From the NCBI RefSeq assembly GCF_000282475.1, contig NZ_AKJF01000076.1, forward strand, positions 17,845 to 81,844: a stretch of 64,000 nucleotides of DNA, read 5' to 3'. Made by a program: the position numbers and the translations under genes. The stretch comes from Pseudomonas sp. GM78. Its GTDB lineage: Bacteria; Pseudomonadota; Gammaproteobacteria; Pseudomonadales; Pseudomonadaceae. The notes beneath the pieces are model-generated. The model did no database searches. It was not told where the DNA came from and saw only the letters and a program-made list of their open reading frames with translations. Positions 1 through 64,000 of the stretch are shown here, one piece after another (the first letter of the stretch is position 1; every line of letters begins with the position of its first letter).

Positions 1-1
1 G

Positions 2-160
2 AAGGTGCAGGAACTCAACGAAACCGAAGAAGGCATCCTGGTTCACACCTTCGACCTCGACAAACTCGAACACACACGCAGTGCATGGGGCTCCTTCCGC
101 GACCGCCGTCCGAACCTGTATGGTGCTATCAAAACCCTCGACGGATCCCTGGAGTCCTGA
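2..160 (+). CDS. aguB: N-carbamoylputrescine amidase, C-terminal fragment
   Basis: The last 52 codons of a gene that begins before the window. The visible tail runs through [14 protein letters not shown] and [10 protein letters not shown] and ends in TLDGSLES, which is typical of the C-terminus of N-carbamoylputrescine amidohydrolase, a nitrilase-superfamily enzyme that turns N-carbamoylputrescine into putrescine, CO2 and ammonia. The catalytic part is outside the window. The stop lies 5 nt before the aguA start, so the two genes are co-transcribed and carry out consecutive steps of agmatine breakdown. The identification rests on the tail plus the neighbour. Confidence 0.85.
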
Positions 161-165
161 CTGCC

Positions 166-1272
166 ATGACCACTTTGAACAGCTCCCCTCGCGCAGACGG
201 CTTCTACATGCCGGCCGAGTGGGCACCCCAAACCCAGACCTGGATGATCTGGCCCGAGCGCCCGGACAACTGGCGCCTGGGCGGCAAACCGGCGCAAGCC
301 GCACACGTGGCGGTGGCCAAGGCCATCGCCCGTTTCGAACCGGTCACCGTGGCGGTGTCCGCCGGCCAATACGAAAACGCCCGTGCCCGCCTGGACGTGC
401 CGAATATCCGCGTGGTCGAGATGTCCAGCGACGACGCGTGGGTTCGGGACACCGGCCCGACGTTCGTCATCAACAACAGCGGCGAAGTCCGTGGCGTGAA
501 CTGGGACTTCAACTCGTGGGGTGGTTTCGACGGCGGCCTGTATTCGCCGTGGAACCGCGACTCACAGGTGGGCGGCAAGATCCTCGAGATTGAGCGCAGC
601 TCGCGCTACCGCACCGAGGGCTTCGTGCTCGAAGGCGGTTCGATTCACGTCGATGGCGAAGGCACGCTGATCACCACTGAAGAATGCCTGCTCAACCGCA
701 ATCGCAACCCGCACATGAACCGTGCGCAAATCGAAGCGGTGCTGAAAGACAATCTGGCTGTGGATAAGATCATCTGGTTGCCGGACGGCTTGTTCAACGA
801 CGAAACCGATGGCCATGTGGATAACTTCTGCTGCTACGTGCGTCCGGGTGAAGTGTTGTTGGCCTGGACAGATGACCCACAGGACCCGAACTACCCACGC
901 TGCCAGGCCGCAATGAAAGTGCTGCAAGGCAGCACCGACGCCAAGGGGCGCCCATTCACGGTGCATAAGATGCCGATTCCGGGGCCGCTGTATGCGACTG
1001 AGGAAGAATGTGCCGGTGTCGATCCGGTCGACGGGACTCAGGAGCGTAACCCGAGCGTTCGTCTGGCCGGCTCTTATGTGAACTTCCTGATCGTCAACGG
1101 CGGCATTATTGCCCCGAGTTTCGACGACCCGCTGGATGGTCCGGCAAAAGAGATCTTGCAGACATTGTTCCCGCAGCACGAAGTGGTCATGGTACCTGGC
1201 CGTGAACTGTTACTGGGAGGCGGCAACATTCACTGCCTTACCCAACAACAGCCAGCGCCGCACAAAGAGTGA
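166..1272 (+). CDS. aguA: Agmatine deiminase
   Basis: A 368-residue protein, the usual length for AguA, which hydrolyses agmatine to N-carbamoylputrescine and ammonia in the cytoplasm. It belongs to the guanidino-group modifying (PPAD-like) fold. WVRDTGP at residues 92-98 carries conserved substrate-binding residues, and the C-terminal GGGNIHC places the catalytic cysteine at residue 357. An upstream in-frame ATG at 85 lies inside aguB and would add 27 unlikely residues, so the ATG at 166 was chosen; it gives the family start and sits just after the aguB stop. A rho-independent terminator follows about 70 nt downstream, closing the aguBA operon. Confidence 0.95.
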
Positions 1273-1344
1273 GTGCAGTTGTAACAGCTTGAGTTAACAG
1301 CGAAAAAATTCAGGCTGGCGCTTTCGCACGCCGCACCATGCAAA

Positions 1345-1377
1345 GCCCGCAGTCCTTGAGGATTGCGGGCTTTTTTG
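1345..1377 (+). terminator. Terminator after aguA
   Basis: A GC-rich stem (GCCCGCAGTCC pairing with GGATTGCGGGC, loop TTGA) is followed directly by a run of six T. It is about 70 nt past the aguA stop and closes the agmatine operon. Confidence 0.85.
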
Positions 1378-1514
1378 TATCCGTCGGTCGGCAAATGAAA
1401 AACATTGGCATAGCTCTTGTATCTGTCGGGGGGTAAGGGGGAGGGGAGAGCTTCGATGTTCTGTCATAAACCTTGGATAAGTTAGCCGCTCAAAAACCAG
1501 GAGAGAGCGTTGAA

Positions 1515-1700
1515 ATGAACGCCGAAGTGAATGTGGCAAGCGACAGCGAATCGCTGCAGGTCCTGGCGCACTGGTTCAAGTCCAATGGAACGTGTCAGAT
1601 CAGCCAGACTGATCCGCGCCGGATGATGATCGAGCGTTACCCTGCTGGTTTATTCAGCGAGGCGGAACTGGAAGCGTTGTGGGATGTGATGGAAGGATAA
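1515..1700 (+). CDS. Small conserved hypothetical protein, 61 aa
   Basis: A 61-residue protein beginning MNAEVNVASDSESLQ. The ATG at 1515 is preceded by a good ribosome binding site (AGGAGAGAG). The sequence is acidic, without a signal peptide, membrane segment or cysteine cluster, and contains the stretches LAHWFKSNG and LFSEAELEALWDVMEG. It is a single-gene unit: its own terminator follows about 30 nt after the stop. No function can be given. Good start signals, a dedicated terminator and GC-biased codons support it as a real gene. Confidence 0.7.
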   Translation: MNAEVNVASDSESLQVLAHWFKSNGTCQISQTDPRRMMIERYPAGLFSEAELEALWDVMEG

Positions 1701-1726
1701 GAAGAAAAACAACGGATTGATAAAGA

Positions 1727-1759
1727 AAAAGCGCTGCCGGGATGGCAGCGCTTTTTTTA
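1727..1759 (+). terminator. Terminator after the 61-aa gene
   Basis: The stem AAGCGCTGCC / GGCAGCGCTTT with loop GGGAT is followed by a long T run about 30 nt after the stop codon. Confidence 0.85.
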
Positions 1760-1808
1760 TGGGTGAGCATTTTGTGTGTGGAACTGCATCTTTGAAATAA
1801 ACATTAGA

Positions 1809-1903
1809 CCCTGTGGGAGCGGGCTTGCCCGCGATAGCGGTGTGCCAGGCAGCGAGGATGTTCGATATGCGGGCCTCATCGCGGGCAAGCTCGCTCCCAC
1901 AGG
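1809..1903. repeat. REP pair (REPIN), GTGGGAGC type
   Basis: Two inverted copies of a Pseudomonas REP core: CCTGTGGGAGCGGGCTTGCC on the left and GGCAAGCTCGCTCCCACAGG on the right, separated by about 50 nt. It lies between the 61-aa gene terminator and the 3' end of the TonB receptor. The same core recurs near 46.1, 49.1, 54.1 and 59.5 kb. Confidence 0.9.
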
Positions 1904-1917
1904 TTTTTGCGGTGGTT

Positions 1918-4023
1918 TTAGAAACTGTAGGTTCCGGTCACCACCACGCTACGCGGCTCACCCGGTTGAATCTGCGCCGCACTGGTGGCCGACTCGTAGT
2001 ACGTCTTGTCGCTGATATTGTTCAGCGCCGCGCGCACATCCCAATCCTTGTGCCTGAAGCCGGCCAAGGCATCCCAGCGGCCATAACCCGGCAACACGGT
2101 GGTGTTGAGGTTGTCGGCATAACGATCGCCGACCAGGGTCACACCGGTTTCGGCGTACCAGCCCATTTCCGGTTTCCAGGTCACGAACAGACTGCCGTTA
2201 CGCTTGGCCACGTTGCTGATGCGATTGCCTTCAAAGCCGTTGTTGTCTTTCTCGATCGTTGCATCCTGAAGTCCTACGCCGCCGCGCACATACCAGTTGC
2301 CGGTCACCTTGCCGGAGGCGGTCAACTCGATCCCGCGCGAACGTTGCTTACCAGTCAGCAAGGTAATCGTCGGGTTGTTTGGATCGCTGGTACGGCGGTT
2401 GTAGAGCTCCAGCTCGTAGATCGCCAGCGTGGTGCTCAGGCGATCGTCTAGCCAGTCGCTTTTCACGCCGATTTCTTTCTGCCTGGTCAGCTCCGGGCTC
2501 AGGTCGTTGGTGTTGCCGGCCGCACCCGGGGTAATTCCGATCAAACCACCCCCGACCGGCGAAAACGTCTTCGACCAGGAGGCATAGAAGGAATGATTCT
2601 GCAGGGGGGTCCACACCAGTCCTACCCGAGGGCTGGTGCTGTGACTATCACGGTCTTCGGAAATGTCCCGCAGCTTGTTGGTCGACTCGATGTCGAATGT
2701 GTCGTAACGCAAACCAGCGAGCAGTTGCCATTGATCGTTCAGTTGCAGCTGATCCTGCACGTATACCGCACGGCTTTCGACTTCGGTGTGCGAGCTGCTG
2801 GAGACCTGCATGCGCCCGGTGTGGCGCAAATCCCGATTGGGGTTGTTCAGGTCGAGCGACGGCACCGGTGAACTGCCCGGCCCTGAAGTGGCGGCGGTGT
2901 ACAAGGTCGGATCGCGGCGCTGGCTGCCGATCTCGATGCCGGTCAGCAGGCGATGCTCCAGGCCGAAGGTATCGAACCCGCCTTCCAGTTCAACATTGTT
3001 GTAGACGTTGCGGGTGGTCAGGTCCTGTTGCCAGTGTTGGCGTATGACCTTGTTGGTGCTCGGGTTGTAGCCGGTCAGGTAGGTGTTGTCGAAATCGCTG
3101 TTTAGCTTGAACACGCCCAGGGTCTGGCGCAATTGCCAGTTATCGCTGAACTCGTAGGTGAGTTTGGAGCGCAGCGATTGCGACTTGTCGTCGATGAAAT
3201 CGTGCTCGCTGCCGTAGGTGGTATCGCGTCCTACGTCTGCCGGGCGGCCGTTGACCCCGGGGATGCCGCGATCCGGCGTGCGGTTGTAACGGCTGTATTC
3301 GTACTGCACCAGCCAGTTCAGGTCCGGTGTCAGTTGCCAGCTCATCGAGGGCGCGAACAACTGGCGATTGCCACTCACGCCATCGCGGAAACTGTTCTGG
3401 TCCATGTTGCCCATGTTCAGGCGCAAGCTGATGTTTTCGGATGGATCGGTGCTGAGGTCGGCGTACAGGCTGCGCAGATCATCGCTGCCGCCCTGGGCCT
3501 CGAGCGTCGAGCGGCGGCCGAACTCCGGCAGTTTGCTCACCCGGTTGACGATCCCGCCCTGGCTGCCACGGCCGTACAGCACGGCGGCCGGGCCTTTGAG
3601 TACGTCAATGCGTTCGATGTTGTGCAAGTCGCGCACGTATTGGCTGTCGTCACGGATGCCATCGAGATAGAAGTCATTGCTGGCGTCGAAGCCACGGATG
3701 CGCAGGCTGTCGAAGCGGGTGTCGGCGCCGCTGCTGACGTTGGGGATGCCACTGAGTGCGGTGCCCAGATCATTGGTGCCATAGTCGACAACGTTGGCGG
3801 TCTTGATCGAGTCGATGGCTTGAGGCACATAGCGCACCGGTGTGTTGGTGCGGGTCGCGGTGTTGGTTTCCTTCACTCGCGGGTCATCGGCATCGGCTTC
3901 GGCGCTGATGGACGTGGCAGGTAAGGTGGTAGGAGCAGCGTAGGAAAAACCGGCAGATATCAGTGCAGAAAGCCCAAGGCTGAAGGGCGTAAGGCGAAAA
4001 GGGGCAGGCATTGAAGAACGCAT
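1918..4023 (-). CDS. TonB-dependent siderophore receptor
   Basis: A 701-residue outer-membrane receptor for ferric-siderophore uptake, driven by TonB-ExbBD. A signal peptide covers about residues 1-29. The plug domain follows, with VPQAIDSI, the region DSLRIRGFDASNDFYLDGIR and VLKGPAAVLYGRGSQGGIVN, all hallmarks of siderophore-type plugs. The rest is a 22-strand-type barrel ending in the C-terminal aromatic expected for BAM recognition (GTYSF). The length is normal for the family. It looks closest to Fiu/BfrD-like catecholate receptors, but the ligand cannot be fixed from sequence. It is a single gene with no adjacent FecI/FecR, and it lacks the long N-terminal signalling domain of FpvA-type transducers. 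A Fur box precedes it. Confidence 0.93.
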   Translation of the reverse strand: MRSSMPAPFRLTPFSLGLSALISAGFSYAAPTTLPATSISAEADADDPRVKETNTATRTNTPVRYVPQAIDSIKTANVVDYGTNDLGTALSGIPNVSSGADTRFDSLRIRGFDASNDFYLDGIRDDSQYVRDLHNIERIDVLKGPAAVLYGRGSQGGIVNRVSKLPEFGRRSTLEAQGGSDDLRSLYADLSTDPSENISLRLNMGNMDQNSFRDGVSGNRQLFAPSMSWQLTPDLNWLVQYEYSRYNRTPDRGIPGVNGRPADVGRDTTYGSEHDFIDDKSQSLRSKLTYEFSDNWQLRQTLGVFKLNSDFDNTYLTGYNPSTNKVIRQHWQQDLTTRNVYNNVELEGGFDTFGLEHRLLTGIEIGSQRRDPTLYTAATSGPGSSPVPSLDLNNPNRDLRHTGRMQVSSSSHTEVESRAVYVQDQLQLNDQWQLLAGLRYDTFDIESTNKLRDISEDRDSHSTSPRVGLVWTPLQNHSFYASWSKTFSPVGGGLIGITPGAAGNTNDLSPELTRQKEIGVKSDWLDDRLSTTLAIYELELYNRRTSDPNNPTITLLTGKQRSRGIELTASGKVTGNWYVRGGVGLQDATIEKDNNGFEGNRISNVAKRNGSLFVTWKPEMGWYAETGVTLVGDRYADNLNTTVLPGYGRWDALAGFRHKDWDVRAALNNISDKTYYESATSAAQIQPGEPRSVVVTGTYSF

Positions 4024-4058
4024 CCGTAGGATTTTTAGGGGTGCAACGAGAACGGCGC

Positions 4059-4080
4059 GAATGATAATGCTTGCTATTTA
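4059..4080 (-). promoter_or_regulatory. Fur box upstream of the TonB receptor
   Basis: GAATGATAATGCTTGCTATT matches the overlapping NAT(A/T)AT-type hexamers of the Fur consensus GATAATGATAATCATTATC. It lies about 40-60 nt upstream of the receptor ATG, where it would cover the promoter. Iron-repressed expression is inferred. Confidence 0.7.
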
Positions 4081-4150
4081 CTTGTGTTAATTATTCTTGA
4101 GAGTGGTTCCTGATGGATTGTTTCCAATTGTGTCGTAAATGTTACTTTCA

Positions 4151-4183
4151 GGTTTTTGACGCCATTGGATGGCGTCAAACCTG
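4151..4183. other. Perfect inverted repeat, possible operator
   Basis: TTGACGCCAT and ATGGCGTCAA face each other across TGG, with flanking GGTTT/AACC extending the stem. No T run follows on either strand, so it is not a normal terminator. It lies between the divergent TonB receptor and porin units. Confidence 0.45.
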
Positions 4184-4259
4184 CACTCGAGTTGAGTTTT
4201 CCTGCCAAGTAAATTCATTTCTTAGACGAATTTCGCCTGCTTACAGACGATTCATGAAA

Positions 4260-4289
4260 TTGACACACCGTTAAAGGCGCGGCTACGAT
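4260..4289 (+). promoter_or_regulatory. Sigma-70 type promoter of the porin leader
   Basis: TTGACA at 4260-4265 and TACGAT at 4284-4289 are separated by 18 nt, a near-consensus pair. The predicted start is near 4296, some 160 nt before the porin gene and about 40 nt before a strong terminator. Confidence 0.6.
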
Positions 4290-4334
4290 CCATCCAACGC
4301 CTGTGGCAGACCGCCATGACCAAATAATAATTAA

Positions 4335-4371
4335 AAGGCCCGCCGCGACTGATCGTGGGCGGGCCTTTTTG
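4335..4371 (+). terminator. Terminator inside the porin leader (attenuator or sRNA end)
   Basis: AAGGCCCGCC and GGCGGGCCTT pair around a loop and are followed by TTTTTG. No annotated gene precedes it on this strand. It would end a transcript of about 75 nt from the promoter at 4260. Just before it are a three-codon ORF (ATG ACC AAA followed by two stops) and AATAATAA (4323-4330), which fits the AANAANAA pattern bound by Hfq/Crc in Pseudomonas. Confidence 0.75.
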
Positions 4372-4453
4372 TTTGCGACATGAAAAAAGAGCGCGATAGC
4401 GCCGTTTCGGCTGTTCGACACAGCGCGTTTCAACCCGTAATAAGGAAAACAAC

Positions 4454-5740
4454 ATGTTGAACAAGCGAATCAGCCTGATCGCTCTGGGGATTTTGAGCGC
4501 TACACAGGCCATGGCTAACGACCAGGCCGAATCCAAGGGATTTGTTGAAGACAGCAGCCTCAAAGTGCTGCTGCGCAACGCCTACATGAACCGTGACTTC
4601 AAAGACGGCAACCCGGACAAATCCGAGTGGGGCCAAGCGGCTATCGGTACATTCTCGTCCGGCTTCACCCAGGGCACCATCGGTGTGGGTGTGGATGCCT
4701 TTGGTCTGTACGCGCTCAACCTGGAGCGCAACGAAGACCGCAGCGGCGCCCAAGGCATCGATTTTTTCAAAAAGGGTGCCAGCGGCGAACCGGCTGACGA
4801 CCTGGCCAAGGCTGGCGCAGCGGTCAAATTCCGCCTGTCCAGCACCACGCTGACCTACGGCGACCAAATGCCGGTCCTGCCGGTACTGAGCTACGACAAC
4901 GGTCGTCTGCTGCCGGAAAGCTACACCGGTACCCTGATCACCTCCAAGGAGATCAAGGGCCTGGAACTGAACGCCGGTCGCTTCACCGCCGAATCGCGCA
5001 AAAGCGCCGAAGGTCATGACAGTGGTGGCCTGAAGTCGATCAACGTGTTGGGTGGTAGCTACCAGTTCACCGAACAATTCAAGGCCGCGTTGTACGCCTC
5101 CGACGTCGAAGACGTGCTGAAGAAGCAATACGTGAACGCCAACTATGTATTCCCGATCGACAAGGATCAGTCCCTGACCCTGGACTTCAACGGCTATCGC
5201 ACCAAGCTGGAAGATTCCTACGTTCGCGACAACAACGTCACCGGCGACGACAACAAGATCTGGAGCCTGGCAGCCACCTTCGCCACCGGCCCACACTCGT
5301 TCACCCTGGCGCACCAGCGCAGCACCGGCGACAGCAACCTGGGCTACGCCTACGGCGGCTACCAGAAGGATCAAGGTCGCGTCGGTGACGGTGGCAACAC
5401 CATCTACCTGGCCAACTCCTACTGGTCCGACTTCAACGCCGAAGACGAACGCAGCTGGCAACTGGGCTACGGCCTGGACTTCAGCACCTTCGGTGTTCCG
5501 GGCCTGAGCTACAACTTCGCCTATGTCCGCGGTGACAACATCACCACCTCCACCAGCGAAGGCGGTACCGAGCGCGAAATCTTCAACCAGTTCAAGTACG
5601 TCGTGCAAAGCGGCCCGGCCAAAGACCTGAGCATCAAGCTGCGCAGCTCGATCCTGCGCGTGTCGCAGAAGTCGAGCGAGTACAACGTCAGCGGTAACGA
5701 AGTACGTGTGTTCGTGGATTACCCGATCAACGTTTTCTGA
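4454..5740 (+). CDS. OprD-family outer-membrane porin
   Basis: A 428-residue porin of the OprD family of substrate-specific channels. A signal peptide ends near residue 22 (ATQAMA). The mature protein opens with GFVEDSSLKVLLRNAYMNRDF and has the family stretches SGFTQGTIGVGVDAFGLYAL and YGDQMPVLPVLSYDNGRLLP, ending with an aromatic residue (INVF). The length is typical. Substrate classes in this family (basic amino acids, aromatic acids, others) cannot be separated by eye. The start is supported by AAGGAAAAC upstream of the ATG. The gene is monocistronic with its own terminator and is preceded by an unusual short leader unit. Confidence 0.93.
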   Translation: MLNKRISLIALGILSATQAMANDQAESKGFVEDSSLKVLLRNAYMNRDFKDGNPDKSEWGQAAIGTFSSGFTQGTIGVGVDAFGLYALNLERNEDRSGAQGIDFFKKGASGEPADDLAKAGAAVKFRLSSTTLTYGDQMPVLPVLSYDNGRLLPESYTGTLITSKEIKGLELNAGRFTAESRKSAEGHDSGGLKSINVLGGSYQFTEQFKAALYASDVEDVLKKQYVNANYVFPIDKDQSLTLDFNGYRTKLEDSYVRDNNVTGDDNKIWSLAATFATGPHSFTLAHQRSTGDSNLGYAYGGYQKDQGRVGDGGNTIYLANSYWSDFNAEDERSWQLGYGLDFSTFGVPGLSYNFAYVRGDNITTSTSEGGTEREIFNQFKYVVQSGPAKDLSIKLRSSILRVSQKSSEYNVSGNEVRVFVDYPINVF

Positions 5741-5783
5741 TGATGGGTTGCGGTATCGAGGCCTGATGAAAGGCTAAGAAAGA

Positions 5784-5815
5784 AGAAGCCCCGACTGGTT
5801 CGGGGTTTCTTTTTG
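5784..5815 (+). terminator. Terminator after the OprD-family porin
   Basis: Stem GAAGCCCCGA / TCGGGGTTTC with a short loop and a trailing T run, about 45 nt after the porin stop. Confidence 0.85.
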
Positions 5816-5846
5816 GTTTCTTGCCTGGATGGCGGTGACTTTTCCG

Positions 5847-7424
5847 TCAGGCTTTAACGGGTGCGAGTTTTTTGCAGTTTTCCTTACGGGATGGATACTG
5901 CTCGCATTTTTGCAACACTGTCTGAACCTGAGTGGCATCTTTGAGTTGCTGGTTGGCTAGCAGCTTTTCAGTAATGAACAACTCTTCCGAGCCAAGATTG
6001 CGTTCAGCTTTGTCGATCAAGATTAATGCTGCCTGGGCGTCGCCACGCTTGAGGTAATAACCGATCATCAAGTCATAAATGGATGGCCCGGCCAGCGACC
6101 AATCCTTGATCGATTCCAGATCTTTCAGCGCCTCGGCGCTCTTGCCTTGTGCGAGATGTACGGCGAATGCAGCGCGCCGGATGCCTGGCTGATCCTTCAC
6201 TGGAGATGACAGTGCACGCTGGCTGAGGACGTCGGCTTCACGCAACTTGCCTTGCTCCAAGGCATCAGTCGACGCATAGGCATCCTTGTAAGCCTGCATC
6301 GCGGCGGCTACTGGCGACGCATCACGAATTTTCGGCCATCCGCGTGCATCGACTCGGGCTCGACGTTCCTGACGGTATTCACGTTGCAGGTATTGACGCA
6401 GCTGCTCGTCGCGGTCTGTTGGCGACATGTGTGAGCGGTTGAAGTACTCGCTCGTGGCCGTGATACCGGTGGTCAGGCCCTGGTTAAGGAGCACGTCCAA
6501 TTCTTTGGTGAAATTAGCAAGATTGAATTGCTCGAGTGACTGCTGCATGGCGTCCTTGCGGGCATTGAGAAAACCGCTGAGCAGCGGCTTTTGCTTGCCC
6601 TGGAAATCACTCAGGCGCTGCAGGCTGTAACTGGCGCCCCGGGGTGCGTAACCGGCGCGAATCATGAGGTCAGTGCCCAGCAAATCAGCCTGATCTTCTT
6701 GCGTGCGCCCCCACGCCGTGCTCCAGATGTTGTCCGAGAAGCTGTTGGCCAGCGCGGTAAACATCACGGTGTTACCGATAGTTTTTTGCGTGCCGACCGG
6801 ATCCTTGTTGATCAACTTCATCGCCCCGGCACTACGGTCCACGCCAGTGTTGGAGGCCATCGCGGCAAAGACCACTGTGGTCGCCACATTTGTCATCAGC
6901 TCTTTCTGCTGCTGGAACGCAGCCATGCGGTCATGATGGCGCAGCAGCACATGGCTAATTTCATGGCCCAGCATGGCTGCGATTTCATCCTCACTCTCGA
7001 CGTTATCCAGCATGCCCAGAGGCACGAATACGTTACCGAACGGATCAGCCGATGGCCCGAAACTGTAGCTGTCGGTGATCTTCACCTGCAGCGTGGGCAT
7101 CTCGCCGGGCCAGCCCTTTGACAACCGGATCACAATGCCCTGCAAATAGCTTTGCAACATCGGAATATCCACCAGGTTGTGCTGGCGTAGCTCGGAGGCG
7201 GGGATGGTCCGGCCGTCGTAACTCAAACGCTGTTTGCTCTGCTGCATCATGTCGAGTTTGTAGTGCTGACGAACTTCCGCATTTTCGACGTACTTGCCCG
7301 CGACTCTCGATTGCGTTGATGGGCCCACCAGATTCATCAATGCATCATTGGCGCCGTGCAGGGTGTTGCAACCGCTGAGCAGCCCAGCGGCCAGCAGGGT
7401 GAGTGCCAGTAGTGATCTTTTCAT
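5847..7424 (-). CDS. M48 family metalloprotease lipoprotein
   Basis: A 525-residue protein with a lipoprotein signal peptide (LLSGC, lipid-modified Cys at residue 19), so it is anchored in the envelope. HEISH at residues 154-158 is the zinc-binding HExxH motif, and EDQADLLG further on supplies the third zinc ligand in the M48 pattern ExxxD. The C-terminal 150 residues are helical and TPR-like (alternating LKDLES, YDLMIGYYLKRGDAQAAL). The overall plan resembles the outer-membrane quality-control protease BepA/LoiP class, but it is a separate Pseudomonas family. It is the last gene of a three-gene operon, 11 nt after a small exported protein and downstream of a CHASE2 protein. Function beyond peptidase is not known. 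Confidence 0.88.
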   Translation of the reverse strand: MKRSLLALTLLAAGLLSGCNTLHGANDALMNLVGPSTQSRVAGKYVENAEVRQHYKLDMMQQSKQRLSYDGRTIPASELRQHNLVDIPMLQSYLQGIVIRLSKGWPGEMPTLQVKITDSYSFGPSADPFGNVFVPLGMLDNVESEDEIAAMLGHEISHVLLRHHDRMAAFQQQKELMTNVATTVVFAAMASNTGVDRSAGAMKLINKDPVGTQKTIGNTVMFTALANSFSDNIWSTAWGRTQEDQADLLGTDLMIRAGYAPRGASYSLQRLSDFQGKQKPLLSGFLNARKDAMQQSLEQFNLANFTKELDVLLNQGLTTGITATSEYFNRSHMSPTDRDEQLRQYLQREYRQERRARVDARGWPKIRDASPVAAAMQAYKDAYASTDALEQGKLREADVLSQRALSSPVKDQPGIRRAAFAVHLAQGKSAEALKDLESIKDWSLAGPSIYDLMIGYYLKRGDAQAALILIDKAERNLGSEELFITEKLLANQQLKDATQVQTVLQKCEQYPSRKENCKKLAPVKA

Positions 7425-7435
7425 CTACCGCCCCC

Positions 7436-7801
7436 TTACTGTTTATTGCAGCCCGCACCAAAACCGATGGTGGAGTTGTTTTGGCTGTCGGCAGTCTTGC
7501 TGCTCGGCATTTTCTGGCATGGCAGCTTTACCAGCTTGCTGGGGTTAAGGCGCAAGTCCATGGTGTCCAGCCAGACTTTCCTGCCCGCCATCTCGACCTG
7601 CACCAACTCCAGAGCCTCGTTGTATTGCAGTACCGCAAGCGCAGTTTTCGGGGCGTCCTTAAGGGGCATCTCGCGCTCGAGCTTGCCCTGTTCATCAAGC
7701 AGCGCTATAGGGTCAGCGAGAAATGCCTCGACGGTCGGCGTAGCGGACCAGGCCAACTGGCTGAACATTACGGTGAGTAACAATATGGCTGCGCGGGTCA
7801 T
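7436..7801 (-). CDS. Small exported hypothetical protein
   Basis: A 121-residue protein with a clear signal peptide (MTRAAILLLTVMFSQLAWSA, residues 1-20). The middle region, ALAVLQYNEALELVQVEMAG followed by KVWLDTMDLRL, has the alternating pattern of a bacterial SH3-like fold; this is an impression from sequence only. Two cysteines near the C-terminus (LPCQK and GAGCNK) could form a disulfide. The ATG at 7801 was chosen because AAGGAA lies 8 nt upstream; an ATG 24 nt further up gives a charged extension before the signal peptide. It sits between the CHASE2 gene (40 nt gap) and the M48 lipoprotein gene (11 nt gap), so it probably works with them in the periplasm. Confidence 0.72.
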   Translation of the reverse strand: MTRAAILLLTVMFSQLAWSATPTVEAFLADPIALLDEQGKLEREMPLKDAPKTALAVLQYNEALELVQVEMAGRKVWLDTMDLRLNPSKLVKLPCQKMPSSKTADSQNNSTIGFGAGCNKQ

Positions 7802-7841
7802 CCTTGATTCCTTTTTGCTGGACAAAAAAACGGGTGGTTGA

Positions 7842-9182
7842 TTAGTGCTTGCGAGCGAAGTACGCCTGGATTTTTTCGTTGAATATCGCCAGTGAAAGCA
7901 TCAACACAGCGAGCACGTTGACGGGGGTGTAGTGGTAGTAGTGAAGCGCCAGGCTAATTAGTCCGACTAAGGCCGTCATCAGCAAAAAGGTTGCCCAGGA
8001 CGACTTGAAAAAGCCGCCTCGTCCAACCTCCATCTCGATGATGCCTGACGTTGGGTTCTGTCTCTCATGCAGTGCCTTGAACAGCACTATCAGAAAAAGC
8101 AGGCCTATCTCCACCAGATCGAGCCAATTGACATCAAGGTTCGGCAGGCTGGCTGGTTCGCGGTCATAGTCCATGCCCAGGGTCACGAGGTTATCCAGCG
8201 CCATGGCATGCAGGTAAACGCCGGGTATCTTGCCGTGCACGGGCGAATGGACCAGGTCGCCAGTAGAGGTGATGTTCGCGCCGACCAACACCAGGCGATC
8301 ACGTAGCAATTTGGTCAGCAGAGCGCGATCTTCTGGCGTGCTCACTTCCAGGTCGCTGGCCGAGAGCGTGAAGTTATAGAGGCAGCGGGATTTTTCGGCG
8401 CCGGAAAGCTTCCAGAAAATTGCCTGGGCCAGCTCTTTCCCGACATCTTTCCAGAAGCCTTCAGGAGCTGAGCAGTGAGCAATGTCAGCGATGCGCATCT
8501 GTTCCGGTGCCAGATGGATCCCCCACTGGATGGCGATGGGCGGCCGCTGAACGGCATCTTGTGTATCGCTCGGCAGATCAGCACAGGAGTGTGATTGGCA
8601 ATACTGGCGATACATCAACAGAGCCGGCGTTTCCATCAGCCCTAGTGGTTTTTCGACCGCCAAAGGGTATTTGTCACCAAACCCGTTCCACGCCACCAGT
8701 GCAGGGCTGCTGACCTCAGCCAGGTTGACCAGCGTATTAGCCTGACCCTCCTCGCCACGCACCTGACCGGTGTTGGCCAGCAACAAGGGAATGCCCTGAT
8801 GACGATAGCGTTCGAAAACATTGGCCAGTAGCTGACTACCCAAAGCACGGTCGCCTTGGGAATGATCGTGGCTGTACATGAAGTCGACGAATACTGCTTT
8901 CGGCTTGTAGGCCAGCAAGCGTTTGAACAACTTGCTTTGCTCGTCGTAAGGCATCGGCCAGTGTGTGTTGTTGCGCATCAGGTACGCATCGTCGATCAGG
9001 ATGACGGCGACTTGCTGTTGCCCAATGTTTTTGTAGCCACTGGCAAATACCCGATTCAGCCATTGTGCTGAGGCGTAATTGCTCGAGCTCGATAGTCCGA
9101 AAGGATCAAGCACAGCGAGGACCACGAAAAGCACTCCAAGCACGCACTCCCAGCGAGAAAACAAAGGCGAATTGGCCGGCAT
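7842..9182 (-). CDS. CHASE2 domain membrane protein without output domain
   Basis: A 446-residue inner-membrane protein. One N-terminal membrane segment (about 12-28) is followed by a periplasmic CHASE2 sensor domain (about 35-340) with the family features AVILIDDAYL, VFVDFMYS, RDRLVLVGANI and GVYLHAMALDNL. Three C-terminal membrane helices follow (about 352-368, 398-415, 421-437), after which the protein ends in a few basic residues. CHASE2 normally feeds a cyclase, kinase or GGDEF domain; none is present. Two cysteine pairs in the periplasmic part suggest disulfides. It is the first gene of the operon with the small exported protein and the M48 lipoprotein, so its partner is likely in the envelope rather than the cytoplasm. 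Confidence 0.85.
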   Translation of the reverse strand: MPANSPLFSRWECVLGVLFVVLAVLDPFGLSSSSNYASAQWLNRVFASGYKNIGQQQVAVILIDDAYLMRNNTHWPMPYDEQSKLFKRLLAYKPKAVFVDFMYSHDHSQGDRALGSQLLANVFERYRHQGIPLLLANTGQVRGEEGQANTLVNLAEVSSPALVAWNGFGDKYPLAVEKPLGLMETPALLMYRQYCQSHSCADLPSDTQDAVQRPPIAIQWGIHLAPEQMRIADIAHCSAPEGFWKDVGKELAQAIFWKLSGAEKSRCLYNFTLSASDLEVSTPEDRALLTKLLRDRLVLVGANITSTGDLVHSPVHGKIPGVYLHAMALDNLVTLGMDYDREPASLPNLDVNWLDLVEIGLLFLIVLFKALHERQNPTSGIIEMEVGRGGFFKSSWATFLLMTALVGLISLALHYYHYTPVNVLAVLMLSLAIFNEKIQAYFARKH

Positions 9183-9313
9183 CCCTGGCTCGATATAGTC
9201 AAATTAGCCGACGATTTAAGTGAATGTGACGGCTGATGTCAAGGTGCCATCTTTTTGCGCTATCAGTTCGAAATATATAAAAGTCTCGATCGATTTAGAG
9301 CTATTCATGTGGT

Positions 9314-9415
9314 CATGTCGCTGAAAGTCGATTTCGGGAACATGTTCTGAAAACGTGTCGCCCGCGGCGACATATTCCAAATACGTGTCGCAAAAAGTGA
9401 AAAATTGCGACACGT
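9314..9415. repeat. Array of five CRTGTCGC half-sites, partly palindromic
   Basis: CATGTCGC at 9314, CGTGTCGC at 9354 and 9384, and the reverse copies GCGACATA at 9367 and GCGACACG at 9407. The last pair forms ACGTGTCGC / GCGACACGT around 15 nt of AT-rich DNA. The direct copies are spaced 40 and 30 nt apart, close to whole helical turns. The array lies just upstream of the Fic-like ORF. It looks like a repeated protein-binding site, but the factor is unknown. Confidence 0.6.
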
Positions 9416-9424
9416 TAAGGCGTC

Positions 9425-10225
9425 ATGTCTAGCTCGGAAATAGAAAGCATCGTCACCACCACGGATTTGCTGTTCCAGCATGCCCAAGACACGGCAAACC
9501 ACGCAGACCCGGCCACCAAAGAAGAGCTACGCTATCGAACGGCGCTGAGCCAAGGCTTCCAGTCCCTGGCTGAACGACCGTTATCCACCAACACCGCCGT
9601 GGAAATCTGTCGTACGTTGAAAGGCGCGAAACTGGATATTCGCCGCACACCCGGCACGCAGCTTGCCAATGACTGGACCGGTGAGGCCATCTATCCTTTT
9701 GTCGACGGCAATGGTCGTGTCGGGCGCGTCATCAATACTCTGTTTCTGTTTCTGATTCAGGAAGGCTTGCTGAACCTGCCGATTCTGTACCTCAGCCGCT
9801 ACATCATTGCCCAGCGTGCCGATTACTATCGACTCTTGCTGGAGGTGACGACCCAGCAGGCGTGGGAGCCATGGCTATTGTTCATGCTCAGTGCAGTAGA
9901 GGAGACCGCGCGTTGGACGACAACCAAAATTGCCGCAATCCGCGGATTGTCCGAACACACCACTCAATTTGTGCGTGACCAACTACCCCAAACCTACTCG
10001 CGGGAGTTGGTGGACGTCATCTTCGAACAGCCCTACTGCCGGATCAGCAATGTGGTAGACAAGAAAGTTGCGCAACGACAGGCCGCTTCGCGTCACCTGA
10101 AAGATCTGGTGACCATTGGTGTGCTGGAGGAGATTCAGGTGGGCAAGGAGAAGCTGTTTATCCATCCGAAACTGATGCAATTGCTCAGCCGTGCCAGTAA
10201 TGAATTCAAACGCTACTTCAGCTGA
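9425..10225 (+). pseudogene. Fic-family protein remnant, N-terminally and internally deleted
   Basis: An open 266-codon frame related to class II Fic AMP-transferases, with winged-helix-like C-terminal residues. It begins at SSEIESIVTTTD, which in full-length relatives lies about 60 residues in and holds the (S/T)xxxE(G/N)-type inhibitory helix. The canonical HPFxDGNGRxxR motif appears as YPFVDGNGRVGR, so the catalytic His is Tyr. The sequence passes straight from GTQLANDWTGE to AIYPF, skipping the roughly 60 residues that normally lie between the ANxxTGE segment and the active site. An AMP-transferase with these losses should be inactive. The downstream part, LYLSRYIIAQRADYYRLLLE, is well conserved. 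The frame is intact, so a non-catalytic protein could still be made, perhaps as a DNA-binding factor. Family lengths are from memory. Confidence 0.75.
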
Positions 10226-10273
10226 CGGTTGAGCTGAAAGAAAAAGCCTCGCCCTACGGGAGTTTTTAACTGA

Positions 10274-10286
10274 TTACACTGTGTAA
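10274..10286. promoter_or_regulatory. Palindromic operator candidate upstream of the tautomerase operon
   Basis: TTACACTGTGTAA is a perfect palindrome around one central base, about 105 nt before the first gene of the tautomerase/FrnE/SDR operon. Short palindromes of this kind are typical of TetR-family sites. No regulator gene of that family is in the neighbourhood. Confidence 0.5.
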
Positions 10287-10392
10287 CTAATGAAGTTCCC
10301 ACCCCCATCTTTATCCCCTCCAGCGAACTCCCTACATTGAGCTCCAACGCCTCTCCCATCATCCCGACGGGAAGGTCACTGGAGTTTCCCTC

Positions 10393-10611
10393 ATGCCTTT
10401 TGTAAGCGTGCGCATCACCCGCGATGGCGTTACCACTGAGCAGAAAGCTCAGGTGATTGCCGAGATCACTGAAACACTGGAGCGCGTCCTCAACAAACGT
10501 CCTGACCTGACCCACATCGTGATCGAGGAAGTCGACACCGATAACTGGGGCTACGCCGGTATCACCACCACTCAATACCGCCAGCAACTGGCGCAAGAGG
10601 GGCAGTCATGA
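10393..10611 (+). CDS. 4-oxalocrotonate tautomerase family protein
   Basis: A 72-residue protein starting MPFVSVRITRDGVTTEQK. Proline directly after the initiator Met is the catalytic base of the tautomerase superfamily once Met is removed. The length and the IVIEEVDTDNWG segment fit the small-subunit 4-OT type, which forms hexamers. The substrate is unknown. The stop codon overlaps the start of the next gene (ATGA at 10608), so it is translationally coupled to the FrnE-like oxidoreductase. The three-gene set may deal with an electrophilic or enolisable compound; this is inference from the families. Confidence 0.85.
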   Translation: MPFVSVRITRDGVTTEQKAQVIAEITETLERVLNKRPDLTHIVIEEVDTDNWGYAGITTTQYRQQLAQEGQS

Positions 10612-11264
10612 CGGCGTCGGTGACCATCGATTTCGTCTCCGATGTGGTGTGCCCATGGTGCGCACTGGGGGCGACGGCGCTGGAGCAGGCGATCGAGAAC
10701 GTGGCGGGTGAGGTGTCGGTCGAGCTGACTTACAAGCCTTTCGAACTGAACCCGAACATGCCGCCCGAGGGCGAGAAAGCCGTCGAGCACTTGATGCGCA
10801 AATACGGGCGCACCGCCGCAGACGTCGCCGCCGGCAAGAAGATGCAGATCGAACGCGGCGAGGCCATCGGCTTCAAGTTCGACCTGGAGAAGCGCACGCA
10901 CTTCTACAACACCTTCGACGCTCACCGTTTGTTGCTCTGGGCGCTGGAAGAAGGGCGCCAAGTGGCGCTGAAGAAAATCCTGCTTCGCGCTTACTTCAGC
11001 GAAGGCCAGAACCCGAGTGATCAGCAGACGCTGGTGCGGCTGGCGGGTAAAGCCGGATTGGACGAGGCCCGTGCACGCGAGGTGTTGGCATCGGGCGCCT
11101 TTGCCGAGGAAGTGCGTGAGCTTGAGGCGTTTTACCAGCAGCACGGCATCAATTCGGTCCCGGCCATGGTGTTGAACGGCCGTCACCTGGTGTCCGGTTC
11201 GCAATCGGTCGAGTACTACGAACAGATGTTGAGACAAATGGCGACGGCCCCTGCTGACGCCTGA
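10608..11264 (+). CDS. DsbA-family (FrnE-like) oxidoreductase
   Basis: A 218-residue cytoplasmic thioredoxin-fold protein of the DsbA/FrnE type. CPWC at residues 15-18 is the redox motif right after the first strand (TIDFVSDVVCPWC). The helical insert (KKMQIERGEAIGFKF) and the cis-Pro loop before a strand (INSVPAMVLNGRHLVSGSQ) are the family's other markers. There is no signal peptide, so it is not an envelope DsbA. FrnE-like proteins reduce disulfides or act as isomerase-like oxidoreductases. It overlaps the tautomerase stop by 4 nt and lies 42 nt before the SDR gene, forming an operon. Confidence 0.9.
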   Translation: MTASVTIDFVSDVVCPWCALGATALEQAIENVAGEVSVELTYKPFELNPNMPPEGEKAVEHLMRKYGRTAADVAAGKKMQIERGEAIGFKFDLEKRTHFYNTFDAHRLLLWALEEGRQVALKKILLRAYFSEGQNPSDQQTLVRLAGKAGLDEARAREVLASGAFAEEVRELEAFYQQHGINSVPAMVLNGRHLVSGSQSVEYYEQMLRQMATAPADA

Positions 11265-11306
11265 TTTATCGAATTTCAAACCCCATCATTGTCAGAGGTA
11301 TACATC

Positions 11307-12017
11307 ATGAGCAATTCGAAAAAAGTCGTTGTCATCACTGGCGCATCCCAAGGTCTCGGCGACGGCATGGTCAAGGCCTTCCGCGAACTCGGCTACCAGA
11401 TCGTCGCCACCTCGCGTTCGATCAAACCGTCCACCGATCCGGACATCCTCACCGTGGCTGGCGACATCGGTGAACCGGCGACCGCTCAACGCGTAGTTCG
11501 TGAAGCCATCGCACGTTTCGGCCGTATCGACACCCTGGTCAACAACGCCGGTATCTTCATCGCCAAGCCGTTCACCCAGTACACCGCTGAAGACTACGCC
11601 AATGTGCTGTCGGTGAACGTAAACGGCTTCTTCTATATCACTCAACTGGCCATCGCCGAGATGGAAAAACAGGGCAGCGGTCACGTCGTCAACATCACCA
11701 CCAGCCTGGTCGACCACGCTATTGACGGCGTGCCATCAGTATTGGCCTCGCTGACCAAAGGTGGCTTGAACGCGGCGACCAAATCCCTGGCCATCGAATA
11801 CGCCAAGCGCGGCATTCGGGTCAACGCAGTGAGCCCTGGCATCATCAAGACCCCGATGCACGGCGAAGAAACCCACGCCGCACTGGGCGCTCTGCACCCG
11901 GTCGGGCACATGGGCGACATCGATGACATCTCCCAGGCTGTCGTGTACCTGGACAACGCCAAGTTTGTTACCGGCGAAATCCTCCACGTTGATGGCGGGC
12001 AGAGCGCGGGTCACTAA
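11307..12017 (+). CDS. Short-chain dehydrogenase/reductase lacking the canonical Tyr
   Basis: A 236-residue Rossmann-fold SDR. The cofactor motif TGASQGLG is at residues 11-18 and NNAG at 79-82. The active-site Ser is present (S133 in NITTSLVD). The usual YxxxK is changed: K151 is there, but the position four residues before it is Ala (ASLTK), so the catalytic Tyr is missing. The C-terminal FVTGEILHVDGGQSAGH is standard. The ATG at 11307 was chosen over a TTG at 11289 because AGAGG lies at the right distance. It is the last gene of the tautomerase/FrnE operon and is followed by a terminator. Its reaction may be non-standard. Confidence 0.88.
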   Translation: MSNSKKVVVITGASQGLGDGMVKAFRELGYQIVATSRSIKPSTDPDILTVAGDIGEPATAQRVVREAIARFGRIDTLVNNAGIFIAKPFTQYTAEDYANVLSVNVNGFFYITQLAIAEMEKQGSGHVVNITTSLVDHAIDGVPSVLASLTKGGLNAATKSLAIEYAKRGIRVNAVSPGIIKTPMHGEETHAALGALHPVGHMGDIDDISQAVVYLDNAKFVTGEILHVDGGQSAGH

Positions 12018-12043
12018 GATCCGGGTTTTCAAACGGCAGAAAC

Positions 12044-12079
12044 AACAAAGCCCTCGTATTTCTACGAGGGCTTTGTTTT
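12044..12079 (+). terminator. Terminator after the SDR gene
   Basis: AACAAAGCCCTCGTA pairs with TACGAGGGCTTTGTT around a four-base loop. It also has A-rich flanking sequence on the other side, so it may stop read-through from the tRNA as well. Confidence 0.85.
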
Positions 12080-12082
12080 GTA

Positions 12083-12158
<76 letters not shown>

Positions 12159-12262
12159 GTGTCAGGGCGACGATTATAGCGATTGGGACGGTTCTGTAAA
12201 CCCCTGAATTCAGACTATTTTTGCGCAGGGCTCTGACCAGGATTTCTGGTGTGCGTTGAGCC

Positions 12263-12883
12263 TCATCGAGCGTTGTAAAACGTGGCGCCCGAGGGGATGT
12301 CTTTGTTGACGAACGACATGGCACCGATGGTGACGTTGTCGCCGATTGTCAGGGTGTCCGCGATGATGCAACTGTTGGCGCCCACGCTGACATTGTCGCC
12401 AATGACCAGATCGTAGCTGTCCAGTCCCAGGGTCTTGATGCCAATGGTGGTGTTTTGCCGGATGAAGAAGTTACGGCCGATTTTGACTTCACCGGTGATC
12501 ACTACGCCCGGCAGGTGGCCGATGCGAAAGCCTGAGCCTATTTGGGCGTCGATGCAGATGTCGACGCCGTACTTGAGGTTGAGCTTTCTCTCAAGACGCT
12601 TGGCATACCAGCGCGCCAAACCGTTTCCGGAATTAAAGTACTGGGCCAGTCGAAACATGAACAAGTAGCGCAGGACGTTGCTCTTGCGAGTCCGCTTGAG
12701 GACGTTGCTGATGAACCCTGTGCGGCTTCCGCGTTTTTTCTTGTTCGAGACTTCCGACCGCCAATGTTCTACCAAGGTGTCCAGATTCAAAACATAGCCC
12801 TGTTGATTGTTTGTGTTGTGAGGCCTTCGATAGTAGCTGCTGGCTATAACGATTCCTACGCTCACTTTCTGCCCAAATTTCAA
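12263..12883 (-). CDS. Hexapeptide-repeat acyltransferase (serine acetyltransferase-like)
   Basis: A protein of up to 206 residues with a left-handed beta-helix C-terminus: repeats such as GVDICIDAQIGSGFRIGHLP, VITGEVKIGRNFFIRQNTTI and GDNVSVGANSCIIADTLTIG. This is the CysE/colanic-acid-type O-acetyltransferase fold. The N-terminal half (FRLAQYFNSGNGLARWYAKR) is like surface-polysaccharide serine acetyltransferase relatives. The start is uncertain: the first 31 residues look unlike the family, and a TTG at 12790 (NLDTLVEHWRSEV) is a plausible alternative. There is no glycosyltransferase neighbour. The gene and its upstream DNA are visibly more AT-rich than the surroundings, which suggests it was acquired. 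Confidence 0.8.
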   Translation of the reverse strand: MKFGQKVSVGIVIASSYYRRPHNTNNQQGYVLNLDTLVEHWRSEVSNKKKRGSRTGFISNVLKRTRKSNVLRYLFMFRLAQYFNSGNGLARWYAKRLERKLNLKYGVDICIDAQIGSGFRIGHLPGVVITGEVKIGRNFFIRQNTTIGIKTLGLDSYDLVIGDNVSVGANSCIIADTLTIGDNVTIGAMSFVNKDIPSGATFYNAR

Positions 12884-13104
12884 CAGATATGTCTTTTGCT
12901 CAAATGCTTATGCACAACGGGATTCGCAATGCGGGAGGTATATGACGAATTTGTGGATCCGTTCTCAACTGTTCGCAAATCACTGTTTTTCTGGTTTTTT
13001 ATCCAAGTGTACGAAAACTGTACAGTGACGTTTCAGCTCTGAAACAGCTGTAAAATATTGGATCCATGATATTCCATCAACAGAGTTATCCACAGGTTGG
13101 GGTG

Positions 13105-14334
13105 TTAGGCGCGTTCTGCCAGCATCAGGAAGTTGCGCGGTGTGAGTTTGGTGTCACAGAACGTGCCGAGCCGAACCTTGTAGCCCTGCTCGCGCAGGAA
13201 AAGTGCGCGATCGAGCACCAGCCAAAGCTCCAGTGGGCGTCGGAAAAGTCCGCGCAGCAGCTCCAGATTGCGCACTTCAGCCAAACGTTGCCAACCGACG
13301 GTTTCCAGAGCCGGCCAATCCTGCGGGCCGATTGTGGATAACTCTTTGAGCTGGGCCAAATGATGGCAGTAATCGGCAAAGGGCTTGTCCAGCCAGGCGC
13401 TGGGCAGGGATGGCGTTGACAGGTATTCGTCAACGCCACGCAGTTGCCGCTGCAGCAGGTCGAAGGCCAGGCGTCGGGCCATGGAGGTGTCGCGTTGGCG
13501 TCGGACGCGTGCACCGGCGGTGACGGTTTCGCTCATCGGTAACGCCAGGTCATCGAGAGACAGCTGTAGGTTGGAGGCCATGGCGGCCGAGGAAAGTGGC
13601 GAGTACCGGGGAAGACTGATCCGGTTGTAGCAACAAGGAGCAATGGCGAGTTGTTTGCAGCCTGCTGCGCTGGCGAGTTGAATCAATCGCACGTGGAGAT
13701 CGCCGCAGGCGTGCAGTGCGACGGGGGTGTGTTCGGCGTTTAACAACGCGGCTACATCGACAGCGAGCACATCCTGCTCGACATGCAGCGCATGCAACTG
13801 ATGGCGTTGACTCAGAGCCTGACCGCTGGCGACCAGTGTCGGGTCATATTCCAGGCAAGTCAGCTGTTGGCCGGTTTGCAGCAAGCGTCTTCCTAGGTGC
13901 CCTTTGCCCGAGCACCAGTCCAGCCAATGCTTGGGCGTATCGGCGAAGTTCAATCGACTGGCAAAGGTTTCTATTTGCTGCAACTTGCGCCCGGGTACGT
14001 CGATGTTCAATCGATGACCCGCCGCTTCCAGCGCATGGGCGGGCAATTCATCCACGGTACTCAGCGCAAGGGACATCGTCGCCAAGGTTGCAAAAGGTTC
14101 CGGCGCATCCAAAAGGGCGGGTTGGTTGTGTGCGTTTTCCGCCTCTTCCAGTGACCGTTCGCGTAGCCAGGCGGCCAGCTCGGGGTAGGTGGTTTCCCAA
14201 GGCAGTTGCAGATGCGTGAAGGGGCGTGGTTTCCACAGCGCCTGATGCGCTGTCAGAAAAGTGTCCAGCGCGGTGAAACGGGCGAGCAGTTCCTCGCCCG
14301 TCAGCACCCGAGGATCAACGCCCTTGGCAGGCAT
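13105..14334 (-). CDS. SAM-dependent methyltransferase domain protein
   Basis: A 409-residue protein. The central SAM-binding motif is LDWCSGKGHLGRRLL, followed by the acidic end of the second strand (LTCLEYDPTLV), HACGDLHVRL and the characteristic APCCYNRI. These fit the Methyltransf_32-type family; the substrate is unknown. The ATG at 14334 (MPAKGVDPRVLTGEELL) was chosen over a longer open frame because it gives a normal start and overlaps the end of the ABC permease gene by only 20 nt. This makes it the last gene of the ABC transporter operon. The link between transporter and methyltransferase is unexplained. Confidence 0.8.
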   Translation of the reverse strand: MPAKGVDPRVLTGEELLARFTALDTFLTAHQALWKPRPFTHLQLPWETTYPELAAWLRERSLEEAENAHNQPALLDAPEPFATLATMSLALSTVDELPAHALEAAGHRLNIDVPGRKLQQIETFASRLNFADTPKHWLDWCSGKGHLGRRLLQTGQQLTCLEYDPTLVASGQALSQRHQLHALHVEQDVLAVDVAALLNAEHTPVALHACGDLHVRLIQLASAAGCKQLAIAPCCYNRISLPRYSPLSSAAMASNLQLSLDDLALPMSETVTAGARVRRQRDTSMARRLAFDLLQRQLRGVDEYLSTPSLPSAWLDKPFADYCHHLAQLKELSTIGPQDWPALETVGWQRLAEVRNLELLRGLFRRPLELWLVLDRALFLREQGYKVRLGTFCDTKLTPRNFLMLAERA

Positions 14335-15004
14335 CGACGCGCAACCAGCGCTCCAGCAGCTTGAAGCCGCGTACCAGCACATAGGCCATCAACAGATAGA
14401 ACATGCCGGCGGCGAAGAAGATCTCCACCGGCAGGTAGGTTCGGGCGATGATGGTGCGGGCCATGCCGGTCAGCTCCAGCAGGGTCACGGTGCTGGCCAG
14501 GGCGCTGGCCTTGAGCATCAGGATCACTTCGTTGCTGTAGGCCGGCAGGCCGATGCGCGCCGCGCGGGGCAGCATGATGAAGATCAGTGCCTTGGTTTTC
14601 GACATGCCAAGTGCCCGTGCCGCTTCGATCTCACCTGGCGGAATCGCCTGGATCGCGCCGCGCAGGATTTCAGCGATGTAGGCGGCGGTGTGCAGGGTCA
14701 TGGTCGCCGTGGCGCACCAGAACGGATCGCGCAGGTAAGGCCACATCGAACTGTTACGGATCACGTCGAACTGCGCCAGCCCGTAATAGACCAGGAACAG
14801 TTGAACCAGCAACGGCGTCCCACGGAAAAAGAAGATGTAGCCGTAGGGAAATGCCCGCACCCACCACAGGCGCGACGAACGCGCGATACCCAGCGGAATC
14901 GCCAGCAGCAGACCGGCAATCACGGCAATGGCGACCAGTTCCAGGGTCAGGGTTGCGCCCTGGGCCAGTTTCGGCAGCCACTTGATGATGACTTCCCAGT
15001 TCAT
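14315..15004 (-). CDS. Basic amino acid ABC transporter permease (HisM-like)
   Basis: A 229-residue inner-membrane permease of the His/Arg/Lys/ornithine family. It begins MNWEVIIKWLPKLAQG, and the EAA loop (EIEAARALGMSKTKALIFIM) contacts the ATPase. RGTPLLVQLFLVYYGL is the family signature near the third helix. A long upstream frame was discarded: it runs through the overlapping HisQ gene in another frame. Its ATG overlaps the end of the HisQ-like gene by 4 nt. It pairs with that protein to form the heterodimeric channel. Confidence 0.92.
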   Translation of the reverse strand: MNWEVIIKWLPKLAQGATLTLELVAIAVIAGLLLAIPLGIARSSRLWWVRAFPYGYIFFFRGTPLLVQLFLVYYGLAQFDVIRNSSMWPYLRDPFWCATATMTLHTAAYIAEILRGAIQAIPPGEIEAARALGMSKTKALIFIMLPRAARIGLPAYSNEVILMLKASALASTVTLLELTGMARTIIARTYLPVEIFFAAGMFYLLMAYVLVRGFKLLERWLRVDACQGR

Positions 15005-15696
15005 TGGGTGCTCCTCGCGAAGCCGCGAGCGGCGCGTTTTTCCAGGAAGTGCATGCCGGTCATGGCCAGAATCGTCAGGCTCAGATACATGAATGCCGCG
15101 ACCATATAGAAGGTGAACGGTTGCTTGGACACGGTCACGCCGATTTGCGCGTGACGCATTATTTCTTCCAGGCCGATCACCGACACCAGCGCGGTGTCTT
15201 TCATCAGGATCATGAACAGGTTGCCCAGGCCGGGCAGGGCGATGCGCCACATCTGCGGCATGATCAAGCGGGTGAAGATGCGCCATTTCGACAGGCCCAG
15301 GGCCACGCCGGCCTCACGATGGCCTTTGGGGATGGCAAGGATCGCGCCGCGAAACACTTCCGTGGCGTAGGCGCCAAAGCACAGGCCCAGGGCGATCACG
15401 CCCGCAGCGAAGGCATTGAGCTCAAGGTCAGGGTTACCGAAAAACTCGCCCAGGGCGCGCATCAGGTTAACCGTGCCGAAATAGATCAACAGCACCCAGA
15501 GCAGTTCCGGGATGCCGCGAACCAGTGTCGAATAAGTGCCGCCAAGCCATTGCAGCGGCTTGTACGGGGAAGTCTTGGCCAAGGCGCCGAGCAGACCGAG
15601 TACCAGCCCCAGGCACAGGGCCGAGAGTGCCAGTTTCACAGTCATCAGCGCGCCAGCGGCGAGCGCCGGGCCGAATCCGTAGAGGTCGATAATCAT
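15001..15696 (-). CDS. Basic amino acid ABC transporter permease (HisQ-like)
   Basis: A 231-residue permease starting MIIDLYGFGPALAAGALMTV. It has about five membrane helices, the motif RGIPELLWVLLIYFG and the EAA loop HREAGVALGLSKWRIF. It forms the channel with the HisM-like protein and lies between the binding-protein gene (72 nt gap) and the HisM-like gene (4 nt overlap). The order ATPase, binding protein, permease, permease matches a second basic amino acid transporter of pseudomonads, distinct in order from aotJQMOP. Confidence 0.92.
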   Translation of the reverse strand: MIIDLYGFGPALAAGALMTVKLALSALCLGLVLGLLGALAKTSPYKPLQWLGGTYSTLVRGIPELLWVLLIYFGTVNLMRALGEFFGNPDLELNAFAAGVIALGLCFGAYATEVFRGAILAIPKGHREAGVALGLSKWRIFTRLIMPQMWRIALPGLGNLFMILMKDTALVSVIGLEEIMRHAQIGVTVSKQPFTFYMVAAFMYLSLTILAMTGMHFLEKRAARGFARSTQ

Positions 15697-15768
15697 GGAT
15701 TTCTTTTCAAATCGCGGCAGGCAATACCGTAAGCCGGCGCCATCAGGCGCCGGCCAGGCAGGTCAGGA

Positions 15769-16515
15769 TCAATAGATGCTGAACGGGAAGTACTTGTCGT
15801 TGATCTTCTTGTAGGTGCCGTCGGCAACGATTTCTTTCAGCGCGATGTTCAGCTTCTCGCGGATCGGGTCGTTTTTACGCACGGCAATACCGATCTTGTC
15901 GCTTTCTTCCACTGGGTCGCCCTTGAATTCATAGGACTTGCCAGCGTCGCTTTTCAGCCACTCATAGTTGACGTACTTGTCGGCCAGGATGCCGTCCAGG
16001 CGACCGGAAGTCAGGTCGAGGTAAGCGTTTTCCTGGGTGTCGTAGAGTTTGACTTCAACGCCTTCCATGTTGTCTTCCAGCCAGGTGCCGGCCAGGGTTG
16101 CGCGCTGGGCGCCGATCACTTTGCCTTGCAGGGAGGCCTTGTCGGTCTTGAAGTCGACGTCTTTCTTGGCGATGAATTGCAGCTTGTTGGAGTAGTACGG
16201 GTCGGTGAAGTCCACCGCTTGCTTGCGCTCGTCGGTGATCGACATCGAGGAGATCAGGAAGTCGAACTTCTTCGCGTTCAGGGCCGGGATGATGCCGTCC
16301 CAGTCGGAGGTCACGACGGTGCACTCGACTTTCATCTTGGCGCACAGGGCGTCGCCGATCTCTTTGTCGAAGCCGACGACATTGCCACTGGCATCTTTAT
16401 TGTTGAACGGCGGGTAGGCCGCTTCGATGCCCATCTTCAGGGTTTCGGCCATGGCACCGGCGCTGAACGCCAGGGTAACGGCGGCGGCCAGGAAGACCTT
16501 CTTGTAATTGCGCAT
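15769..16515 (-). CDS. Periplasmic lysine/arginine/ornithine-type binding protein
   Basis: A 248-residue periplasmic solute-binding protein (SBP family 3). A signal peptide ends at AGAMA, residue 22. LKMGIEAAYPPFNNKD is the family opening, and the AYPPF segment and DWDGIIPALNAKKFD line the ligand pocket as in LAO/HisJ proteins. KRYV-type basic amino acid binding is typical, but the exact ligand cannot be read. The ATG at 16515 was chosen since a longer frame adds 22 residues before a well-formed signal peptide. It is 13 nt after the ATPase gene. Confidence 0.93.
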   Translation of the reverse strand: MRNYKKVFLAAAVTLAFSAGAMAETLKMGIEAAYPPFNNKDASGNVVGFDKEIGDALCAKMKVECTVVTSDWDGIIPALNAKKFDFLISSMSITDERKQAVDFTDPYYSNKLQFIAKKDVDFKTDKASLQGKVIGAQRATLAGTWLEDNMEGVEVKLYDTQENAYLDLTSGRLDGILADKYVNYEWLKSDAGKSYEFKGDPVEESDKIGIAVRKNDPIREKLNIALKEIVADGTYKKINDKYFPFSIY

Positions 16516-16528
16516 GCGGTTAGCTCCG

Positions 16529-17302
16529 TTAGCGGTTGCTGGACATGAATTGTTTGCAGCGCGCCGAAAGCGGGTTTTCAAACACCTGCTGTGGCGATCC
16601 TTGCTCTTCTACCAGGCCCTGGTGGAGGAACACCACTTCGCTGGAGACCTGACGGGCGAAGCCCATCTCATGGGTGACCAGCAGCATGGTGCGACCTTCT
16701 TCGGCCAGTGCGCGGATGACATTAAGTACTTCCTGGACCATTTCCGGGTCAAGCGCGGAAGTGGGCTCGTCAAACAGGATGACTTTAGGCTGCATGGCCA
16801 GGGTGCGGGCGATGGCCGCACGTTGTTGCTGGCCGCCGGACAATTGCGCCGGGTAGGCATGGCGCTTGTCGGCGATGCCGACCTTGGCCAGCAGGGCTTC
16901 GGCGACTTCGATGGCTTCGGCCTTGCTCTGGCCGAGCACGCGGCGCGGGGCTTCGATGATGTTGTCGAGCACGCTCATGTGCGGCCACAGGTTAAAGTTT
17001 TGAAACACAAAACCGATTTCGCTGCGCAGGCGATTGATCTGCTTGCCGTCGGCAGCGACCAGTTCGCCGTTCTTCGCGGCCTTGAGCTTGAGTTCTTCGC
17101 CGGCCACCAGGATCTGGCCCTGGTGCGGGTTCTCCAGCAGGTTGATGCAACGCAGGAACGTGGACTTGCCGGAACCGGAGGAGCCGAGGATCGAGATCAC
17201 GTCGCCGTCGCGGGCGGTCAGCGAGATACCTTTAAGTACCTCCAGCGAGCCGTAGCGTTTGTGCAAGTTGCGGATTTCAAGCGCGGGCGTGGCCTCAGCC
17301 AT
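16529..17302 (-). CDS. Basic amino acid ABC transporter ATPase (HisP-like)
   Basis: A 257-residue ATP-binding subunit. Walker A GSSGSGKST, the Q-loop region IGFVFQNFNLWPHM, the signature LSGGQQQRAAIA, Walker B VILFDEPTSALD and the switch His in LLVTHEMGFA are all present. It is the first gene of the transporter operon, whose promoter must lie in the 17303-17400 region. It powers the HisQ/HisM-like channel. The sequence class is that of histidine/arginine/ornithine uptake ATPases. Confidence 0.95.
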   Translation of the reverse strand: MAEATPALEIRNLHKRYGSLEVLKGISLTARDGDVISILGSSGSGKSTFLRCINLLENPHQGQILVAGEELKLKAAKNGELVAADGKQINRLRSEIGFVFQNFNLWPHMSVLDNIIEAPRRVLGQSKAEAIEVAEALLAKVGIADKRHAYPAQLSGGQQQRAAIARTLAMQPKVILFDEPTSALDPEMVQEVLNVIRALAEEGRTMLLVTHEMGFARQVSSEVVFLHQGLVEEQGSPQQVFENPLSARCKQFMSSNR

Positions 17303-17756
17303 GTGCGTTCCTCATTGTGTATTCGCTCCTGCTGTTGGTGGCCTTCCTGGCGAGGCGGCCAAGCTAGCATAGCGTTTCAAGGGCAGCCAACAGCGCTACG
17401 GGCAGTAAACGGGTGGTATGTGGCAGGTTGTCGCATCGGCACAGCAGACTGTCGCCCCATCAACAACCGAACAGCCGTTTGAACCCTGCTTTCATATAAA
17501 AGCGCGGTGGCTGTCGCGTAAAAAAGGGCGCGATGTTGCCAGCTTTGGCGGGGGGTTGGAAGCGCTAACGGGCCAAAGGTGGCGGATCTGCCCTTTTATC
17601 GTGCGTCGAGGGATTTTTGTGTGTGTTTCCGGGGCGCTGGTTCGTTCACAAAGTGAGTCGCAGGGTAACGTTCTGGCAAAGTGCCATTAATATCAATGGC
17701 TTGCGATCTCTGTTCCGTCAGGGCGAAGTTCCCGAGCTAGACGGTTTTGAAACATT
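17303..17756. other. Long intergenic region between the ABC operon and gabP
   Basis: About 450 nt without a convincing gene. Open frames of up to 90 codons lack ribosome binding sites and resemble no family. A GCCATT / AATGGC inverted repeat at 17683-17700 lies about 60 nt upstream of the gabP sigma-54 element and could bind an activator. The divergent ABC operon promoter is presumably near 17303-17400, but no clear -35/-10 pair was seen. Confidence 0.4.
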
Positions 17757-17772
17757 TTGGCGCAAATATTGC
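17757..17772 (+). promoter_or_regulatory. Sigma-54 promoter of gabP
   Basis: TTGGCGCAAATATTGC has the -24 GG (17759-17760) and -12 GC (17771-17772) with the required 12-nt phasing and a good TTGC at -12. It is about 93 nt before the gabP ATG. Sigma-54 control implies an enhancer-binding activator such as NtrC or a dedicated one. Confidence 0.7.
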
Positions 17773-17865
17773 GTGCAGATTCCGGAACGCTCCGTTTGTT
17801 TCTTTTTACAAGAAGGAACACAAGCGGGATGCACGCTTTCGCTTTTCCTTACAAAGGTAGTTTCA

Positions 17866-19257
17866 ATGAGCAGTACCCAAAGCTCCAACGGCCTCGAACA
17901 GGGGCTCAAACCACGGCATGTCACCATGCTGTCGATCGCCGGGGTTATCGGCGCCGGCCTGTTCGTTGGCTCGGGCCACGCCATCGCTGCAGCAGGCCCG
18001 GCCGTGCTCCTGGCTTACGCCGCCGCCGGCATGCTGGTGGTGTTGGTAATGCGCATGCTCGGTGAAATGGCTATTGCTTCGCCGGACACAGGCTCCTTCT
18101 CGACATACGCCGATCGCGCGATCGGTCACTGGGCCGGTTTCACCATCGGCTGGCTGTACTGGTGGTTCTGGGTTCTCGTGATCCCGCTGGAGGCAAACGC
18201 CGCCGCAACCATTCTGCATGCCTGGTTCCCAGGCGTGGACATCTGGGCTTTCGCCCTGGTCATCACCATGCTGCTGACCGTGACCAACCTGTTCAGCGTG
18301 AAGAACTACGGTGAATTCGAGTTCTGGTTCGCTCTGGTCAAAGTATTGGCGATCATCGGCTTCATTGTTCTGGGCCTCATGGCGATCTTCGGCTTCCTGC
18401 CGGGCAGCCAGGTCAGCGGCGTTTCGCACCTGTTCGACACCCAAGGCTTCCTGCCAAATGGCATGGGCGCGGTACTGGGTGCCATCCTGACCACCATGTT
18501 CTCCTTCATGGGCACCGAGATCGTGACCATCGCGGCCGCGGAATCGAAGAACCCTGGCAAGCAAATCTCCAAGGCCACCAACTCGGTGATCTGGCGGATC
18601 GGCTTGTTCTACCTCGTTTCGATCTTCATCGTCGTGGCCCTGGTACCTTGGAACGATCCTGTCCTGGCCAGCCTGGGCTCCTACCAGACCGTGCTTGAGC
18701 GCATGGGCATCCCTAACGCCAAGATGATCGTCGACATCGTGGTTCTGGTTGCTGTTACCAGCTGCCTGAACTCGGCGCTCTACACCTCGTCGCGCATGTT
18801 GTTCTCCCTGGGCAAGCGCGGTGATGCGCCGGCCATGTCCACCCGCACCAACAAAAGTGGCACGCCTTACTGGGCGGTAATGCTGTCCACTGGCGCAGCG
18901 TTCCTGGCAACTTTCGCCAACTACGTGGCTCCGGCCGCGGTGTTCGAGTTCCTGCTGGCCAGCTCCGGCGCCATTGCACTGCTGGTGTACCTGGTGATCG
19001 CGATTTCGCAACTGCGCATGCGCAAACAGCGTATGGCTCGCGGTGAGAAAATCGTCTTCAGCATGTGGCTGTTCCCGGGCCTGACCTACGCGGTGATCGC
19101 ATTCATCGTCGGTGCCCTGACCATCATGCTGTTCCAGGAAGCACACCGCGTGGAAATCCTCGCGACTGGCCTGCTCAGTGTGTTGGTGGTGGCTGCTGGT
19201 TTGCTGGTGGCTCGCCGTCGCAAGCTGGAAAAAAGTGGCGCGGTGGTGTTGAACTGA
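17866..19257 (+). CDS. gabP: GABA permease
   Basis: A 463-residue amino acid-polyamine-organocation permease with 12 predicted membrane helices, the usual GabP length. The N-terminus LKPRHVTMLSIAGVIGAGLF contains the family substrate-binding glycines of helix 1, and later ALVIPLEANAAA-type and SFMGTEIVTIAAAESKNPGK segments are standard for GABA/AAT permeases. The ATG at 17866 was chosen (AGGTAG upstream, MSSTQSSNGLEQGLK); the open frame extends 83 codons further up but crosses the sigma-54 promoter. No gabDT gene is adjacent. GABA is an end product of putrescine breakdown, linking it to other amine genes in the window. Confidence 0.9.
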   Translation: MSSTQSSNGLEQGLKPRHVTMLSIAGVIGAGLFVGSGHAIAAAGPAVLLAYAAAGMLVVLVMRMLGEMAIASPDTGSFSTYADRAIGHWAGFTIGWLYWWFWVLVIPLEANAAATILHAWFPGVDIWAFALVITMLLTVTNLFSVKNYGEFEFWFALVKVLAIIGFIVLGLMAIFGFLPGSQVSGVSHLFDTQGFLPNGMGAVLGAILTTMFSFMGTEIVTIAAAESKNPGKQISKATNSVIWRIGLFYLVSIFIVVALVPWNDPVLASLGSYQTVLERMGIPNAKMIVDIVVLVAVTSCLNSALYTSSRMLFSLGKRGDAPAMSTRTNKSGTPYWAVMLSTGAAFLATFANYVAPAAVFEFLLASSGAIALLVYLVIAISQLRMRKQRMARGEKIVFSMWLFPGLTYAVIAFIVGALTIMLFQEAHRVEILATGLLSVLVVAAGLLVARRRKLEKSGAVVLN

Positions 19258-19274
19258 TTCATACCGCGTAACGC

Positions 19275-19315
19275 AAAACGGCCGCTGTCAGTGATGACAA
19301 GCGGCCGTTTTTGTT
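19275..19315. terminator. Bidirectional terminator between gabP and the paralogue pair
   Basis: AAAACGGCCGCT and AGCGGCCGTTTT pair around a loop that itself contains a small stem (GTCA/TGAC). T runs occur on both strands, so it can end gabP and the convergent operon. Confidence 0.85.
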
Positions 19316-19328
19316 TGAGTCGTAACCC

Positions 19329-19781
19329 TTACTCGGCTTTTTCTTCCGGCGCGTCCAGCGTCTGGCGGTAGACGTCCAGTGCGTCGCCGAAATCGGTAAT
19401 GAACTGCGGGTCGGTCAGCCATTCCTGGGCGGCCTCGCGGTCCATGCCGTCGGCCCACATGCGGTAGTCGATCAGCATGTCGGCGGCCAGGTGGGTGGCG
19501 GCCATGCCTTCGTCGTCGGCGTTTTCCATGTCCAGCAGTTCTGGATGGTCGATGATGATGAAGGCGAGATTCGTCAGCAGCACGGAGAGCATTTCACTGC
19601 GGCTGACAGCTTCCGCGTCGCGCATTTTGCTGAACATCGCCAGGGTGTATTCCGGGATCGGCTCGCCGATTTCGCCCAGGTCATCGTCCATTGCGGCGGG
19701 TTTTCTGCCGTGGATATTGATCTGCTTGGCTTTGGCTTTTGCGCGTTTGGCGCGTTTTTGCTGCTTGTTCAGGGAGGCCAT
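19329..19781 (-). CDS. Hypothetical protein, tandem paralogue A (150 aa)
   Basis: A 150-residue soluble protein with a strongly basic N-terminus (MASLNKQQKRAKRAKAKAKQ) followed by an acidic helical body. It is a paralogue of the gene just upstream, which shares the basic start, a MRDAE/MIDAE-type helix and the C-terminal W-rich segment (LIDYRMWADGMD against LIEYRQWSTETD). No catalytic motif, signal peptide or membrane segment is seen. The two genes are 6 nt apart and must be co-expressed. The basic tail followed by an acidic body suggests nucleic-acid or ribosome contact, but that is only a guess. Confidence 0.78.
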   Translation of the reverse strand: MASLNKQQKRAKRAKAKAKQINIHGRKPAAMDDDLGEIGEPIPEYTLAMFSKMRDAEAVSRSEMLSVLLTNLAFIIIDHPELLDMENADDEGMAATHLAADMLIDYRMWADGMDREAAQEWLTDPQFITDFGDALDVYRQTLDAPEEKAE

Positions 19782-19787
19782 GGGAAC

Positions 19788-20204
19788 TCAGTTCGGTTTC
19801 TGTTGGGTTTGTGCCGCGATGGCGTCGGACGCCGCCACGTAGTCAGCCTGGAAGGCTGGTGATTCGATCCACGCCAGGGCGCCGGCTTCATCGGTTTCGG
19901 TGGACCACTGGCGATACTCGATCAGCGCCGCGAGGATGAAGTCCATCGCGCCTTCTTCGCCTTCCTGCTCGTACACCAGTTCCAGCAGCGGGTCTTCGAG
20001 GAACGCCGTGCACATGGCTTGCTGGCTGATCTTCTCGGCGTCGATCATTTTCTTGAACAATTCGGTCAGGTCCACCGATTCGAAGTCGATGCGATCGTCG
20101 TTCGGGTCCAGCTCCACCGGCGCGGCGGCCCGCTGCGTGCGGTTCTGCTTGGCCTTGGCCTTGGCGCGTGAGGCGCGTTTTTGCTGTTTGTTGGCGGAGG
20201 CCAT
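19788..20204 (-). CDS. Hypothetical protein, tandem paralogue B (138 aa)
   Basis: A 138-residue protein starting MASANKQQKRASRAKAKAKQ, matching the neighbour's N-terminus at most positions, then an acidic helical domain (DFESVDLTELFKKMIDAEK). It precedes paralogue A by 6 nt and follows the alpha/beta hydrolase gene by 38 nt on the same strand, so the three probably form one operon. The pair likely arose by local duplication and has diverged well beyond the tail, which argues that both copies are kept for different roles. No function is recognised. Confidence 0.78.
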   Translation of the reverse strand: MASANKQQKRASRAKAKAKQNRTQRAAAPVELDPNDDRIDFESVDLTELFKKMIDAEKISQQAMCTAFLEDPLLELVYEQEGEEGAMDFILAALIEYRQWSTETDEAGALAWIESPAFQADYVAASDAIAAQTQQKPN

Positions 20205-20242
20205 GGGCGTCGTTCCGTATTTCGTTGAAAAGGGCTGGTGGC

Positions 20243-21205
20243 TCAGTTACGCGGCACTGTGCGCCCGGGTGTGTTGGGGGCCAGCTCGCCGTTTTGCAGC
20301 CAGGACAGTGCAATGGGCCATAGTGTGGCTTGGTATGCGCTGCGAAAAAAGGCGAAATGTCCAACTTCTTGCTCGCCGATGTCTTCGGGGGTGATGCGCA
20401 GGTGGGTATTTTTGCTGCCGGTGAAGTAGCCGAGCAGGCGCTCGATGGCCGGGACTGTGCCATAGGGATCGTCGCTGATGCTGATCGCCAGGGTTTTCGC
20501 GGTGACTGCGGCGAAGTTGTTGACGTGGCTGTCCTGGCCGCTGGGGCGCTTCTCGTAACGAGCGGTGGGCGTGCTCCAGTCGTGGACGACACCGGCCGGG
20601 GTGTCTTCCAGCCAGCCGAAGCGTTTGCCGGGAAAGTAGCCGCACAGCCTCGTCACCAGCGGCATTACCACGTGCCACTTGCCAAACATCCTCCAGCGTT
20701 GACCGGGGTCATAGTCGCGCCAGTAAGCGAACTGCGCCCCGACCGTCACCAAATGTCGGATGAGTTGTCCGGACGCTCCCAGTCCCGCTGCACAACCTCC
20801 AAAACTGTGACCGACGACGTCGATCGGCTGGCCGGGAAACTCACGCTGTGCGCGCTTGAGCATCGCCTCGAAGTCCAGGGCCCCCCAGTCGGACCATGAC
20901 GCCTTCAATCCTCTGATCGATACCGGGCGCGACTCGCCGATGCCGCGATAGTCATAGGTGATGACATCGAAGCCGTTGGTAAACAGGTAATCGGCGAAGC
21001 GCGAGTAGTGTCGGCAGCGGACCGATGTGGCAGCGTTGATGATGACCACTGCCCGGGAAGTGTCCTGCCGCGCATGCCGCCAGGTGAAGCCGCCGAGGAT
21101 GAAACCGTCGGCGGCAGTTTGCTTGAACGGTTCGCCGGAAGTGCCAGCTGTCAGCGGCAGCTCGATTTGAGTCGGGGCGAGTAAGGAGGTGTCCTGCACA
21201 TTCAT
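20243..21205 (-). CDS. Alpha/beta hydrolase
   Basis: A 320-residue alpha/beta-hydrolase fold protein. The nucleophile elbow is GHSFGG with Ser134. The oxyanion strand is AVVIINAATSVRCRHYSRFA, and VITYDYRGIGESRP is the typical strand-turn before it. A C-terminal His (EVGHFAFF) completes the likely triad, with an Asp in the SDDPYGT region. There is no signal peptide, so it is cytoplasmic. The substrate is unknown; serine esterase or carboxylesterase-like. It heads the operon with the two basic-tailed paralogues. Confidence 0.85.
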   Translation of the reverse strand: MNVQDTSLLAPTQIELPLTAGTSGEPFKQTAADGFILGGFTWRHARQDTSRAVVIINAATSVRCRHYSRFADYLFTNGFDVITYDYRGIGESRPVSIRGLKASWSDWGALDFEAMLKRAQREFPGQPIDVVGHSFGGCAAGLGASGQLIRHLVTVGAQFAYWRDYDPGQRWRMFGKWHVVMPLVTRLCGYFPGKRFGWLEDTPAGVVHDWSTPTARYEKRPSGQDSHVNNFAAVTAKTLAISISDDPYGTVPAIERLLGYFTGSKNTHLRITPEDIGEQEVGHFAFFRSAYQATLWPIALSWLQNGELAPNTPGRTVPRN

Positions 21206-21273
21206 TGGCGTTGGACCTTTGCGGGTAGCTGCCTAAGATAGTCCTCATGTCGCACCTGAACAATCGAGCCGCA

Positions 21274-22332
21274 TTATTCAGGCATCTGGTCGAGAAGGCG
21301 CTCTTCGAGTCGTGCTCGTTCCCGATCCAGTTCCGCTCGCAGCTCATCCTCGCTCGGTAGTACTAACTTGTATTTGCTGGCGAAGAGTTGCTCATTGCCC
21401 TGTAGGACCGAGTAGCGCACTACCGAATCGTTTTTCTGCGCACAGAGAATAATGCCGACTGTGGGCCCGTCTTCCTCGCTGCGTTTGAGATCGTCATACA
21501 TGCGCACATACATGTCCATCTGCCCCACATCCTGATGTGTCAATTCACCGCGCTTGAGATCGAAAATGACAAAACATTTGAGCAGGTAGTTGTAGAACAC
21601 CAGATCGATGTAGAAGTCTCTACCTTCGGTACTGATGCGTTGCTGGCGGGCAATGAAAGCGAACCCCTTGCCCAGCTCAAGCAGGAAACCCTGAAGTTGT
21701 TCGATCAAGGCCTGTTCGAGTCTGGTTTCCAAAACGATTCCGGTATTGGGTAGGCCCAAGAACTCCAGCATCACGGGATCCCGGATGAAATCCCGGGGGT
21801 CATTGCTCATTGTGTTGATGTTGGAGGCGGCCTCTGCCATGACGGCGCATTTGTCACGACTCATCAGGAGGCGTTCGTAGTAGAGCGTGTTGATCTGGCG
21901 CTCCAGACTGCGGCTTGACCAGTTTTGGTCAGCTGATTCGTCCATGTACCACTTGCGTGCCTTCTCGTTGTCCACGCGCAGAAGCCGGCGGTAGTGCGTC
22001 CAGCTCAATTCGAGGCGCAGTGCGTCTCGAATTGGAAATGCCTGATAGAACAGGCGCATTTTCCGCAAGTTGGTTTCGTCAAAGCCCTTCCCAAACTCCA
22101 CTGTCAGCACCTTCGCAAGTGTTGCCAGCAACTGCTTGCCGTAAACCGCGCGCCGGGAGCCATTTTGTTCAAACTCCACGATATGTCGTCCGATTTGCCA
22201 GTAGGTTTGTACCTGGGCGGTATCGACAGCTCGCTGCAGATTCTGCCGTGCCTGGCGAATCAACTCACCAAGATTGCCAAGCAGTGAGGTGATTTGTGGG
22301 TCTTGTGTGTCATCGGGTATGAGGGCGCTCAT
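21274..22332 (-). CDS. PDDEXK nuclease domain protein (YhcG/DUF1016 family)
   Basis: A 352-residue protein. The N-terminal half is the DUF1016 helical domain (TYWQIGRHIVEFEQNGSRRA, ELSWTHYRRLLRV, WSSRSLERQINTLYYERL). The C-terminal half is a PD-(D/E)XK nuclease fold with D243 (DFYIDLVFYN) and D258/K260 (VIFDLK). This family is found in accessory regions and is often linked to restriction systems or mobile elements, but it also occurs alone as here. There is no methyltransferase or toxin-antitoxin partner beside it. The full active-site set suggests a working nuclease; the target is unknown. Confidence 0.88.
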   Translation of the reverse strand: MSALIPDDTQDPQITSLLGNLGELIRQARQNLQRAVDTAQVQTYWQIGRHIVEFEQNGSRRAVYGKQLLATLAKVLTVEFGKGFDETNLRKMRLFYQAFPIRDALRLELSWTHYRRLLRVDNEKARKWYMDESADQNWSSRSLERQINTLYYERLLMSRDKCAVMAEAASNINTMSNDPRDFIRDPVMLEFLGLPNTGIVLETRLEQALIEQLQGFLLELGKGFAFIARQQRISTEGRDFYIDLVFYNYLLKCFVIFDLKRGELTHQDVGQMDMYVRMYDDLKRSEEDGPTVGIILCAQKNDSVVRYSVLQGNEQLFASKYKLVLPSEDELRAELDRERARLEERLLDQMPE

Positions 22333-22593
22333 GAAGTCTTCCGCAGCAGGTTGAACAGGCAGAAGAGGATGGCAAGAGACTATGGGGTGATGATGCAGGG
22401 CCCCTCTGAGAACTCCGAAGGACCTGCCGGTTTAGTGAGCAGGACCTGGCTGATGGCAGTGAAGGCTCATGGAACGATGCATGTAGTACGTTTCGTAGTG
22501 TCTTCAAGTACAAATCGTTCTAAAACATGACGCCCGCGGCGGAAATCAAAATCAAGTAACGATTGGGTTCCGCGGAGCCCGGGAGGCGTCATC

Positions 22594-23043
22594 ATGAAGT
22601 ATGTGCAGACACTGTTCCTGCCCATTGTTGTCGCTATCGGCGTGTCGATGTTTCCAGTCATGGGACAGGCCGCCAGCCTCGAACCGGTCGACACTTCGGG
22701 TGTGCAAGTCCAACGGCAAGAACAAAACGGAATTGCCTACCTGTCCGGCGGTATCGGTGAGGATGAGGCCAAGGCAATTCAGCAAGCCACGGGTTACAAC
22801 CTGCATATGACATTCTCTGTCGGTCCCGGGAATGAATACATCCCGGATGTCAATGTAGCCATTCAAAACGCCCAGGGGAAAAGCGTGTTGACCCTGACTG
22901 AGGCGGGTCCGCTGGTTTACGTCCAGCTACCTCCTGGCAAGTACACGGTCGTTGCAACGCGTGCTGGTCAGGAGCGACGCGATACCGCGGATGTTGGTGC
23001 GGGGGCTGCACGCAATCTGGTATTTCACTGGAGTGATACTTAG
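22594..23043 (+). CDS. Exported protein with carboxypeptidase-regulatory-like domain
   Basis: A 149-residue protein with a signal peptide (residues 1-27, cleaved after MGQAA). The body has the beta-sandwich pattern of a carboxypeptidase-regulatory/transthyretin-like domain: VNVAIQNAQGKSVLTLTEAG followed by VYVQLPPGKYTVVATRAGQE. There are no cysteines in the mature part and no catalytic motif. GGGAGGCG lies upstream of the ATG. It is a single gene between the nuclease gene (divergent) and the broken permease gene (convergent). Such proteins usually have a binding or structural role in the periplasm. Confidence 0.75.
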   Translation: MKYVQTLFLPIVVAIGVSMFPVMGQAASLEPVDTSGVQVQRQEQNGIAYLSGGIGEDEAKAIQQATGYNLHMTFSVGPGNEYIPDVNVAIQNAQGKSVLTLTEAGPLVYVQLPPGKYTVVATRAGQERRDTADVGAGAARNLVFHWSDT

Positions 23044-23083
23044 CCGTGTCGTAAAGCGCGAGGCGATTTCGTCAACTCTGAAA

Positions 23084-23117
23084 TCCGCAAACAGCTACCT
23101 TTACGGCTGTTTGCGGA
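23084..23117. other. Strong hairpin after the exported protein gene
   Basis: CCGCAAACAGC pairs with GCTGTTTGCGG around nine bases. There is no T run, so it may be a rho-linked 3' end stabiliser rather than a classical terminator. A second perfect 10-bp repeat, TCAAACACTC / GAGTGTTTGA, follows at 23130-23167. Confidence 0.5.
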
Positions 23118-23187
23118 GCGCCGCGCGTATCAAACACTCTTGAATTGTGGGATCCAGGAGTGTTTGACGCCCAGAGACTGCTGGCCA

Positions 23188-23979
23188 TCAGAGCGAGGCT
23201 ATTAAGCCCGTGAATACAGCGCGCAAGGGATTGGTTTCCACACTCAGCAGCTTGATGGCCAATGCACAACACACCACGATCAACATGGGTTTGATTAACC
23301 GTGGGCCGACCCGCACAGCAGCGCGTGCACCCAGTTGCGCACCGATAAAGGCCGCCACGGCCATAGCGATTGCGATCGGCCAGATGATCACCCCTTTGGT
23401 AATAAACACCGACAGGGAGCCCAAGTTGCAGGAGGCATTGGCAAGTTTGGTAAAACTCATGGCCCGCATCATGCCCAAGCCACAAAGAAGAACGAACCCC
23501 ACAATGAAAAATTAGCCCACACCAGGGCCAAATATGCCGTCGTAAAAGCCCAGGATTGGCGCCACCGTAAAGGAGAACACCAGAATGCCGATTCTCTTGC
23601 GCCGAGTTTCATTTGCCAGTTTAGGGGAGAAGGTAAAGTAAATAGCCACCAGGATCAGCATGATAGGCACACAGACCTCCAGGTAACGCTGATCGATAGA
23701 GCTGACGAGTAGTGCCCCACTGGCCCCCCCGATAAACCCGCTGATAGCCAGAAAGCGGCCATCTCTCCACTCGATCATTCCCTTGCGGGCAAAGGTAACT
23801 GTTGCCGATATGGTCGCCGAAGCCGCCTGGAATTTGTTGGTGGCTATCGCGCTGATGGGGTCGACACTGGCTAAAAGTAAAGCAGGCAATGTAATCAGCC
23901 CACCGCCACCAGCAATCGCATCAAAAAAGCCGGCGCAAAAAGCAACGAGCGCCAACATGCCAATTACATCCCAAGACAT
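23188..23979 (-). pseudogene. TSUP (TauE/SafE, YfcA-like) permease broken by one in-frame stop
   Basis: A full-length permease frame of 263 codons interrupted by a single TAA at 23512-23514. The first part (155 residues) begins MSWDVIGMLALVAFCAGF with the family signature FDAIAGGGGLITLPALLL; the second part continues in the same frame as FFIVGFVLLCGLGMMRAMSF, the normal next TSUP segment. The family has Ser in FGPGVGSFF at the stop position, and TCA to TAA is one base change. TSUP proteins move sulfite, sulfonates or other organic anions across the inner membrane. It lies 72 nt downstream of the Fe/2OG oxygenase gene. Either a recent pseudogene or a sequencing error. Confidence 0.85.
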
Positions 23980-24051
23980 TACATCCCCTCTTTGTAGTTA
24001 CTGGCCAGTAGTCAAATGACTGGTCGTTCAACAGCCTGATTGTTTGAAAAA

Positions 24052-25131
24052 TCAGCCCTGCAGCACCAATGGATCCTCTGAAACAACGATAGGGGAAGAA
24101 AATTTTGACAGCCCGAAAACACGAACCAAGACCCGTCTGTTGTCTTTGATGAAATCGCGACAGTGCAGAGCCCGGGTGTTATTGATGGCCATGGCCGATT
24201 CCTGGGTCAGCGCGTATTCGGCCGGAGTTGCTTCATCCACACCTTGGCAAAGGGCGCTGTAAGCCGTTTTCACAAAGGTCGAGGCGTTGTCATTGACCGA
24301 AAAACGATAGGAGTTAAAGCGGGCTGCGAACCCTACCTTGTCGTCGAACTCCAGAACCGAAACGTTGCGGCCATCTTCCCCTTTGCCACTGACAAAGGAA
24401 TCGCTGCGAGTGAACTGGAAGTTGCCCGTTGTCAGTGCGAGGCAGTTGGTGACGCCAATTTTTTCGAGTATGGGAGGTAGTGGAATGATTCGCGTAGGCT
24501 CCAGGCTCGGGTTCCACAAGGCAGAAAGTATGAGCGACGATGGAGAGGGCGAGTGCCCGTCTTTCGCGTTCACGGCGCACCAGTAAGGCGCCTCTGTATG
24601 CGGGCCAAGCGCAAGGCCGGAATGAGAGCTCAACTCTTTTATTTCTGGCTCTGCATTGATCTTGATGAGTCCGCCACCTTTGAAGTTGGCCACTAATCGA
24701 ACCAGTTTTCCTTCGTTGTCCATGTCATAAGCAAAGGCAGTGTTATCAACCAGCTTCAACAAGATCTGATTGCGGGCGGCGAGACAAAGGACGTCGTAAC
24801 GATTTTCCAGGGATGCCAGGTCTGGCAGTTCATTTGGAGGGCTGACATCGGTGATTTTTTGCAACCCTTCAAAAATCAACACGGAAACGAGACCATCGGA
24901 ATAGGCGCCCAACAGATCGCATTGATGTTGCGAAAACGAAAACTTTAATTCGGTGGTTGCCAGAGACGCTTTGGACTTGGCTCCTGGTGCCTGCGGCCCG
25001 CCGATGGCGGCCAGTTCTTCGACGAGCCTGTGAAGTAGTGCTGACTGCTGAATATCGAAGTTGAAGGTTCTGATTTCTTGTTCAGTAACTATCTTGGCGG
25101 TTTCGACATCTGTTTCGATGGCGTGGGTCAT
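24052..25131 (-). CDS. Probable Fe(II)/2-oxoglutarate-dependent oxygenase (clavaminate synthase-like)
   Basis: A 359-residue protein. The facial triad of the family can be seen: H178 and E180 in LALGPHTEAPYWC (HxE), and H323 in INNTRALHCRDFIKDNRRVL, where the NxRxLHxR pattern and a following Arg (about R333) that binds 2-oxoglutarate match TauD and VioC-type enzymes. HxE rather than HxD is typical of the clavaminate synthase/arginine hydroxylase branch. It probably hydroxylates a small molecule, possibly an amino acid. The ATG at 25131 is divergent from the aldehyde dehydrogenase gene. It probably shares a transcript with the broken TSUP permease downstream. No biosynthetic cluster surrounds it. 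Confidence 0.72.
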   Translation of the reverse strand: MTHAIETDVETAKIVTEQEIRTFNFDIQQSALLHRLVEELAAIGGPQAPGAKSKASLATTELKFSFSQHQCDLLGAYSDGLVSVLIFEGLQKITDVSPPNELPDLASLENRYDVLCLAARNQILLKLVDNTAFAYDMDNEGKLVRLVANFKGGGLIKINAEPEIKELSSHSGLALGPHTEAPYWCAVNAKDGHSPSPSSLILSALWNPSLEPTRIIPLPPILEKIGVTNCLALTTGNFQFTRSDSFVSGKGEDGRNVSVLEFDDKVGFAARFNSYRFSVNDNASTFVKTAYSALCQGVDEATPAEYALTQESAMAINNTRALHCRDFIKDNRRVLVRVFGLSKFSSPIVVSEDPLVLQG

Positions 25132-25404
25132 TGTCTACATCTCGGTTGAGTATCTGCTCCCGGTTTACGGCAGCTACTCTTCCGATTCTGCTCAACTCCA
25201 TGATCAGCGTATGTCATCCATTTCCGTTAAAGCGTACGGAGTCTTCCGACAGGCACGTGAGACGGGTCCAGCCTCTCGACACTACCCAGTTTTTTCTTGG
25301 GAACCGAGCACATTTTTACTATTTTTCCTCGCCGCGAGAGTAGAGCACCATCCTGCGAAACCAATAAAAACTGACCGTATCGGCGGTCGGCATGGGAGTA
25401 GCGT

Positions 25405-26895
25405 GTGCTCGATCTCAACTACTGGCAGCAGCGGGCTGCCCGCCAAACATTCATTGAAAATGCCTTGATCGAAGGGCAGCAGGTCGCGTGCGCCTCGGGT
25501 GCGACGTTCGAGGTGATCAATCCGGCGACCAACCAGCGGCTGGCCTGTGTCGCCGCATGCGGCGAGGAGGAAGTGATCCTTGCGGTGCGTTCGGCTCGCC
25601 GGGCGTTCGAAGAGGGGGAGTGGGCCCGCATGGCCCCTGTCGAGCGCAAGAAGATCCTGATCAAGCTGTCCGAGCTTCTCCTGGCCAACCGCGAGGAGCT
25701 GGCGCTGCTCGACTCGCTGAGCATGGGCAAGCCGGTCATGGATGCCTACAACATCGATGTGCCTGGCGCGGCCAGTGTGTTCGCCTGGTACGGTGAAGCC
25801 CTGGACAAAGTCTACGACCAGGTCGCGCCTACCGCGCGCAATGCCCTCGCCACCATCACTCGCGAGGCCTTGGGAGTGGTTGCCGCCGTGGTGCCCTGGA
25901 ATTTCCCGCTGGACATGGCGGCCTGGAAGCTCGCCCCGGCATTGGCCGCCGGTAATAGCGTGGTTCTCAAGCCCGCCGAGCAGTCGCCATTCTCTGCCTT
26001 GCGCCTGGGTCAACTGGCGCTCGAAGCCGGTATTCCGAAAGGGGTATTGAATGTTGTCCCGGGCCTGGGCGAAAGCGCCGGCAAGGCCCTGGGGCTGCAT
26101 CCGGATGTGGACTGCCTGGTGTTCACCGGCTCGACCCAGGTCGGCAAGTACTTCATGCAGTACTCGGCGCAGTCCAACCTCAAGCAGGTCTGGCTGGAGT
26201 GCGGCGGCAAGAGCCCGAACCTGGTCTTCGAAGATTGCCAGGACCTGGATCTGGCTGCGGAAAAAGCCGCGTTCGGCATTTTCTTCAACCAGGGCGAGGT
26301 CTGCTCGGCCAACTCCCGGCTCTACGTGCAACGGTCTATCCACGATGAGTTCGTCGAGCGCATGATCGCCAAGGCTCGGGACTGGATGCCCGGTGATCCG
26401 CTGAACCCTGAAAGCAGGGCTGGTGCGATCGTGGACAGCGAGCAAGCTGCCCGCATCATGCAGGCGATCGAGCAAGCACGGGGTGAAGGCGCGAAGCTCC
26501 TGGCAGGCGGCGACAGCGTGACGATCAATGGCTCTTCGAACTTCATCCAGCCGACGATTTTCGCTGGCGTGGATAAAAATATGCGCCTGGCGCGAGATGA
26601 GATTTTCGGTCCAGTGTTAGCCATCAGTGCCTTCGACTCCGAAGAGGAGGCTATCCAGTTGGCCAACGACAGCATCTACGGTCTCGCCGCGTCAGTCTGG
26701 AGCGATGACCTGAACCGCGCTCATCGTGTGGCCCGGGCATTGAAGGCCGGGACTGTCTCGGTCAACACCACGGATGCACTGGATGTCGCCATTCCTTTCG
26801 GTGGTGGCAAGCAGTCCGGCTTCGGGCGCGACCTTTCCCTGCATGCGTTCGACAAGTATACGCAACTTAAAACCACCTGGTTCCAGCTCCGTTAA
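25405..26895 (+). CDS. Aldehyde dehydrogenase (PuuC/KauB-like)
   Basis: A 496-residue NAD(P)-dependent aldehyde dehydrogenase. The catalytic pair is E265 (WLECGGKSPN) and C300 (NQGEVCSAN). The VVPWNFPLDMAAWKLAPALA segment and GSTQVGKYF (cofactor region) are standard, and the N-terminus YWQQRAARQTFIENALIEGQ resembles PuuC/KauB, which oxidise gamma-glutamyl-aminobutyraldehyde or 4-guanidinobutyraldehyde. The start is GTG at 25405 with GGGAG upstream. It leads the cassette with a LuxR-type regulator, an aminotransferase and an amine permease, fitting oxidation of the aldehyde made by the transaminase. Confidence 0.92.
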   Translation: MLDLNYWQQRAARQTFIENALIEGQQVACASGATFEVINPATNQRLACVAACGEEEVILAVRSARRAFEEGEWARMAPVERKKILIKLSELLLANREELALLDSLSMGKPVMDAYNIDVPGAASVFAWYGEALDKVYDQVAPTARNALATITREALGVVAAVVPWNFPLDMAAWKLAPALAAGNSVVLKPAEQSPFSALRLGQLALEAGIPKGVLNVVPGLGESAGKALGLHPDVDCLVFTGSTQVGKYFMQYSAQSNLKQVWLECGGKSPNLVFEDCQDLDLAAEKAAFGIFFNQGEVCSANSRLYVQRSIHDEFVERMIAKARDWMPGDPLNPESRAGAIVDSEQAARIMQAIEQARGEGAKLLAGGDSVTINGSSNFIQPTIFAGVDKNMRLARDEIFGPVLAISAFDSEEEAIQLANDSIYGLAASVWSDDLNRAHRVARALKAGTVSVNTTDALDVAIPFGGGKQSGFGRDLSLHAFDKYTQLKTTWFQLR

Positions 26896-27131
26896 CGTCG
26901 CTTCCGTCGGCCACGTCGCAAGGCGTGGCAGGGAAAAACCATCTGCACGCACTCCCCGGAGTGGCGTGCTTTTCCTGCTTGTGGGGCAGCTGGGGCGATC
27001 ATCCGACACCCTTTGGTCGACTCACCCTAACGGGTGATATCGGCACTTTTGCGAGCGTGGGAACATCATTTCAACCCCGGCACCAGTAAACCTTGTGTCG
27101 CTCCCAACCGTTCTTTTGGCGAGTCTTTGAA

Positions 27132-27971
27132 GTGGAAAACGACCGGTTTGTTTCTGCGCAATGGTTCGAACAGATGGCCAAGGTGACCGAGAGTATCGGT
27201 CAACCGGGATTCACCGCGACGCTGTTCGAAACCCTGGGCTGTATCTGGCCCATCCAGGCGACGACGCTGTACCAGTATCCGCATGGCGGCATGCCCAGCG
27301 CGCTGTTCGAGCTTGATGGGCCGTGGCTGCCGCAAGGCAATGTGCGCCAGTACCTGTCCGGGTTCTATCTGCTCGACCCGTTCTACGGTGCCTGTGTGGA
27401 AGGTTTCAGCTCCGGTTGCTACGACCTCGCCGAGGTCGCTCCCGACCACTTCGAACTTAGCGAGTACTACCAGTCGTTCTATCGGCACTCGCACCTGCAG
27501 GATGAATTGAACTACATCCTGCAGTTGTCTCCCGGGCTGAGCCTAGCGGTCTCACTGGCGTTCACGGAAAAACTGGACGCCGCCACGACACAGCAGTTCA
27601 AGTGCATCGCCCCCTGGGTCCTGACCTTGCTGAAAAAGCATTTTGTCGGCCTGGACACGCGCGGCGTCCGCTTCGAAAACCTGCTGGAGCAGCGCATCCA
27701 CTCGGCACTGGATAACTTCGGCTCGTCGATCCTGACCGAGCGCGAATGCCGAATCGCCCAACTGATCCTGCGTGGCCATTCGACCCGCTCCCTGGCCGAG
27801 CGCCTCGGGGTTTCGGAGGACACCATCAAGTCTCACCGCAAGAACGTCTACTGCAAGCTCGATATCGGCACGCAATCGGAGTTGTTCTCACTGTTCATCG
27901 ATTCGTTGGCCGAAGCCCAGGGCGTGCTCAGCAAAGACCCGCTTGAAAGCTACATGAGCAAGAGCCGCTGA
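27132..27971 (+). CDS. LuxR-type transcriptional regulator
   Basis: A 279-residue protein with a LuxR/FixJ helix-turn-helix at the C-terminus: ILTERECRIAQLILRGHSTRSLAERLGVSEDTIKSHRKNVYCKL spans about residues 202-245. The N-terminal 190 residues have aromatic-rich stretches (YLSGFYLLDPFYG, YYQSFYRHSHLQDELNY) and no receiver or autoinducer-binding signature, so it may sense a small ligand of the pathway. The GTG at 27132 (VENDRFVSAQWFEQM) was chosen; the open frame extends 13 codons up without a clear ribosome binding site. It sits between the aldehyde dehydrogenase and aminotransferase genes, on the same strand, and probably controls them. Confidence 0.85.
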   Translation: MENDRFVSAQWFEQMAKVTESIGQPGFTATLFETLGCIWPIQATTLYQYPHGGMPSALFELDGPWLPQGNVRQYLSGFYLLDPFYGACVEGFSSGCYDLAEVAPDHFELSEYYQSFYRHSHLQDELNYILQLSPGLSLAVSLAFTEKLDAATTQQFKCIAPWVLTLLKKHFVGLDTRGVRFENLLEQRIHSALDNFGSSILTERECRIAQLILRGHSTRSLAERLGVSEDTIKSHRKNVYCKLDIGTQSELFSLFIDSLAEAQGVLSKDPLESYMSKSR

Positions 27972-28019
27972 GCGGACTTGCTACCCCTCGCGTGACTACC
28001 AACAAAAGAGAAAAAAGCC

Positions 28020-29402
28020 ATGAATGCACCCTTCGAACCGAAACGGCAGACTCAGGATTATCAGAAGTCCGATGCAGCCCACCATATCCACGCGTTCGTG
28101 GATCAAAAGGCGCTCAATGCCGAAGGTCCTCGAGTGATGGTACGCGGCGAGAGACTGTATCTCTGGGACAACGACGACAAGCGTTACCTGGACGGCATGT
28201 CGGGGCTGTGGTGCACCCAGCTCGGCTATGGTCGCAAGGACCTGACCGCCGCGGCTGCTGCGCAGATGGACCAGTTGCCGTACTACAACATGTTCTTCCA
28301 CACCACCCACCCAGCGGTGATCGAGCTGTCCGAGTTGCTGTTCAGCCTCCTGCCGGGCCACTACAGCCACGTCATCTACACCAACTCCGGCTCCGAAGCG
28401 AACGAGGTGCTGATCCGTACCGTTCGCCGTTACTGGCAGGTCGTCGGCAAGCCACAGAAGAAGATCATGATCGGCCGCTGGAACGGCTATCACGGCTCGA
28501 CCCTGGCGGCCACTGCGCTGGGCGGGATGAAGTTCATGCACGAGATGGGCGGCCCCATTCCGGACGTCGCGCACATCGATGAGCCTTACTGGTTTGCCCA
28601 GGGTGGCGAGCTGACCCCGGCCGAGTTCGGTCGTCGCTGTGCCTTGCAGCTGGAAGAGAAGATTCTTGAACTGGGCGCCGAAAATGTCGCGGGCTTTATC
28701 GCCGAGCCTTTCCAGGGCGCTGGCGGCATGATTTTCCCGCCTGAGAGCTACTGGCCGGAAATCCAGCGCATCTGCCGCCAATACGATGTGCTGCTGTGTG
28801 CCGATGAAGTGATCGGCGGCTTCGGTCGCACGGGCGAGTGGTTCGCCCACCAGTACTTCGGTTTCGAGCCGGACACCCTGTCGATTGCCAAAGGCCTGAC
28901 CTCCGGTTACGTGCCGATGGGTGGCCTGGTGCTGGGCAAGCGCATTGCCGATGCGCTGGTGGAGCAGGGCGGCGTCTTCGCCCACGGCCTGACTTATTCC
29001 GGACACCCGGTAGCGGCCGCGGTGGCGCTCGCCAACCTCAAGGCACTGCGTGATGAAGGCATCGTGCGCCAGGTGAAAGAGGATACCGGGCCGTACTTGC
29101 AGCAGATTCTGCGCGAGGTGTTCGGCAACCACCCAATGATCGGCGAGATCCAGGGCGCGGGCCTGGTCGCGGCCTTGCAGTTCGCCGAGGACAAGACTAC
29201 GCGCAAGCGCTTCGCCAACGAAAATGACCTGGCCTGGCAATGCCGCACCTTTGGTTTCGAAGAGGGCGTGATCATTCGCTCGACCCTGGGCCGCATGATC
29301 ATGGCGCCGGCACTTGTGGCAACGCGTGCCGAGCTGGACGAGCTGGTTGAAAAGACCCGCATCGCGGTCGACCGCACTGCACGGCTCGCGGGAAAGCTCT
29401 GA
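28020..29402 (+). CDS. Class III PLP-dependent aminotransferase (SpuC-like)
   Basis: A 460-residue omega-aminotransferase. NSGSEANE (about 122-129) binds the cofactor phosphate, D262 (LLCADEVIGGFGRTG) contacts the pyridine nitrogen, and K291 (LSIAKGLTSGY) is the Schiff-base Lys. The opening DAAHHIHAFVDQKALNAEGP and GLWCTQLGYGRKDL resemble the putrescine/diamine:pyruvate aminotransferase group, which also includes beta-alanine:pyruvate enzymes. It follows the LuxR-type gene by 48 nt. The product aldehyde would be oxidised by the dehydrogenase upstream. The exact amine is not fixed by sequence. Confidence 0.9.
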   Translation: MNAPFEPKRQTQDYQKSDAAHHIHAFVDQKALNAEGPRVMVRGERLYLWDNDDKRYLDGMSGLWCTQLGYGRKDLTAAAAAQMDQLPYYNMFFHTTHPAVIELSELLFSLLPGHYSHVIYTNSGSEANEVLIRTVRRYWQVVGKPQKKIMIGRWNGYHGSTLAATALGGMKFMHEMGGPIPDVAHIDEPYWFAQGGELTPAEFGRRCALQLEEKILELGAENVAGFIAEPFQGAGGMIFPPESYWPEIQRICRQYDVLLCADEVIGGFGRTGEWFAHQYFGFEPDTLSIAKGLTSGYVPMGGLVLGKRIADALVEQGGVFAHGLTYSGHPVAAAVALANLKALRDEGIVRQVKEDTGPYLQQILREVFGNHPMIGEIQGAGLVAALQFAEDKTTRKRFANENDLAWQCRTFGFEEGVIIRSTLGRMIMAPALVATRAELDELVEKTRIAVDRTARLAGKL

Positions 29403-29585
29403 AGTCATCTGTGGGCCAACCCATGCACGGGGTGGTGATCGACAGCGTTTCATCGCCCTGCATGCATATCGATTGAACTGAGGCTGCCGGAAATCGGGCA
29501 GCCCACCCTTCAGCAGATCATTCACTAACGGTATCCGTTCTTCGGAAATCGCAGCGTCCTGCATTCAAATTTTTAGGAGTCAGCA

Positions 29586-30959
29586 ATGATTACAACAACA
29601 AGCGTGGCCGATACTCCTTCCCATCATTCCCCGGCGGATTCGCCTGGCAAGTTTCGACAATCCCTCGGGCTTACCGGGCTGGTCCTCTTCGGTCTGGCAT
29701 ACATGGTCCCGCTGGCGGTGTTCACCACCTATGGCCTGGTGACCCAGATGACCAAGGGTCACCTGCCTACCGCCTACCTGCTGACCCTCGCCGCCATGCT
29801 GCTGACCGCCTACAGCTACGGACGCATGGTGCAGGCGCATCCGTATTCGGGATCGGTGTATTCCTATACGCGAAAGGCCTTCGGTACCTACTTCGGCTTT
29901 ATGGCCGGCTGGACCTTATTGCTGGACTATATCTTCCTGCCGCTGCTCAGTTATCTGCTGATCGGCATCTACATGTCTGAGTACTTCCCCGCGGTTCCCG
30001 CTGCGGTGTGGGTGGTCGGCTCCATTGCGCTGGTGACCTTCCTCAACCTGATCGGTATCGAATCCATCACCCGGGTCAACTTGCTGCTCGTGGTTGTCCA
30101 GTTGGTCTTCATCGTGGTGTTCGTTGCCTTGTCGATCCACAACCTGGGGGATCAGTCTGAGCCGGTTTCGCTGCTCGCACCTTTCCACCATGAGGGCTTC
30201 AGCGTCCCGCTGATCATGACCGGCGCGGCGGTCCTCTGCCTGTCCTTCCTCGGCTTCGACGCTGTGTCGACCATGGCTGAGGAGACACCCAACCCGCGGC
30301 GCCTCATCCCCCTCGCCATCATGGTGGTGAGCCTGCTCGGTGGCCTGCTGTTTGTGCTCGTTTCGTATTTCGCGCAAATGGTTTATCCGGAATGGAACAC
30401 CTTTGCCGACCCGGACTCTGCGTCGCTGGACGTCATGCGCCGCGTGGGGGGTGAATTGCTGGTGACCGCCTTTACCGCCACCTACGTGGCCGGATGTTTT
30501 GCCTCGGCGATGGTCTCCCAGGCCAGCGTCTCCCGGGTGCTGTTCGCCATGGGCCGCGACGGCGCGCTGCCCCGTGTGTTCGGCAGGCTGGTCTCTAAGA
30601 AGCGGGTGCCGGCCACCGCGATCATGCTGGTCAGTCTGTTCTCGCTAATTGCGCTGTTCATCACCCTGGATACCGTTGCCAACATGATCAGCTTCGGTGC
30701 GCTCTTCGCGTTCTCGGCGGTGAACCTGGCAGTCATCAAGCATTACCTGGTCGACCAGAAGCTGCGCGGCCTGCGCAATGGCCTGATCTACGGTGCGGTA
30801 CCGGCCCTGGGGTTCCTCAGCACAATCTGGCTGTGGACTAGCCTGTCCAGCATGTCATTCATGATTGGCCTGTGCTGGATGGGCCTGGGGCTCGTATGTT
30901 TGCTGGGCGTTACCCGTGGGTTTCGAATGAAGCTGCCGGAGTTGCAGATGGCGGAGTGA
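29586..30959 (+). CDS. Amine/putrescine importer-like APC permease
   Basis: A 457-residue inner-membrane permease of the amino acid-polyamine-organocation superfamily with 12 predicted helices. LGLTGLVLFGLAYMVPLAVF is helix 1 in the PuuP/YjdE-type pattern, and YSYTRKAFGTYFGFMAGWTL and FLGFDAVSTMAEETPNPRRL are family hallmarks. It lies 183 nt after the aminotransferase, with TTAGGAGTC before the ATG. Import of the amine used by the cassette is inferred from position and from resemblance to the putrescine importer. Confidence 0.88.
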   Translation: MITTTSVADTPSHHSPADSPGKFRQSLGLTGLVLFGLAYMVPLAVFTTYGLVTQMTKGHLPTAYLLTLAAMLLTAYSYGRMVQAHPYSGSVYSYTRKAFGTYFGFMAGWTLLLDYIFLPLLSYLLIGIYMSEYFPAVPAAVWVVGSIALVTFLNLIGIESITRVNLLLVVVQLVFIVVFVALSIHNLGDQSEPVSLLAPFHHEGFSVPLIMTGAAVLCLSFLGFDAVSTMAEETPNPRRLIPLAIMVVSLLGGLLFVLVSYFAQMVYPEWNTFADPDSASLDVMRRVGGELLVTAFTATYVAGCFASAMVSQASVSRVLFAMGRDGALPRVFGRLVSKKRVPATAIMLVSLFSLIALFITLDTVANMISFGALFAFSAVNLAVIKHYLVDQKLRGLRNGLIYGAVPALGFLSTIWLWTSLSSMSFMIGLCWMGLGLVCLLGVTRGFRMKLPELQMAE

Positions 30960-31126
30960 TCAGTGGTATGACACTGCGCAGCGTTTCCGGCCGCTGAGGC
31001 GGGGACGCCCCCTGTGATCGCCCACCAGGCTTTCACGGGGGGCTTATCGCGGGCAAGCAGATTTCCAGATCGAGCGGGATCTGCTCACATGGGTTTGGGC
31101 TTGGAAGGGAACGAAGCGTAGAAAGC

Positions 31127-31155
31127 AAAAAACCCGCACTAGGCGGGTTTTTTGT
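31127..31155. terminator. Terminator near tRNA-Phe
   Basis: AAAAAACCCGC and GCGGGTTTTTT pair around ACTAG, with A/T tracts on both sides, so it can act in either direction. It ends transcription of tRNA-Phe on the minus strand and of the permease operon on the plus strand. Confidence 0.85.
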
Positions 31156-31195
31156 GTGCTTTCAGGTGTGCTTGGCATCACCTGAAAACGAAAGG

Positions 31196-31271
31196 TGGTG
31201 CCCAGAGACGGAATCGAACCGCCGACACGGGGATTTTCAATCCCCTGCTCTACCGACTGAGCTATCTGGGC
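31196..31271 (-). tRNA. tRNA-Phe (anticodon GAA)
   Basis: A 76-nt cloverleaf on the minus strand: acceptor GCCCAGA / TCTGGGC, D arm GCTCAGTCGGTAGAGC, anticodon arm GGGGATTGAAAATCCCC with anticodon GAA, T arm with GGTTCGATTCC and an encoded CCA end. Confidence 0.97.
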
Positions 31272-31374
31272 AACGGGGCGCATTAAACGGGTTTTTCAGG
31301 GGGTCGTCAAGCAAGTTATCAAAAAAAATTTAATTATTACCGTCGCTTACGATCCGACCCCCGATTTTACGGGC

Positions 31375-31647
31375 TTACTCGGCAGGCGGCACGTAGCCTT
31401 CGGCCTTGGCGTAATCCTCGCCGGAGAAGTACTTGTCCATCTCGCCCTGAAGATATTTACGGTCTTCGGCGTTCATCATGTTCAAGCGCTTTTCGTTGAT
31501 CAGCAGGGTCTGGTGTTTTTGCCAGTCGGCCCAGGCCTTGGCCGAGACGTGGTCAAAAATGTCCTGGCCTTTGGCGCCCGGGAATGGAGCGCGCTCCAGG
31601 GCGGGCAATTCTTCTTTGTACTTGCGGCACATGATGGTGCGGGTCAT
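31375..31647 (-). CDS. yggX: Iron trafficking/oxidative damage protection protein
   Basis: A 90-residue protein starting [20 protein letters not shown], the conserved YggX opening with Cys7. [20 protein letters not shown] and [10 protein letters not shown] complete the family pattern. YggX proteins protect Fe-S enzymes from superoxide damage and move iron. The gene overlaps the mutY stop by 4 nt and is the third gene of asmA-mutY-yggX; the mutY-yggX pair is conserved across Gammaproteobacteria. Confidence 0.96.
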
Positions 31648-32711
31648 GACGACTCTCCTGCGTTCAATACGGCGGCCGCGCGTTCGAGCAAGGTCTTGAC
31701 CGGGGCGGCAAGGCCCAGGCGCGGCGGGGTGGCGAGGTTATACCAGAGCCAGTCGGCCTCGGCCACGTGATGGCCAGCCTCCTGGACCTGAACCAGCCAG
31801 GGTTCGATGGATAACTGGAAATGGCTGAAGGTGTGCACCAGGCTCGGCAGTGCCTGCGGGTTGCCCAGCGCCAGCGAGTGCTGCGAGGCGAGGTGTTGCA
31901 GGTCGTCGAGGTCATCGAGTTCCGGCAAGCTCCATAAACCGCCCCAAAGGCCCGTGGAAGGGCGGCGATAAAGCAGGATCGCACCTTCTGCATTGGCGAG
32001 CATCGGCATGAGCGTGCGCTTCTGAGGGATGGCTTTGCGCGGCTTGGGAATCGGGTAGCGGGTTTCCAGGCCGAGCATGTGCGCTTCACAGCCCTTTTCC
32101 AGCGGGCAGAGCAGGCAGCTCGGCTTGCTGCGGGTGCAGAGCGTGGCGCCCAGGTCCATCATTGCCTGGGTGTAGGCGTTGACCCGATCGTGCGGGGTAA
32201 AACGCTCAGCGTTCGCCCAAAGCTGTTTGGCGACCTTCGGCTCGCCCGGGTATCCCTCTTGTGCGGTAAAGCGCGCCAGCACGCGCTTGACGTTGCCGTC
32301 GAGGATGGGCGCGCGCAGGCCCATGCTGATGCTGGCGATCGCGCCGGCCGTGGACAGGCCGATGCCGGGCAGGTCGGTGAGTTTTTCCACGTCCCGGGGA
32401 AACTCACCGCCGTACTGCTCGACGACGATCTTCGCGGTCTTCTGCAAATTGCGCGCGCGGGTGTAGTACCCCAGGCCCGTCCACAGGTGCAGCACTTCAT
32501 CTTCGGGCGCCGCCGCCAGGGCTTCGACCGTCGGCAGTGAAGCCATGAACCGGTCGAAGTAATTCAGCACGGTGCTGACCTGGGTTTGCTGCAACATGAT
32601 TTCCGAGACCCACACCCGATAGGGGGTGATGCCTTGTTGCCAGGGCAAATCGTGGCGGCCGTGGCGGTCGAACCAGTCCAGCACCGCCGTTGAAAACTGC
32701 TCGGCTTTCAT
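31644..32711 (-). CDS. mutY: A/G-specific adenine DNA glycosylase
   Basis: A 355-residue base-excision repair enzyme that removes adenine opposite 8-oxoG. The helix-hairpin-helix is [15 protein letters not shown], catalytic E37 is in [11 protein letters not shown], and the second catalytic Asp is in [13 protein letters not shown]. The four-Cys [4Fe-4S] loop is [17 protein letters not shown]. The C-terminal NUDIX-like domain (about 230-355) recognises 8-oxoG. The ATG at 32711 overlaps the asmA stop (ATGA); a longer frame upstream is asmA read in another frame. Confidence 0.97.
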
Positions 32712-34933
32712 CGCTTGAACAGCCCCTTGAGTGCGTCCTTGAGTTCCGGGCTGACCTTGTCGCCCAGTTTCTCGTCGATTTTTTCGCTGATGCGCTCGCC
32801 CGCGAGTTTGCTCGCGACCTGGCCCATGCGTTCGTTGTCCAGGCGGCAGGCCTTGGCGCCCAGCTCCAGCGGACCGCGGCAACGCAAAGGCCACTGGATG
32901 CCGACAAACCTCTCGCCCACCTGGCAGGCCGGGTCCGGCATGTCGCTCTTGTCGCCTTCGACAATGATGCCCACGCGGTAATCCATGCCCAGGACCCGCA
33001 AATCGACATCACCGTCGCCGTTGACGGTCATGCCGGGGATGCGCACTTTAAGGTCCGGGTTGCTCGCGACACCGTTACGCAAGGTCAAGTTGCCCTTGAG
33101 CTCCTGGAACGGTGTGTCCTTGCCCCGTGGCTCGCCGCTGAGCTCCTTGCGGTTGAGCGTGGCGATGCCTTTGCACAACTGTTGTTCGAGGTTGGCATTG
33201 AGCAGCACGCCATTGTTGATGACGAAACTGGCGTTGCCGTTGAGGGTTTCGATCAACGCTTTCTGGCTGTTGCCGCTACCGGTAAGGGTGCTGTTGAGCG
33301 TAACCAGGCCCTTGACCGGTGGTTCCTTGCCCTGGCTTTCGAGGATTTTTTCCGCGGGCACCCGGCTGATCTGCGTCTGCATGTTCAACACCGGTGCCTG
33401 CTGGCGCACATCGAGGGTGCCTTTGGCTTCGAAATTGCCCTCGTACAGGTCACCGCGCAGGCTGCTCAGCGTCAACAATCCACCTTGGCCGTTGGCCTTG
33501 AGTACGGCGTTCTGGATCGGCAGTTTTTCCAGGGTCAACTGGCCGAAGGTCAGGTCGGCATCTACATCCAGCTTGTTCAGGCGTTCCACCGGCAGCAGGC
33601 GCTCGTTGCTCCAGGCTTCCTTGGTTGGGGATTGCGGCAGCGGTGTGCTGCCGGCGCCGGCCATGGCATCGGCTTCGGTGCTGGCGACTTCGGCCTGGCG
33701 AACTTGCTTGGCGCTGTTGGCCTCGGCTGACTTCGGCGCCAGGTAACGGTCGACGTTGAAGGTGTCGGCCTTGAGGGTGGCGCGCAGGGACTGCTTGGCG
33801 AAGTCCTCGACGGCGATGCGACCGGTGAAGGTGCTGTCGTCGACTTTCAGGTTGATGTCTTCGAGCGTGAGGCTGGAAGGCGTGCCGGCCAGGCGCGTGG
33901 CCAGTTCTACCTTGCCCAGGCTGCCTTCGGCCATCGCCGGGAGTTTCCGGCCGATGCTGTCGACGAACTTCGCCAGGTCGAACTGGGCAATCGACAGGCC
34001 ACCGTTAACCTGCGGGGTCTTGTCGAGGTCATTGACCTTCAGCTCACCCAGCGCTCGCAGTTGGTTGGCGGAGACCTTGATCCCGGTCCATTCGGCGACG
34101 TTGGCAGCCTTGTCCAGCAGTAACTGCCCCTGGGCGGCAAAGGTCACGGTCTTGCCTTGCAGCGGATCGCCGGCGACTTCACCGGACAGCTTCATGTCTT
34201 CGAGTTTGTAGCGCTGCAACGCGCGCTCGAAGCGCAATTCGCCGTTGAGCTCTGTGCGCACCCGCAGAACCGGCTGGTTGGTGCCCAGGAATGCGGTGAG
34301 CTTGACCGGGATATTGGTGGAGTCGTGCACCGGGCCGGTACTGAGCTGGATGCTTTCGGCGCTGAATTGCTTGCCGGTTTTTTCGTCGCTGTATTCAACG
34401 CGGGCGTTGTTGACGGTCAGGCTGTCGATGTCCAGGCGAATAGGCTGGGCCGGTTTTTCCGCCTGGGCGGTGGTTGTCGGCTCGGGTTCGCTGGTGGAAT
34501 CGGCCGGCGTGGCCGTGGTTGCAGGCTTGGGCACCTTGCCGATGTCTTCCCAGTTGCCGTGGCCATCCTTGTCGCGGTTCAGGCGCAGGTTCAGGCCTTC
34601 GACGCGCACATCGCTCATCTGCACCTCGCGGCGCAGTAGCGGCAGCACGCGGACCGACAGGCCGAGCATCTGCAGGTCGGCGAACGGTTCGGCGGGCTTG
34701 GCCAGGGTGGCGACTGCCGCATCGTGCAGTTCCAGGCCCAGCCAAGGGAACAGGCTCCAGCCGATATCGCCATTGAGCGTCAGCTCGATGTGGGCCTTGT
34801 CGCGGGCAATCTGGCGTATCTCGTCTTTGTAGTCGTTGGGATCGAAGAGGTGGGTCAGGGCAAAGCCCAGCGCCACTACGATCAGCAACAGCCCGAGAAG
34901 TACCAGACCCAGGATTTTGCCGAACGCTTTCAT
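32708..34933 (-). CDS. AsmA family protein
   Basis: A 741-residue inner-membrane-anchored periplasmic protein. The N-terminus is one membrane helix (residues 4-27), followed by the AsmA opening THLFDPNDYKDEIRQIARD and LNGDIGWSLFPWLGLEL. A low-complexity linker rich in Pro/Thr/Ala (about 135-162) separates the two halves. The C-terminal part (LKGNLTLRNGVASNPDLKVR) is a typical AsmA tail. AsmA proteins affect outer-membrane assembly and are related to lipid-bridge proteins such as TamB. It is the first gene of the operon with mutY and yggX. Confidence 0.93.
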   Translation of the reverse strand: MKAFGKILGLVLLGLLLIVVALGFALTHLFDPNDYKDEIRQIARDKAHIELTLNGDIGWSLFPWLGLELHDAAVATLAKPAEPFADLQMLGLSVRVLPLLRREVQMSDVRVEGLNLRLNRDKDGHGNWEDIGKVPKPATTATPADSTSEPEPTTTAQAEKPAQPIRLDIDSLTVNNARVEYSDEKTGKQFSAESIQLSTGPVHDSTNIPVKLTAFLGTNQPVLRVRTELNGELRFERALQRYKLEDMKLSGEVAGDPLQGKTVTFAAQGQLLLDKAANVAEWTGIKVSANQLRALGELKVNDLDKTPQVNGGLSIAQFDLAKFVDSIGRKLPAMAEGSLGKVELATRLAGTPSSLTLEDINLKVDDSTFTGRIAVEDFAKQSLRATLKADTFNVDRYLAPKSAEANSAKQVRQAEVASTEADAMAGAGSTPLPQSPTKEAWSNERLLPVERLNKLDVDADLTFGQLTLEKLPIQNAVLKANGQGGLLTLSSLRGDLYEGNFEAKGTLDVRQQAPVLNMQTQISRVPAEKILESQGKEPPVKGLVTLNSTLTGSGNSQKALIETLNGNASFVINNGVLLNANLEQQLCKGIATLNRKELSGEPRGKDTPFQELKGNLTLRNGVASNPDLKVRIPGMTVNGDGDVDLRVLGMDYRVGIIVEGDKSDMPDPACQVGERFVGIQWPLRCRGPLELGAKACRLDNERMGQVASKLAGERISEKIDEKLGDKVSPELKDALKGLFKR

Positions 34934-35342
34934 GGGCGAGTCCTTGTAGTTAGTCGAATTCGAAATTTAGCCGGGGAGTATAGCGCTCCGCAGCGACCGA
35001 CCGGGCAGATCACAAGGGCAGAGCATCGAGCATCCAGGCAAAAAGGGATTTTTCCTACGTGTAATCAGGATCTGTACGGAAGAAGAAGTTGTTAAGGAGT
35101 TCGACAATGATCGGAACGGAGGTTCCTTTGGGTGGTACGAAAACAGACAACTTCGAAAACGTGATGTCAGTTTGGTTTTTCGGCTGCTGGCAAATGCTAC
35201 CCTGCACCCGTTCGTCCGTCCCTCTGTGACGTGATGTCGCAGGAAAAACGAGCTTTTCGCTAAAAAACAGTCATGTCTGCGTGCATTAAGGCTGAGGGTG
35301 AAGAGTGGCTGGCGAACACTACCGACAATTGGGGGATAAACA
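34934..35342. other. Intergenic region upstream of asmA and the OFA transporter gene
   Basis: About 410 nt between divergent genes. Promoters for both must be here, but no strong -35/-10 pair stands out; TTGGTT near 35171 and TGCTACCCT near 35197 are a weak pair for the transporter. A 40-codon ORF at 35107-35229 has AAGGAG at a good distance from its ATG but resembles nothing known and is not called. No hairpin or repeat was noticed. Confidence 0.4.
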
Positions 35343-37007
35343 ATGACCACGAGCATCACGGCGGACGGCCTTCAAGCCGGCCAGCCCTCATTCCTTTCCA
35401 AGGAACGCATCATCGCCAGGCCCGGTTTCAACCGCTGGCTGGTGCCACCGGCCGCGCTGGCCATCCATCTGTGCATCGGCATGGCCTACGGCTTCTCGGT
35501 GTTCTGGTTGCCGCTGTCCAAAGCTCTGGGCATTACCGCGCCAGTGGCTTGTGCGCCAGACATGAGCTTCATCGCTCAAGTCTTTTCTTCGCAGTGCGAC
35601 TGGCCGATTTCGATGCTCGGCTGGATCTACACCCTGTTCTTCATCTTCCTGGGTTGCTCGGCAGCCATCTGGGGTGGCTGGCTGGAGCATGCCGGGCCAC
35701 GCAAGGCGGGTGTCGTTTCGGCGCTGTGCTGGTGCGGCGGCCTGCTGATTTCCGCGCTGGGGGTCTATACCCACCAGATCTGGCTGATGTGGATCGGCTC
35801 CGGGGTCATTGGCGGTATCGGCTTGGGCCTGGGCTACATCTCGCCGGTGTCGACCCTGATCAAGTGGTTCCCGGACAAGCGCGGCATGGCGACCGGCATG
35901 GCGATCATGGGTTTCGGCGGGGGCGCGATGGTCGGTGCACCACTGGCGGCGGCATTGATGAGCCATTTTGCCTCGCCAACCAGTGTCGGCGTGTGGCAAA
36001 GCTTCCTGGTCATGGCTGCGATCTACTTTGTGTTCATGATCGGCGGCGCGTTGTCCTATCGTGTGCCGCCTACCGGCTGGAAACCTGAAGGCTGGACGGC
36101 ACCGGCGAAAAAAGCTTCGAACGCGATGATCACCCACCGTCACGTGCACGTGAACGTGGCGTGGAAAACGCCGCAATTTCGCCTGGTTTGGCTGGTGTTG
36201 TGCCTGAACGTTTCGGCGGGTATCGGTATCCTGGGCATGGCATCGCCACTGTTGCAGGAGGTTTTTGCCGGCAAACTGTTGGGCAATGACCTGACATTTG
36301 GTCAGCTGGACGCCGCGCAACTGGCTTCGATTGCCGCCATCGCTGCAGGGTTTACCGGTTTGCTGAGCCTGTTCAACATCGGCGGGCGTTTCTTCTGGGC
36401 TTCGTTCTCGGATTATCTGGGCCGCAAAAACACCTACTTCGTGTTCTTCGCCCTGGGCTTTGCCCTGTACGGACTGATTCCGAACCTTGGGCATCTGGGT
36501 AGCGTCGCGCTGTTCGTGGCGGCGTTCTGCATCATCCTGTCGATGTACGGCGGTGGTTTTGCCACGGTTCCCGCTTACCTGGCGGACCTGTTCGGCACGC
36601 AGATGGTTGGCGCGATCCACGGTCGCCTGCTGACGGCGTGGGCGGCGGCGGGCGTGCTTGGCCCGGTGCTGGTGAACTATCTGCGTGAATATCAGCTGAG
36701 CATTGGCGTTGAACGTGCGGCGGCTTACGACATCACGTTGTACATCCTGGCGGGTCTGCTGGTGCTGGGCTTTATCTGCAACCTGCTGGTGCGCCCGGTG
36801 GCCGACAAGTACTTCATGACCGACGCCGAGCTGGCTGCCGAACAGGCGCTGGGCCACGACAAGGGTGCTGACAGCAGCACTGTGCTGGAGTGGAAAGCCG
36901 ATGCCGGCACCAAGCCGTTGGCGGTGGCTGCCTGGCTGGTGGTGGGAATTCCGTTGGCGTGGGGTGTCTGGGTGACCTTGCAGAAGACGGCAGTACTGTT
37001 CCACTAA
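35343..37007 (+). CDS. OFA-family MFS transporter (oxalate/formate antiporter-like)
   Basis: A 554-residue major facilitator with 12 predicted helices plus an extra C-terminal membrane segment (about residues 524-545, AVAAWLVVGIPLAWGVWVTL). FNRWLVPPAALAIHLCIGMA and YGFSVFWLPLSKALG are the OFA opening, and a Cys-containing periplasmic insert (PVACAPDMSFIAQVFSSQCD) lies between helices 1 and 2. GLGLGYISPVSTLIKWFPDKRG is the loop 4-5 signature. GGGGGATAAAC precedes the ATG. OFA proteins exchange or import small carboxylates; the substrate here is not known. No oxalate or formate enzyme gene is adjacent. Confidence 0.85.
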   Translation: MTTSITADGLQAGQPSFLSKERIIARPGFNRWLVPPAALAIHLCIGMAYGFSVFWLPLSKALGITAPVACAPDMSFIAQVFSSQCDWPISMLGWIYTLFFIFLGCSAAIWGGWLEHAGPRKAGVVSALCWCGGLLISALGVYTHQIWLMWIGSGVIGGIGLGLGYISPVSTLIKWFPDKRGMATGMAIMGFGGGAMVGAPLAAALMSHFASPTSVGVWQSFLVMAAIYFVFMIGGALSYRVPPTGWKPEGWTAPAKKASNAMITHRHVHVNVAWKTPQFRLVWLVLCLNVSAGIGILGMASPLLQEVFAGKLLGNDLTFGQLDAAQLASIAAIAAGFTGLLSLFNIGGRFFWASFSDYLGRKNTYFVFFALGFALYGLIPNLGHLGSVALFVAAFCIILSMYGGGFATVPAYLADLFGTQMVGAIHGRLLTAWAAAGVLGPVLVNYLREYQLSIGVERAAAYDITLYILAGLLVLGFICNLLVRPVADKYFMTDAELAAEQALGHDKGADSSTVLEWKADAGTKPLAVAAWLVVGIPLAWGVWVTLQKTAVLFH

Positions 37008-37017
37008 GAAGATGCTG

Positions 37018-37113
37018 AAAAGATCGCAGCCTTCGGCAGCTCCTACAGTCAGCGTCCGCATAGCATCGTGTGGACGCCATCGTTGTAGGAGCTGCCGGAG
37101 GCTGCGATCTTTT
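37018..37113. repeat. REP pair, GTAGGAGCTGCCGGAGGC type
   Basis: AAGATCGCAGCCTTCGGCAG and CTGCCGGAGGCTGCGATCTT face each other across about 40 nt. The same family, in near-perfect form, occurs at 62768-62846. It resembles the GIII REP class described in P. fluorescens SBW25. Confidence 0.88.
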
Positions 37114-37202
37114 GCTTGTATGGACATGTCTATCCCCGACGACTGGGGATTCTATCCGTCAGCGATATCACCTCCCGTGTTTCTGTTTCGCGCCCGCACC
37201 CC

Positions 37203-37208
37203 TATAAT
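37203..37208 (+). promoter_or_regulatory. -10 element (TATAAT) before hisB
   Basis: A perfect TATAAT 38 nt before the hisB ATG. The matching -35 region (about 37180-37185) is weak. Confidence 0.5.
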
Positions 37209-37246
37209 GGTTGCCTTTTTCGCCCAATGATTTTGCGGAGCTGGTG

Positions 37247-37843
37247 ATGGCCGAACGTAAGGCGTCAGTCGAGCGCGACACTCTGGAAACCCAGATCAAA
37301 GCCTCGATCAACCTGGATGGCACCGGAAAGGCCCGATTTGATATCGGTGTACCTTTTCTTGAGCACATGCTGGACCAGATCGCCCGTCACGGGCTGATCG
37401 ACCTGGATATCGTCGGCAAGGGCGACCTGCACATCGACGACCACCACATGGTGGAAGACGTGGGTATCACCCTCGGTCAGGCATTTGCCAAGGCCGTTGG
37501 CGACAAGAAAGGCATCCGTCGCTACGGCCATGCCTATGTCCCGTTGGACGAAGCGCTGTCCCGGGTGGTCATCGACTTCTCCGGCCGCCCAGGCCTGCAG
37601 ATGCACGTGCCCTACACCCGCGCCAACGTGGGCCGCGGCTTTGACGTCGACCTTTTCCAGGAATTCTTCCAGGGCTTCGTCAACCACGCACTCGTCAGCC
37701 TGCACATCGACAACCTGCGCGGCACCAATACCCACCACCAGATCGAAACCGTGTTCAAGGCTTTCGGCCGCGCGCTGCGCATGGCTGTGGAGCTCGATGA
37801 CCGCATGGCCGGGCAAATGCCATCGACCAAGGGCGTCCTGTAA
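37247..37843 (+). CDS. hisB: Imidazoleglycerol-phosphate dehydratase
   Basis: A 198-residue monofunctional HisB that removes water from imidazole glycerol phosphate in histidine biosynthesis. [16 protein letters not shown] and [16 protein letters not shown] carry the metal-binding His/Glu residues of the first half; [20 protein letters not shown] carries those of the second. There is no fused phosphatase domain. The ATG at 37247 ([11 protein letters not shown]) was preferred to one 36 nt upstream because GGAGCTGGTG precedes it. The stop overlaps the hisH start by one base (TAATG). Confidence 0.97.
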
Positions 37844-38481
37844 TGCAGACAGTCGCGGTTATCGATTACGGCATGGGCAACCTGCACTCGGTGGCCAAGG
37901 CCCTCGAGCACGTCGGTGCCGGCAAGGTCCTGATCACCAGCGATGCGAACGTGATTCGCGAAGCCGACCGGGTGGTGTTTCCCGGTGTTGGCGCGATCCG
38001 CGATTGCATGGCGGAGATCCGTCGCCTGGGTTTTGATTCGCTGGTGCGTGAAGTCAGCCAGGATCGTCCGTTCCTCGGCATCTGCGTGGGCATGCAAGCC
38101 TTGCTCGAGCACAGCGAAGAGAACGACGGCGTCGACTGCATCGGCCTGTTCCCTGGCCAGGTGAAGTTCTTCGGCAAGGATCTTGTCGAGGATGGCGAAC
38201 ACCTGAAAGTCCCGCACATGGGCTGGAACGAAGTGCAGCAGAAGGTGAGTCACCCGCTGTGGCACGATATTCCGGACATGGCGCGGTTCTACTTCGTGCA
38301 CAGCTACTACATCGCCGCCGGCAATGCGCGGCAGGTGGTCGGTGGCGGTCACTACGGGGTCGATTTTGCCGCAGCGCTGGCTGAAGGCTCGCGTTTCGCG
38401 GTGCAGTTCCATCCGGAGAAAAGCCATACCCATGGCCTGCAGTTGCTGCAGAACTTCGCCGCGTGGGACGGTCGCTGGTAA
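37843..38481 (+). CDS. hisH: Imidazole glycerol phosphate synthase, glutamine amidotransferase subunit
   Basis: A 212-residue class I amidotransferase that passes ammonia from glutamine to HisF. The nucleophile is C81 ([15 protein letters not shown]), and QFHPEKSH near the C-terminus gives the His and Glu of the triad. [16 protein letters not shown] is the family start. It overlaps hisB by one base, and its own stop overlaps the start of the DUF2164 gene by one base, so translation is tightly coupled. Confidence 0.97.
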
Positions 38482-38738
38482 TGGCTGCCAAGAAGAAGCC
38501 GCCGATCCTGACCCTCACTCCTGAACAGGAAAACGAGGCCAATCTCAAGATCAAGCGCTTCATGGAGGATCGCTTCGAGCTGGACCTGGGTTCGTTCGAA
38601 GCGGCCGAAATCCTTGAGCTGTTTACCCGCGAAATTGCTCCGCACTATTACAACAGGGCGATTTTCGATGTGCAGACGCACCTCAAGGAGAGGTTCGAAA
38701 GCATCGAAAGCGACCTGTGGGCGCTCGAGAAAAACTGA
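38481..38738 (+). CDS. DUF2164 domain protein
   Basis: An 85-residue protein of the DUF2164 family (LKIKRFMEDRFELDLGSFEA, IAPHYYNRAIFDVQTHL). It is placed between hisH and hisA in pseudomonads and overlaps hisH (TAATG). No catalytic residues are evident and its role is unknown. Its coupling to the his genes suggests it is expressed with them, but a part in histidine synthesis is not shown. Confidence 0.88.
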   Translation: MAAKKKPPILTLTPEQENEANLKIKRFMEDRFELDLGSFEAAEILELFTREIAPHYYNRAIFDVQTHLKERFESIESDLWALEKN

Positions 38739-38780
38739 TTTTCGAGCCAAGCTGAACATTCGAATTTGAAGGTTTGCCAG

Positions 38781-39518
38781 ATGCTGATTATTCCCGCTAT
38801 CGATCTTAAAGACGGTGCCTGTGTTCGTCTGCGCCAGGGCCGCATGGAAGATTCCACAGTGTTCTCCGATGACCCGGTGAGCATGGCAGCCAAGTGGGTG
38901 GAGGGCGGTTGCCGTCGTCTGCATCTGGTCGACCTGAACGGCGCGTTCGAAGGCCAGCCGGTCAACGGCGAAGTGGTCACTGCGATCGCCAAGCGCTACC
39001 CGAACCTGCCGATCCAGATCGGCGGCGGCATCCGTTCCCTGGAAACCATCGAGCACTACGTGAAAGCGGGCGTGAGCTACGTGATCATCGGCACCAAGGC
39101 CGTGAAAGATCCGGCCTTCGTCGCTGAAGCCTGCCGCGCGTTCCCGGGCAAGGTGATCGTGGGTCTGGACGCCAAGGACGGTTTCGTCGCCACCGACGGC
39201 TGGGCTGAAATCAGCACCATCCAGGTGATCGACCTGGCCAAACAGTTCGAAGCCGACGGCGTGTCCGCCATCGTTTATACCGACATCGCCAAAGACGGCA
39301 TGATGCAGGGTTGCAACGTACCGTTCACCGCTGCGCTGGCTGCTGCCACGAAGATCCCGGTGATCGCTTCCGGTGGCATCCACAACCTGGGCGACATCAA
39401 GACGCTGCTCGACGCCAAGGCGCCAGGCATCATCGGTGCGATCACCGGTCGTGCAATCTACGAAGGCACCCTCGACGTCGCTGAAGCGCAAGCTTTCTGC
39501 GATTCGTACAAAGGCTGA
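38781..39518 (+). CDS. hisA: Phosphoribosylformimino-AICAR ribotide isomerase
   Basis: A 245-residue (beta/alpha)8 barrel enzyme of histidine synthesis. The catalytic Asp residues are at the start, IPAIDLKDG (D8), and in the second half, [12 protein letters not shown] (D130 region). [13 protein letters not shown] and [12 protein letters not shown] are the two phosphate-binding sites. The length is standard. The ATG at 38781 ([10 protein letters not shown]) was chosen. It is 42 nt after the DUF2164 gene and 9 nt before hisF. Confidence 0.97.
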
Positions 39519-39527
39519 GGACTGACC

Positions 39528-40298
39528 ATGGCGCTGGCCAAACGCATCATCCCTTGCCTGGACGTGGACAACGGCCGGGTCGTCAAAGGTGTGAAGTTCG
39601 AGAACATCCGCGATGCAGGCGACCCGGTGGAGATCGCCCGTCGCTATGACGAGCAGGGTGCCGACGAGATTACTTTCCTCGACATCACCGCCAGCGTCGA
39701 CGGTCGCGATACCACGCTGCATACCGTCGAGCGCATGGCCAGCCAGGTGTTCATCCCGCTGACCGTGGGCGGTGGCGTGCGCACCGTGCAGGACATTCGC
39801 AACCTGCTCAATGCCGGTGCGGACAAGGTCTCGATCAACACCGCGGCGGTGTTCAATCCGGAATTCGTCGGTGAAGCGGCGCAGCATTTCGGTTCGCAAT
39901 GCATCGTGGTTGCCATCGATGCGAAGAAGGTCTCCGGCCCTGGCGAAACCCCGCGCTGGGAAATCTTCACCCACGGCGGTCGCAAGCCAACCGGCCTCGA
40001 CGCAGTCGAATGGGCGAAGAAGATGGAAGGCCTGGGTGCCGGTGAAATCCTCCTGACCAGCATGGACCAGGACGGCATGAAAAACGGCTTCGACCTCGGC
40101 GTAACCCGCGCCATCAGCGATGCACTGGGCATTCCGGTAATCGCTTCCGGCGGAGTCGGTAACCTGCAGCACTTGGCCGATGGCATTCTCGAAGGTCACG
40201 CCAGCGCGGTGTTGGCGGCGAGTATTTTCCACTTTGGCGAATACACCGTGCAGGAAGCCAAGGCCTACATGGCTCATCGCGGAATTGTGATGCGCTGA
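39528..40298 (+). CDS. hisF: Imidazole glycerol phosphate synthase, cyclase subunit
   Basis: A 256-residue barrel subunit that uses ammonia from HisH to cyclise [23 protein letters not shown] carries the first catalytic Asp (D11 type), [12 protein letters not shown] the second half of the active site loop, and [15 protein letters not shown] and [13 protein letters not shown] the phosphate sites. It is the last his gene of this group. Confidence 0.97.
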
Positions 40299-40376
40299 AC
40301 AAACCAGTGCAGGCCAGTGGACATCATGGCGGGCTCAGGGCACTCTTGAGTACGCCATGGATTTCGGTAGCCAGAC

Positions 40377-41132
40377 ATGTTTAAACGCATTCTTCTTGTC
40401 CTCGCCAGCGCTTCCCTGTTGCTCATCAGTAGCGCACGCGCCGCAGACAGCTCCGCCACGGAACTGGTGTTGCTGACGGAAAACTTCCCGCCATACAACA
40501 TGGCCAAGAACGGCAAGAACTTCGCTCAGGACGAGAACATCAATGGCATCGCTGTTGATATCGTCCGCGAGATGTTCAAGCGCGCCAACGTCACCTATAG
40601 CCTGACCCTGCGTTTCCCTTGGGAGCGTGTCTACAAACTCGCCCTGGAAAACCCCGGTTATGGAGCATTCGTGATGGCGCGTTTGCCGGACCGCGAGCGG
40701 CTTTTCAAGTGGGTCGGACCGATCGGGCCGGACGACTGGATCATGCTGGCCAAGGCTGACAGCAAAATCTCCCTCGACACTCTGGAGGACGCGCGCATGT
40801 ACAGGATTGGTGCCTACAAGGGCGATGCGATTGCCGAGACGCTCGCCAAGCAGGGCCTGAAGCCAATCGTGGTGCTGCGCGATCAGGATAATGCGAAGAA
40901 ACTGGTCAATGGCCAGATCGACCTGTGGGCTACCGGCGACCCCGCCGGGCGCTATCTGGCGCGCCAGGACGGGGTAAACGGACTCAAGACCGTGTTGCGT
41001 TTCAACAGCGCCGAACTGTACCTGGCGCTGAACAGGGATGTGCCGCAGGCGACCGTCGCCAAGTTGCAGGCAGCGCTGGATCAGATGCGCAAGGACGGTG
41101 TGGTTGACGAGATCATGGGGCGGTATTTGTAG
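40377..41132 (+). CDS. Periplasmic substrate-binding domain protein (SBP family 3-like)
   Basis: A 251-residue protein with a signal peptide ending at ARA, residue 22. ELVLLTENFPPYNMAKNGKN is the opening of a ligand-binding fold of the bacterial extracellular solute-binding family 3. GIAVDIVREMFKRANVTYSL and FPWERVYKLALENPGYGAF fit a group of lone binding proteins that have no permease partner nearby. It lies 78 nt after hisF. The 3' end overlaps that of the convergent Vps62-like gene by 20 nt. The ligand is unknown. Confidence 0.85.
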   Translation: MFKRILLVLASASLLLISSARAADSSATELVLLTENFPPYNMAKNGKNFAQDENINGIAVDIVREMFKRANVTYSLTLRFPWERVYKLALENPGYGAFVMARLPDRERLFKWVGPIGPDDWIMLAKADSKISLDTLEDARMYRIGAYKGDAIAETLAKQGLKPIVVLRDQDNAKKLVNGQIDLWATGDPAGRYLARQDGVNGLKTVLRFNSAELYLALNRDVPQATVAKLQAALDQMRKDGVVDEIMGRYL

Positions 41133-42414
41133 GCGTTCGCGAGTCTGTTTCCGGCACAGAGGGCGTGATTACTTCAGTCTCCTGTTCCGGTGGATATTCG
41201 GTCAAGTGCAGGCTATTGCCATCGATGTAATAGAGTTCGCAGGGCACTTGAGTCCTGTTTTCCCGCAGCAATCTGAAGGTGCTCTGCATCTCATAGGCCG
41301 CAACGGCTTTGTTCTTTGCAGCTACTACGGCGACCTCCACGTGTGTTGGGCCTCCCCAGCCGCCGGATGCATCGACCAGCGCAAAGCTGGTGCTCAACCT
41401 TGCGGTGAATAAGGAGGGCGCACCCTTGGGCCACTGCCCATCGATCGAAATAGAAGTGATGCGTGAAAACACATCCGCATTCGCCATGCTCTGAGGGCGG
41501 CGTGCAGGCCAATGATAGGTCTGGCGTGCGCCGCTATCGTTTTTGCCATATCCCACAAGTACATATTGGTCAGTTCTTTCCAGGAGGTAGAAAGGTGATG
41601 TGCGTAATTGCTCAAAAGGCCTGAGACTGGGATCTTTTACGGTGAACCAGGGGAGTTTAGCCGTCTGAGTGATCTTGCCCGACTCAAAAAGTAGTGGCTG
41701 TTCGTTTCCCGTGAGTTCTGGAGCTACGGGTGAGGGCTGGATGTCCAGGGGGATCGGCATCCGTAAGGCGTAAGCCGTGATGTGTGTTACAGGTTTTGTA
41801 TGAGAGCCCACCCCGATAAAGGTGCCAGGTGCACAAAGGATTTCCCCGGCTGCGGTGTCCGGTGGATAGATACCCCACGCACTGAAGGCCTGCCTTGCAC
41901 CGCTGCCCTTGTCGTCCCAGATCAGGTCGCTGATGAATGACGGGGTTACCAGGTCTCTGCGTACGCAACGAATGTCACTTGGCAAAGGCTTGTCGCGGCC
42001 GTTGGAGCACAACTGCCCCAATGCCACGTAGCCACTTGGAGCGATTGGTTGCCATATCGAGCAGTTTGCCCTAGCGCCTGAACCGGCATCGCTCCAGACT
42101 TGTTCAAAGTCGATGGGCGCACGCAGAGCTGGTTCCTTGCCGCTATCGCTCGACAGTTCGCCCTCGCAGACAACCATCACCATCCTTTTCTCGTTGATGT
42201 TGTCGAGTCCGGAGGCAACGACGTCACCCAGCGGGAAAAAACCTGGCAGCAAATCAGGAGCGGGACTCGGTCGCCAGAACGCTGCGGGTTTCGATTTCGA
42301 ACCGGTGCTGTCCCAGATGCGGCGGAACTCGGTGGTAAAGTTGATGAGCAGGTTATCGTGCTTTATGGATTCGATTCGTTTTGCGGCTAATGGGGTGCTG
42401 TCTTGGGTGTTCAT
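41113..42414 (-). CDS. Vps62-related repeat protein
   Basis: A 433-residue protein with recurrent units of the kind seen in the Vps62/DUF946 family: FRRIWDSTGSKSKPAAFWRP, VWSDAGSGARANCSIWQPIA, LIWDDKGSGARQAFSAWGIY and GYGKNDSGARQTYHWPARRP. Each has W-x-D-x-GSGA(R) followed by W-x-P/x and often GY-x-x-LG. There is no signal peptide or membrane segment. The ATG at 42414 (MNTQDSTPLAAKR) was chosen, with TCTGGAATC upstream. Related units occur in eukaryotic Vps62 and in some bacterial secreted proteins. Function in Pseudomonas is unknown. Single gene. Confidence 0.72.
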   Translation of the reverse strand: MNTQDSTPLAAKRIESIKHDNLLINFTTEFRRIWDSTGSKSKPAAFWRPSPAPDLLPGFFPLGDVVASGLDNINEKRMVMVVCEGELSSDSGKEPALRAPIDFEQVWSDAGSGARANCSIWQPIAPSGYVALGQLCSNGRDKPLPSDIRCVRRDLVTPSFISDLIWDDKGSGARQAFSAWGIYPPDTAAGEILCAPGTFIGVGSHTKPVTHITAYALRMPIPLDIQPSPVAPELTGNEQPLLFESGKITQTAKLPWFTVKDPSLRPFEQLRTSPFYLLERTDQYVLVGYGKNDSGARQTYHWPARRPQSMANADVFSRITSISIDGQWPKGAPSLFTARLSTSFALVDASGGWGGPTHVEVAVVAAKNKAVAAYEMQSTFRLLRENRTQVPCELYYIDGNSLHLTEYPPEQETEVITPSVPETDSRTPTNTAP

Positions 42415-42525
42415 ATTGATTCCAGATAGATGAGAATGCGACAGAGGGAGTCGCAACCTGTTGTTCACTATCCAGAATGGAGGTGGGTATCTGGCGGTAA
42501 CTATTTATCGACTTCGAGCCGGTTA

Positions 42526-43293
42526 TTACCGATAAACGCCGTCTTTACCATGAGCGACCATGGCGCGATTGCCGCGCACGCTGATCATCTGCCTGATATC
42601 GATCCACTCGATACCCTGCGCCTTCAGTTTCGGCAACTCGCGCTCCAGTACCGCCAATGTCTGCGGATACGGATGCCCAATCATCACCGCCGAGCCCTGT
42701 TTTCGCGCCAGGCTGATTGCCGTCTGCAGTTGCGTGAAGATGGCCGCTTCAGTGCGCTCGTCATCCAGGAATACATCCCGGGAAACACTGGCCAGCGCGG
42801 TCTTCTGGGCTTGCTGCGCGGCGACGGTCTGGGCGCTGGTGCGGCTGTCGACGAAAAATTTGTGACGCCGCTGTAAGTCCGCCATCAACCAGGCCATCGC
42901 GGCCGGTTGAGCCGTCATGCGGCTGCCCATGTGGTTATTGATGCCGGCGGTGTAGGGCACGACCTTGAACGCCGCGTTCAGGCGTTTCTCGAGCTCTTCG
43001 ATGGGCAAGTCGGGATGCCAGGCGAAAGGTCCGGTTGCCGGGTCCATGGGCATGTGCAGGATGACGATCTTGCCGGCGCGATGGGCTTCGCGGGCGAATT
43101 CGGTGGCGTGCGGAGTGTCGGGCATGATCGCCGTCGTCACTGGCCCGGGCAGGGCCAGCACCTGGCGATCCCGGGGCAGACTCTGCCCCAGGTCATCGAT
43201 GATCAGACTGATATAGGCCTTTTGAGGGGCGGGCGCTGCATGCACAACACCCGCCAGGCAGCACAACAGCCCCAGGACTACCCGCAAAAGCAT
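42526..43293 (-). CDS. Divergent polysaccharide deacetylase family protein (YibQ-like)
   Basis: A 255-residue exported protein (signal peptide to about residue 19, ending VHA). AYISLIIDDLGQSLPRDRQV has the Asp pair of the NodB-like fold, and ILHMPMDP and GINNHMGSRMTAQPAAMA are hallmarks of the divergent family. It follows ctpA by 1 nt on the same strand. In many Gammaproteobacteria this gene accompanies envC and ctpA, which suggests a cell-wall role; the activity is not known. Confidence 0.9.
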   Translation of the reverse strand: MLLRVVLGLLCCLAGVVHAAPAPQKAYISLIIDDLGQSLPRDRQVLALPGPVTTAIMPDTPHATEFAREAHRAGKIVILHMPMDPATGPFAWHPDLPIEELEKRLNAAFKVVPYTAGINNHMGSRMTAQPAAMAWLMADLQRRHKFFVDSRTSAQTVAAQQAQKTALASVSRDVFLDDERTEAAIFTQLQTAISLARKQGSAVMIGHPYPQTLAVLERELPKLKAQGIEWIDIRQMISVRGNRAMVAHGKDGVYR

Positions 43294-43294
43294 C

Positions 43295-44614
43295 TCAGCG
43301 GCCGGACGTGATGCTCAGCCCTTTGAGCAGGCTCAGGGCCTGGGCCAGTTGGTAATCGTCGTCCTGCGGCATCGGCTTGGTCTTGCCGCCGGAACTGGTC
43401 GGCTTGTCGGCGCCGCCGTTGCCGTTGCCCAGGTGACCCTGCAAATCGGCTTCCTTGAAGTAGTCGCCGTCTTGCTCGTTGGTGATCTTGGCCTTGCGCA
43501 CTTCGATGTCCGGGATGATGCCCTGGGCCTGGATCGAGCGGCCGTTTGGCGTGTAGTACAGCGCCGTGGTGATCTTCAGGGCGCGATCGTTGTTCAGCGG
43601 CAGTACGGTTTGCACCGAGCCTTTGCCGAAACTCGGCGTGCCCATGACCACCGCGCGTTTCTGGTCCTGCAGGGCGCCGGCGACGATTTCCGAGGCCGAG
43701 GCGCTGCCGCCGTTGATCAGCGTGACCATTGGCACGGCTTCGCTTTCGTCCTTGCCGGTGGCAGAGAAACGCAATTCGGAGTTGGCGATGCGGCCCTTGG
43801 TGTAGACGATCAGGCCCTTGGTGATGAAGTGGTCGACCACTTCCACCGCCGCTTGCAGCACGCCGCCCGGGTTGTTACGCAGGTCGAGGATGATGCCGTT
43901 GAGTTTCTTGCCGTTGTCTTTACGCAGCTTGGCCAGGGCCTTCGACACTTCTTCGCCGGTCTTGACCTGGAACTGGGTGATGCGGATGTAGCCATAGCCG
44001 GATTCGAGCAGCTGACTCTTCACGCTCTTCACCTGAATGATGGCGCGGGCCAGGGTCACATCGAATGGCGTGCCACCGTCACGTACCAGGGTCAGGGTGA
44101 TTTTCTGGCCGATCTTGCCGCGCATCTTGTCCACGGCTTCGGTCATGCTCTGGCCGCGGGTGGGTTGGCCGTTGATCTTGACGATGAAGTCGCCCGCCTG
44201 GATGCCTGCCTTGGAGGCCGGTGTGTCATCGATCGGCGACACCACCTTGATGAAGCCGTCCTCGGCGCCGACTTCGATGCCCAGGCCGCCAAATTCGCCG
44301 CTGGTGCTTTCCTGCAGTTCAGCGAAGTCTTCAGGTCCAAGGTACGCGGAGTGCGGGTCAAGGTTGCTGAGCATGCCCTTGATCGCGTTTTCCAGCAGGG
44401 TCTTGTCGTCTACGGGTTCGACATAGGCGGCCTTGATCCGATCCATGACCTCGGCAAAGGTGCGCAACTCTTCCAGCGGCAATGGCGCCCTGGTGGTCGC
44501 GGCAGTGCCCGCGGGTGCGACTGCCGGGGCCGGTTGAGCGGCAAACGCCAGAGGCGCGCCGATCACCAGGGCAATCGTCAGGGCCAGCGAGGTAAGGCGG
44601 GACAAATACAGCAT
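43295..44614 (-). CDS. ctpA: S41 family carboxy-terminal processing protease
   Basis: A 439-residue periplasmic protease with a signal peptide (ending AFA), a PDZ domain (about 95-175, GGLGIEVGAEDGFIKVVSPI) and the S41 catalytic domain. The Ser is in GGSASASEIVAGALQD, and the Lys in GTPSFGKGSVQTVLPL. The Pseudomonas CtpA works with an adaptor to degrade peptidoglycan cross-link hydrolases. It sits between envC and the YibQ-like gene, a wall-remodelling group. Confidence 0.9.
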   Translation of the reverse strand: MLYLSRLTSLALTIALVIGAPLAFAAQPAPAVAPAGTAATTRAPLPLEELRTFAEVMDRIKAAYVEPVDDKTLLENAIKGMLSNLDPHSAYLGPEDFAELQESTSGEFGGLGIEVGAEDGFIKVVSPIDDTPASKAGIQAGDFIVKINGQPTRGQSMTEAVDKMRGKIGQKITLTLVRDGGTPFDVTLARAIIQVKSVKSQLLESGYGYIRITQFQVKTGEEVSKALAKLRKDNGKKLNGIILDLRNNPGGVLQAAVEVVDHFITKGLIVYTKGRIANSELRFSATGKDESEAVPMVTLINGGSASASEIVAGALQDQKRAVVMGTPSFGKGSVQTVLPLNNDRALKITTALYYTPNGRSIQAQGIIPDIEVRKAKITNEQDGDYFKEADLQGHLGNGNGGADKPTSSGGKTKPMPQDDDYQLAQALSLLKGLSITSGR

Positions 44615-44648
44615 GTCGAACGAACTCCTAATGTAGGTGACTCAGCGC

Positions 44649-45944
44649 CTATCCTTGCGCGCGGCACCATTGCGCCGGATCACTCGGGTGACCCTGCTGA
44701 CGAATAGCAAAGTACAGCGCTGGTGTGTCCTGCCCGCCACTGTTACCGACAGTGGAGATGGATTCACCGGCTTTTACCACGTCACCCGCAGACTTGAGCA
44801 GTGTCTGGTTGTGACCATAGAGACTCAAGAAACCGTTGCCGTGGTCGAGAATCACCAGCAGCCCGGCGCCGCGCAACCAGTCGGCGAACACCACTCGACC
44901 GCCATGCACCGCATGCACCGTACTGCCGGCAGAAGCGCCGATCATTACGCCGTCCCACTTGGTCCGGGCGTCGTCGCCACGGCTTTCACCGAAGCGCGCC
45001 AACAGTCGACCATCGACAGGCCAGGGAAGTTTGCCGCGAGTTGACGCAAATGCGCCGCCAAAGGTTTCGCCTGAACTGGAAACCAGTGGGCCGGGTGTCG
45101 ATTTAACGGGTTTGCGTGGGGCGTCATCGTTGGCTTCTGCCAGCGCCTGGGCCTCACGTAAACGCTTTTTTTCGGCTTCCTGCTGGGCGATCAGCGCTTT
45201 CTGCCGCGCCTCTTCTGCCTCACGAGCCTGGCGGGCCAGGGTTTCTTCAATGGTTTTAAGGACTTTAGACAGGTCTGCCTGATCCTGCTCGCGGGCTGCC
45301 AATTTCTGGTCGCGTGCCTTCACGTCGTCGTTAAGCTTGGCCAGGACTTGCTGGCGCTCCTGGCGAACCTTCTCGAGCTCGCCACGCTGGGTTTCGAGGC
45401 TGCTTTGCTGCACCAGCAATTGCGCCTGCTGCAGTCCGATGTCTTTTTCGACATTGGCCAGTTGGCGCAGGGTTTCGTTGAAATTCTTCAGCTGTTCCAG
45501 GCGGGCCTGGCTCAGGTAGTCGTAATAGGTGAGTGTGCGAGCGAACTTCTCGGGGTTCTGCTGGTTGAGCAGCAGTTTCAAGTACTCCTGGCGACCGTTC
45601 TGGTAAGCCGCGCGGGCCTGGATGGCAATCAGTCGTTGCTGTTCAGTGCGCGCGCTCTGGAGTTTTTTTTTCTCCGCATCGAGTCGCTGCAACTCGGTTT
45701 CGCTTTTCTTCAGCTCTTTTTGCAGGGCGTCGACCTGCTTCTCGAGCTTGCCCATCTCGGTCTCGGTGCCCTTGAGGTCTTTCTGCACGCCGGATTTTTC
45801 TTCCTGCAGCTTGCCCAGCAGTTTTTTCAACTCGGCAATGTCCTGACGCGTGGCGTCCAACTGTTGCTGGGTTTGCGCGCGCTCATCGGCGAAGGCCGGT
45901 TGGAGCAGGCAGGTCAGGGCAAGGGCTATCAGGACGCGGAGCAT
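44649..45944 (-). CDS. envC: Murein hydrolase activator EnvC-like protein
   Basis: A 431-residue periplasmic protein: signal peptide (MLRVLIALALTCLLQPAFA), a long coiled coil (about 25-270, repeats such as LQKELKKSETELQRLDAEKK) and a C-terminal LytM domain. The LytM domain lacks zinc ligands: the usual HxH is YGHN, and LHFEIR is LYFAIR. Loss of the metal site is what makes EnvC an activator of cell-division amidases rather than a hydrolase. The ATG at 45944 was preferred to one 69 nt upstream because the signal peptide then starts correctly. It lies between gpmI and ctpA. Confidence 0.93.
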   Translation of the reverse strand: MLRVLIALALTCLLQPAFADERAQTQQQLDATRQDIAELKKLLGKLQEEKSGVQKDLKGTETEMGKLEKQVDALQKELKKSETELQRLDAEKKKLQSARTEQQRLIAIQARAAYQNGRQEYLKLLLNQQNPEKFARTLTYYDYLSQARLEQLKNFNETLRQLANVEKDIGLQQAQLLVQQSSLETQRGELEKVRQERQQVLAKLNDDVKARDQKLAAREQDQADLSKVLKTIEETLARQAREAEEARQKALIAQQEAEKKRLREAQALAEANDDAPRKPVKSTPGPLVSSSGETFGGAFASTRGKLPWPVDGRLLARFGESRGDDARTKWDGVMIGASAGSTVHAVHGGRVVFADWLRGAGLLVILDHGNGFLSLYGHNQTLLKSAGDVVKAGESISTVGNSGGQDTPALYFAIRQQGHPSDPAQWCRAQG

Positions 45945-46079
45945 AGAGGCGGGCGACACCAGGGAAAGGGACGTCCTAGTATGCCCGCCATGGGCGGCAA
46001 AAAAAATGCCCATTTCTGACTGTGTGATGACTGGAGCGGGATGTGGGGGGATTTAGTCTTCAAAACTACCACAAACAAC

Positions 46080-46171
46080 TGTGGGAGCTGGCTTGCCAGC
46101 GATGGCGGCCTGGCATTCAACATAGATGTTGGCTGTCAGATTGCTATCGCGAGCAGGCTCGCTCCCACAGG
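46080..46171. repeat. REP pair (REPIN), GTGGGAGC type
   Basis: GTGGGAGCTGGCTTGCCAGC on the left and GAGCAGGCTCGCTCCCAC on the right, facing each other across about 45 nt, between the envC start and the 3' end of gpmI. Confidence 0.88.
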
Positions 46172-46197
46172 TTTTTTCGGTGTTTGGGATATCCCGA

Positions 46198-47727
46198 TTA
46201 CACCAGAATCGAAGTCCCGGTCATTTCCGCCGGTTGTTCCAGGCCCAGCAGCTTCAGCATGGTCGGTGCCACATCCGCCAGCACGCCGCCTTCACGCACC
46301 TTCAGGTCGCGCTTGCCGACATAGATGAACGGCACCGGCTCGGTGGTGTGTGCGGTGTGCGCCTGGCCCGTGGTCTCGTCGGACATTTGCTCGACGTTGC
46401 CGTGGTCCGCGGTGATCAGGGCTTCGCCGCCGACTTTCTCCAGCGCTTCGACGATGCGGCCGACGCACTGGTCAAGGCACTCAACGGCCTTGACCGCCGC
46501 TTCGAACACGCCGCTGTGGCCGACCATGTCGCCGTTGGCGTAGTTGACCACGATCACGTCGTAACGCTGGTTGTCGATGGCGTCGACGATGCGGTCGGTG
46601 ACTTCCGGTGCGCTCATCTCCGGCTGCAAGTCATAGGTGGCGACTTTCGGCGACGGGATCAGGATGCGTTCTTCGCCCGGGAACGGTTCTTCACGACCGC
46701 CAGAGAAGAAGAAGGTCACGTGGGCGTATTTTTCGGTTTCGGCGATGCGCAGCTGGGTCTTGCCGTTTTTCGCCAGGTAGTCGCCCAGCACGTTTTCCAG
46801 GCTGCCGGCGGCGAAGGCCGATGGAGCGGGAATGCTGGCGGCGTATTGGGTCAGCATGACGAAACCGGCCAGTTTTGGCTGACGGGCACGCTCGAAGTCC
46901 TTGAAGTCGTCCTCGACGAAGACGCGGGTCAGTTCCCGGGCGCGGTCGGCGCGGAAGTTCATGAACACCACGGCGTCGCCGTCTTCGACTTTAACGGGCT
47001 CGCCGATGGAGGTGGCCTTGACGAATTCGTCGCTCTCGCCACGCTCGTAGGCGGCTTGCAGGCCTTCCTGGGCGGTGGCGGCGTTGAATTCGCCATTGCC
47101 GTCGACGATCAGGTTGTAGGCCTGGGATACGCGGTCCCAACGGTTGTCGCGATCCATGGCGAAATAACGGCCGATGAGGCTGGCGATCCGGCCTTTGCCC
47201 AGCGCCTGGAAGGTGGCGTCCAGCAGTTCGATCGACGATTGCGCGCTTTTCGGCGGGGTATCGCGGCCGTCGAGGAAGGCATGCAGGTAGATTTTCTCGG
47301 CGCCGCGCTTGGCAGCCAGTTCGGCCATGGCCACCAGGTGATCCTGGTGGCTATGCACGCCGCCATCGGACAGCAGGCCCATGAAGTGCACGGCTTTGCC
47401 GGCAGCGACGGCTTTGTCCACTGCGGCGCAGATGGTCGGGTTCTCGAAGAACTCGCCGTCGCGGATCGACTTGGTCACGCGGGTGAAGTCCTGATACACC
47501 ACGCGGCCGGCGCCCAGGTTCATGTGGCCGACTTCGGAGTTGCCCATCTGGCCATCCGGCAGGCCGACGTCCATGCCGCTGCCCGAGATCAGGCCGTTGG
47601 GCACGGTGGCCCACAAACGGTCGAGTACGGGCTTCTTCGCCGCAAAGATGGCATTGGATTCAGGGCTCTCACTGTGACCGAAGCCGTCGAGAATAATCAG
47701 GACCAAAGGTTTAGGCGTGGTAGTCAT
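46198..47727 (-). CDS. gpmI: 2,3-bisphosphoglycerate-independent phosphoglycerate mutase
   Basis: A 509-residue glycolytic enzyme of the alkaline-phosphatase superfamily, converting 3- and 2-phosphoglycerate. S64 ([14 protein letters not shown]) is the phospho-acceptor. [11 protein letters not shown] is the first metal site; [12 protein letters not shown] and [11 protein letters not shown] give the others. The ATG at 47727 ([13 protein letters not shown]) gives the family length. It is divergent from the rhodanese gene and upstream of envC-ctpA on the same strand. Confidence 0.96.
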
Positions 47728-47880
47728 GGAATCCACTCGTGGCTGAGATAAAAGAGGGCGATGGAAAAGGGAGTGGCAGTTTAAAGCGAAGTTCCGGCCA
47801 CGTCACCGCCGGACGGGGTTTGGCCCACCATAGTGGCTGTGTATACTGGCCGACATTTTAACGCCCTGGAACCTCCTTCG

Positions 47881-48294
47881 ATGGTTGCTAACCTGATTCA
47901 ATTTGCCACCAACCACTACATTCTCGTCGGCATCTTCGTCGTCCTGCTGGCCCTGTTGATCGCCTACCAGATGCAGGGCGGCGGCCGTAGCCTGAGCACC
48001 GGCGAACTGACTGGCCTGGTCAACAAAGACGCCGGCGTGGTGATCGACATTCGTCCGACCAAGGACTTTGCCGCCGGCCACATTGTAGGCGCGTTGAACA
48101 TTCCTCACGACAAACTGGCTGCACGCGTTGGCGAGCTGGAAAAACACAAGGCCAAGACCATCATCCTGGTCGATGCCATGGGCCAGACCGCCGGTACTCA
48201 CGCTCGCGAACTGGTGAAGGCTGGCTTTACCGCCGCCAAGCTGTCCGGTGGTGTTTCCAGCTGGAAAGCCGACAATCTGCCGCTGGTGAAGTGA
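47881..48294 (+). CDS. Membrane-anchored rhodanese-like protein lacking the active-site Cys
   Basis: A 137-residue protein with one N-terminal membrane helix (about 10-30, ILVGIFVVLLALLIAYQM) and a cytoplasmic rhodanese-like domain (VVIDIRPTKDFAAGHIVGAL). In active rhodaneses the loop after the central strand begins with Cys; here it reads ILVDAMGQTAGTHARELVKA, so the position holds Asp. It is therefore not a sulfurtransferase by the usual mechanism. The ATG at 47881 was chosen, giving MVANLIQFATNHYILVGI. The order rhodanese, grx, secB is conserved in Gammaproteobacteria (YibN). Confidence 0.9.
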   Translation: MVANLIQFATNHYILVGIFVVLLALLIAYQMQGGGRSLSTGELTGLVNKDAGVVIDIRPTKDFAAGHIVGALNIPHDKLAARVGELEKHKAKTIILVDAMGQTAGTHARELVKAGFTAAKLSGGVSSWKADNLPLVK

Positions 48295-48295
48295 T

Positions 48296-48550
48296 ATGAG
48301 TAACGTCGTCGTCTATTCCAGCGATTACTGCCCTTATTGCTCCCGAGCCAAGTACCTGCTCGAGAACAAAGGCGTGGCCTTCGAAGAGATCAAGGTCGAT
48401 GGCAAGCCGCAGGTGCGTGCCGCAATGGCTCAGAAGGCCGGACGTACGTCCGTGCCGCAGATCTGGATCGGCAGCACCCACGTTGGCGGTTGTGATGATT
48501 TGTTTGCCCTGGAGCGCGCCGGCAAGCTCGACGCGCTGCTCAAGGCCTGA
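48296..48550 (+). CDS. grxC: Glutaredoxin 3
   Basis: An 84-residue glutaredoxin. The redox motif CPYC follows VVVYSSDY, and TSVPQIWIGSTHVGGCDDLF holds the cis-Pro and glutathione-binding GG(C)DD. It starts 1 nt after the rhodanese stop, 42 nt before secB. It reduces disulfides with glutathione, including ribonucleotide reductase in related bacteria. Confidence 0.97.
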   Translation: MSNVVVYSSDYCPYCSRAKYLLENKGVAFEEIKVDGKPQVRAAMAQKAGRTSVPQIWIGSTHVGGCDDLFALERAGKLDALLKA

Positions 48551-48592
48551 ATTCCATACCCTATAAAAGCCCAAGATCAGAAAGGATCTGAG

Positions 48593-49078
48593 ATGACTGA
48601 CCAACAGAACACTGCAGCTAGCGAAGAAGAAACCGCACCGCAATTCTCCTTGCAGCGCATCTACGTACGTGACTTGTCCTTCGAAGCCCCGAAAAGCCCG
48701 GCGATCTTCCGCCAGCAGTGGGAGCCGAGTGTCGGTCTGGATCTCAATACCCGTCAAAAGGCGCTGGAAGGCGACTTCCATGAAGTCGTACTGACCCTGT
48801 CGGTCACCGTGAAGAACGGTGAAGAAGTGGCGTTCATCGCCGAAGTGCAGCAGGCCGGTATCTTCCTGATCAAGAACCTGGACGACGCTTCGATGAGCCA
48901 CACCCTGGGCGCGTTCTGCCCGAACATCCTGTTCCCGTATGCGCGCGAAGCGCTGGACAGCCTGGTAACCCGCGGCTCGTTCCCGGCCCTGATGCTGGCG
49001 CCGGTGAACTTCGACGCCCTGTACGCGCAAGAGCTGCAACGCATGCAGGCGGCGGGCGAGACTCCGACCGTTCAATAA
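48593..49078 (+). CDS. secB: Protein-export chaperone SecB
   Basis: A 161-residue tetrameric chaperone that holds precursors unfolded and passes them to SecA. The family core ([40 protein letters not shown]-like segment and [20 protein letters not shown]) is intact, with an acidic, Ala-rich N-terminus and an extended tail. AGAAAGGATCTGAG precedes the ATG. Confidence 0.97.
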
Positions 49079-49093
49079 TCTGCGCTGCTGAAA

Positions 49094-49156
49094 ATCGCGG
49101 GCAAGCCCGCTCCCACAGGATTGTGCAAAACCTGTGGGAGCGGGCTTGCCCGCGAT
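49094..49156. repeat. Compact REP pair after secB
   Basis: ATCGCGGGCAAGCCCGCTCC and GGAGCGGGCTTGCCCGCGAT, each within a perfect inverted copy, with only 11 nt between the halves. It follows the secB stop by 15 nt and precedes the 3' end of trmL, and may protect or end both messages. Confidence 0.9.
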
Positions 49157-49185
49157 TGTTTCTGTCAGGCGAAAATGATTTCGGA

Positions 49186-49641
49186 CTACTTGAAGTCGTT
49201 CTGCCGCCAGGCTTCGTACACGGCGACGGCCACGGTGTTGGACAGGTTCAGGCTGCGGCAGCCTTCGCGCATCGGCAGGCGCAGGCGTTGTTCGGCGGGC
49301 AGGGCGTCGAGCACTTCGGCGGGCAGGCCACGGCTTTCCGGGCCGAACAGGAACGCATCGCCAGGGGCGAAACTCACGTCGTGAAACGGCCGCGAGCCCT
49401 TGGTGGTGAAGGCGAACAACCGCGGATGACCGAGGCTTTCCAGGCAGCTGGCCAGGTCCGCATGGCGTTGCAGAGTGGCATACTCGTGGTAGTCGAGGCC
49501 CGCCCGGCGCAGGCGCTTGTCGTCCATCTCGAAGCCCAGCGGTTCGATCAAATGCAGGTGGCAGCCACTGTTGGCGCACAGCCTGATAACGTTGCCGGTG
49601 TTCGGCGGAATTTCTGGTTGGAAAAGGATGACGTGAAACAT
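49186..49641 (-). CDS. trmL: tRNA (cytidine(34)-2'-O)-methyltransferase
   Basis: A 151-residue SPOUT methyltransferase that modifies the wobble base of tRNA-Leu. MFHVILFQPEIPPNTGNVIR is the conserved start. LFGPESRGLP and LRLPMREGCRSLNLSNTVAV form the trefoil-knot cofactor site. A longer frame continuing upstream was rejected. Its ATG shares a CATG with the ATG proposed for the divergent gene. Confidence 0.96.
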   Translation of the reverse strand: MFHVILFQPEIPPNTGNVIRLCANSGCHLHLIEPLGFEMDDKRLRRAGLDYHEYATLQRHADLASCLESLGHPRLFAFTTKGSRPFHDVSFAPGDAFLFGPESRGLPAEVLDALPAEQRLRLPMREGCRSLNLSNTVAVAVYEAWRQNDFK

Positions 49642-50080
49642 GCACGGCTCCGAAGGTAGAGATGAGCGGCATTCTACGCCGCAAGCCGACCCTCGTTCGA
49701 AACTATTCCCGCGTGTGATGGCTTCGCTGGCAATCGTGGGGGTGATGGTGGGGTTGATGATCGGTCGCCTGACCACCCCCGACCCCAGCCAATTGCAACA
49801 AATCGAAGTGACTGGTGACGGGTTGGTGGTGTGGTTCAACAATGAACCCAAGACCCACGGCGAGATCGTGGAAGGCAGTGTCGCGCTGTTGTTCGAGGCG
49901 CAAGGCACGGCGCAGAAAGGCCAGCTCAAGCTCAACGGCAAGGATGTGAACTGGCGAACGCGATTGAGTGACGAGGGATTGTTGCTGACGCTGGTGGCGG
50001 CCCGTCCCCTTCAGGGGGAGTGGGCCGGCAGCGAGGTCGATGACCGCTGGCGGCTGGAGATCCATCTCCGGGAGCAATAA
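49640..50080 (+). CDS. Membrane-anchored hypothetical protein
   Basis: A protein of up to 146 residues with one membrane helix (about 26-43, VMASLAIVGVMVGLMIGR) and a periplasmic domain (VTGDGLVVWFNNEPKTHGEI, LNGKDVNWRTRLSDEGLLL). In position it corresponds to the small gene between ntrC and trmL in P. aeruginosa (PA5126). The start is uncertain: the ATG at 49640 would share a CATG with the trmL start, while the ATG at 49718 begins right at the membrane helix. No function is known. The stop at 50078-50080 directly abuts the end of the sRNA modules on the other strand. Confidence 0.75.
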   Translation: MHGSEGRDERHSTPQADPRSKLFPRVMASLAIVGVMVGLMIGRLTTPDPSQLQQIEVTGDGLVVWFNNEPKTHGEIVEGSVALLFEAQGTAQKGQLKLNGKDVNWRTRLSDEGLLLTLVAARPLQGEWAGSEVDDRWRLEIHLREQ

Positions 50081-50303
50081 AAGAGGGAATCCCCGGCCTG
50101 CCTGTACCAAGGTCCCCAAAACGGGAGGGTTCGCGCATCGCGTCTGAACCCGGTGTAAAGAGGGAATCCCCGGCCTGCCTGTACCAAGGACCCCAAAACG
50201 GGAAGGCTCGTCGCTTGTGCGGTGTGAGCCCGGTGTAAAGAGGGGAATCCCCGGCCTGCCTGTACCAAGGTCCCCGAAACTGGGTGGTGATCTGAATCAC
50301 TGA
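50081..50303 (-). ncRNA. nrsZ: NrsZ-like nitrogen-regulated sRNA with three tandem modules
   Basis: Minus-strand RNA predicted to start near 50303, 12 nt after the sigma-54 element at 50313-50329. Three tandem modules of about 65, 80 and 77 nt follow (units beginning at 50238, 50158 and 50081 on the plus strand), each with a hairpin followed by a shared stretch containing ACCTTGGTACAGGCAGGCC and a pyrimidine-rich end. The hairpin stems differ but stay paired: GTGAT/ATCAC (50287-50300), GGCTC/GAGCC (50205-50230) and GGGTTC/GAACCC (50127-50151). P. aeruginosa NrsZ is also next to ntrC, needs NtrBC and RpoN, and is processed into three similar modules. The 3' end is approximate. Confidence 0.82.
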
Positions 50304-50312
50304 TGGGACTAT

Positions 50313-50330
50313 TGCAGGGCGCGTGCCAGG
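50313..50330 (-). promoter_or_regulatory. Sigma-54 promoter of the NrsZ-like sRNA
   Basis: On the minus strand CCTGGCACGCGCCCTGCA matches TGGCACG-N4-TTGC at all but one position, with GG and GC 12 nt apart. The expected start falls at the first hairpin of the sRNA. Confidence 0.85.
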
Positions 50331-50368
50331 TTTTAACAAGTTGAAACAGAAAGTCGCGTAGAAAAGCT

Positions 50369-50403
50369 GAAAGCCCCGTAATCCGGGGCTTTCGTGTTTT
50401 TTC
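50369..50403 (+). terminator. Terminator-like hairpin between the sRNA and ntrC
   Basis: AAAGCCCCG and CGGGGCTTT pair around TAATC and are followed by CGTGTTTTTT. On the plus strand it could end the transcript of the 49640 gene. It lies about 40 nt upstream of the sRNA promoter. Confidence 0.75.
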
Positions 50404-50504
50404 GATAGGGGTTCGATTGCGAATACAAGCGGGGTTTTGGTTCAGTTGCCGTGCGCGATTGCGGTTCACGGTGCCTTCAGGCGGTGCACGACAGGCCTCA
50501 AAAG

Positions 50505-50588
50505 CATCGCGGGCAAGCCATGCTCCTACAGGTCATGCGCCATTTCAAAACTAGCGCATAACCTGTAGGAGCATGGCTTGCCCGCGAT
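50505..50588. repeat. REP pair, GTAGGAGCATGGCTTGCC type
   Basis: ATCGCGGGCAAGCCATGCTC and GAGCATGGCTTGCCCGCGAT, with an inner CCTACAGGT / ACCTGTAGG pair, across about 35 nt. It lies between the ntrC 3' end and the sRNA promoter. The stem core differs from the GTGGGAGC type elsewhere in the window. Confidence 0.88.
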
Positions 50589-50622
50589 TGGATCTTAAGT
50601 GCGACGATAACTCTGAGGCTGT

Positions 50623-52059
50623 TTAGCCCTCATCCCCCTCATCATCATCCCCACCATCAACCTTCATCCCCAGCTCCTTGATCTTGCGAGTCAGGGTATT
50701 GCGCCCCCAGCCCAGCAACACGGCCGCATCGCGGCGGCGGCCGGCGGTGTGCTTGAGGGCGGTTTCGATCATGATCCGCTCGAAGGTCGGCACGGCGCTG
50801 TCCAGCAGGCTGGACTGACCGCGAGCCAGTGCCTGGTCGGCCCATTGGCGCAGCGCCTGTTCCCAGTTGGTCACCGGAGCCGAATCCTGCGGAAGGCTCA
50901 GCAACTCCGGTGGCAGGTCGCCGATATGCACTTCGCGACCCGACGCCATCACGGTGATCCAGCGGCACGTGTTCTCCAGCTGGCGCACATTGCCCGGCCA
51001 TGGCAGGTTTTTCAGGTATTCCTCGGTTTCGTTTTTCAGCAGCTTCGGCTCGACCGCCAGCTCCTGCGCGGCACGGCCGAGGAAGTGCTTGGCCAGGGTC
51101 GGGATATCTTCGCGGCGGTCCGACAGGCGCGGTATGTGGATGCGGATCACGTTGAGACGGTGGAACAAGTCTTCACGGAATTTCCCGGCATTCACCAGGG
51201 TTTCAAGGTTCTGGTGCGTGGCGGCGATGATCCGCACGTCCACCTTGACCGGGACGTGACCACCGACACGGTAGAACTCGCCATCGGCCAGGACCCGCAA
51301 CAATCGAGTCTGGGTGTCGGCCGGCATGTCGCCGATTTCATCGAGAAATAGCGTGCCCCCGTCCGCCTGCTCGAATCGCCCGCGACGCAGGTTGGCGGCG
51401 CCGGTGAACGCGCCTTTTTCGTGGCCGAACAGCTCGGACTCCATCAGGTCTTTCGGGATCGCCGCCATGTTCAATGCGATGAACGGCGAAGCAGCCCGCG
51501 GGCTGTGGCGATGCAGGGCGTGGGCCACCAGTTCTTTACCGGTGCCGGATTCGCCGTTGATCAGCACGGTGATGTTGGAGTGGCTCAAGCGCCCAATGGC
51601 GCGAAACACTTCCTGCATCGCTGGTGCTTCACCGATGATTTCCGGCGTGCGGGTCAGTGCGACCGGGACTTCCAGACCTTGTTGTTCCTGAGCATGCTGG
51701 TTCGCGCGTTTGACCAGGGAAACCGCTTCGTCGACATCGAACGGCTTGGGCAGGTATTCGAAGGCGCCGCCCTGATAGGACGCGACAGCGCTGTCCAGAT
51801 CGGAGTGCGCGGTCATGATGATCACTGGCAGCCGTGGGTGTTGCTCGCGAATCCGCGCCAGAAGGTCCAGGCCGCTGGCACCGGGCATGCGGATGTCGGA
51901 GATGATCACGTCCGGCTGCTGGCGCGCCAGGCGGCTCATCACGCCATCGGCGCTGTCGAAGCTTTGCGTGGTCATGCCTTCCTGCTGCAAGGCTTTTTCC
52001 AGGACCCAACGGATAGAACGGTCGTCATCGACGATCCACACGGTTTCACTACGGCTCAT
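50623..52059 (-). CDS. ntrC: Nitrogen regulation response regulator
   Basis: A 478-residue sigma-54 activator. The receiver domain (1-120) has phospho-acceptor D55 (VIISDIRMPG). The AAA+ domain (about 140-380) has Walker A GESGTGKE (169-176), the sigma-54 loop GAFTGA (216-221) and Walker B ADGGTLFLDEIGDM. The C-terminal Fis-type HTH is AVLLGWGRNTLTRKIKEL. It is phosphorylated by NtrB when nitrogen is short and switches on glnA and assimilation genes. It overlaps ntrB by 4 nt. Likely direct targets in the window: glnA and the sRNA. Confidence 0.97.
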   Translation of the reverse strand: MSRSETVWIVDDDRSIRWVLEKALQQEGMTTQSFDSADGVMSRLARQQPDVIISDIRMPGASGLDLLARIREQHPRLPVIIMTAHSDLDSAVASYQGGAFEYLPKPFDVDEAVSLVKRANQHAQEQQGLEVPVALTRTPEIIGEAPAMQEVFRAIGRLSHSNITVLINGESGTGKELVAHALHRHSPRAASPFIALNMAAIPKDLMESELFGHEKGAFTGAANLRRGRFEQADGGTLFLDEIGDMPADTQTRLLRVLADGEFYRVGGHVPVKVDVRIIAATHQNLETLVNAGKFREDLFHRLNVIRIHIPRLSDRREDIPTLAKHFLGRAAQELAVEPKLLKNETEEYLKNLPWPGNVRQLENTCRWITVMASGREVHIGDLPPELLSLPQDSAPVTNWEQALRQWADQALARGQSSLLDSAVPTFERIMIETALKHTAGRRRDAAVLLGWGRNTLTRKIKELGMKVDGGDDDEGDEG

Positions 52060-53141
52060 GTCGATGTGGCTCCTTGTTCCAGTGGCAGAAAGATCGAGAA
52101 GGTGGTGTGGCCGGGGTGGCTGTCACATTCGATCAAGCCCTGGTGCTGGCTGATGATGTTCTGGGTAATGGCCAGGCCCAGCCCGGTACCGTCCGGACGG
52201 CCGCTGACCATGGGGAAAAAGATGGTTTCCTGAAGATCCGCAGGAATGCCTGGACCGTTGTCGATGATTTCGATCTTGGTCACCAGGCGATGGCGCACGT
52301 GGCCAATGGTGAACTGGCGCATGGCGCGGGTGCGCAGGCTGATGCGACCCAGGCGCAGCTCATTCTGGCTGCTGATGGCCTGCATCGCATTGCGCACGAT
52401 GTTCAGCACGGCCTGGATCATTTGTTCGCGATCGATCAGGACGTCTGGAATGCTCGGGTCGTAGTCGCGCACCAAAGTGATGCAGCCCTGGCTTTCGGCC
52501 TCGACCAGATGGCAGACGCGTTCCAGCACCTCGTGAATGTTGCACATGGCCAGCGATGGCAGCTTGTTCGAGCCGAGCATGCGATCGACCAGGTTGCGCA
52601 GGCGGTCGGCCTCTTCAATGATGACATTGGTGTAGTCGCGCAGGCTTTCTTCCGGCAGCTCGCGGGCCAGCAGCTGCGCCGCGCCGCGAATACCGCCCAG
52701 CGGATTCTTGATTTCATGGGCCAGACCGCGCACCAGCATCTTGCTGGTTTCCTGCTTTGAAAGCTGCGCTTCTTCCTTGGTGATACGCAGCAAGCGGTCG
52801 CGGGGGTGGACTTCGAGCAGCAGCAATGTGTCGCCGCCTGAAAGGATCGGCGTTACCGCGTAATCGACCGTGAGGGTCTGGCCGGTAAGTGCGGTAAGCA
52901 TCGCTTCGCGCTTGGTAAAGGGATGCGCTTGCTGTACCGCCTGGCGCAACGAATTCAGCGCCTCGGTGGATTCGGTAAACAGCTCGCTGATGAACTGCCC
53001 ATGGCTGCGCTGGCCGCTGATGGCCAGGAGCATCTCCGCCGCGGGGTTCATGTACTCAAGGCGCAGGTCGGCGTTGAGCAGGATGGTGGCGGTGGTCAGG
53101 TTGTCGAGCAGCAAGCGGTGTAGTGCGTCGCTGATGGTCAT
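52056..53141 (-). CDS. ntrB: Nitrogen regulation sensor histidine kinase
   Basis: A 361-residue cytoplasmic kinase/phosphatase for NtrC. The PAS domain (about 10-115, LRLEYMNPAAEMLLAISG) is followed by the H-box with H142 (LAHEIKNPLGGIRGAAQLLA). The N, G1 and G2 boxes of the ATPase domain are VLNIVRNAMQAI, IDNGPGIPA and GTGLGLAIT. The activity is set by PII proteins in this family. It is upstream of ntrC with a 4-nt overlap. Confidence 0.97.
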   Translation of the reverse strand: MTISDALHRLLLDNLTTATILLNADLRLEYMNPAAEMLLAISGQRSHGQFISELFTESTEALNSLRQAVQQAHPFTKREAMLTALTGQTLTVDYAVTPILSGGDTLLLLEVHPRDRLLRITKEEAQLSKQETSKMLVRGLAHEIKNPLGGIRGAAQLLARELPEESLRDYTNVIIEEADRLRNLVDRMLGSNKLPSLAMCNIHEVLERVCHLVEAESQGCITLVRDYDPSIPDVLIDREQMIQAVLNIVRNAMQAISSQNELRLGRISLRTRAMRQFTIGHVRHRLVTKIEIIDNGPGIPADLQETIFFPMVSGRPDGTGLGLAITQNIISQHQGLIECDSHPGHTTFSIFLPLEQGATST

Positions 53142-53330
53142 TCAGGACCTCTTTTGGCGCATGAATAAAGAGCTGATGCGAGCAAACTGCAAAAACCAAA
53201 CCAAGGCTCTGAAAAGAAGCGTTTAAGCGCTGAAACGGGCGTTTGACGCTCGATTGCGTGGCGCTTTGCCAGCTTTCGCGGGTAGTTTCGAACCAAAATG
53301 GGCTGCATCGCCCGCGTTGTGCAACCATTC

Positions 53331-53345
53331 GCACCAATATAGTGC
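53331..53345. promoter_or_regulatory. NtrC binding site upstream of ntrB
   Basis: GCACCAATATAGTGC, flanked by TTC and GAA, matches the NtrC consensus TGCACYATATTGGTGCA read on the other strand. It lies about 190 nt before the ntrB ATG and about 75 nt beyond the DUF4124 stop. No sigma-54 promoter was found between it and ntrB, so it may act as a repressing or remote site for ntrBC. Confidence 0.8.
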
Positions 53346-53419
53346 GAAAGCTTGGGCGAGGTTGGAAGAAGCGCAGAATCGCGCTTTTTTATTTGGCGGG
53401 GTTGTCCGAGAGCAATCGT

Positions 53420-53929
53420 TCAGCGCTTGTGCACGCGCTGCACGGTGAGGCTTATGGTCGGGCTCTGCTGCACGACGGTTTCGCCATTGATGACTTGCAC
53501 TGCGAGGCTATGCAAGCCGCGATCGATGTTCACCAGTTGCAGGATCGGTACGTTGCTGGGTTGTCCGTAGGGTTGGCCGTCGAGCAACAGTCGCAAGAGA
53601 TGCGAGCCTTGCAGGCGCGGTTTGATCAGCACGTTGACGGTGAAGTTGCCGTTGTTGGCGCGCAGGGCTTCGGTGGTGGGCAAGCCGGTGAGTTCCAGTA
53701 CGTCGTAGGCGATGCGGGGCTGATCTGGCGCATGGGGGGATGGGGGAGGCGCTTGCGTGGGGTGGGGCTGAACGCTGTTGAGCGGTGGCAGTTCGACGGG
53801 CTGCACGGTGACGCCATCAGGTGGTTGATTGCTATACGCCGTGTTGCCTTGGGCGTCGGTGTACTTATAGATCTGCGCTGTAGCGGGCAGGGCAATCAGC
53901 AGCAGAATGAAGAAAAAACCACGACCCAT
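53420..53929 (-). CDS. DUF4124 domain exported protein
   Basis: A 169-residue exported protein: signal peptide (residues 1-18, LLIALPATA), a DUF4124 domain near the N-terminus (QIYKYTDAQGNTAYSNQPPD), a Pro-rich linker (PHPTQAPPPSPHAPD) and a C-terminal beta-rich region (FTVNVLIKPRLQGSHLLRLL). DUF4124 proteins are common between glnA and ntrB in pseudomonads. The role is unknown. It is on the same strand as glnA and ntrBC, with about 280 nt before ntrB. Confidence 0.9.
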   Translation of the reverse strand: MGRGFFFILLLIALPATAQIYKYTDAQGNTAYSNQPPDGVTVQPVELPPLNSVQPHPTQAPPPSPHAPDQPRIAYDVLELTGLPTTEALRANNGNFTVNVLIKPRLQGSHLLRLLLDGQPYGQPSNVPILQLVNIDRGLHSLAVQVINGETVVQQSPTISLTVQRVHKR

Positions 53930-54043
53930 GAAATCGACCGGAAAGAAATACGATGGGTTGAAGCATATGTCAGGCTGGATGGTTATCCCAAACCCTTAAC
54001 ATTTGGGTGTGATTCACCAAGTCTCCCAAGCTTATCAAGTCCT

Positions 54044-54133
54044 TGTGGGAGCGGGCTTGCCCGCGAAAGCAATCTGTCTGACACATGGATGTTGGATGTG
54101 CCGACCTCTTCGCGGGCAAGCCCGCTCCCACAG
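54044..54133. repeat. REP pair (REPIN), GTGGGAGC type
   Basis: TGTGGGAGCGGGCTTGCCCG and CGGGCAAGCCCGCTCCCACA face each other across about 45 nt, between the DUF4124 gene promoter region and the glnA terminator. Confidence 0.9.
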
Positions 54134-54162
54134 GGTTCTTCGCAGGTTTAAAATCCTGGCAA

Positions 54163-54194
54163 TAAAAAAGGCCTCCCGAAGGAGGCCTCTTTGT
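54163..54194 (-). terminator. Terminator of glnA
   Basis: On the minus strand AGAGGCCTCC pairs with GGAGGCCTTTTTT across TTCG, followed by the T run. It lies about 30 nt past the glnA stop. Confidence 0.9.
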
Positions 54195-54221
54195 CACGCC
54201 GCTTGCGCAGGCGCTACCGGA

Positions 54222-55628
54222 TTAGCAGCTGTAGTACAGCTCGTATTCCAGTGGGTGTACGAAGGTACGTACCTTGATTTCTTCTTCGCTTTTCAGGGCG
54301 ATGTAAGCGTCGATGAAGTCGTCGCTGAAAACGCCGCCTTTGGTCAGGAACGCACGACCTTTGTCCAGCTCTTCCAGGGCTTCTTTCAGGCTGCCGCAAA
54401 CTTGTGGGATCTCTTTCGCCTCTTCAGGCGGCAGGTCGTACAGGTTTTTGTCAGCTGCATCGCCAGGGTGGATCTTGTTCTGGATGCCGTCCAGGCCAGC
54501 CATCAGCAGTGCAGCGAAGCACAGGTACGGGTTGGCAGCCGGATCCGGGAAGCGTGCTTCGATACGACGGGCTTTCGGGCTCGACACGTAAGGAATACGG
54601 ATCGAAGCCGAGCGGTTGCGAGCCGAGTAGGCCAGCATTACCGGAGCTTCGAAGCCTGGAACCAGACGCTTGTAGGAGTTGGTCGCCGGGTTGGTGAAGC
54701 CGTTCAGGGCCTTACCGTGCTTGATGATGCCGCCGATGAAGTACAGGGCGGTGTCGGACAGGCCGGCATAACCTTCGCCAGCGAAGGTGTTCTTGCCTTC
54801 TTTCCAGATCGACATGTGTACGTGCATACCCGAGCCGTTGTCGCCGTACAGAGGCTTAGGCATGAAGGTAGCGGTACGGCCGTAGGCATCGGCAACGTTG
54901 TGCACGACGTACTTCAGGGTTTGGGTTTCGTCGGCTTTCTTCACCAGGGTGTTGAACTTGACGCCGATTTCGTTCTGGCCGGCAGTTGCCACTTCGTGGT
55001 GGTGAACTTCGACGGTCAGGCCCATTTCTTCCAGTGCGTTGCACATGGAAGTACGGATTTCGTGGTCGTGGTCGAACGGCGGAACCGGGAAGTAGCCGCC
55101 TTTGACGCCTGGACGGTGGCCTTTGTTGCCGCCTTCGATGTCCTGGTCGGACATCCAGGAACCTTGTTCGGAGTAGATCTTGAACATGGAGCCGGAAATG
55201 TCGGACTTGAACTTCACTTGGTCGAAGATGAAGAACTCTGGCTCTGGACCGGCGAACACGGTGTCACCGATACCGGTGGATTTCAGGTGCTCTTCGGCGC
55301 GCTTGGCGATCGCACGTGGGTCGCGGTCGTAGCCTTGCATGCTCGAAGGTTCGATGATGTCGCAGACCAGGATCAGGGTCGGCTCTTCGGTGAACGGGTC
55401 CAGAACAGCGGTGGAGTCGTCCGGCAGCAGGATCATGTCGGAGGCTTCGATGCCTTTCCAGCCAGCGATGGAGGAGCCGTCGAACATTTTGCCGACTTCA
55501 AAGAAGTCATCGTCCAGCGCATCGCGAGCCGGCATGGTCACGTGGTGCTGAGTGCCCTTGGTGTCTGTGAAGCGCAGATCAATCCACTTGACGTCATGAT
55601 CTTTGATGAGTTGAACCGACTTCGACAT
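54222..55628 (-). CDS. glnA: Glutamine synthetase, type I
   Basis: A 468-residue GSI-beta enzyme that makes glutamine from glutamate, ammonia and ATP. The N-terminal beta-grasp has [23 protein letters not shown] is the catalytic-latch signature. [14 protein letters not shown] and the [16 protein letters not shown] signature bind metal and ATP. The adenylylation Tyr is in [15 protein letters not shown] (about residue 397). It has its own sigma-54 promoter and terminator, and NtrC is nearby. Confidence 0.98.
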
Positions 55629-55725
55629 AGTGTCCTCCGGGTGGATTAGGGCTGGTAGTGGATGCCCTTAAATGTTTGTGATGCCGGCGCGAATACTCTG
55701 CCAAGGCAACCTGCCTCACAAGGGA

Positions 55726-55740
55726 GCAAATTGCATGCCA
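55726..55740 (-). promoter_or_regulatory. Sigma-54 promoter of glnA
   Basis: On the minus strand TGGCATGCAATTTGC fits TGGCACG-N4-TTGC with 12 nt between GG and GC. It lies about 100 nt before the glnA ATG. No clear NtrC palindrome was found upstream by eye, although the AT-rich stretch to 55900 is of the right length to hold one. Confidence 0.82.
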
Positions 55741-55908
55741 GTGCCCCACCATGGGTTTTTTGCCCCAAATTCACGCTTATAGAGGTACAAAAGGCTTTAA
55801 AGCAGAAAATTGCGCCCCTTAATGTGGCGCCGAAATCGAAAATTGACCTGTTTTGGTGCGTGCAAAACCTTCTGCACATTAACTGGTTAAACCTTGAGCA
55901 ATTTCCGC

Positions 55909-55914
55909 TATAAT
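55909..55914 (+). promoter_or_regulatory. -10 element (TATAAT) before thiI
   Basis: A perfect TATAAT 42 nt before the thiI ATG, divergent from glnA. The -35 region is weak. Confidence 0.55.
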
Positions 55915-55956
55915 CCGCGCCCCCCTTTTTCGGCAGGCCTCGCGCGCGCTGTTTCC

Positions 55957-57411
55957 ATGAAATTAATCGTAAAAGTCTTTCCAGAGATCACCATCAAGAG
56001 CCGCCCGGTACGGATGCGTTTCATCCGCCAGTTGGCCAAGAACATCCGTGCCGTGCTCCGTGACCTGGACCCGGCTGTGGTGGTGAACGGCGTGTGGGAC
56101 AATCTCGAGCTGGAGACCCGCGTCAGCGACCCCAAGGCCCTGAAGGAGATGGGCGAGCGCCTGAGCTGCATGCCAGGTATCGCGCACTTCCTGCAAATCG
56201 ACGAGTACCCGCTGGGTGACTTCGATGACATCGTCGAGAAGTGCAAGCAGCACTACGGTGATGCACTGGCCGGGAAGATTTTCTCGGTACGTTGCAAACG
56301 TGCCGGCAAGCACCCATTTAGCTCCATAGACATCGAGAAATATGTCGGCAGCCAGTTGCGCCGTCAGTGCGGTGCCGCCGGAATCGACCTGAAAAAGCCT
56401 GAAATCGAAGTCCGTATCGAAGTTCGCGACCAACGGTTGTTCGTGATCCACAGCCAGCACAACGGTATCGGCGGTTATCCGCTGGGTGCGCTGGAGCAGA
56501 CGCTGGTGCTGATGTCCGGCGGTTTCGATTCCACCGTTGCGGCCTACCAGATCATGCGTCGCGGCCTGATGGCGCATTTCTGCTTCTTCAACCTGGGTGG
56601 GCGTGCCCACGAACTGGGCGTCATGGAAGTCGCGCATTTCATCTGGAAGAAGTACGGCAGCTCGCAACGCGTGTTATTTGTCAGTGTGCCGTTCGAAGAA
56701 GTGCTGGGAGAAATTCTCGGCAAAGTCGATAACAGTCATATGGGCGTAGTATTGAAGCGTATGATGTTGCGCGCTTCCTCCCAAATTGCCGATCGACTGC
56801 ACATCGAAGCGCTGGTGACCGGTGAGGCGATCTCCCAGGTGTCGAGCCAGACGTTGCCGAACCTGTCGGTGATCGATTGCGTGACCGACAAACTGGTCTT
56901 GCGCCCGCTGATTGCCAGCCACAAGCAGGACATCATCGACACGGCCAACGAAATCGGCACCGCCGACTTCGCCAGGCACATGCCGGAGTACTGCGGGGTC
57001 ATCTCGGTGAACCCCAAGACCGCTGCCAAGCGCCATCGCGTGGAGCACGAAGAGAAAGAATTCGACATGGCAGTCCTTGAGCGTGCGCTCGAGAACGCCA
57101 AGCTGGTACCGATCGATCGCGTGATCGACGAATTGGGCCAGGATTTGCAAATTGAAGAAGTCAGCGAAGCGCTGGCCGGTCAGATCGTCATCGACATCCG
57201 TCACCCGGATGCCGCTGAAGACGACCCGCTGGACCTTGCTGGCATCGAGGTACAAACGATGCCGTTTTATGCACTGAACGCTCGTTTCAAGGAACTGGAC
57301 CCTACTCGCCAGTACCTGCTTTATTGCGACAAAGGCGTGATGAGTCGCCTGCATGCCCACCATTTGCTCAGTGAGGGACATGCCAATGTGCGCGTTTATC
57401 GACCGAGCTAA
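55957..57411 (+). CDS. thiI: tRNA 4-thiouridine synthase / sulfurtransferase ThiI
   Basis: A 484-residue enzyme that makes 4-thiouridine in tRNA and supplies sulfur for thiamine. The N-terminal ferredoxin-like/THUMP region (about 1-165) binds tRNA. The PP-loop is SGGFDST (187-193). A C-terminal rhodanese domain carries the active Cys457 ([12 protein letters not shown]). The ATG at 55957 ([15 protein letters not shown]) was chosen; a longer frame crosses the promoter. Confidence 0.97.
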
Positions 57412-57550
57412 GTGCCCGGGGCTGTTTGCCTGTGGCTTGCGTCACCGGCCCCCCGACGCCGCCGTCAAGCTGTAACGGCAAGGCCTGACTCTACTGTAAA
57501 TCGCTGCCAAGACTTGTCAGCACACCGAATCCTCTGATCGAGATACACAA

Positions 57551-59371
57551 GTGATCGAAAATCTACGCAACATCGCCATCATTGCCCACGTTGACCATGG
57601 TAAAACCACCCTGGTAGACAAACTCCTGCGTCAATCCGGCACCCTGGAGCGCAACGAGCTCAACGACGAGCGCGTGATGGACTCCAACGACCAGGAAAAA
57701 GAGCGCGGTATTACCATCCTGGCGAAAAACACCGCCATCAACTGGAACGGCTACCACATCAACATCGTGGACACCCCGGGCCACGCCGACTTCGGCGGCG
57801 AAGTAGAACGCGTAATGTCGATGGTTGACTCCGTTCTGCTGCTGGTTGACGCTCAAGACGGCCCTATGCCGCAAACCCGTTTCGTGACCAAGAAGGCTTT
57901 CGAAGCCGGCCTGCGTCCGATCGTGTGCATCAACAAGGTTGACCGTCCAGGCGCGCGTCCGGACTGGGTTCTGGACCAGATCTTCGACCTGTTCGACAAC
58001 CTGGGTGCCACCGAAGAACAACTGGACTTCAAAGTCGTCTACGCCTCGGCCCTGAACGGTATTGCCGGTCTGGACCACAACGAAATGGCTGAAGACATGA
58101 CCCCGCTGTACCAGTCGATCGTCGACAACGTACCAGCGCCGGCTGTTGACCGTGACGGTCCGTTCCAGATGCAGATCTCCGCACTGGACTACAACAGCTT
58201 CCTGGGTGTTATCGGTGTTGGCCGTATCGCTCGTGGTCGCGTCAAGCCGAACACCCCGGTTGTGGCTATCGGCGCCGACGGCAAGAAGCGCAACGGTCGT
58301 ATCCTGAAGCTGATGGGTCACCACGGTCTGCACCGTGTAGACGTTGAAGAAGCGGCTGCAGGCGACATCGTGTGCATCAGCGGTATGGAATCGCTGTTCA
58401 TCTCCGACACCCTGTGCACCCCGGACAACGTCGAAGCGATGAAGCCGCTGACCGTTGACGAGCCAACCGTTTCCATGACCTTCCAGGTAAACGACTCGCC
58501 ATTCTGCGGTAAAGAAGGCAAGTTCGTGACTTCCCGTAACATCAAGGAACGTCTGGACAAAGAGCTGCTGTACAACGTTGCACTGCGCGTTGAAGAAGGC
58601 GACTCGGCTGACAAGTTCAAGGTTTCCGGCCGTGGTGAGCTGCACCTCTCGGTACTGATCGAAACCATGCGTCGCGAAGGCTTCGAAATGGCTGTAGGCC
58701 GTCCGGAAGTGATCATCCGTCTGGTTGACGGCGTGAAGCACGAACCGTACGAAAACGTCACCATCGACCTGCCGGAAGAATCCCAGGGCAAGGTGATGGA
58801 AGAGATGGGCCTGCGTAAAGGCGACCTGACCAACATGGTGCCGGATGGCAAAGGCCGTGTACGTCTGGAATACAACATCCCTGCTCGTGGTCTGATCGGT
58901 TTCCGTAACCAGTTCCTGACCCTGACCAACGGTGCTGGCATCCTGACTTCGATCTTCGACCGTTACGACGTGATGAAGTCCGGCGACATGTCCGGCCGTC
59001 AGAACGGCGTTCTGGTTTCGGTTGAAACCGGCAAGGCACTGACCTACTCCCTGGAAACCCTGCAGGCGCGTGGCAAGCTGTTCGTAGAACACGGTCAGGA
59101 AATCTACAACGGTCAGATCGTTGGTCTGAACAGCCGTGACAACGACCTGGGCGTCAACCCTACCAAGGGCAAGAAGCTCGACAACATGCGTGCTTCGGGT
59201 AAAGACGAAACCATCGCCCTGGTTCCACCTGTTCGCTTCACCCTGGAACAGGCTCTGGAATTCATCCAGGACGACGAGCTGTGCGAAGTGACTCCTAAGT
59301 CCATCCGTCTTCGCAAGAAGATCCTGGACGAAAGCGAGCGTACCCGCGCTGCGAAGAAAGCCAAGGCATAA
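57551..59371 (+). CDS. typA: Ribosome-associated GTPase TypA/BipA
   Basis: A 606-residue translational GTPase. G1 AHVDHGKTT (12-20), switch [14 protein letters not shown]3 [12 protein letters not shown] and G4 NKVDRPGA are intact. A domain II barrel and the BipA-specific C-terminal domain ([20 protein letters not shown]-like, then [11 protein letters not shown]-type end) follow. The start is GTG at 57551, with GAGATACACAA upstream. A terminator follows about 25 nt after the stop. Confidence 0.97.
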
Positions 59372-59391
59372 GATTTAGCCTCGGCTGAACG

Positions 59392-59430
59392 AAAACGCCC
59401 CCGGTCGAAAGGCCGGGGGCGTTTTTGTTT
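59392..59430 (+). terminator. Terminator after typA
   Basis: AAACGCCCCCGG pairs with CCGGGGGCGTTTT around TCGAAAGG, followed by the T run, about 20 nt after the typA stop. Confidence 0.92.
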
Positions 59431-59462
59431 GTCTGGGTTTTTTGTAGTGTTTGTCCGGGCCT

Positions 59463-59556
59463 CTTCGCTGGCAAGCCAGCTCCCACAGGGTTCGGTGTTG
59501 TACACAAATTATGTGAACACCAAAAATCACTGTGGGAGCTGGCTTGCCAGCGATGG
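59463..59556. repeat. REP pair (REPIN), GTGGGAGCTGGC type
   Basis: CGCTGGCAAGCCAGCTCCCA and TGGGAGCTGGCTTGCCAGCG face each other across about 40 nt, between typA and the convergent YkgJ-family gene. It is the GTGGGAGCTGGC variant also seen at 46.1 kb. Confidence 0.9.
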
Positions 59557-59589
59557 CGTCCGGTCAGCCGCCACAAAAACCAGAGATGA

Positions 59590-60027
59590 TCAGAAGCGCT
59601 CGATACTCCGCGAATTGGTCTCACGCACCACTTCCTTCGGCTTGTACGCGCAATACCCCGGCCGTGGGCCGATTTTCGGGTGGTTGCGGCACGTATCCGG
59701 GCGCTTTTCATAAATAGTGCACAGACGGCTCTTACGATCCAGGTACAGGCAATCGTTGTTGCTCATGCGCTGGAGGGTGAAGATCTCGGATTTCTGGTTG
59801 TAGCGCTCGACGATCCCTTCCTTCTGCAGGCGCTTGGCGATGTTCTTTGGCGGGTCGCCGCGTTCGAACTCGTCGACGATGCCGATGCGGATCAGGTCCT
59901 TGATCTTGACCTCGACCGGCAGGGTGCAACAGCTCGATAGGCAGGAGCCGCACATTGGGGCAGAGTACTTGGCCCAGGTATCGAGTCGGTCGATCTCCGC
60001 GGCGGCGATCAGGTTCGGCTTCATCAT
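59590..60027 (-). CDS. YkgJ-family cysteine cluster protein
   Basis: A 145-residue protein with the Cys pattern of the YkgJ family: CGSCLSSCC (26-34), then single Cys residues in NNDCLYLD, RLCTIYEKRPDTCRNHP and PGYCAYKP. The cluster probably holds a metal or Fe-S centre. Family members are thought to be Zn or Fe-S proteins of unknown role. The first of two adjacent ATG codons was taken. It is monocistronic, convergent with typA. Confidence 0.85.
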   Translation of the reverse strand: MMKPNLIAAAEIDRLDTWAKYSAPMCGSCLSSCCTLPVEVKIKDLIRIGIVDEFERGDPPKNIAKRLQKEGIVERYNQKSEIFTLQRMSNNDCLYLDRKSRLCTIYEKRPDTCRNHPKIGPRPGYCAYKPKEVVRETNSRSIERF

Positions 60028-60283
60028 CGGTTGTTACCAGCGTGTGCATCAGGGCGCGCGATCATACCGGGACTGGTGGATTTTTGAACAACCTTTCGCC
60101 AGTTTTTTTCACGGACATGCAGCAGCACCGCTAATCCGGCACGGCCCCTGCATTGATTCAGGTACACGACAATGCATTGCCGGCTTGACGCGCATTAACA
60201 GGAAAAACTGCCGAACCAGAGGCTATACCGTCTGTCAGACCGTCTAGTCTCAGACAATTCCAAGCTCGCTCGAGGTCCTATCG

Positions 60284-62734
60284 ATGACTCAAGAACCACT
60301 TGTTCGCGAAGCAGAGGTGGCCGCATTCCGCGACGCCGTCTTGACCAAACTCACCTACGCGGTGGGCAAAGACCCGGATCACGCCTTTGACCATGACTGG
60401 TTCGAAGCCATTGCCCTGGCAGCGCGCGATCACATGGTCGAGCACTGGATGGACCACACCCGGCAGATTTACCGCAAAGGACAGAAGCGGGTTTATTACC
60501 TCTCCCTGGAATTTCTTATCGGCCGACTGCTCTACGACAGCCTGAGCAATCTTGGCCTGCTCGACGTGGCACGCGAAGCCCTGACCGAGCTCGGCGTCGA
60601 CCTTGAACGCATCCGCCTGCTGGAGCCCGATGCGGCGTTGGGTAACGGTGGCCTCGGACGACTGGCGGCGTGCTTCATGGAAAGCATGTCGACCTTAGGG
60701 ATTGCGGGTCATGGCTACGGCATTCGTTACGAGCACGGCTTGTTCCGTCAGGCCGTCGTCGACGGTTGGCAACAGGAGCAGACCGAACACTGGCTGGATT
60801 TCGGTAACCCGTGGGAGTTCGAACGGCCGGAAGTGGTTTATCCGATCGGCTTTGGCGGCGGCGTCGAGACCGTGACCGATGAAAACGGCAAGTCCAAGCA
60901 AGTCTGGCATCCAGCGGAAACCGTGCGGGCCATTGCCTATGACACGCCGGTGGTGGGTTGGCGCGGGGCCAGCGTGAACACGTTGCGGCTGTGGCGCGCA
61001 CGGGCCATGGAAGACTTGCACCTGGAACGCTTCAATGCCGGTGACCACCTGGGGGCGGTGGCAGAAGTGGCCCGGGCCGAAAGTATCTCGCGGGTATTGT
61101 ACCCGGCAGACAGCACCGAGGCGGGCCAGGAACTGCGGTTGCGCCAGGAATACTTCTTCGTCGCCGCATCCCTGCAGGACTTGCTGCGCCGCCATCGCAA
61201 CATGCACACATCGGTGCTGACCCTGGGCGATCACGCGGCGATCCAGCTCAACGACACCCACCCCTCGATTGCCGTGGCCGAGTTGATGCGCCAGTTGGTC
61301 GATGTCTACGACGTGGCATGGGACGCGGCGTGGCAGGTCACGGTCGACACGCTTTCCTACACCAACCACACCTTGCTGCCCGAGGCGCTGGAAACCTGGC
61401 CGGTGGGCCTGATGGAGCGCATGCTGCCACGGCACATGCAGATCATTTACCTGATCAATGCCCAGCACATCGACTCGCTGCGGGCCAAGGGCATCCACGA
61501 TTTCGACGTGTTGCGCGCGGTGTCATTAATCGAGGAAGACAACGGTCGACGGGTGCGCATGGGTAACCTGGCGTTCCTTGGCTCCCACAGTGTCAACGGC
61601 GTATCCGGCCTGCACACGCAACTGATGCGCAAGACGGTGTTCTCTGAGCTGCACAAGCTTTATCCGCAGCGGATCAACAACAAGACCAATGGCATCACGT
61701 TCCGCCGCTGGCTGTACCAGGCCAACCCGGAGCTGACCTCGATGCTGGTCGATGCCCTTGGCCAGGACCTGCTGGACAAGCCCGAGGAGCGCTTGCTCGA
61801 GCTGCAACCGTTCGCCGATAAGTCGGCGTTCCGCAAAGCGTTCGCCGAACAGCGTCTGCACAGCAAAAAGGCCCTGGCCTACCTGATTCATGAGCGATTG
61901 GGGGTGGCGGTCAACCCGGCGGCGATGTTCGACGTGCAGGTTAAGCGGATCCACGAATACAAGCGCCAGCTGCTCAACCTGATGCACACCGTGGCCTTGT
62001 ACCAGGCGATTCGTGCCGAACCTGAAATCGACTGGGTACCACGGGTGAAGATCTTCGCCGGTAAAGCGGCGGCCAGTTATCACCAGGCCAAGTTGATCAT
62101 CAAGCTGACCAACGACATCGCCCGGGTAGTGAACAACGACCCGACCGTACGCGGCTTGCTCAAGGTGGTGTTCCTGCCCAACTACAACGTCAGCCTGGCG
62201 GAGAGCATCATTCCGGCGGCGGACCTGTCCGAGCAGATCTCCACGGCCGGCTTTGAAGCCTCGGGCACCAGCAACATGAAATTCGGCCTCAACGGTGCAC
62301 TGACCATCGGCACGCTGGACGGTGCCAACGTGGAGATGTCCGAGCGCATCGGCGTCGAGAACATGTTCATCTTTGGCCTCAGTGCCCAGCAGGTTGAAGC
62401 GCGCAAGCAGAACCACGAGTTCAGCGCGGTGCCGGACATTGCCGCGTCCCATCGACTCAACGATGTACTGCAAGCCATTCGCGGCGGGGTGTTCTCGCCG
62501 GATGATCCATCCCGTTACACCGGGCTGATCGATTCGTTGGTGGACTACGACCGCTTCCTGGTCTGTGCCGATTTCGATTCCTACTGGAATGCGCAAATGC
62601 GCGTCGAAGCCCTTTGGCATGATTCCGAACAGTGGTGGCGCTCGGCGGTGTTGAACACCTCGCGCATGGGCTGGTTCTCTTCCGACCGGACGATTCGCGA
62701 GTACGCCACGGAAATCTGGAAGGCGTTGGAGTAA
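60284..62734 (+). CDS. glgP: Glycogen/alpha-glucan phosphorylase
   Basis: An 816-residue GT35 phosphorylase, which releases glucose 1-phosphate from glycogen. EPDAALGNGGLGRLAACFM is the N-terminal signature, and EASGTSNMKFGLNGALTIGT carries the PLP Lys. VKRIHEYKRQLLN and NDPTVRGLLKVVFLPNYNVS are catalytic-region segments. It has no glg neighbours in the window. A REP pair with a T run after it may end the transcript. Confidence 0.96.
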   Translation: MTQEPLVREAEVAAFRDAVLTKLTYAVGKDPDHAFDHDWFEAIALAARDHMVEHWMDHTRQIYRKGQKRVYYLSLEFLIGRLLYDSLSNLGLLDVAREALTELGVDLERIRLLEPDAALGNGGLGRLAACFMESMSTLGIAGHGYGIRYEHGLFRQAVVDGWQQEQTEHWLDFGNPWEFERPEVVYPIGFGGGVETVTDENGKSKQVWHPAETVRAIAYDTPVVGWRGASVNTLRLWRARAMEDLHLERFNAGDHLGAVAEVARAESISRVLYPADSTEAGQELRLRQEYFFVAASLQDLLRRHRNMHTSVLTLGDHAAIQLNDTHPSIAVAELMRQLVDVYDVAWDAAWQVTVDTLSYTNHTLLPEALETWPVGLMERMLPRHMQIIYLINAQHIDSLRAKGIHDFDVLRAVSLIEEDNGRRVRMGNLAFLGSHSVNGVSGLHTQLMRKTVFSELHKLYPQRINNKTNGITFRRWLYQANPELTSMLVDALGQDLLDKPEERLLELQPFADKSAFRKAFAEQRLHSKKALAYLIHERLGVAVNPAAMFDVQVKRIHEYKRQLLNLMHTVALYQAIRAEPEIDWVPRVKIFAGKAAASYHQAKLIIKLTNDIARVVNNDPTVRGLLKVVFLPNYNVSLAESIIPAADLSEQISTAGFEASGTSNMKFGLNGALTIGTLDGANVEMSERIGVENMFIFGLSAQQVEARKQNHEFSAVPDIAASHRLNDVLQAIRGGVFSPDDPSRYTGLIDSLVDYDRFLVCADFDSYWNAQMRVEALWHDSEQWWRSAVLNTSRMGWFSSDRTIREYATEIWKALE

Positions 62735-62767
62735 CGCTGCGGTCGGATCGATATACTAGGCGCGCAG

Positions 62768-62846
62768 CAAAAGATCGCAGCCTCCGGCAGCTCCTACAGG
62801 TAAATGCAAACCCCTGTAGGAGCTGCCGGAGGCTGCGATCTTTTTT
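62768..62846. repeat. REP pair after glgP, GTAGGAGCTGCCGGAGGC type
   Basis: AAAGATCGCAGCCTCCGGCA and TGCCGGAGGCTGCGATCTTT face each other across about 30 nt, near-perfect, followed by TTTT. It also looks like a glgP terminator. Same family as at 37.0 kb. Confidence 0.92.
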
Positions 62847-62894
62847 GGGGCTGGCTACGCTAGTCTTTCAGGATTGCGCTCAAGGATATGGATC

Positions 62895-64000
62895 ATGCAA
62901 TGGATGTTCATGCTTGTGGGCCTCGTGCTGGGCTGGATACTCGATGAGTCGTTCAGCGATGCGTTGCTGGGTGCCCTGCTCGGGTTGGGAATCGGGCAGG
63001 CCGTTCACATCGGCAGGCTGGGATCGCAGGCCAACGAGCAGCGTCGCCTGCTTGAACAGGCGCAGCTTGCACTGCGGACGGTCGAGCAACGCCTGGCTGT
63101 GCTGGAGGGGCCTGGGATCAAGGAGCCGGAAGCCAGCGCTGCCGTTCCAGTTGCGGACATCGCTGTCACTCAAATCCCCGTCGAAACCCCGGAACTGATC
63201 TGGGAACTGCCACCCGAACTGGAGCCGGTCGCCGCAGCGGTTAACCAAGCCAGGCATGCGCAGCCCCTGGATGCGTGGAAACCAGCGCCAACCGACCGCG
63301 AACGCGCCAATCCCCCGGAACCGAACCTCGTCGAGCGCGCCATCAACGCTGCGCGTGCCTGGCTATTGGGTGGCAACACCGTGCTGCGGGTGGGTGTAGT
63401 GCTGCTGTTCCTCGGCCTGGCCTTCCTGCTGCGCTACGCCACCGAGGGCATGGTGGTGCCAATCGAGTTGCGCTACGCCGGTGTCGCGGCGGTTGCATTG
63501 GGCCTGCTCGGCCTTGGCTGGTGGCTGCGAACGCGTAACAACGATTACGCCTTGATGTTGCAAGGCGCCGCAATCGCCGTGCTGTACCTGACGGTGTTTG
63601 CCGCGATGCGCCTGCATCCGTTGCTCGACCCCTCGGCGGCGTTTGGCCTGTTGGTGGCGGTGACGGTGTTTTCGGCGATCCTGGCCATTACCCAGGATGC
63701 ACTGGGCCTGGCTGCCGCCGCCGCGCTGGGCGGATTCGCCGCGCCCCTGCTGGCTTCCACGGGGGCTGGTAGTCACGTCGCGCTGTTCAGTTACTTCGCC
63801 TTGCTCAACGCCGGCATCCTCGTTATCGCCTGGTTCAAGGCCTGGCGCTTGCTCAATGTCATCGGTTTTACCGGCACTTTCGGTATCGGGCTTGCCTGGG
63901 GCTTGCGCTCCTATACGCCAGAGTTGCTGTGGAGCACCGAACCCTTCCTGATTCTGTTCTTCGTGATGTACCTGGCCATCGGCTTTTTGTTCGCCCGACG
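62895..64000 (+). CDS. DUF2339 membrane protein, 5' part
   Basis: The first 368 codons of an open gene that runs out of the window. The N-terminus (MFMLVGLVLGWILDESFSDA) is a membrane helix, followed by a coiled-coil/Pro-rich linker (about 45-150, LLEQAQLALRTVEQRLAVLE, then an acidic stretch) and multiple membrane helices from about residue 165. TVLRVGVVLLFLGLAFLLRY is the DUF2339 start, and ALGGFAAPLLASTG and FTGTFGIGLAWGLRSYTPEL fit. DUF2339 proteins are large multipass membrane proteins of unknown function in Pseudomonas. Confidence 0.85.
   Translation, partial: MQWMFMLVGLVLGWILDESFSDALLGALLGLGIGQAVHIGRLGSQANEQRRLLEQAQLALRTVEQRLAVLEGPGIKEPEASAAVPVADIAVTQIPVETPELIWELPPELEPVAAAVNQARHAQPLDAWKPAPTDRERANPPEPNLVERAINAARAWLLGGNTVLRVGVVLLFLGLAFLLRYATEGMVVPIELRYAGVAAVALGLLGLGWWLRTRNNDYALMLQGAAIAVLYLTVFAAMRLHPLLDPSAAFGLLVAVTVFSAILAITQDALGLAAAAALGGFAAPLLASTGAGSHVALFSYFALLNAGILVIAWFKAWRLLNVIGFTGTFGIGLAWGLRSYTPELLWSTEPFLILFFVMYLAIGFLFAR

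Follow-up and report, generated by a model that had tools for sequence, protein, structure and literature searches.

An NrsZ small RNA of three hairpin modules downstream of ntrC in a Pseudomonas genome, and the variation of its module number across the genus

The window analysed here, a 64,000 nucleotide stretch of the Pseudomonas sp. GM78 genome, carries on its minus strand, just downstream of ntrC, a hairpin array that is a homologue of the small RNA NrsZ, an already known family. It is an ordinary three-module NrsZ, and the initial annotation was right in recognising it and wrong in its account of the module anatomy. Our overall reading, to which we give a probability of roughly four in five, is that the array would be expressed as an NtrC-controlled, sigma-54-dependent RNA of about 227 nt, that its three seed hairpins would be freed by cleavage, and that the number of modules would set the number of active units. 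The features of the region are as follows.

50623..52059, minus strand: ntrC (478 aa), with response regulator (receiver), sigma-54 activator and Fis-type HTH domains (Pfam)
50480..50489, minus strand: GTGCACCGCC, with one TGCACC (50488-50483), a putative NtrC half-site some 160 nt ahead of the -24 element
50369..50393: terminator-like stem readable on either strand, an inverted repeat flanked by T-runs, lying between ntrC and nrsZ
50314..50328, minus strand: sigma-54 -24/-12 core TGGCACG-N5-TGC (sequence match)
50280..50302, minus strand: leader with hairpin GTGAT/ATCAC, which only some relatives have
50242..50275, minus strand: module 1 hairpin, loop ACAGGCAG at 50256-50263
50195..50241, minus strand: U-rich tail and linker 1, variable hairpin GGCTC/GAGCC
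50161..50194, minus strand: module 2 hairpin, loop ACAGGCAG at 50175-50182
50118..50160, minus strand: U-rich tail and linker 2, variable hairpin GGGTTC/GAACCC
50084..50117, minus strand: module 3 hairpin, loop ACAGGCAG at 50098-50105
50076..50083, minus strand: predicted U-rich 3' end CTTTTATT, which overlaps the convergent gene's stop codon (50078-50080) in antisense
49640..50080, plus strand: convergent gene; its 146-aa product has a single hydrophobic segment, at the N-terminus, and no Pfam match

The Rfam covariance model of NrsZ, RF02695, matches 50286-50068 of the minus strand over model positions 1-236 of 236 with 147.5 bits (E 3.5e-37), above its gathering score of 76.9, and a genome-wide search found NrsZ at this one place. 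The identification made in the initial annotation is thus borne out by the covariance score together with the locus, the sigma-54 element, the three copies of the ACAGGCAG motif and the predicted length of about 227 nt. The array lies downstream of ntrC and ahead of a PA5126-type gene, so called from its position only; ntrB (a histidine kinase gene) and glnA are upstream of ntrC, and a SpoU methylase gene is downstream, beyond the convergent gene. Two long inverted repeats with GGCTTGCCCGCGAT ends, 93% and 97% complementary, are also present, 50506-50588 between ntrC and nrsZ and 49093-49157 before the SpoU methylase gene. The GGCTTGCCCGCGAT end motif (at most one mismatch) has 11 matches in the window, 0.09 being expected, and inverted repeats with such ends are presumably REP-like.

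Three tandem units do lie between ntrC and a small membrane-type gene, as had been proposed: copies of a direct repeat of 54 nt stand at 50080, 50157 and 50238, with spacings of 77 and 81, and the second and third are 94% and 81% identical to the first. Each unit contains a conserved hairpin with a 12-pair stem (sometimes with a bulge of 1-2 nt) and an 8-nt loop, ACAGGCAG, that is the same in all three modules (first bases 50263, 50182 and 50105), followed by a U-rich tail, and linker hairpins of variable sequence lie between the units. This main hairpin, present in every unit, was overlooked in the initial annotation; the stems named there all exist, but GTGAT/ATCAC belongs to the leader and GGCTC/GAGCC and GGGTTC/GAACCC to the linkers, and none of them to the modules. 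The accompanying argument that bases had changed on both sides of these stems is fair for linker 1 against linker 2 and fails for the leader, which is outside the repeat, and the suggestion that different loops might mean different targets falls because the three conserved loops are identical.

The case for structure is carried by covariation and conservation, not by folding energy: the MFE of the whole RNA is not unusual (z = 0.00), single folded stretches and modules have z values of 0.02 to -0.98, and the MFE fold of the whole RNA favours long-range pairing of module 1 with module 3. We aligned 159 modules, 96 of them distinct, cut from loci L001-L061 (alignment A1). Among the 96 distinct modules 95.5% of the cells of the seven-pair inner stem are paired, and 18 of its cells are double changes, compared with a shuffled mean of 1.9 and with none of 500 shuffles as high; two weak measures, the number of pairs changed on both sides (3, with 45 of 500 shuffles as high) and of further pair types (9, with 408 of 500 as high), discriminate less. 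The outer stem, taken in the best of four bulge registers, has all five pairs in 93 of the 96 modules and four of five in the remaining 3, and its changes include GGGGA/TCCCC to GGGAA/TTCCC. The linker hairpins are real as well. At most 3 of 60 shuffles were equally stable for 132 of 166 distinct linker sequences (from related loci) and for 14 of 22 leaders, and in 138 linkers a five-pair consensus stem covaries among alternatives such as G-C, A-U and C-G, each position being paired in 112 to 130 of the 138; shuffled-column linker alignments, a mild control, gave no structure.

The loop is invariant within A1 by construction, since the modules were cut around ACAGGCAG. A fairer figure, though from a model itself trained on such modules, is that ACAGGCAG forms the loop in 173 of 176 model matches from 68 loci and CCAGGCAG in the other 3; CAGGCAG is present in 176 of 176, the model having been trained on such loops. 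Of all parts of the RNA, this near-invariant loop is the likeliest to be the active one. It might instead be a structural or processing signal only, with target specificity carried by the variable linkers, as the different-loops idea implied, and the linkers are indeed structured and differ among species; we consider this very improbable, since the loop is conserved and linker sequence is not, since single-module versions have no linker, and since in PAO1 the cited passages assign action on rhlA to the first 60 nt of NrsZ and to ACAGGCAG (PMC9308961, PMC8395346, PMC6321483). In three loci of genus code g3 (L074 1344-1392, L075 1334-1382 and L076 1257-1305) the last module has the loop CCAGGCAG, and GGACCAGGCAGG replaces GGTACAGGCAGG.

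The sigma-54 promoter of the initial annotation is present (core 50328-50314), once and ahead of the whole array, not before each unit. The exact pattern TGGCACG-N5-TGCW occurs once in the window, as the nrsZ element; with at most one mismatch there are 6 matches where 4.48 are expected, which leaves the pattern by itself without significance; what counts is its constant position among relatives. TGGYAY-N6-TGC precedes a module in 129 of 129 loci, 49-72 nt before the module's loop (60 of these are named loci selected partly by TGGCAC, and 69, from 68 genomes with one used twice, were not promoter-selected). As judged by sequence, the promoter is thus of the RpoN type. From the -12 C at 50314 the start is predicted at 50302, within one base of the 50303 proposed earlier, and the RNA would run from about 50302 to about 50076, some 227 nt. 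The most enriched upstream 6-mer among relatives is TGCACC/GGTGCA, which we take to be an NtrC-type half-site; it is found in 55 of 87 regions and in 13.1 in shuffles, the 87 being 123 regions minus near-duplicates, from which shared ancestry is not wholly removed. The window has one clear TGCACC copy and no pair, with single GCAC copies nearby.

At the other end, hairpin 3 and the U-rich CTTTTATT probably form the terminator. A consensus terminator scan of both strands of 49600-50650 found 2 sites, with 1.2 expected by chance, and did not call this end. The stem, at 50368-50394 in the plus-strand call, would end ntrC on the minus strand and possibly the mRNA of the convergent gene on the plus strand; it is the sole plus-strand terminator-like site in the scanned stretch and lies beyond nrsZ, so the convergent mRNA may read through nrsZ as antisense. 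On a stronger version of this view the array would be mainly an antisense or 3'UTR element belonging to the convergent gene, with that gene's mRNA extending to this stem. The position of that site (with the same proviso of 2 found and 1.2 expected) and the presence of the gene just downstream in 57 of 68 loci agree with this, but the promoter points the opposite way and the gene was not found beside the array in 11 of the 68 (L036, L037, L038, L040, L041, L042, L044, L048, L067, L072 and L073), and we think it highly unlikely as the principal function; an antisense role may exist besides the main one.

The covariance search across Pseudomonas that the initial annotation had proposed places the family in nearly all of the genus, RF02695 matching 291 of 298 genomes at E <= 0.001 (203 above the cut-off and 88 below it). 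The assignment of these genomes to Pseudomonas comes from the named loci, with which the window groups. A one-module model, R1, likewise found modules in 291 of the 298 and none in 7, of which 4 are less than 90% complete and 3 are 99-100% complete. Module numbers of one, two, three and four were counted in 79, 55, 119 and 26 genomes, respectively, and of five, six, seven and eight in 6, 1, 4 and 1; these are lower bounds because of the strict filters. Counting modules within single arrays gave the same number as the R1 table for 61 of 61 genomes (loci L001-L061), and in genome G141 all eight modules stand together in a single array preceded by a promoter-like element. Within the family, matches occur in 232 of 298 genomes and in 13 of 19 genera; under the strict filters 15 of 341 genomes of the order match, all of them inside the window's family, and no modules were found outside it. 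A named scan gave at least 120 stretches, and among the 80 loci listed, 20 records belong to other organisms; none of these 20 matches R1 at E 0.01, and they resemble chance hits.

Thirty loci from weakly scoring genomes (a chosen set, from 35 genomes of which 3 were known to lack a match) have one module in 26 and two in 4, and 28 loci from genomes below the cut-off have one in 26 and two in 2. Single-module versions lack a linker and keep the same promoter and loop, so a single hairpin can be the whole RNA, in agreement with the reported function of the first 60 nt in PAO1. Some of them (L036, L067) have no convergent gene, and an ordinary terminator-like stem comes after the module. NtrC is encoded upstream on the same strand in 48 of 68 loci, and the other 20 have no ntrC match within the flanks examined. 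In 54 loci the convergent gene and the last exact loop are 28-57 nt apart; the distance is 108-110 nt in L074-L076, where the variant-loop module lies in between. In five loci with a single-module NrsZ (L036, L037, L044, L067 and L073) none of ntrC, the convergent gene and the SpoU methylase gene was found in the examined flanks; perhaps the module was relocated there, or its neighbourhood was rearranged.

On a tree of NtrC proteins (128 loci, of which 43 had no NtrC match and 3 were removed because they were short or had the array at a locus end, leaving 82) module number changes at least 23 times, compared with 45.1 for shuffled labels, a soft count because no more than 4 of the 79 inner branches carry a star. 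The window's host appears nearest to fluorescens-type species on this weakly supported tree. The range of one to eight modules across the genus is new here, and might be the one result that a specialist does not know; we found no statement of variable module number in the literature searched, and the original NrsZ paper may report part of it. The phrase "highly conserved among Pseudomonads" (PMC8395346) masks this variation. The natural series of one to eight modules, with a like promoter throughout, offers a ready test of whether more copies of a seed hairpin increase regulatory output.

We infer the following mechanism. Under nitrogen limitation NtrC bound upstream would activate the sigma-54 promoter to make one RNA, RNase cleavage, perhaps within the linkers, would free single-hairpin units, and each unit would act by pairing of its loop with CUGCCUGU-like sites in mRNA leaders. 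If each unit acts through its own loop, the copy number of modules would set the dose, that is, the active units per transcript. Each module is most likely one NtrC-controlled seed hairpin. More tentatively, NrsZ could be a copy-number-evolving RNA, a minimal single hairpin tandem-duplicated in several Pseudomonas lineages to at most eight copies, whose number is an inherited dial of dose or avidity and which possibly titrates a protein; we regard this extension as conceivable and rather doubtful.

A partial search for CUGCCUGU leader sites, two of which were followed into relatives, found no conserved mRNA target. The genome has 301 copies of the pattern CTGCCTGT (150 + 151; 68 + 61 for the reversed pattern as control) and 114 with an ATG within 30 nt (control 37), an excess that is no evidence of targets because the control does not allow for codon use; the contexts read were 30 genome-wide loci, 30 near-ATG loci (15 stretches) and one window site. 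Two candidates were rejected. A gene for an NMT1-type substrate-binding protein is present in 4 of 79 genomes, and the site is absent from orthologues L314-L316. For an MFS transporter with matches in 14 of 59 genomes, some of them 40-44% identical, the reading covered five close orthologues: L321 and L323 retain the site, L322, L324 and L325 have it in altered form, and it drifts inside a terminator-like stem. In the window a CTGCCTGT site starts 30 nt ahead of the start codon of a YhcG/DUF1016-type PDDEXK nuclease gene (21274-22332, minus strand; Pfam; PADLOC candidate defence family PDC-S02, E 1.3e-146).

The repeated hairpins might, rather than pairing with mRNA, titrate an RNA-binding protein in the manner of CsrB or RsmZ, each module then offering one binding site. 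One to eight copies of a fixed stem with identical loops would suit such a sponge, as would the constancy of CAGGCAG (with the training of the model in mind) and the outcome of the partial target search. The binding motif of RsmA/RsmE includes GGA, and the loop has none, so these are unlikely partners. According to the reviews, rhlA is activated post-transcriptionally, apparently via its leader, and we judge titration unlikely in comparison with the seed-hairpin reading.

Among known systems, CsrB and RsmX/Y/Z are multi-site sponge RNAs with GGA in their hairpin loops. NrsZ resembles them in the repetition of similar hairpins in varying number and differs from them in having no GGA in the loop (ACAGGCAG in all three), in its sigma-54 type promoter and in the existence of a single-hairpin form. 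CrcZ, likewise an sRNA from a two-component system for nutrient control, sequesters Hfq/Crc through A-rich motifs, in contrast to the hairpin loops of NrsZ. In the passage cited, CrcZ is described as a CbrA/B-activated Pseudomonas sRNA (PMC9308961). GlnZ of enterics is, like NrsZ, a nitrogen-limitation sRNA of the glnA-ntrBC region, and is described in the cited part of PMC9731577 as released from the glnA 3'UTR, whereas NrsZ is made downstream of ntrC. An Hfq CLIP-seq study lists NrsZ with the sRNAs whose enrichment was higher in planktonic cells, a difference short of significance (PMC6890931). The closest comparison is with NrsZ of P. aeruginosa PAO1 itself (RF02695, between ntrC and PA5126), which has the locus, the sigma-54 element and ACAGGCAG in common with the window; its leader and linker sequences need not match those found here. 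Its length is given in the cited passage as at least 226 nt (PMC9308961), compared with about 227 nt predicted here, and the Rfam model spans three modules, like the window array. Reviews state that NrsZ is induced by NtrB/C with RpoN and is processed (PMC9308961, PMC8395346, PMC6321483), and processing to species of about 40 and 140 nt and activation of rhlA are features of the family.
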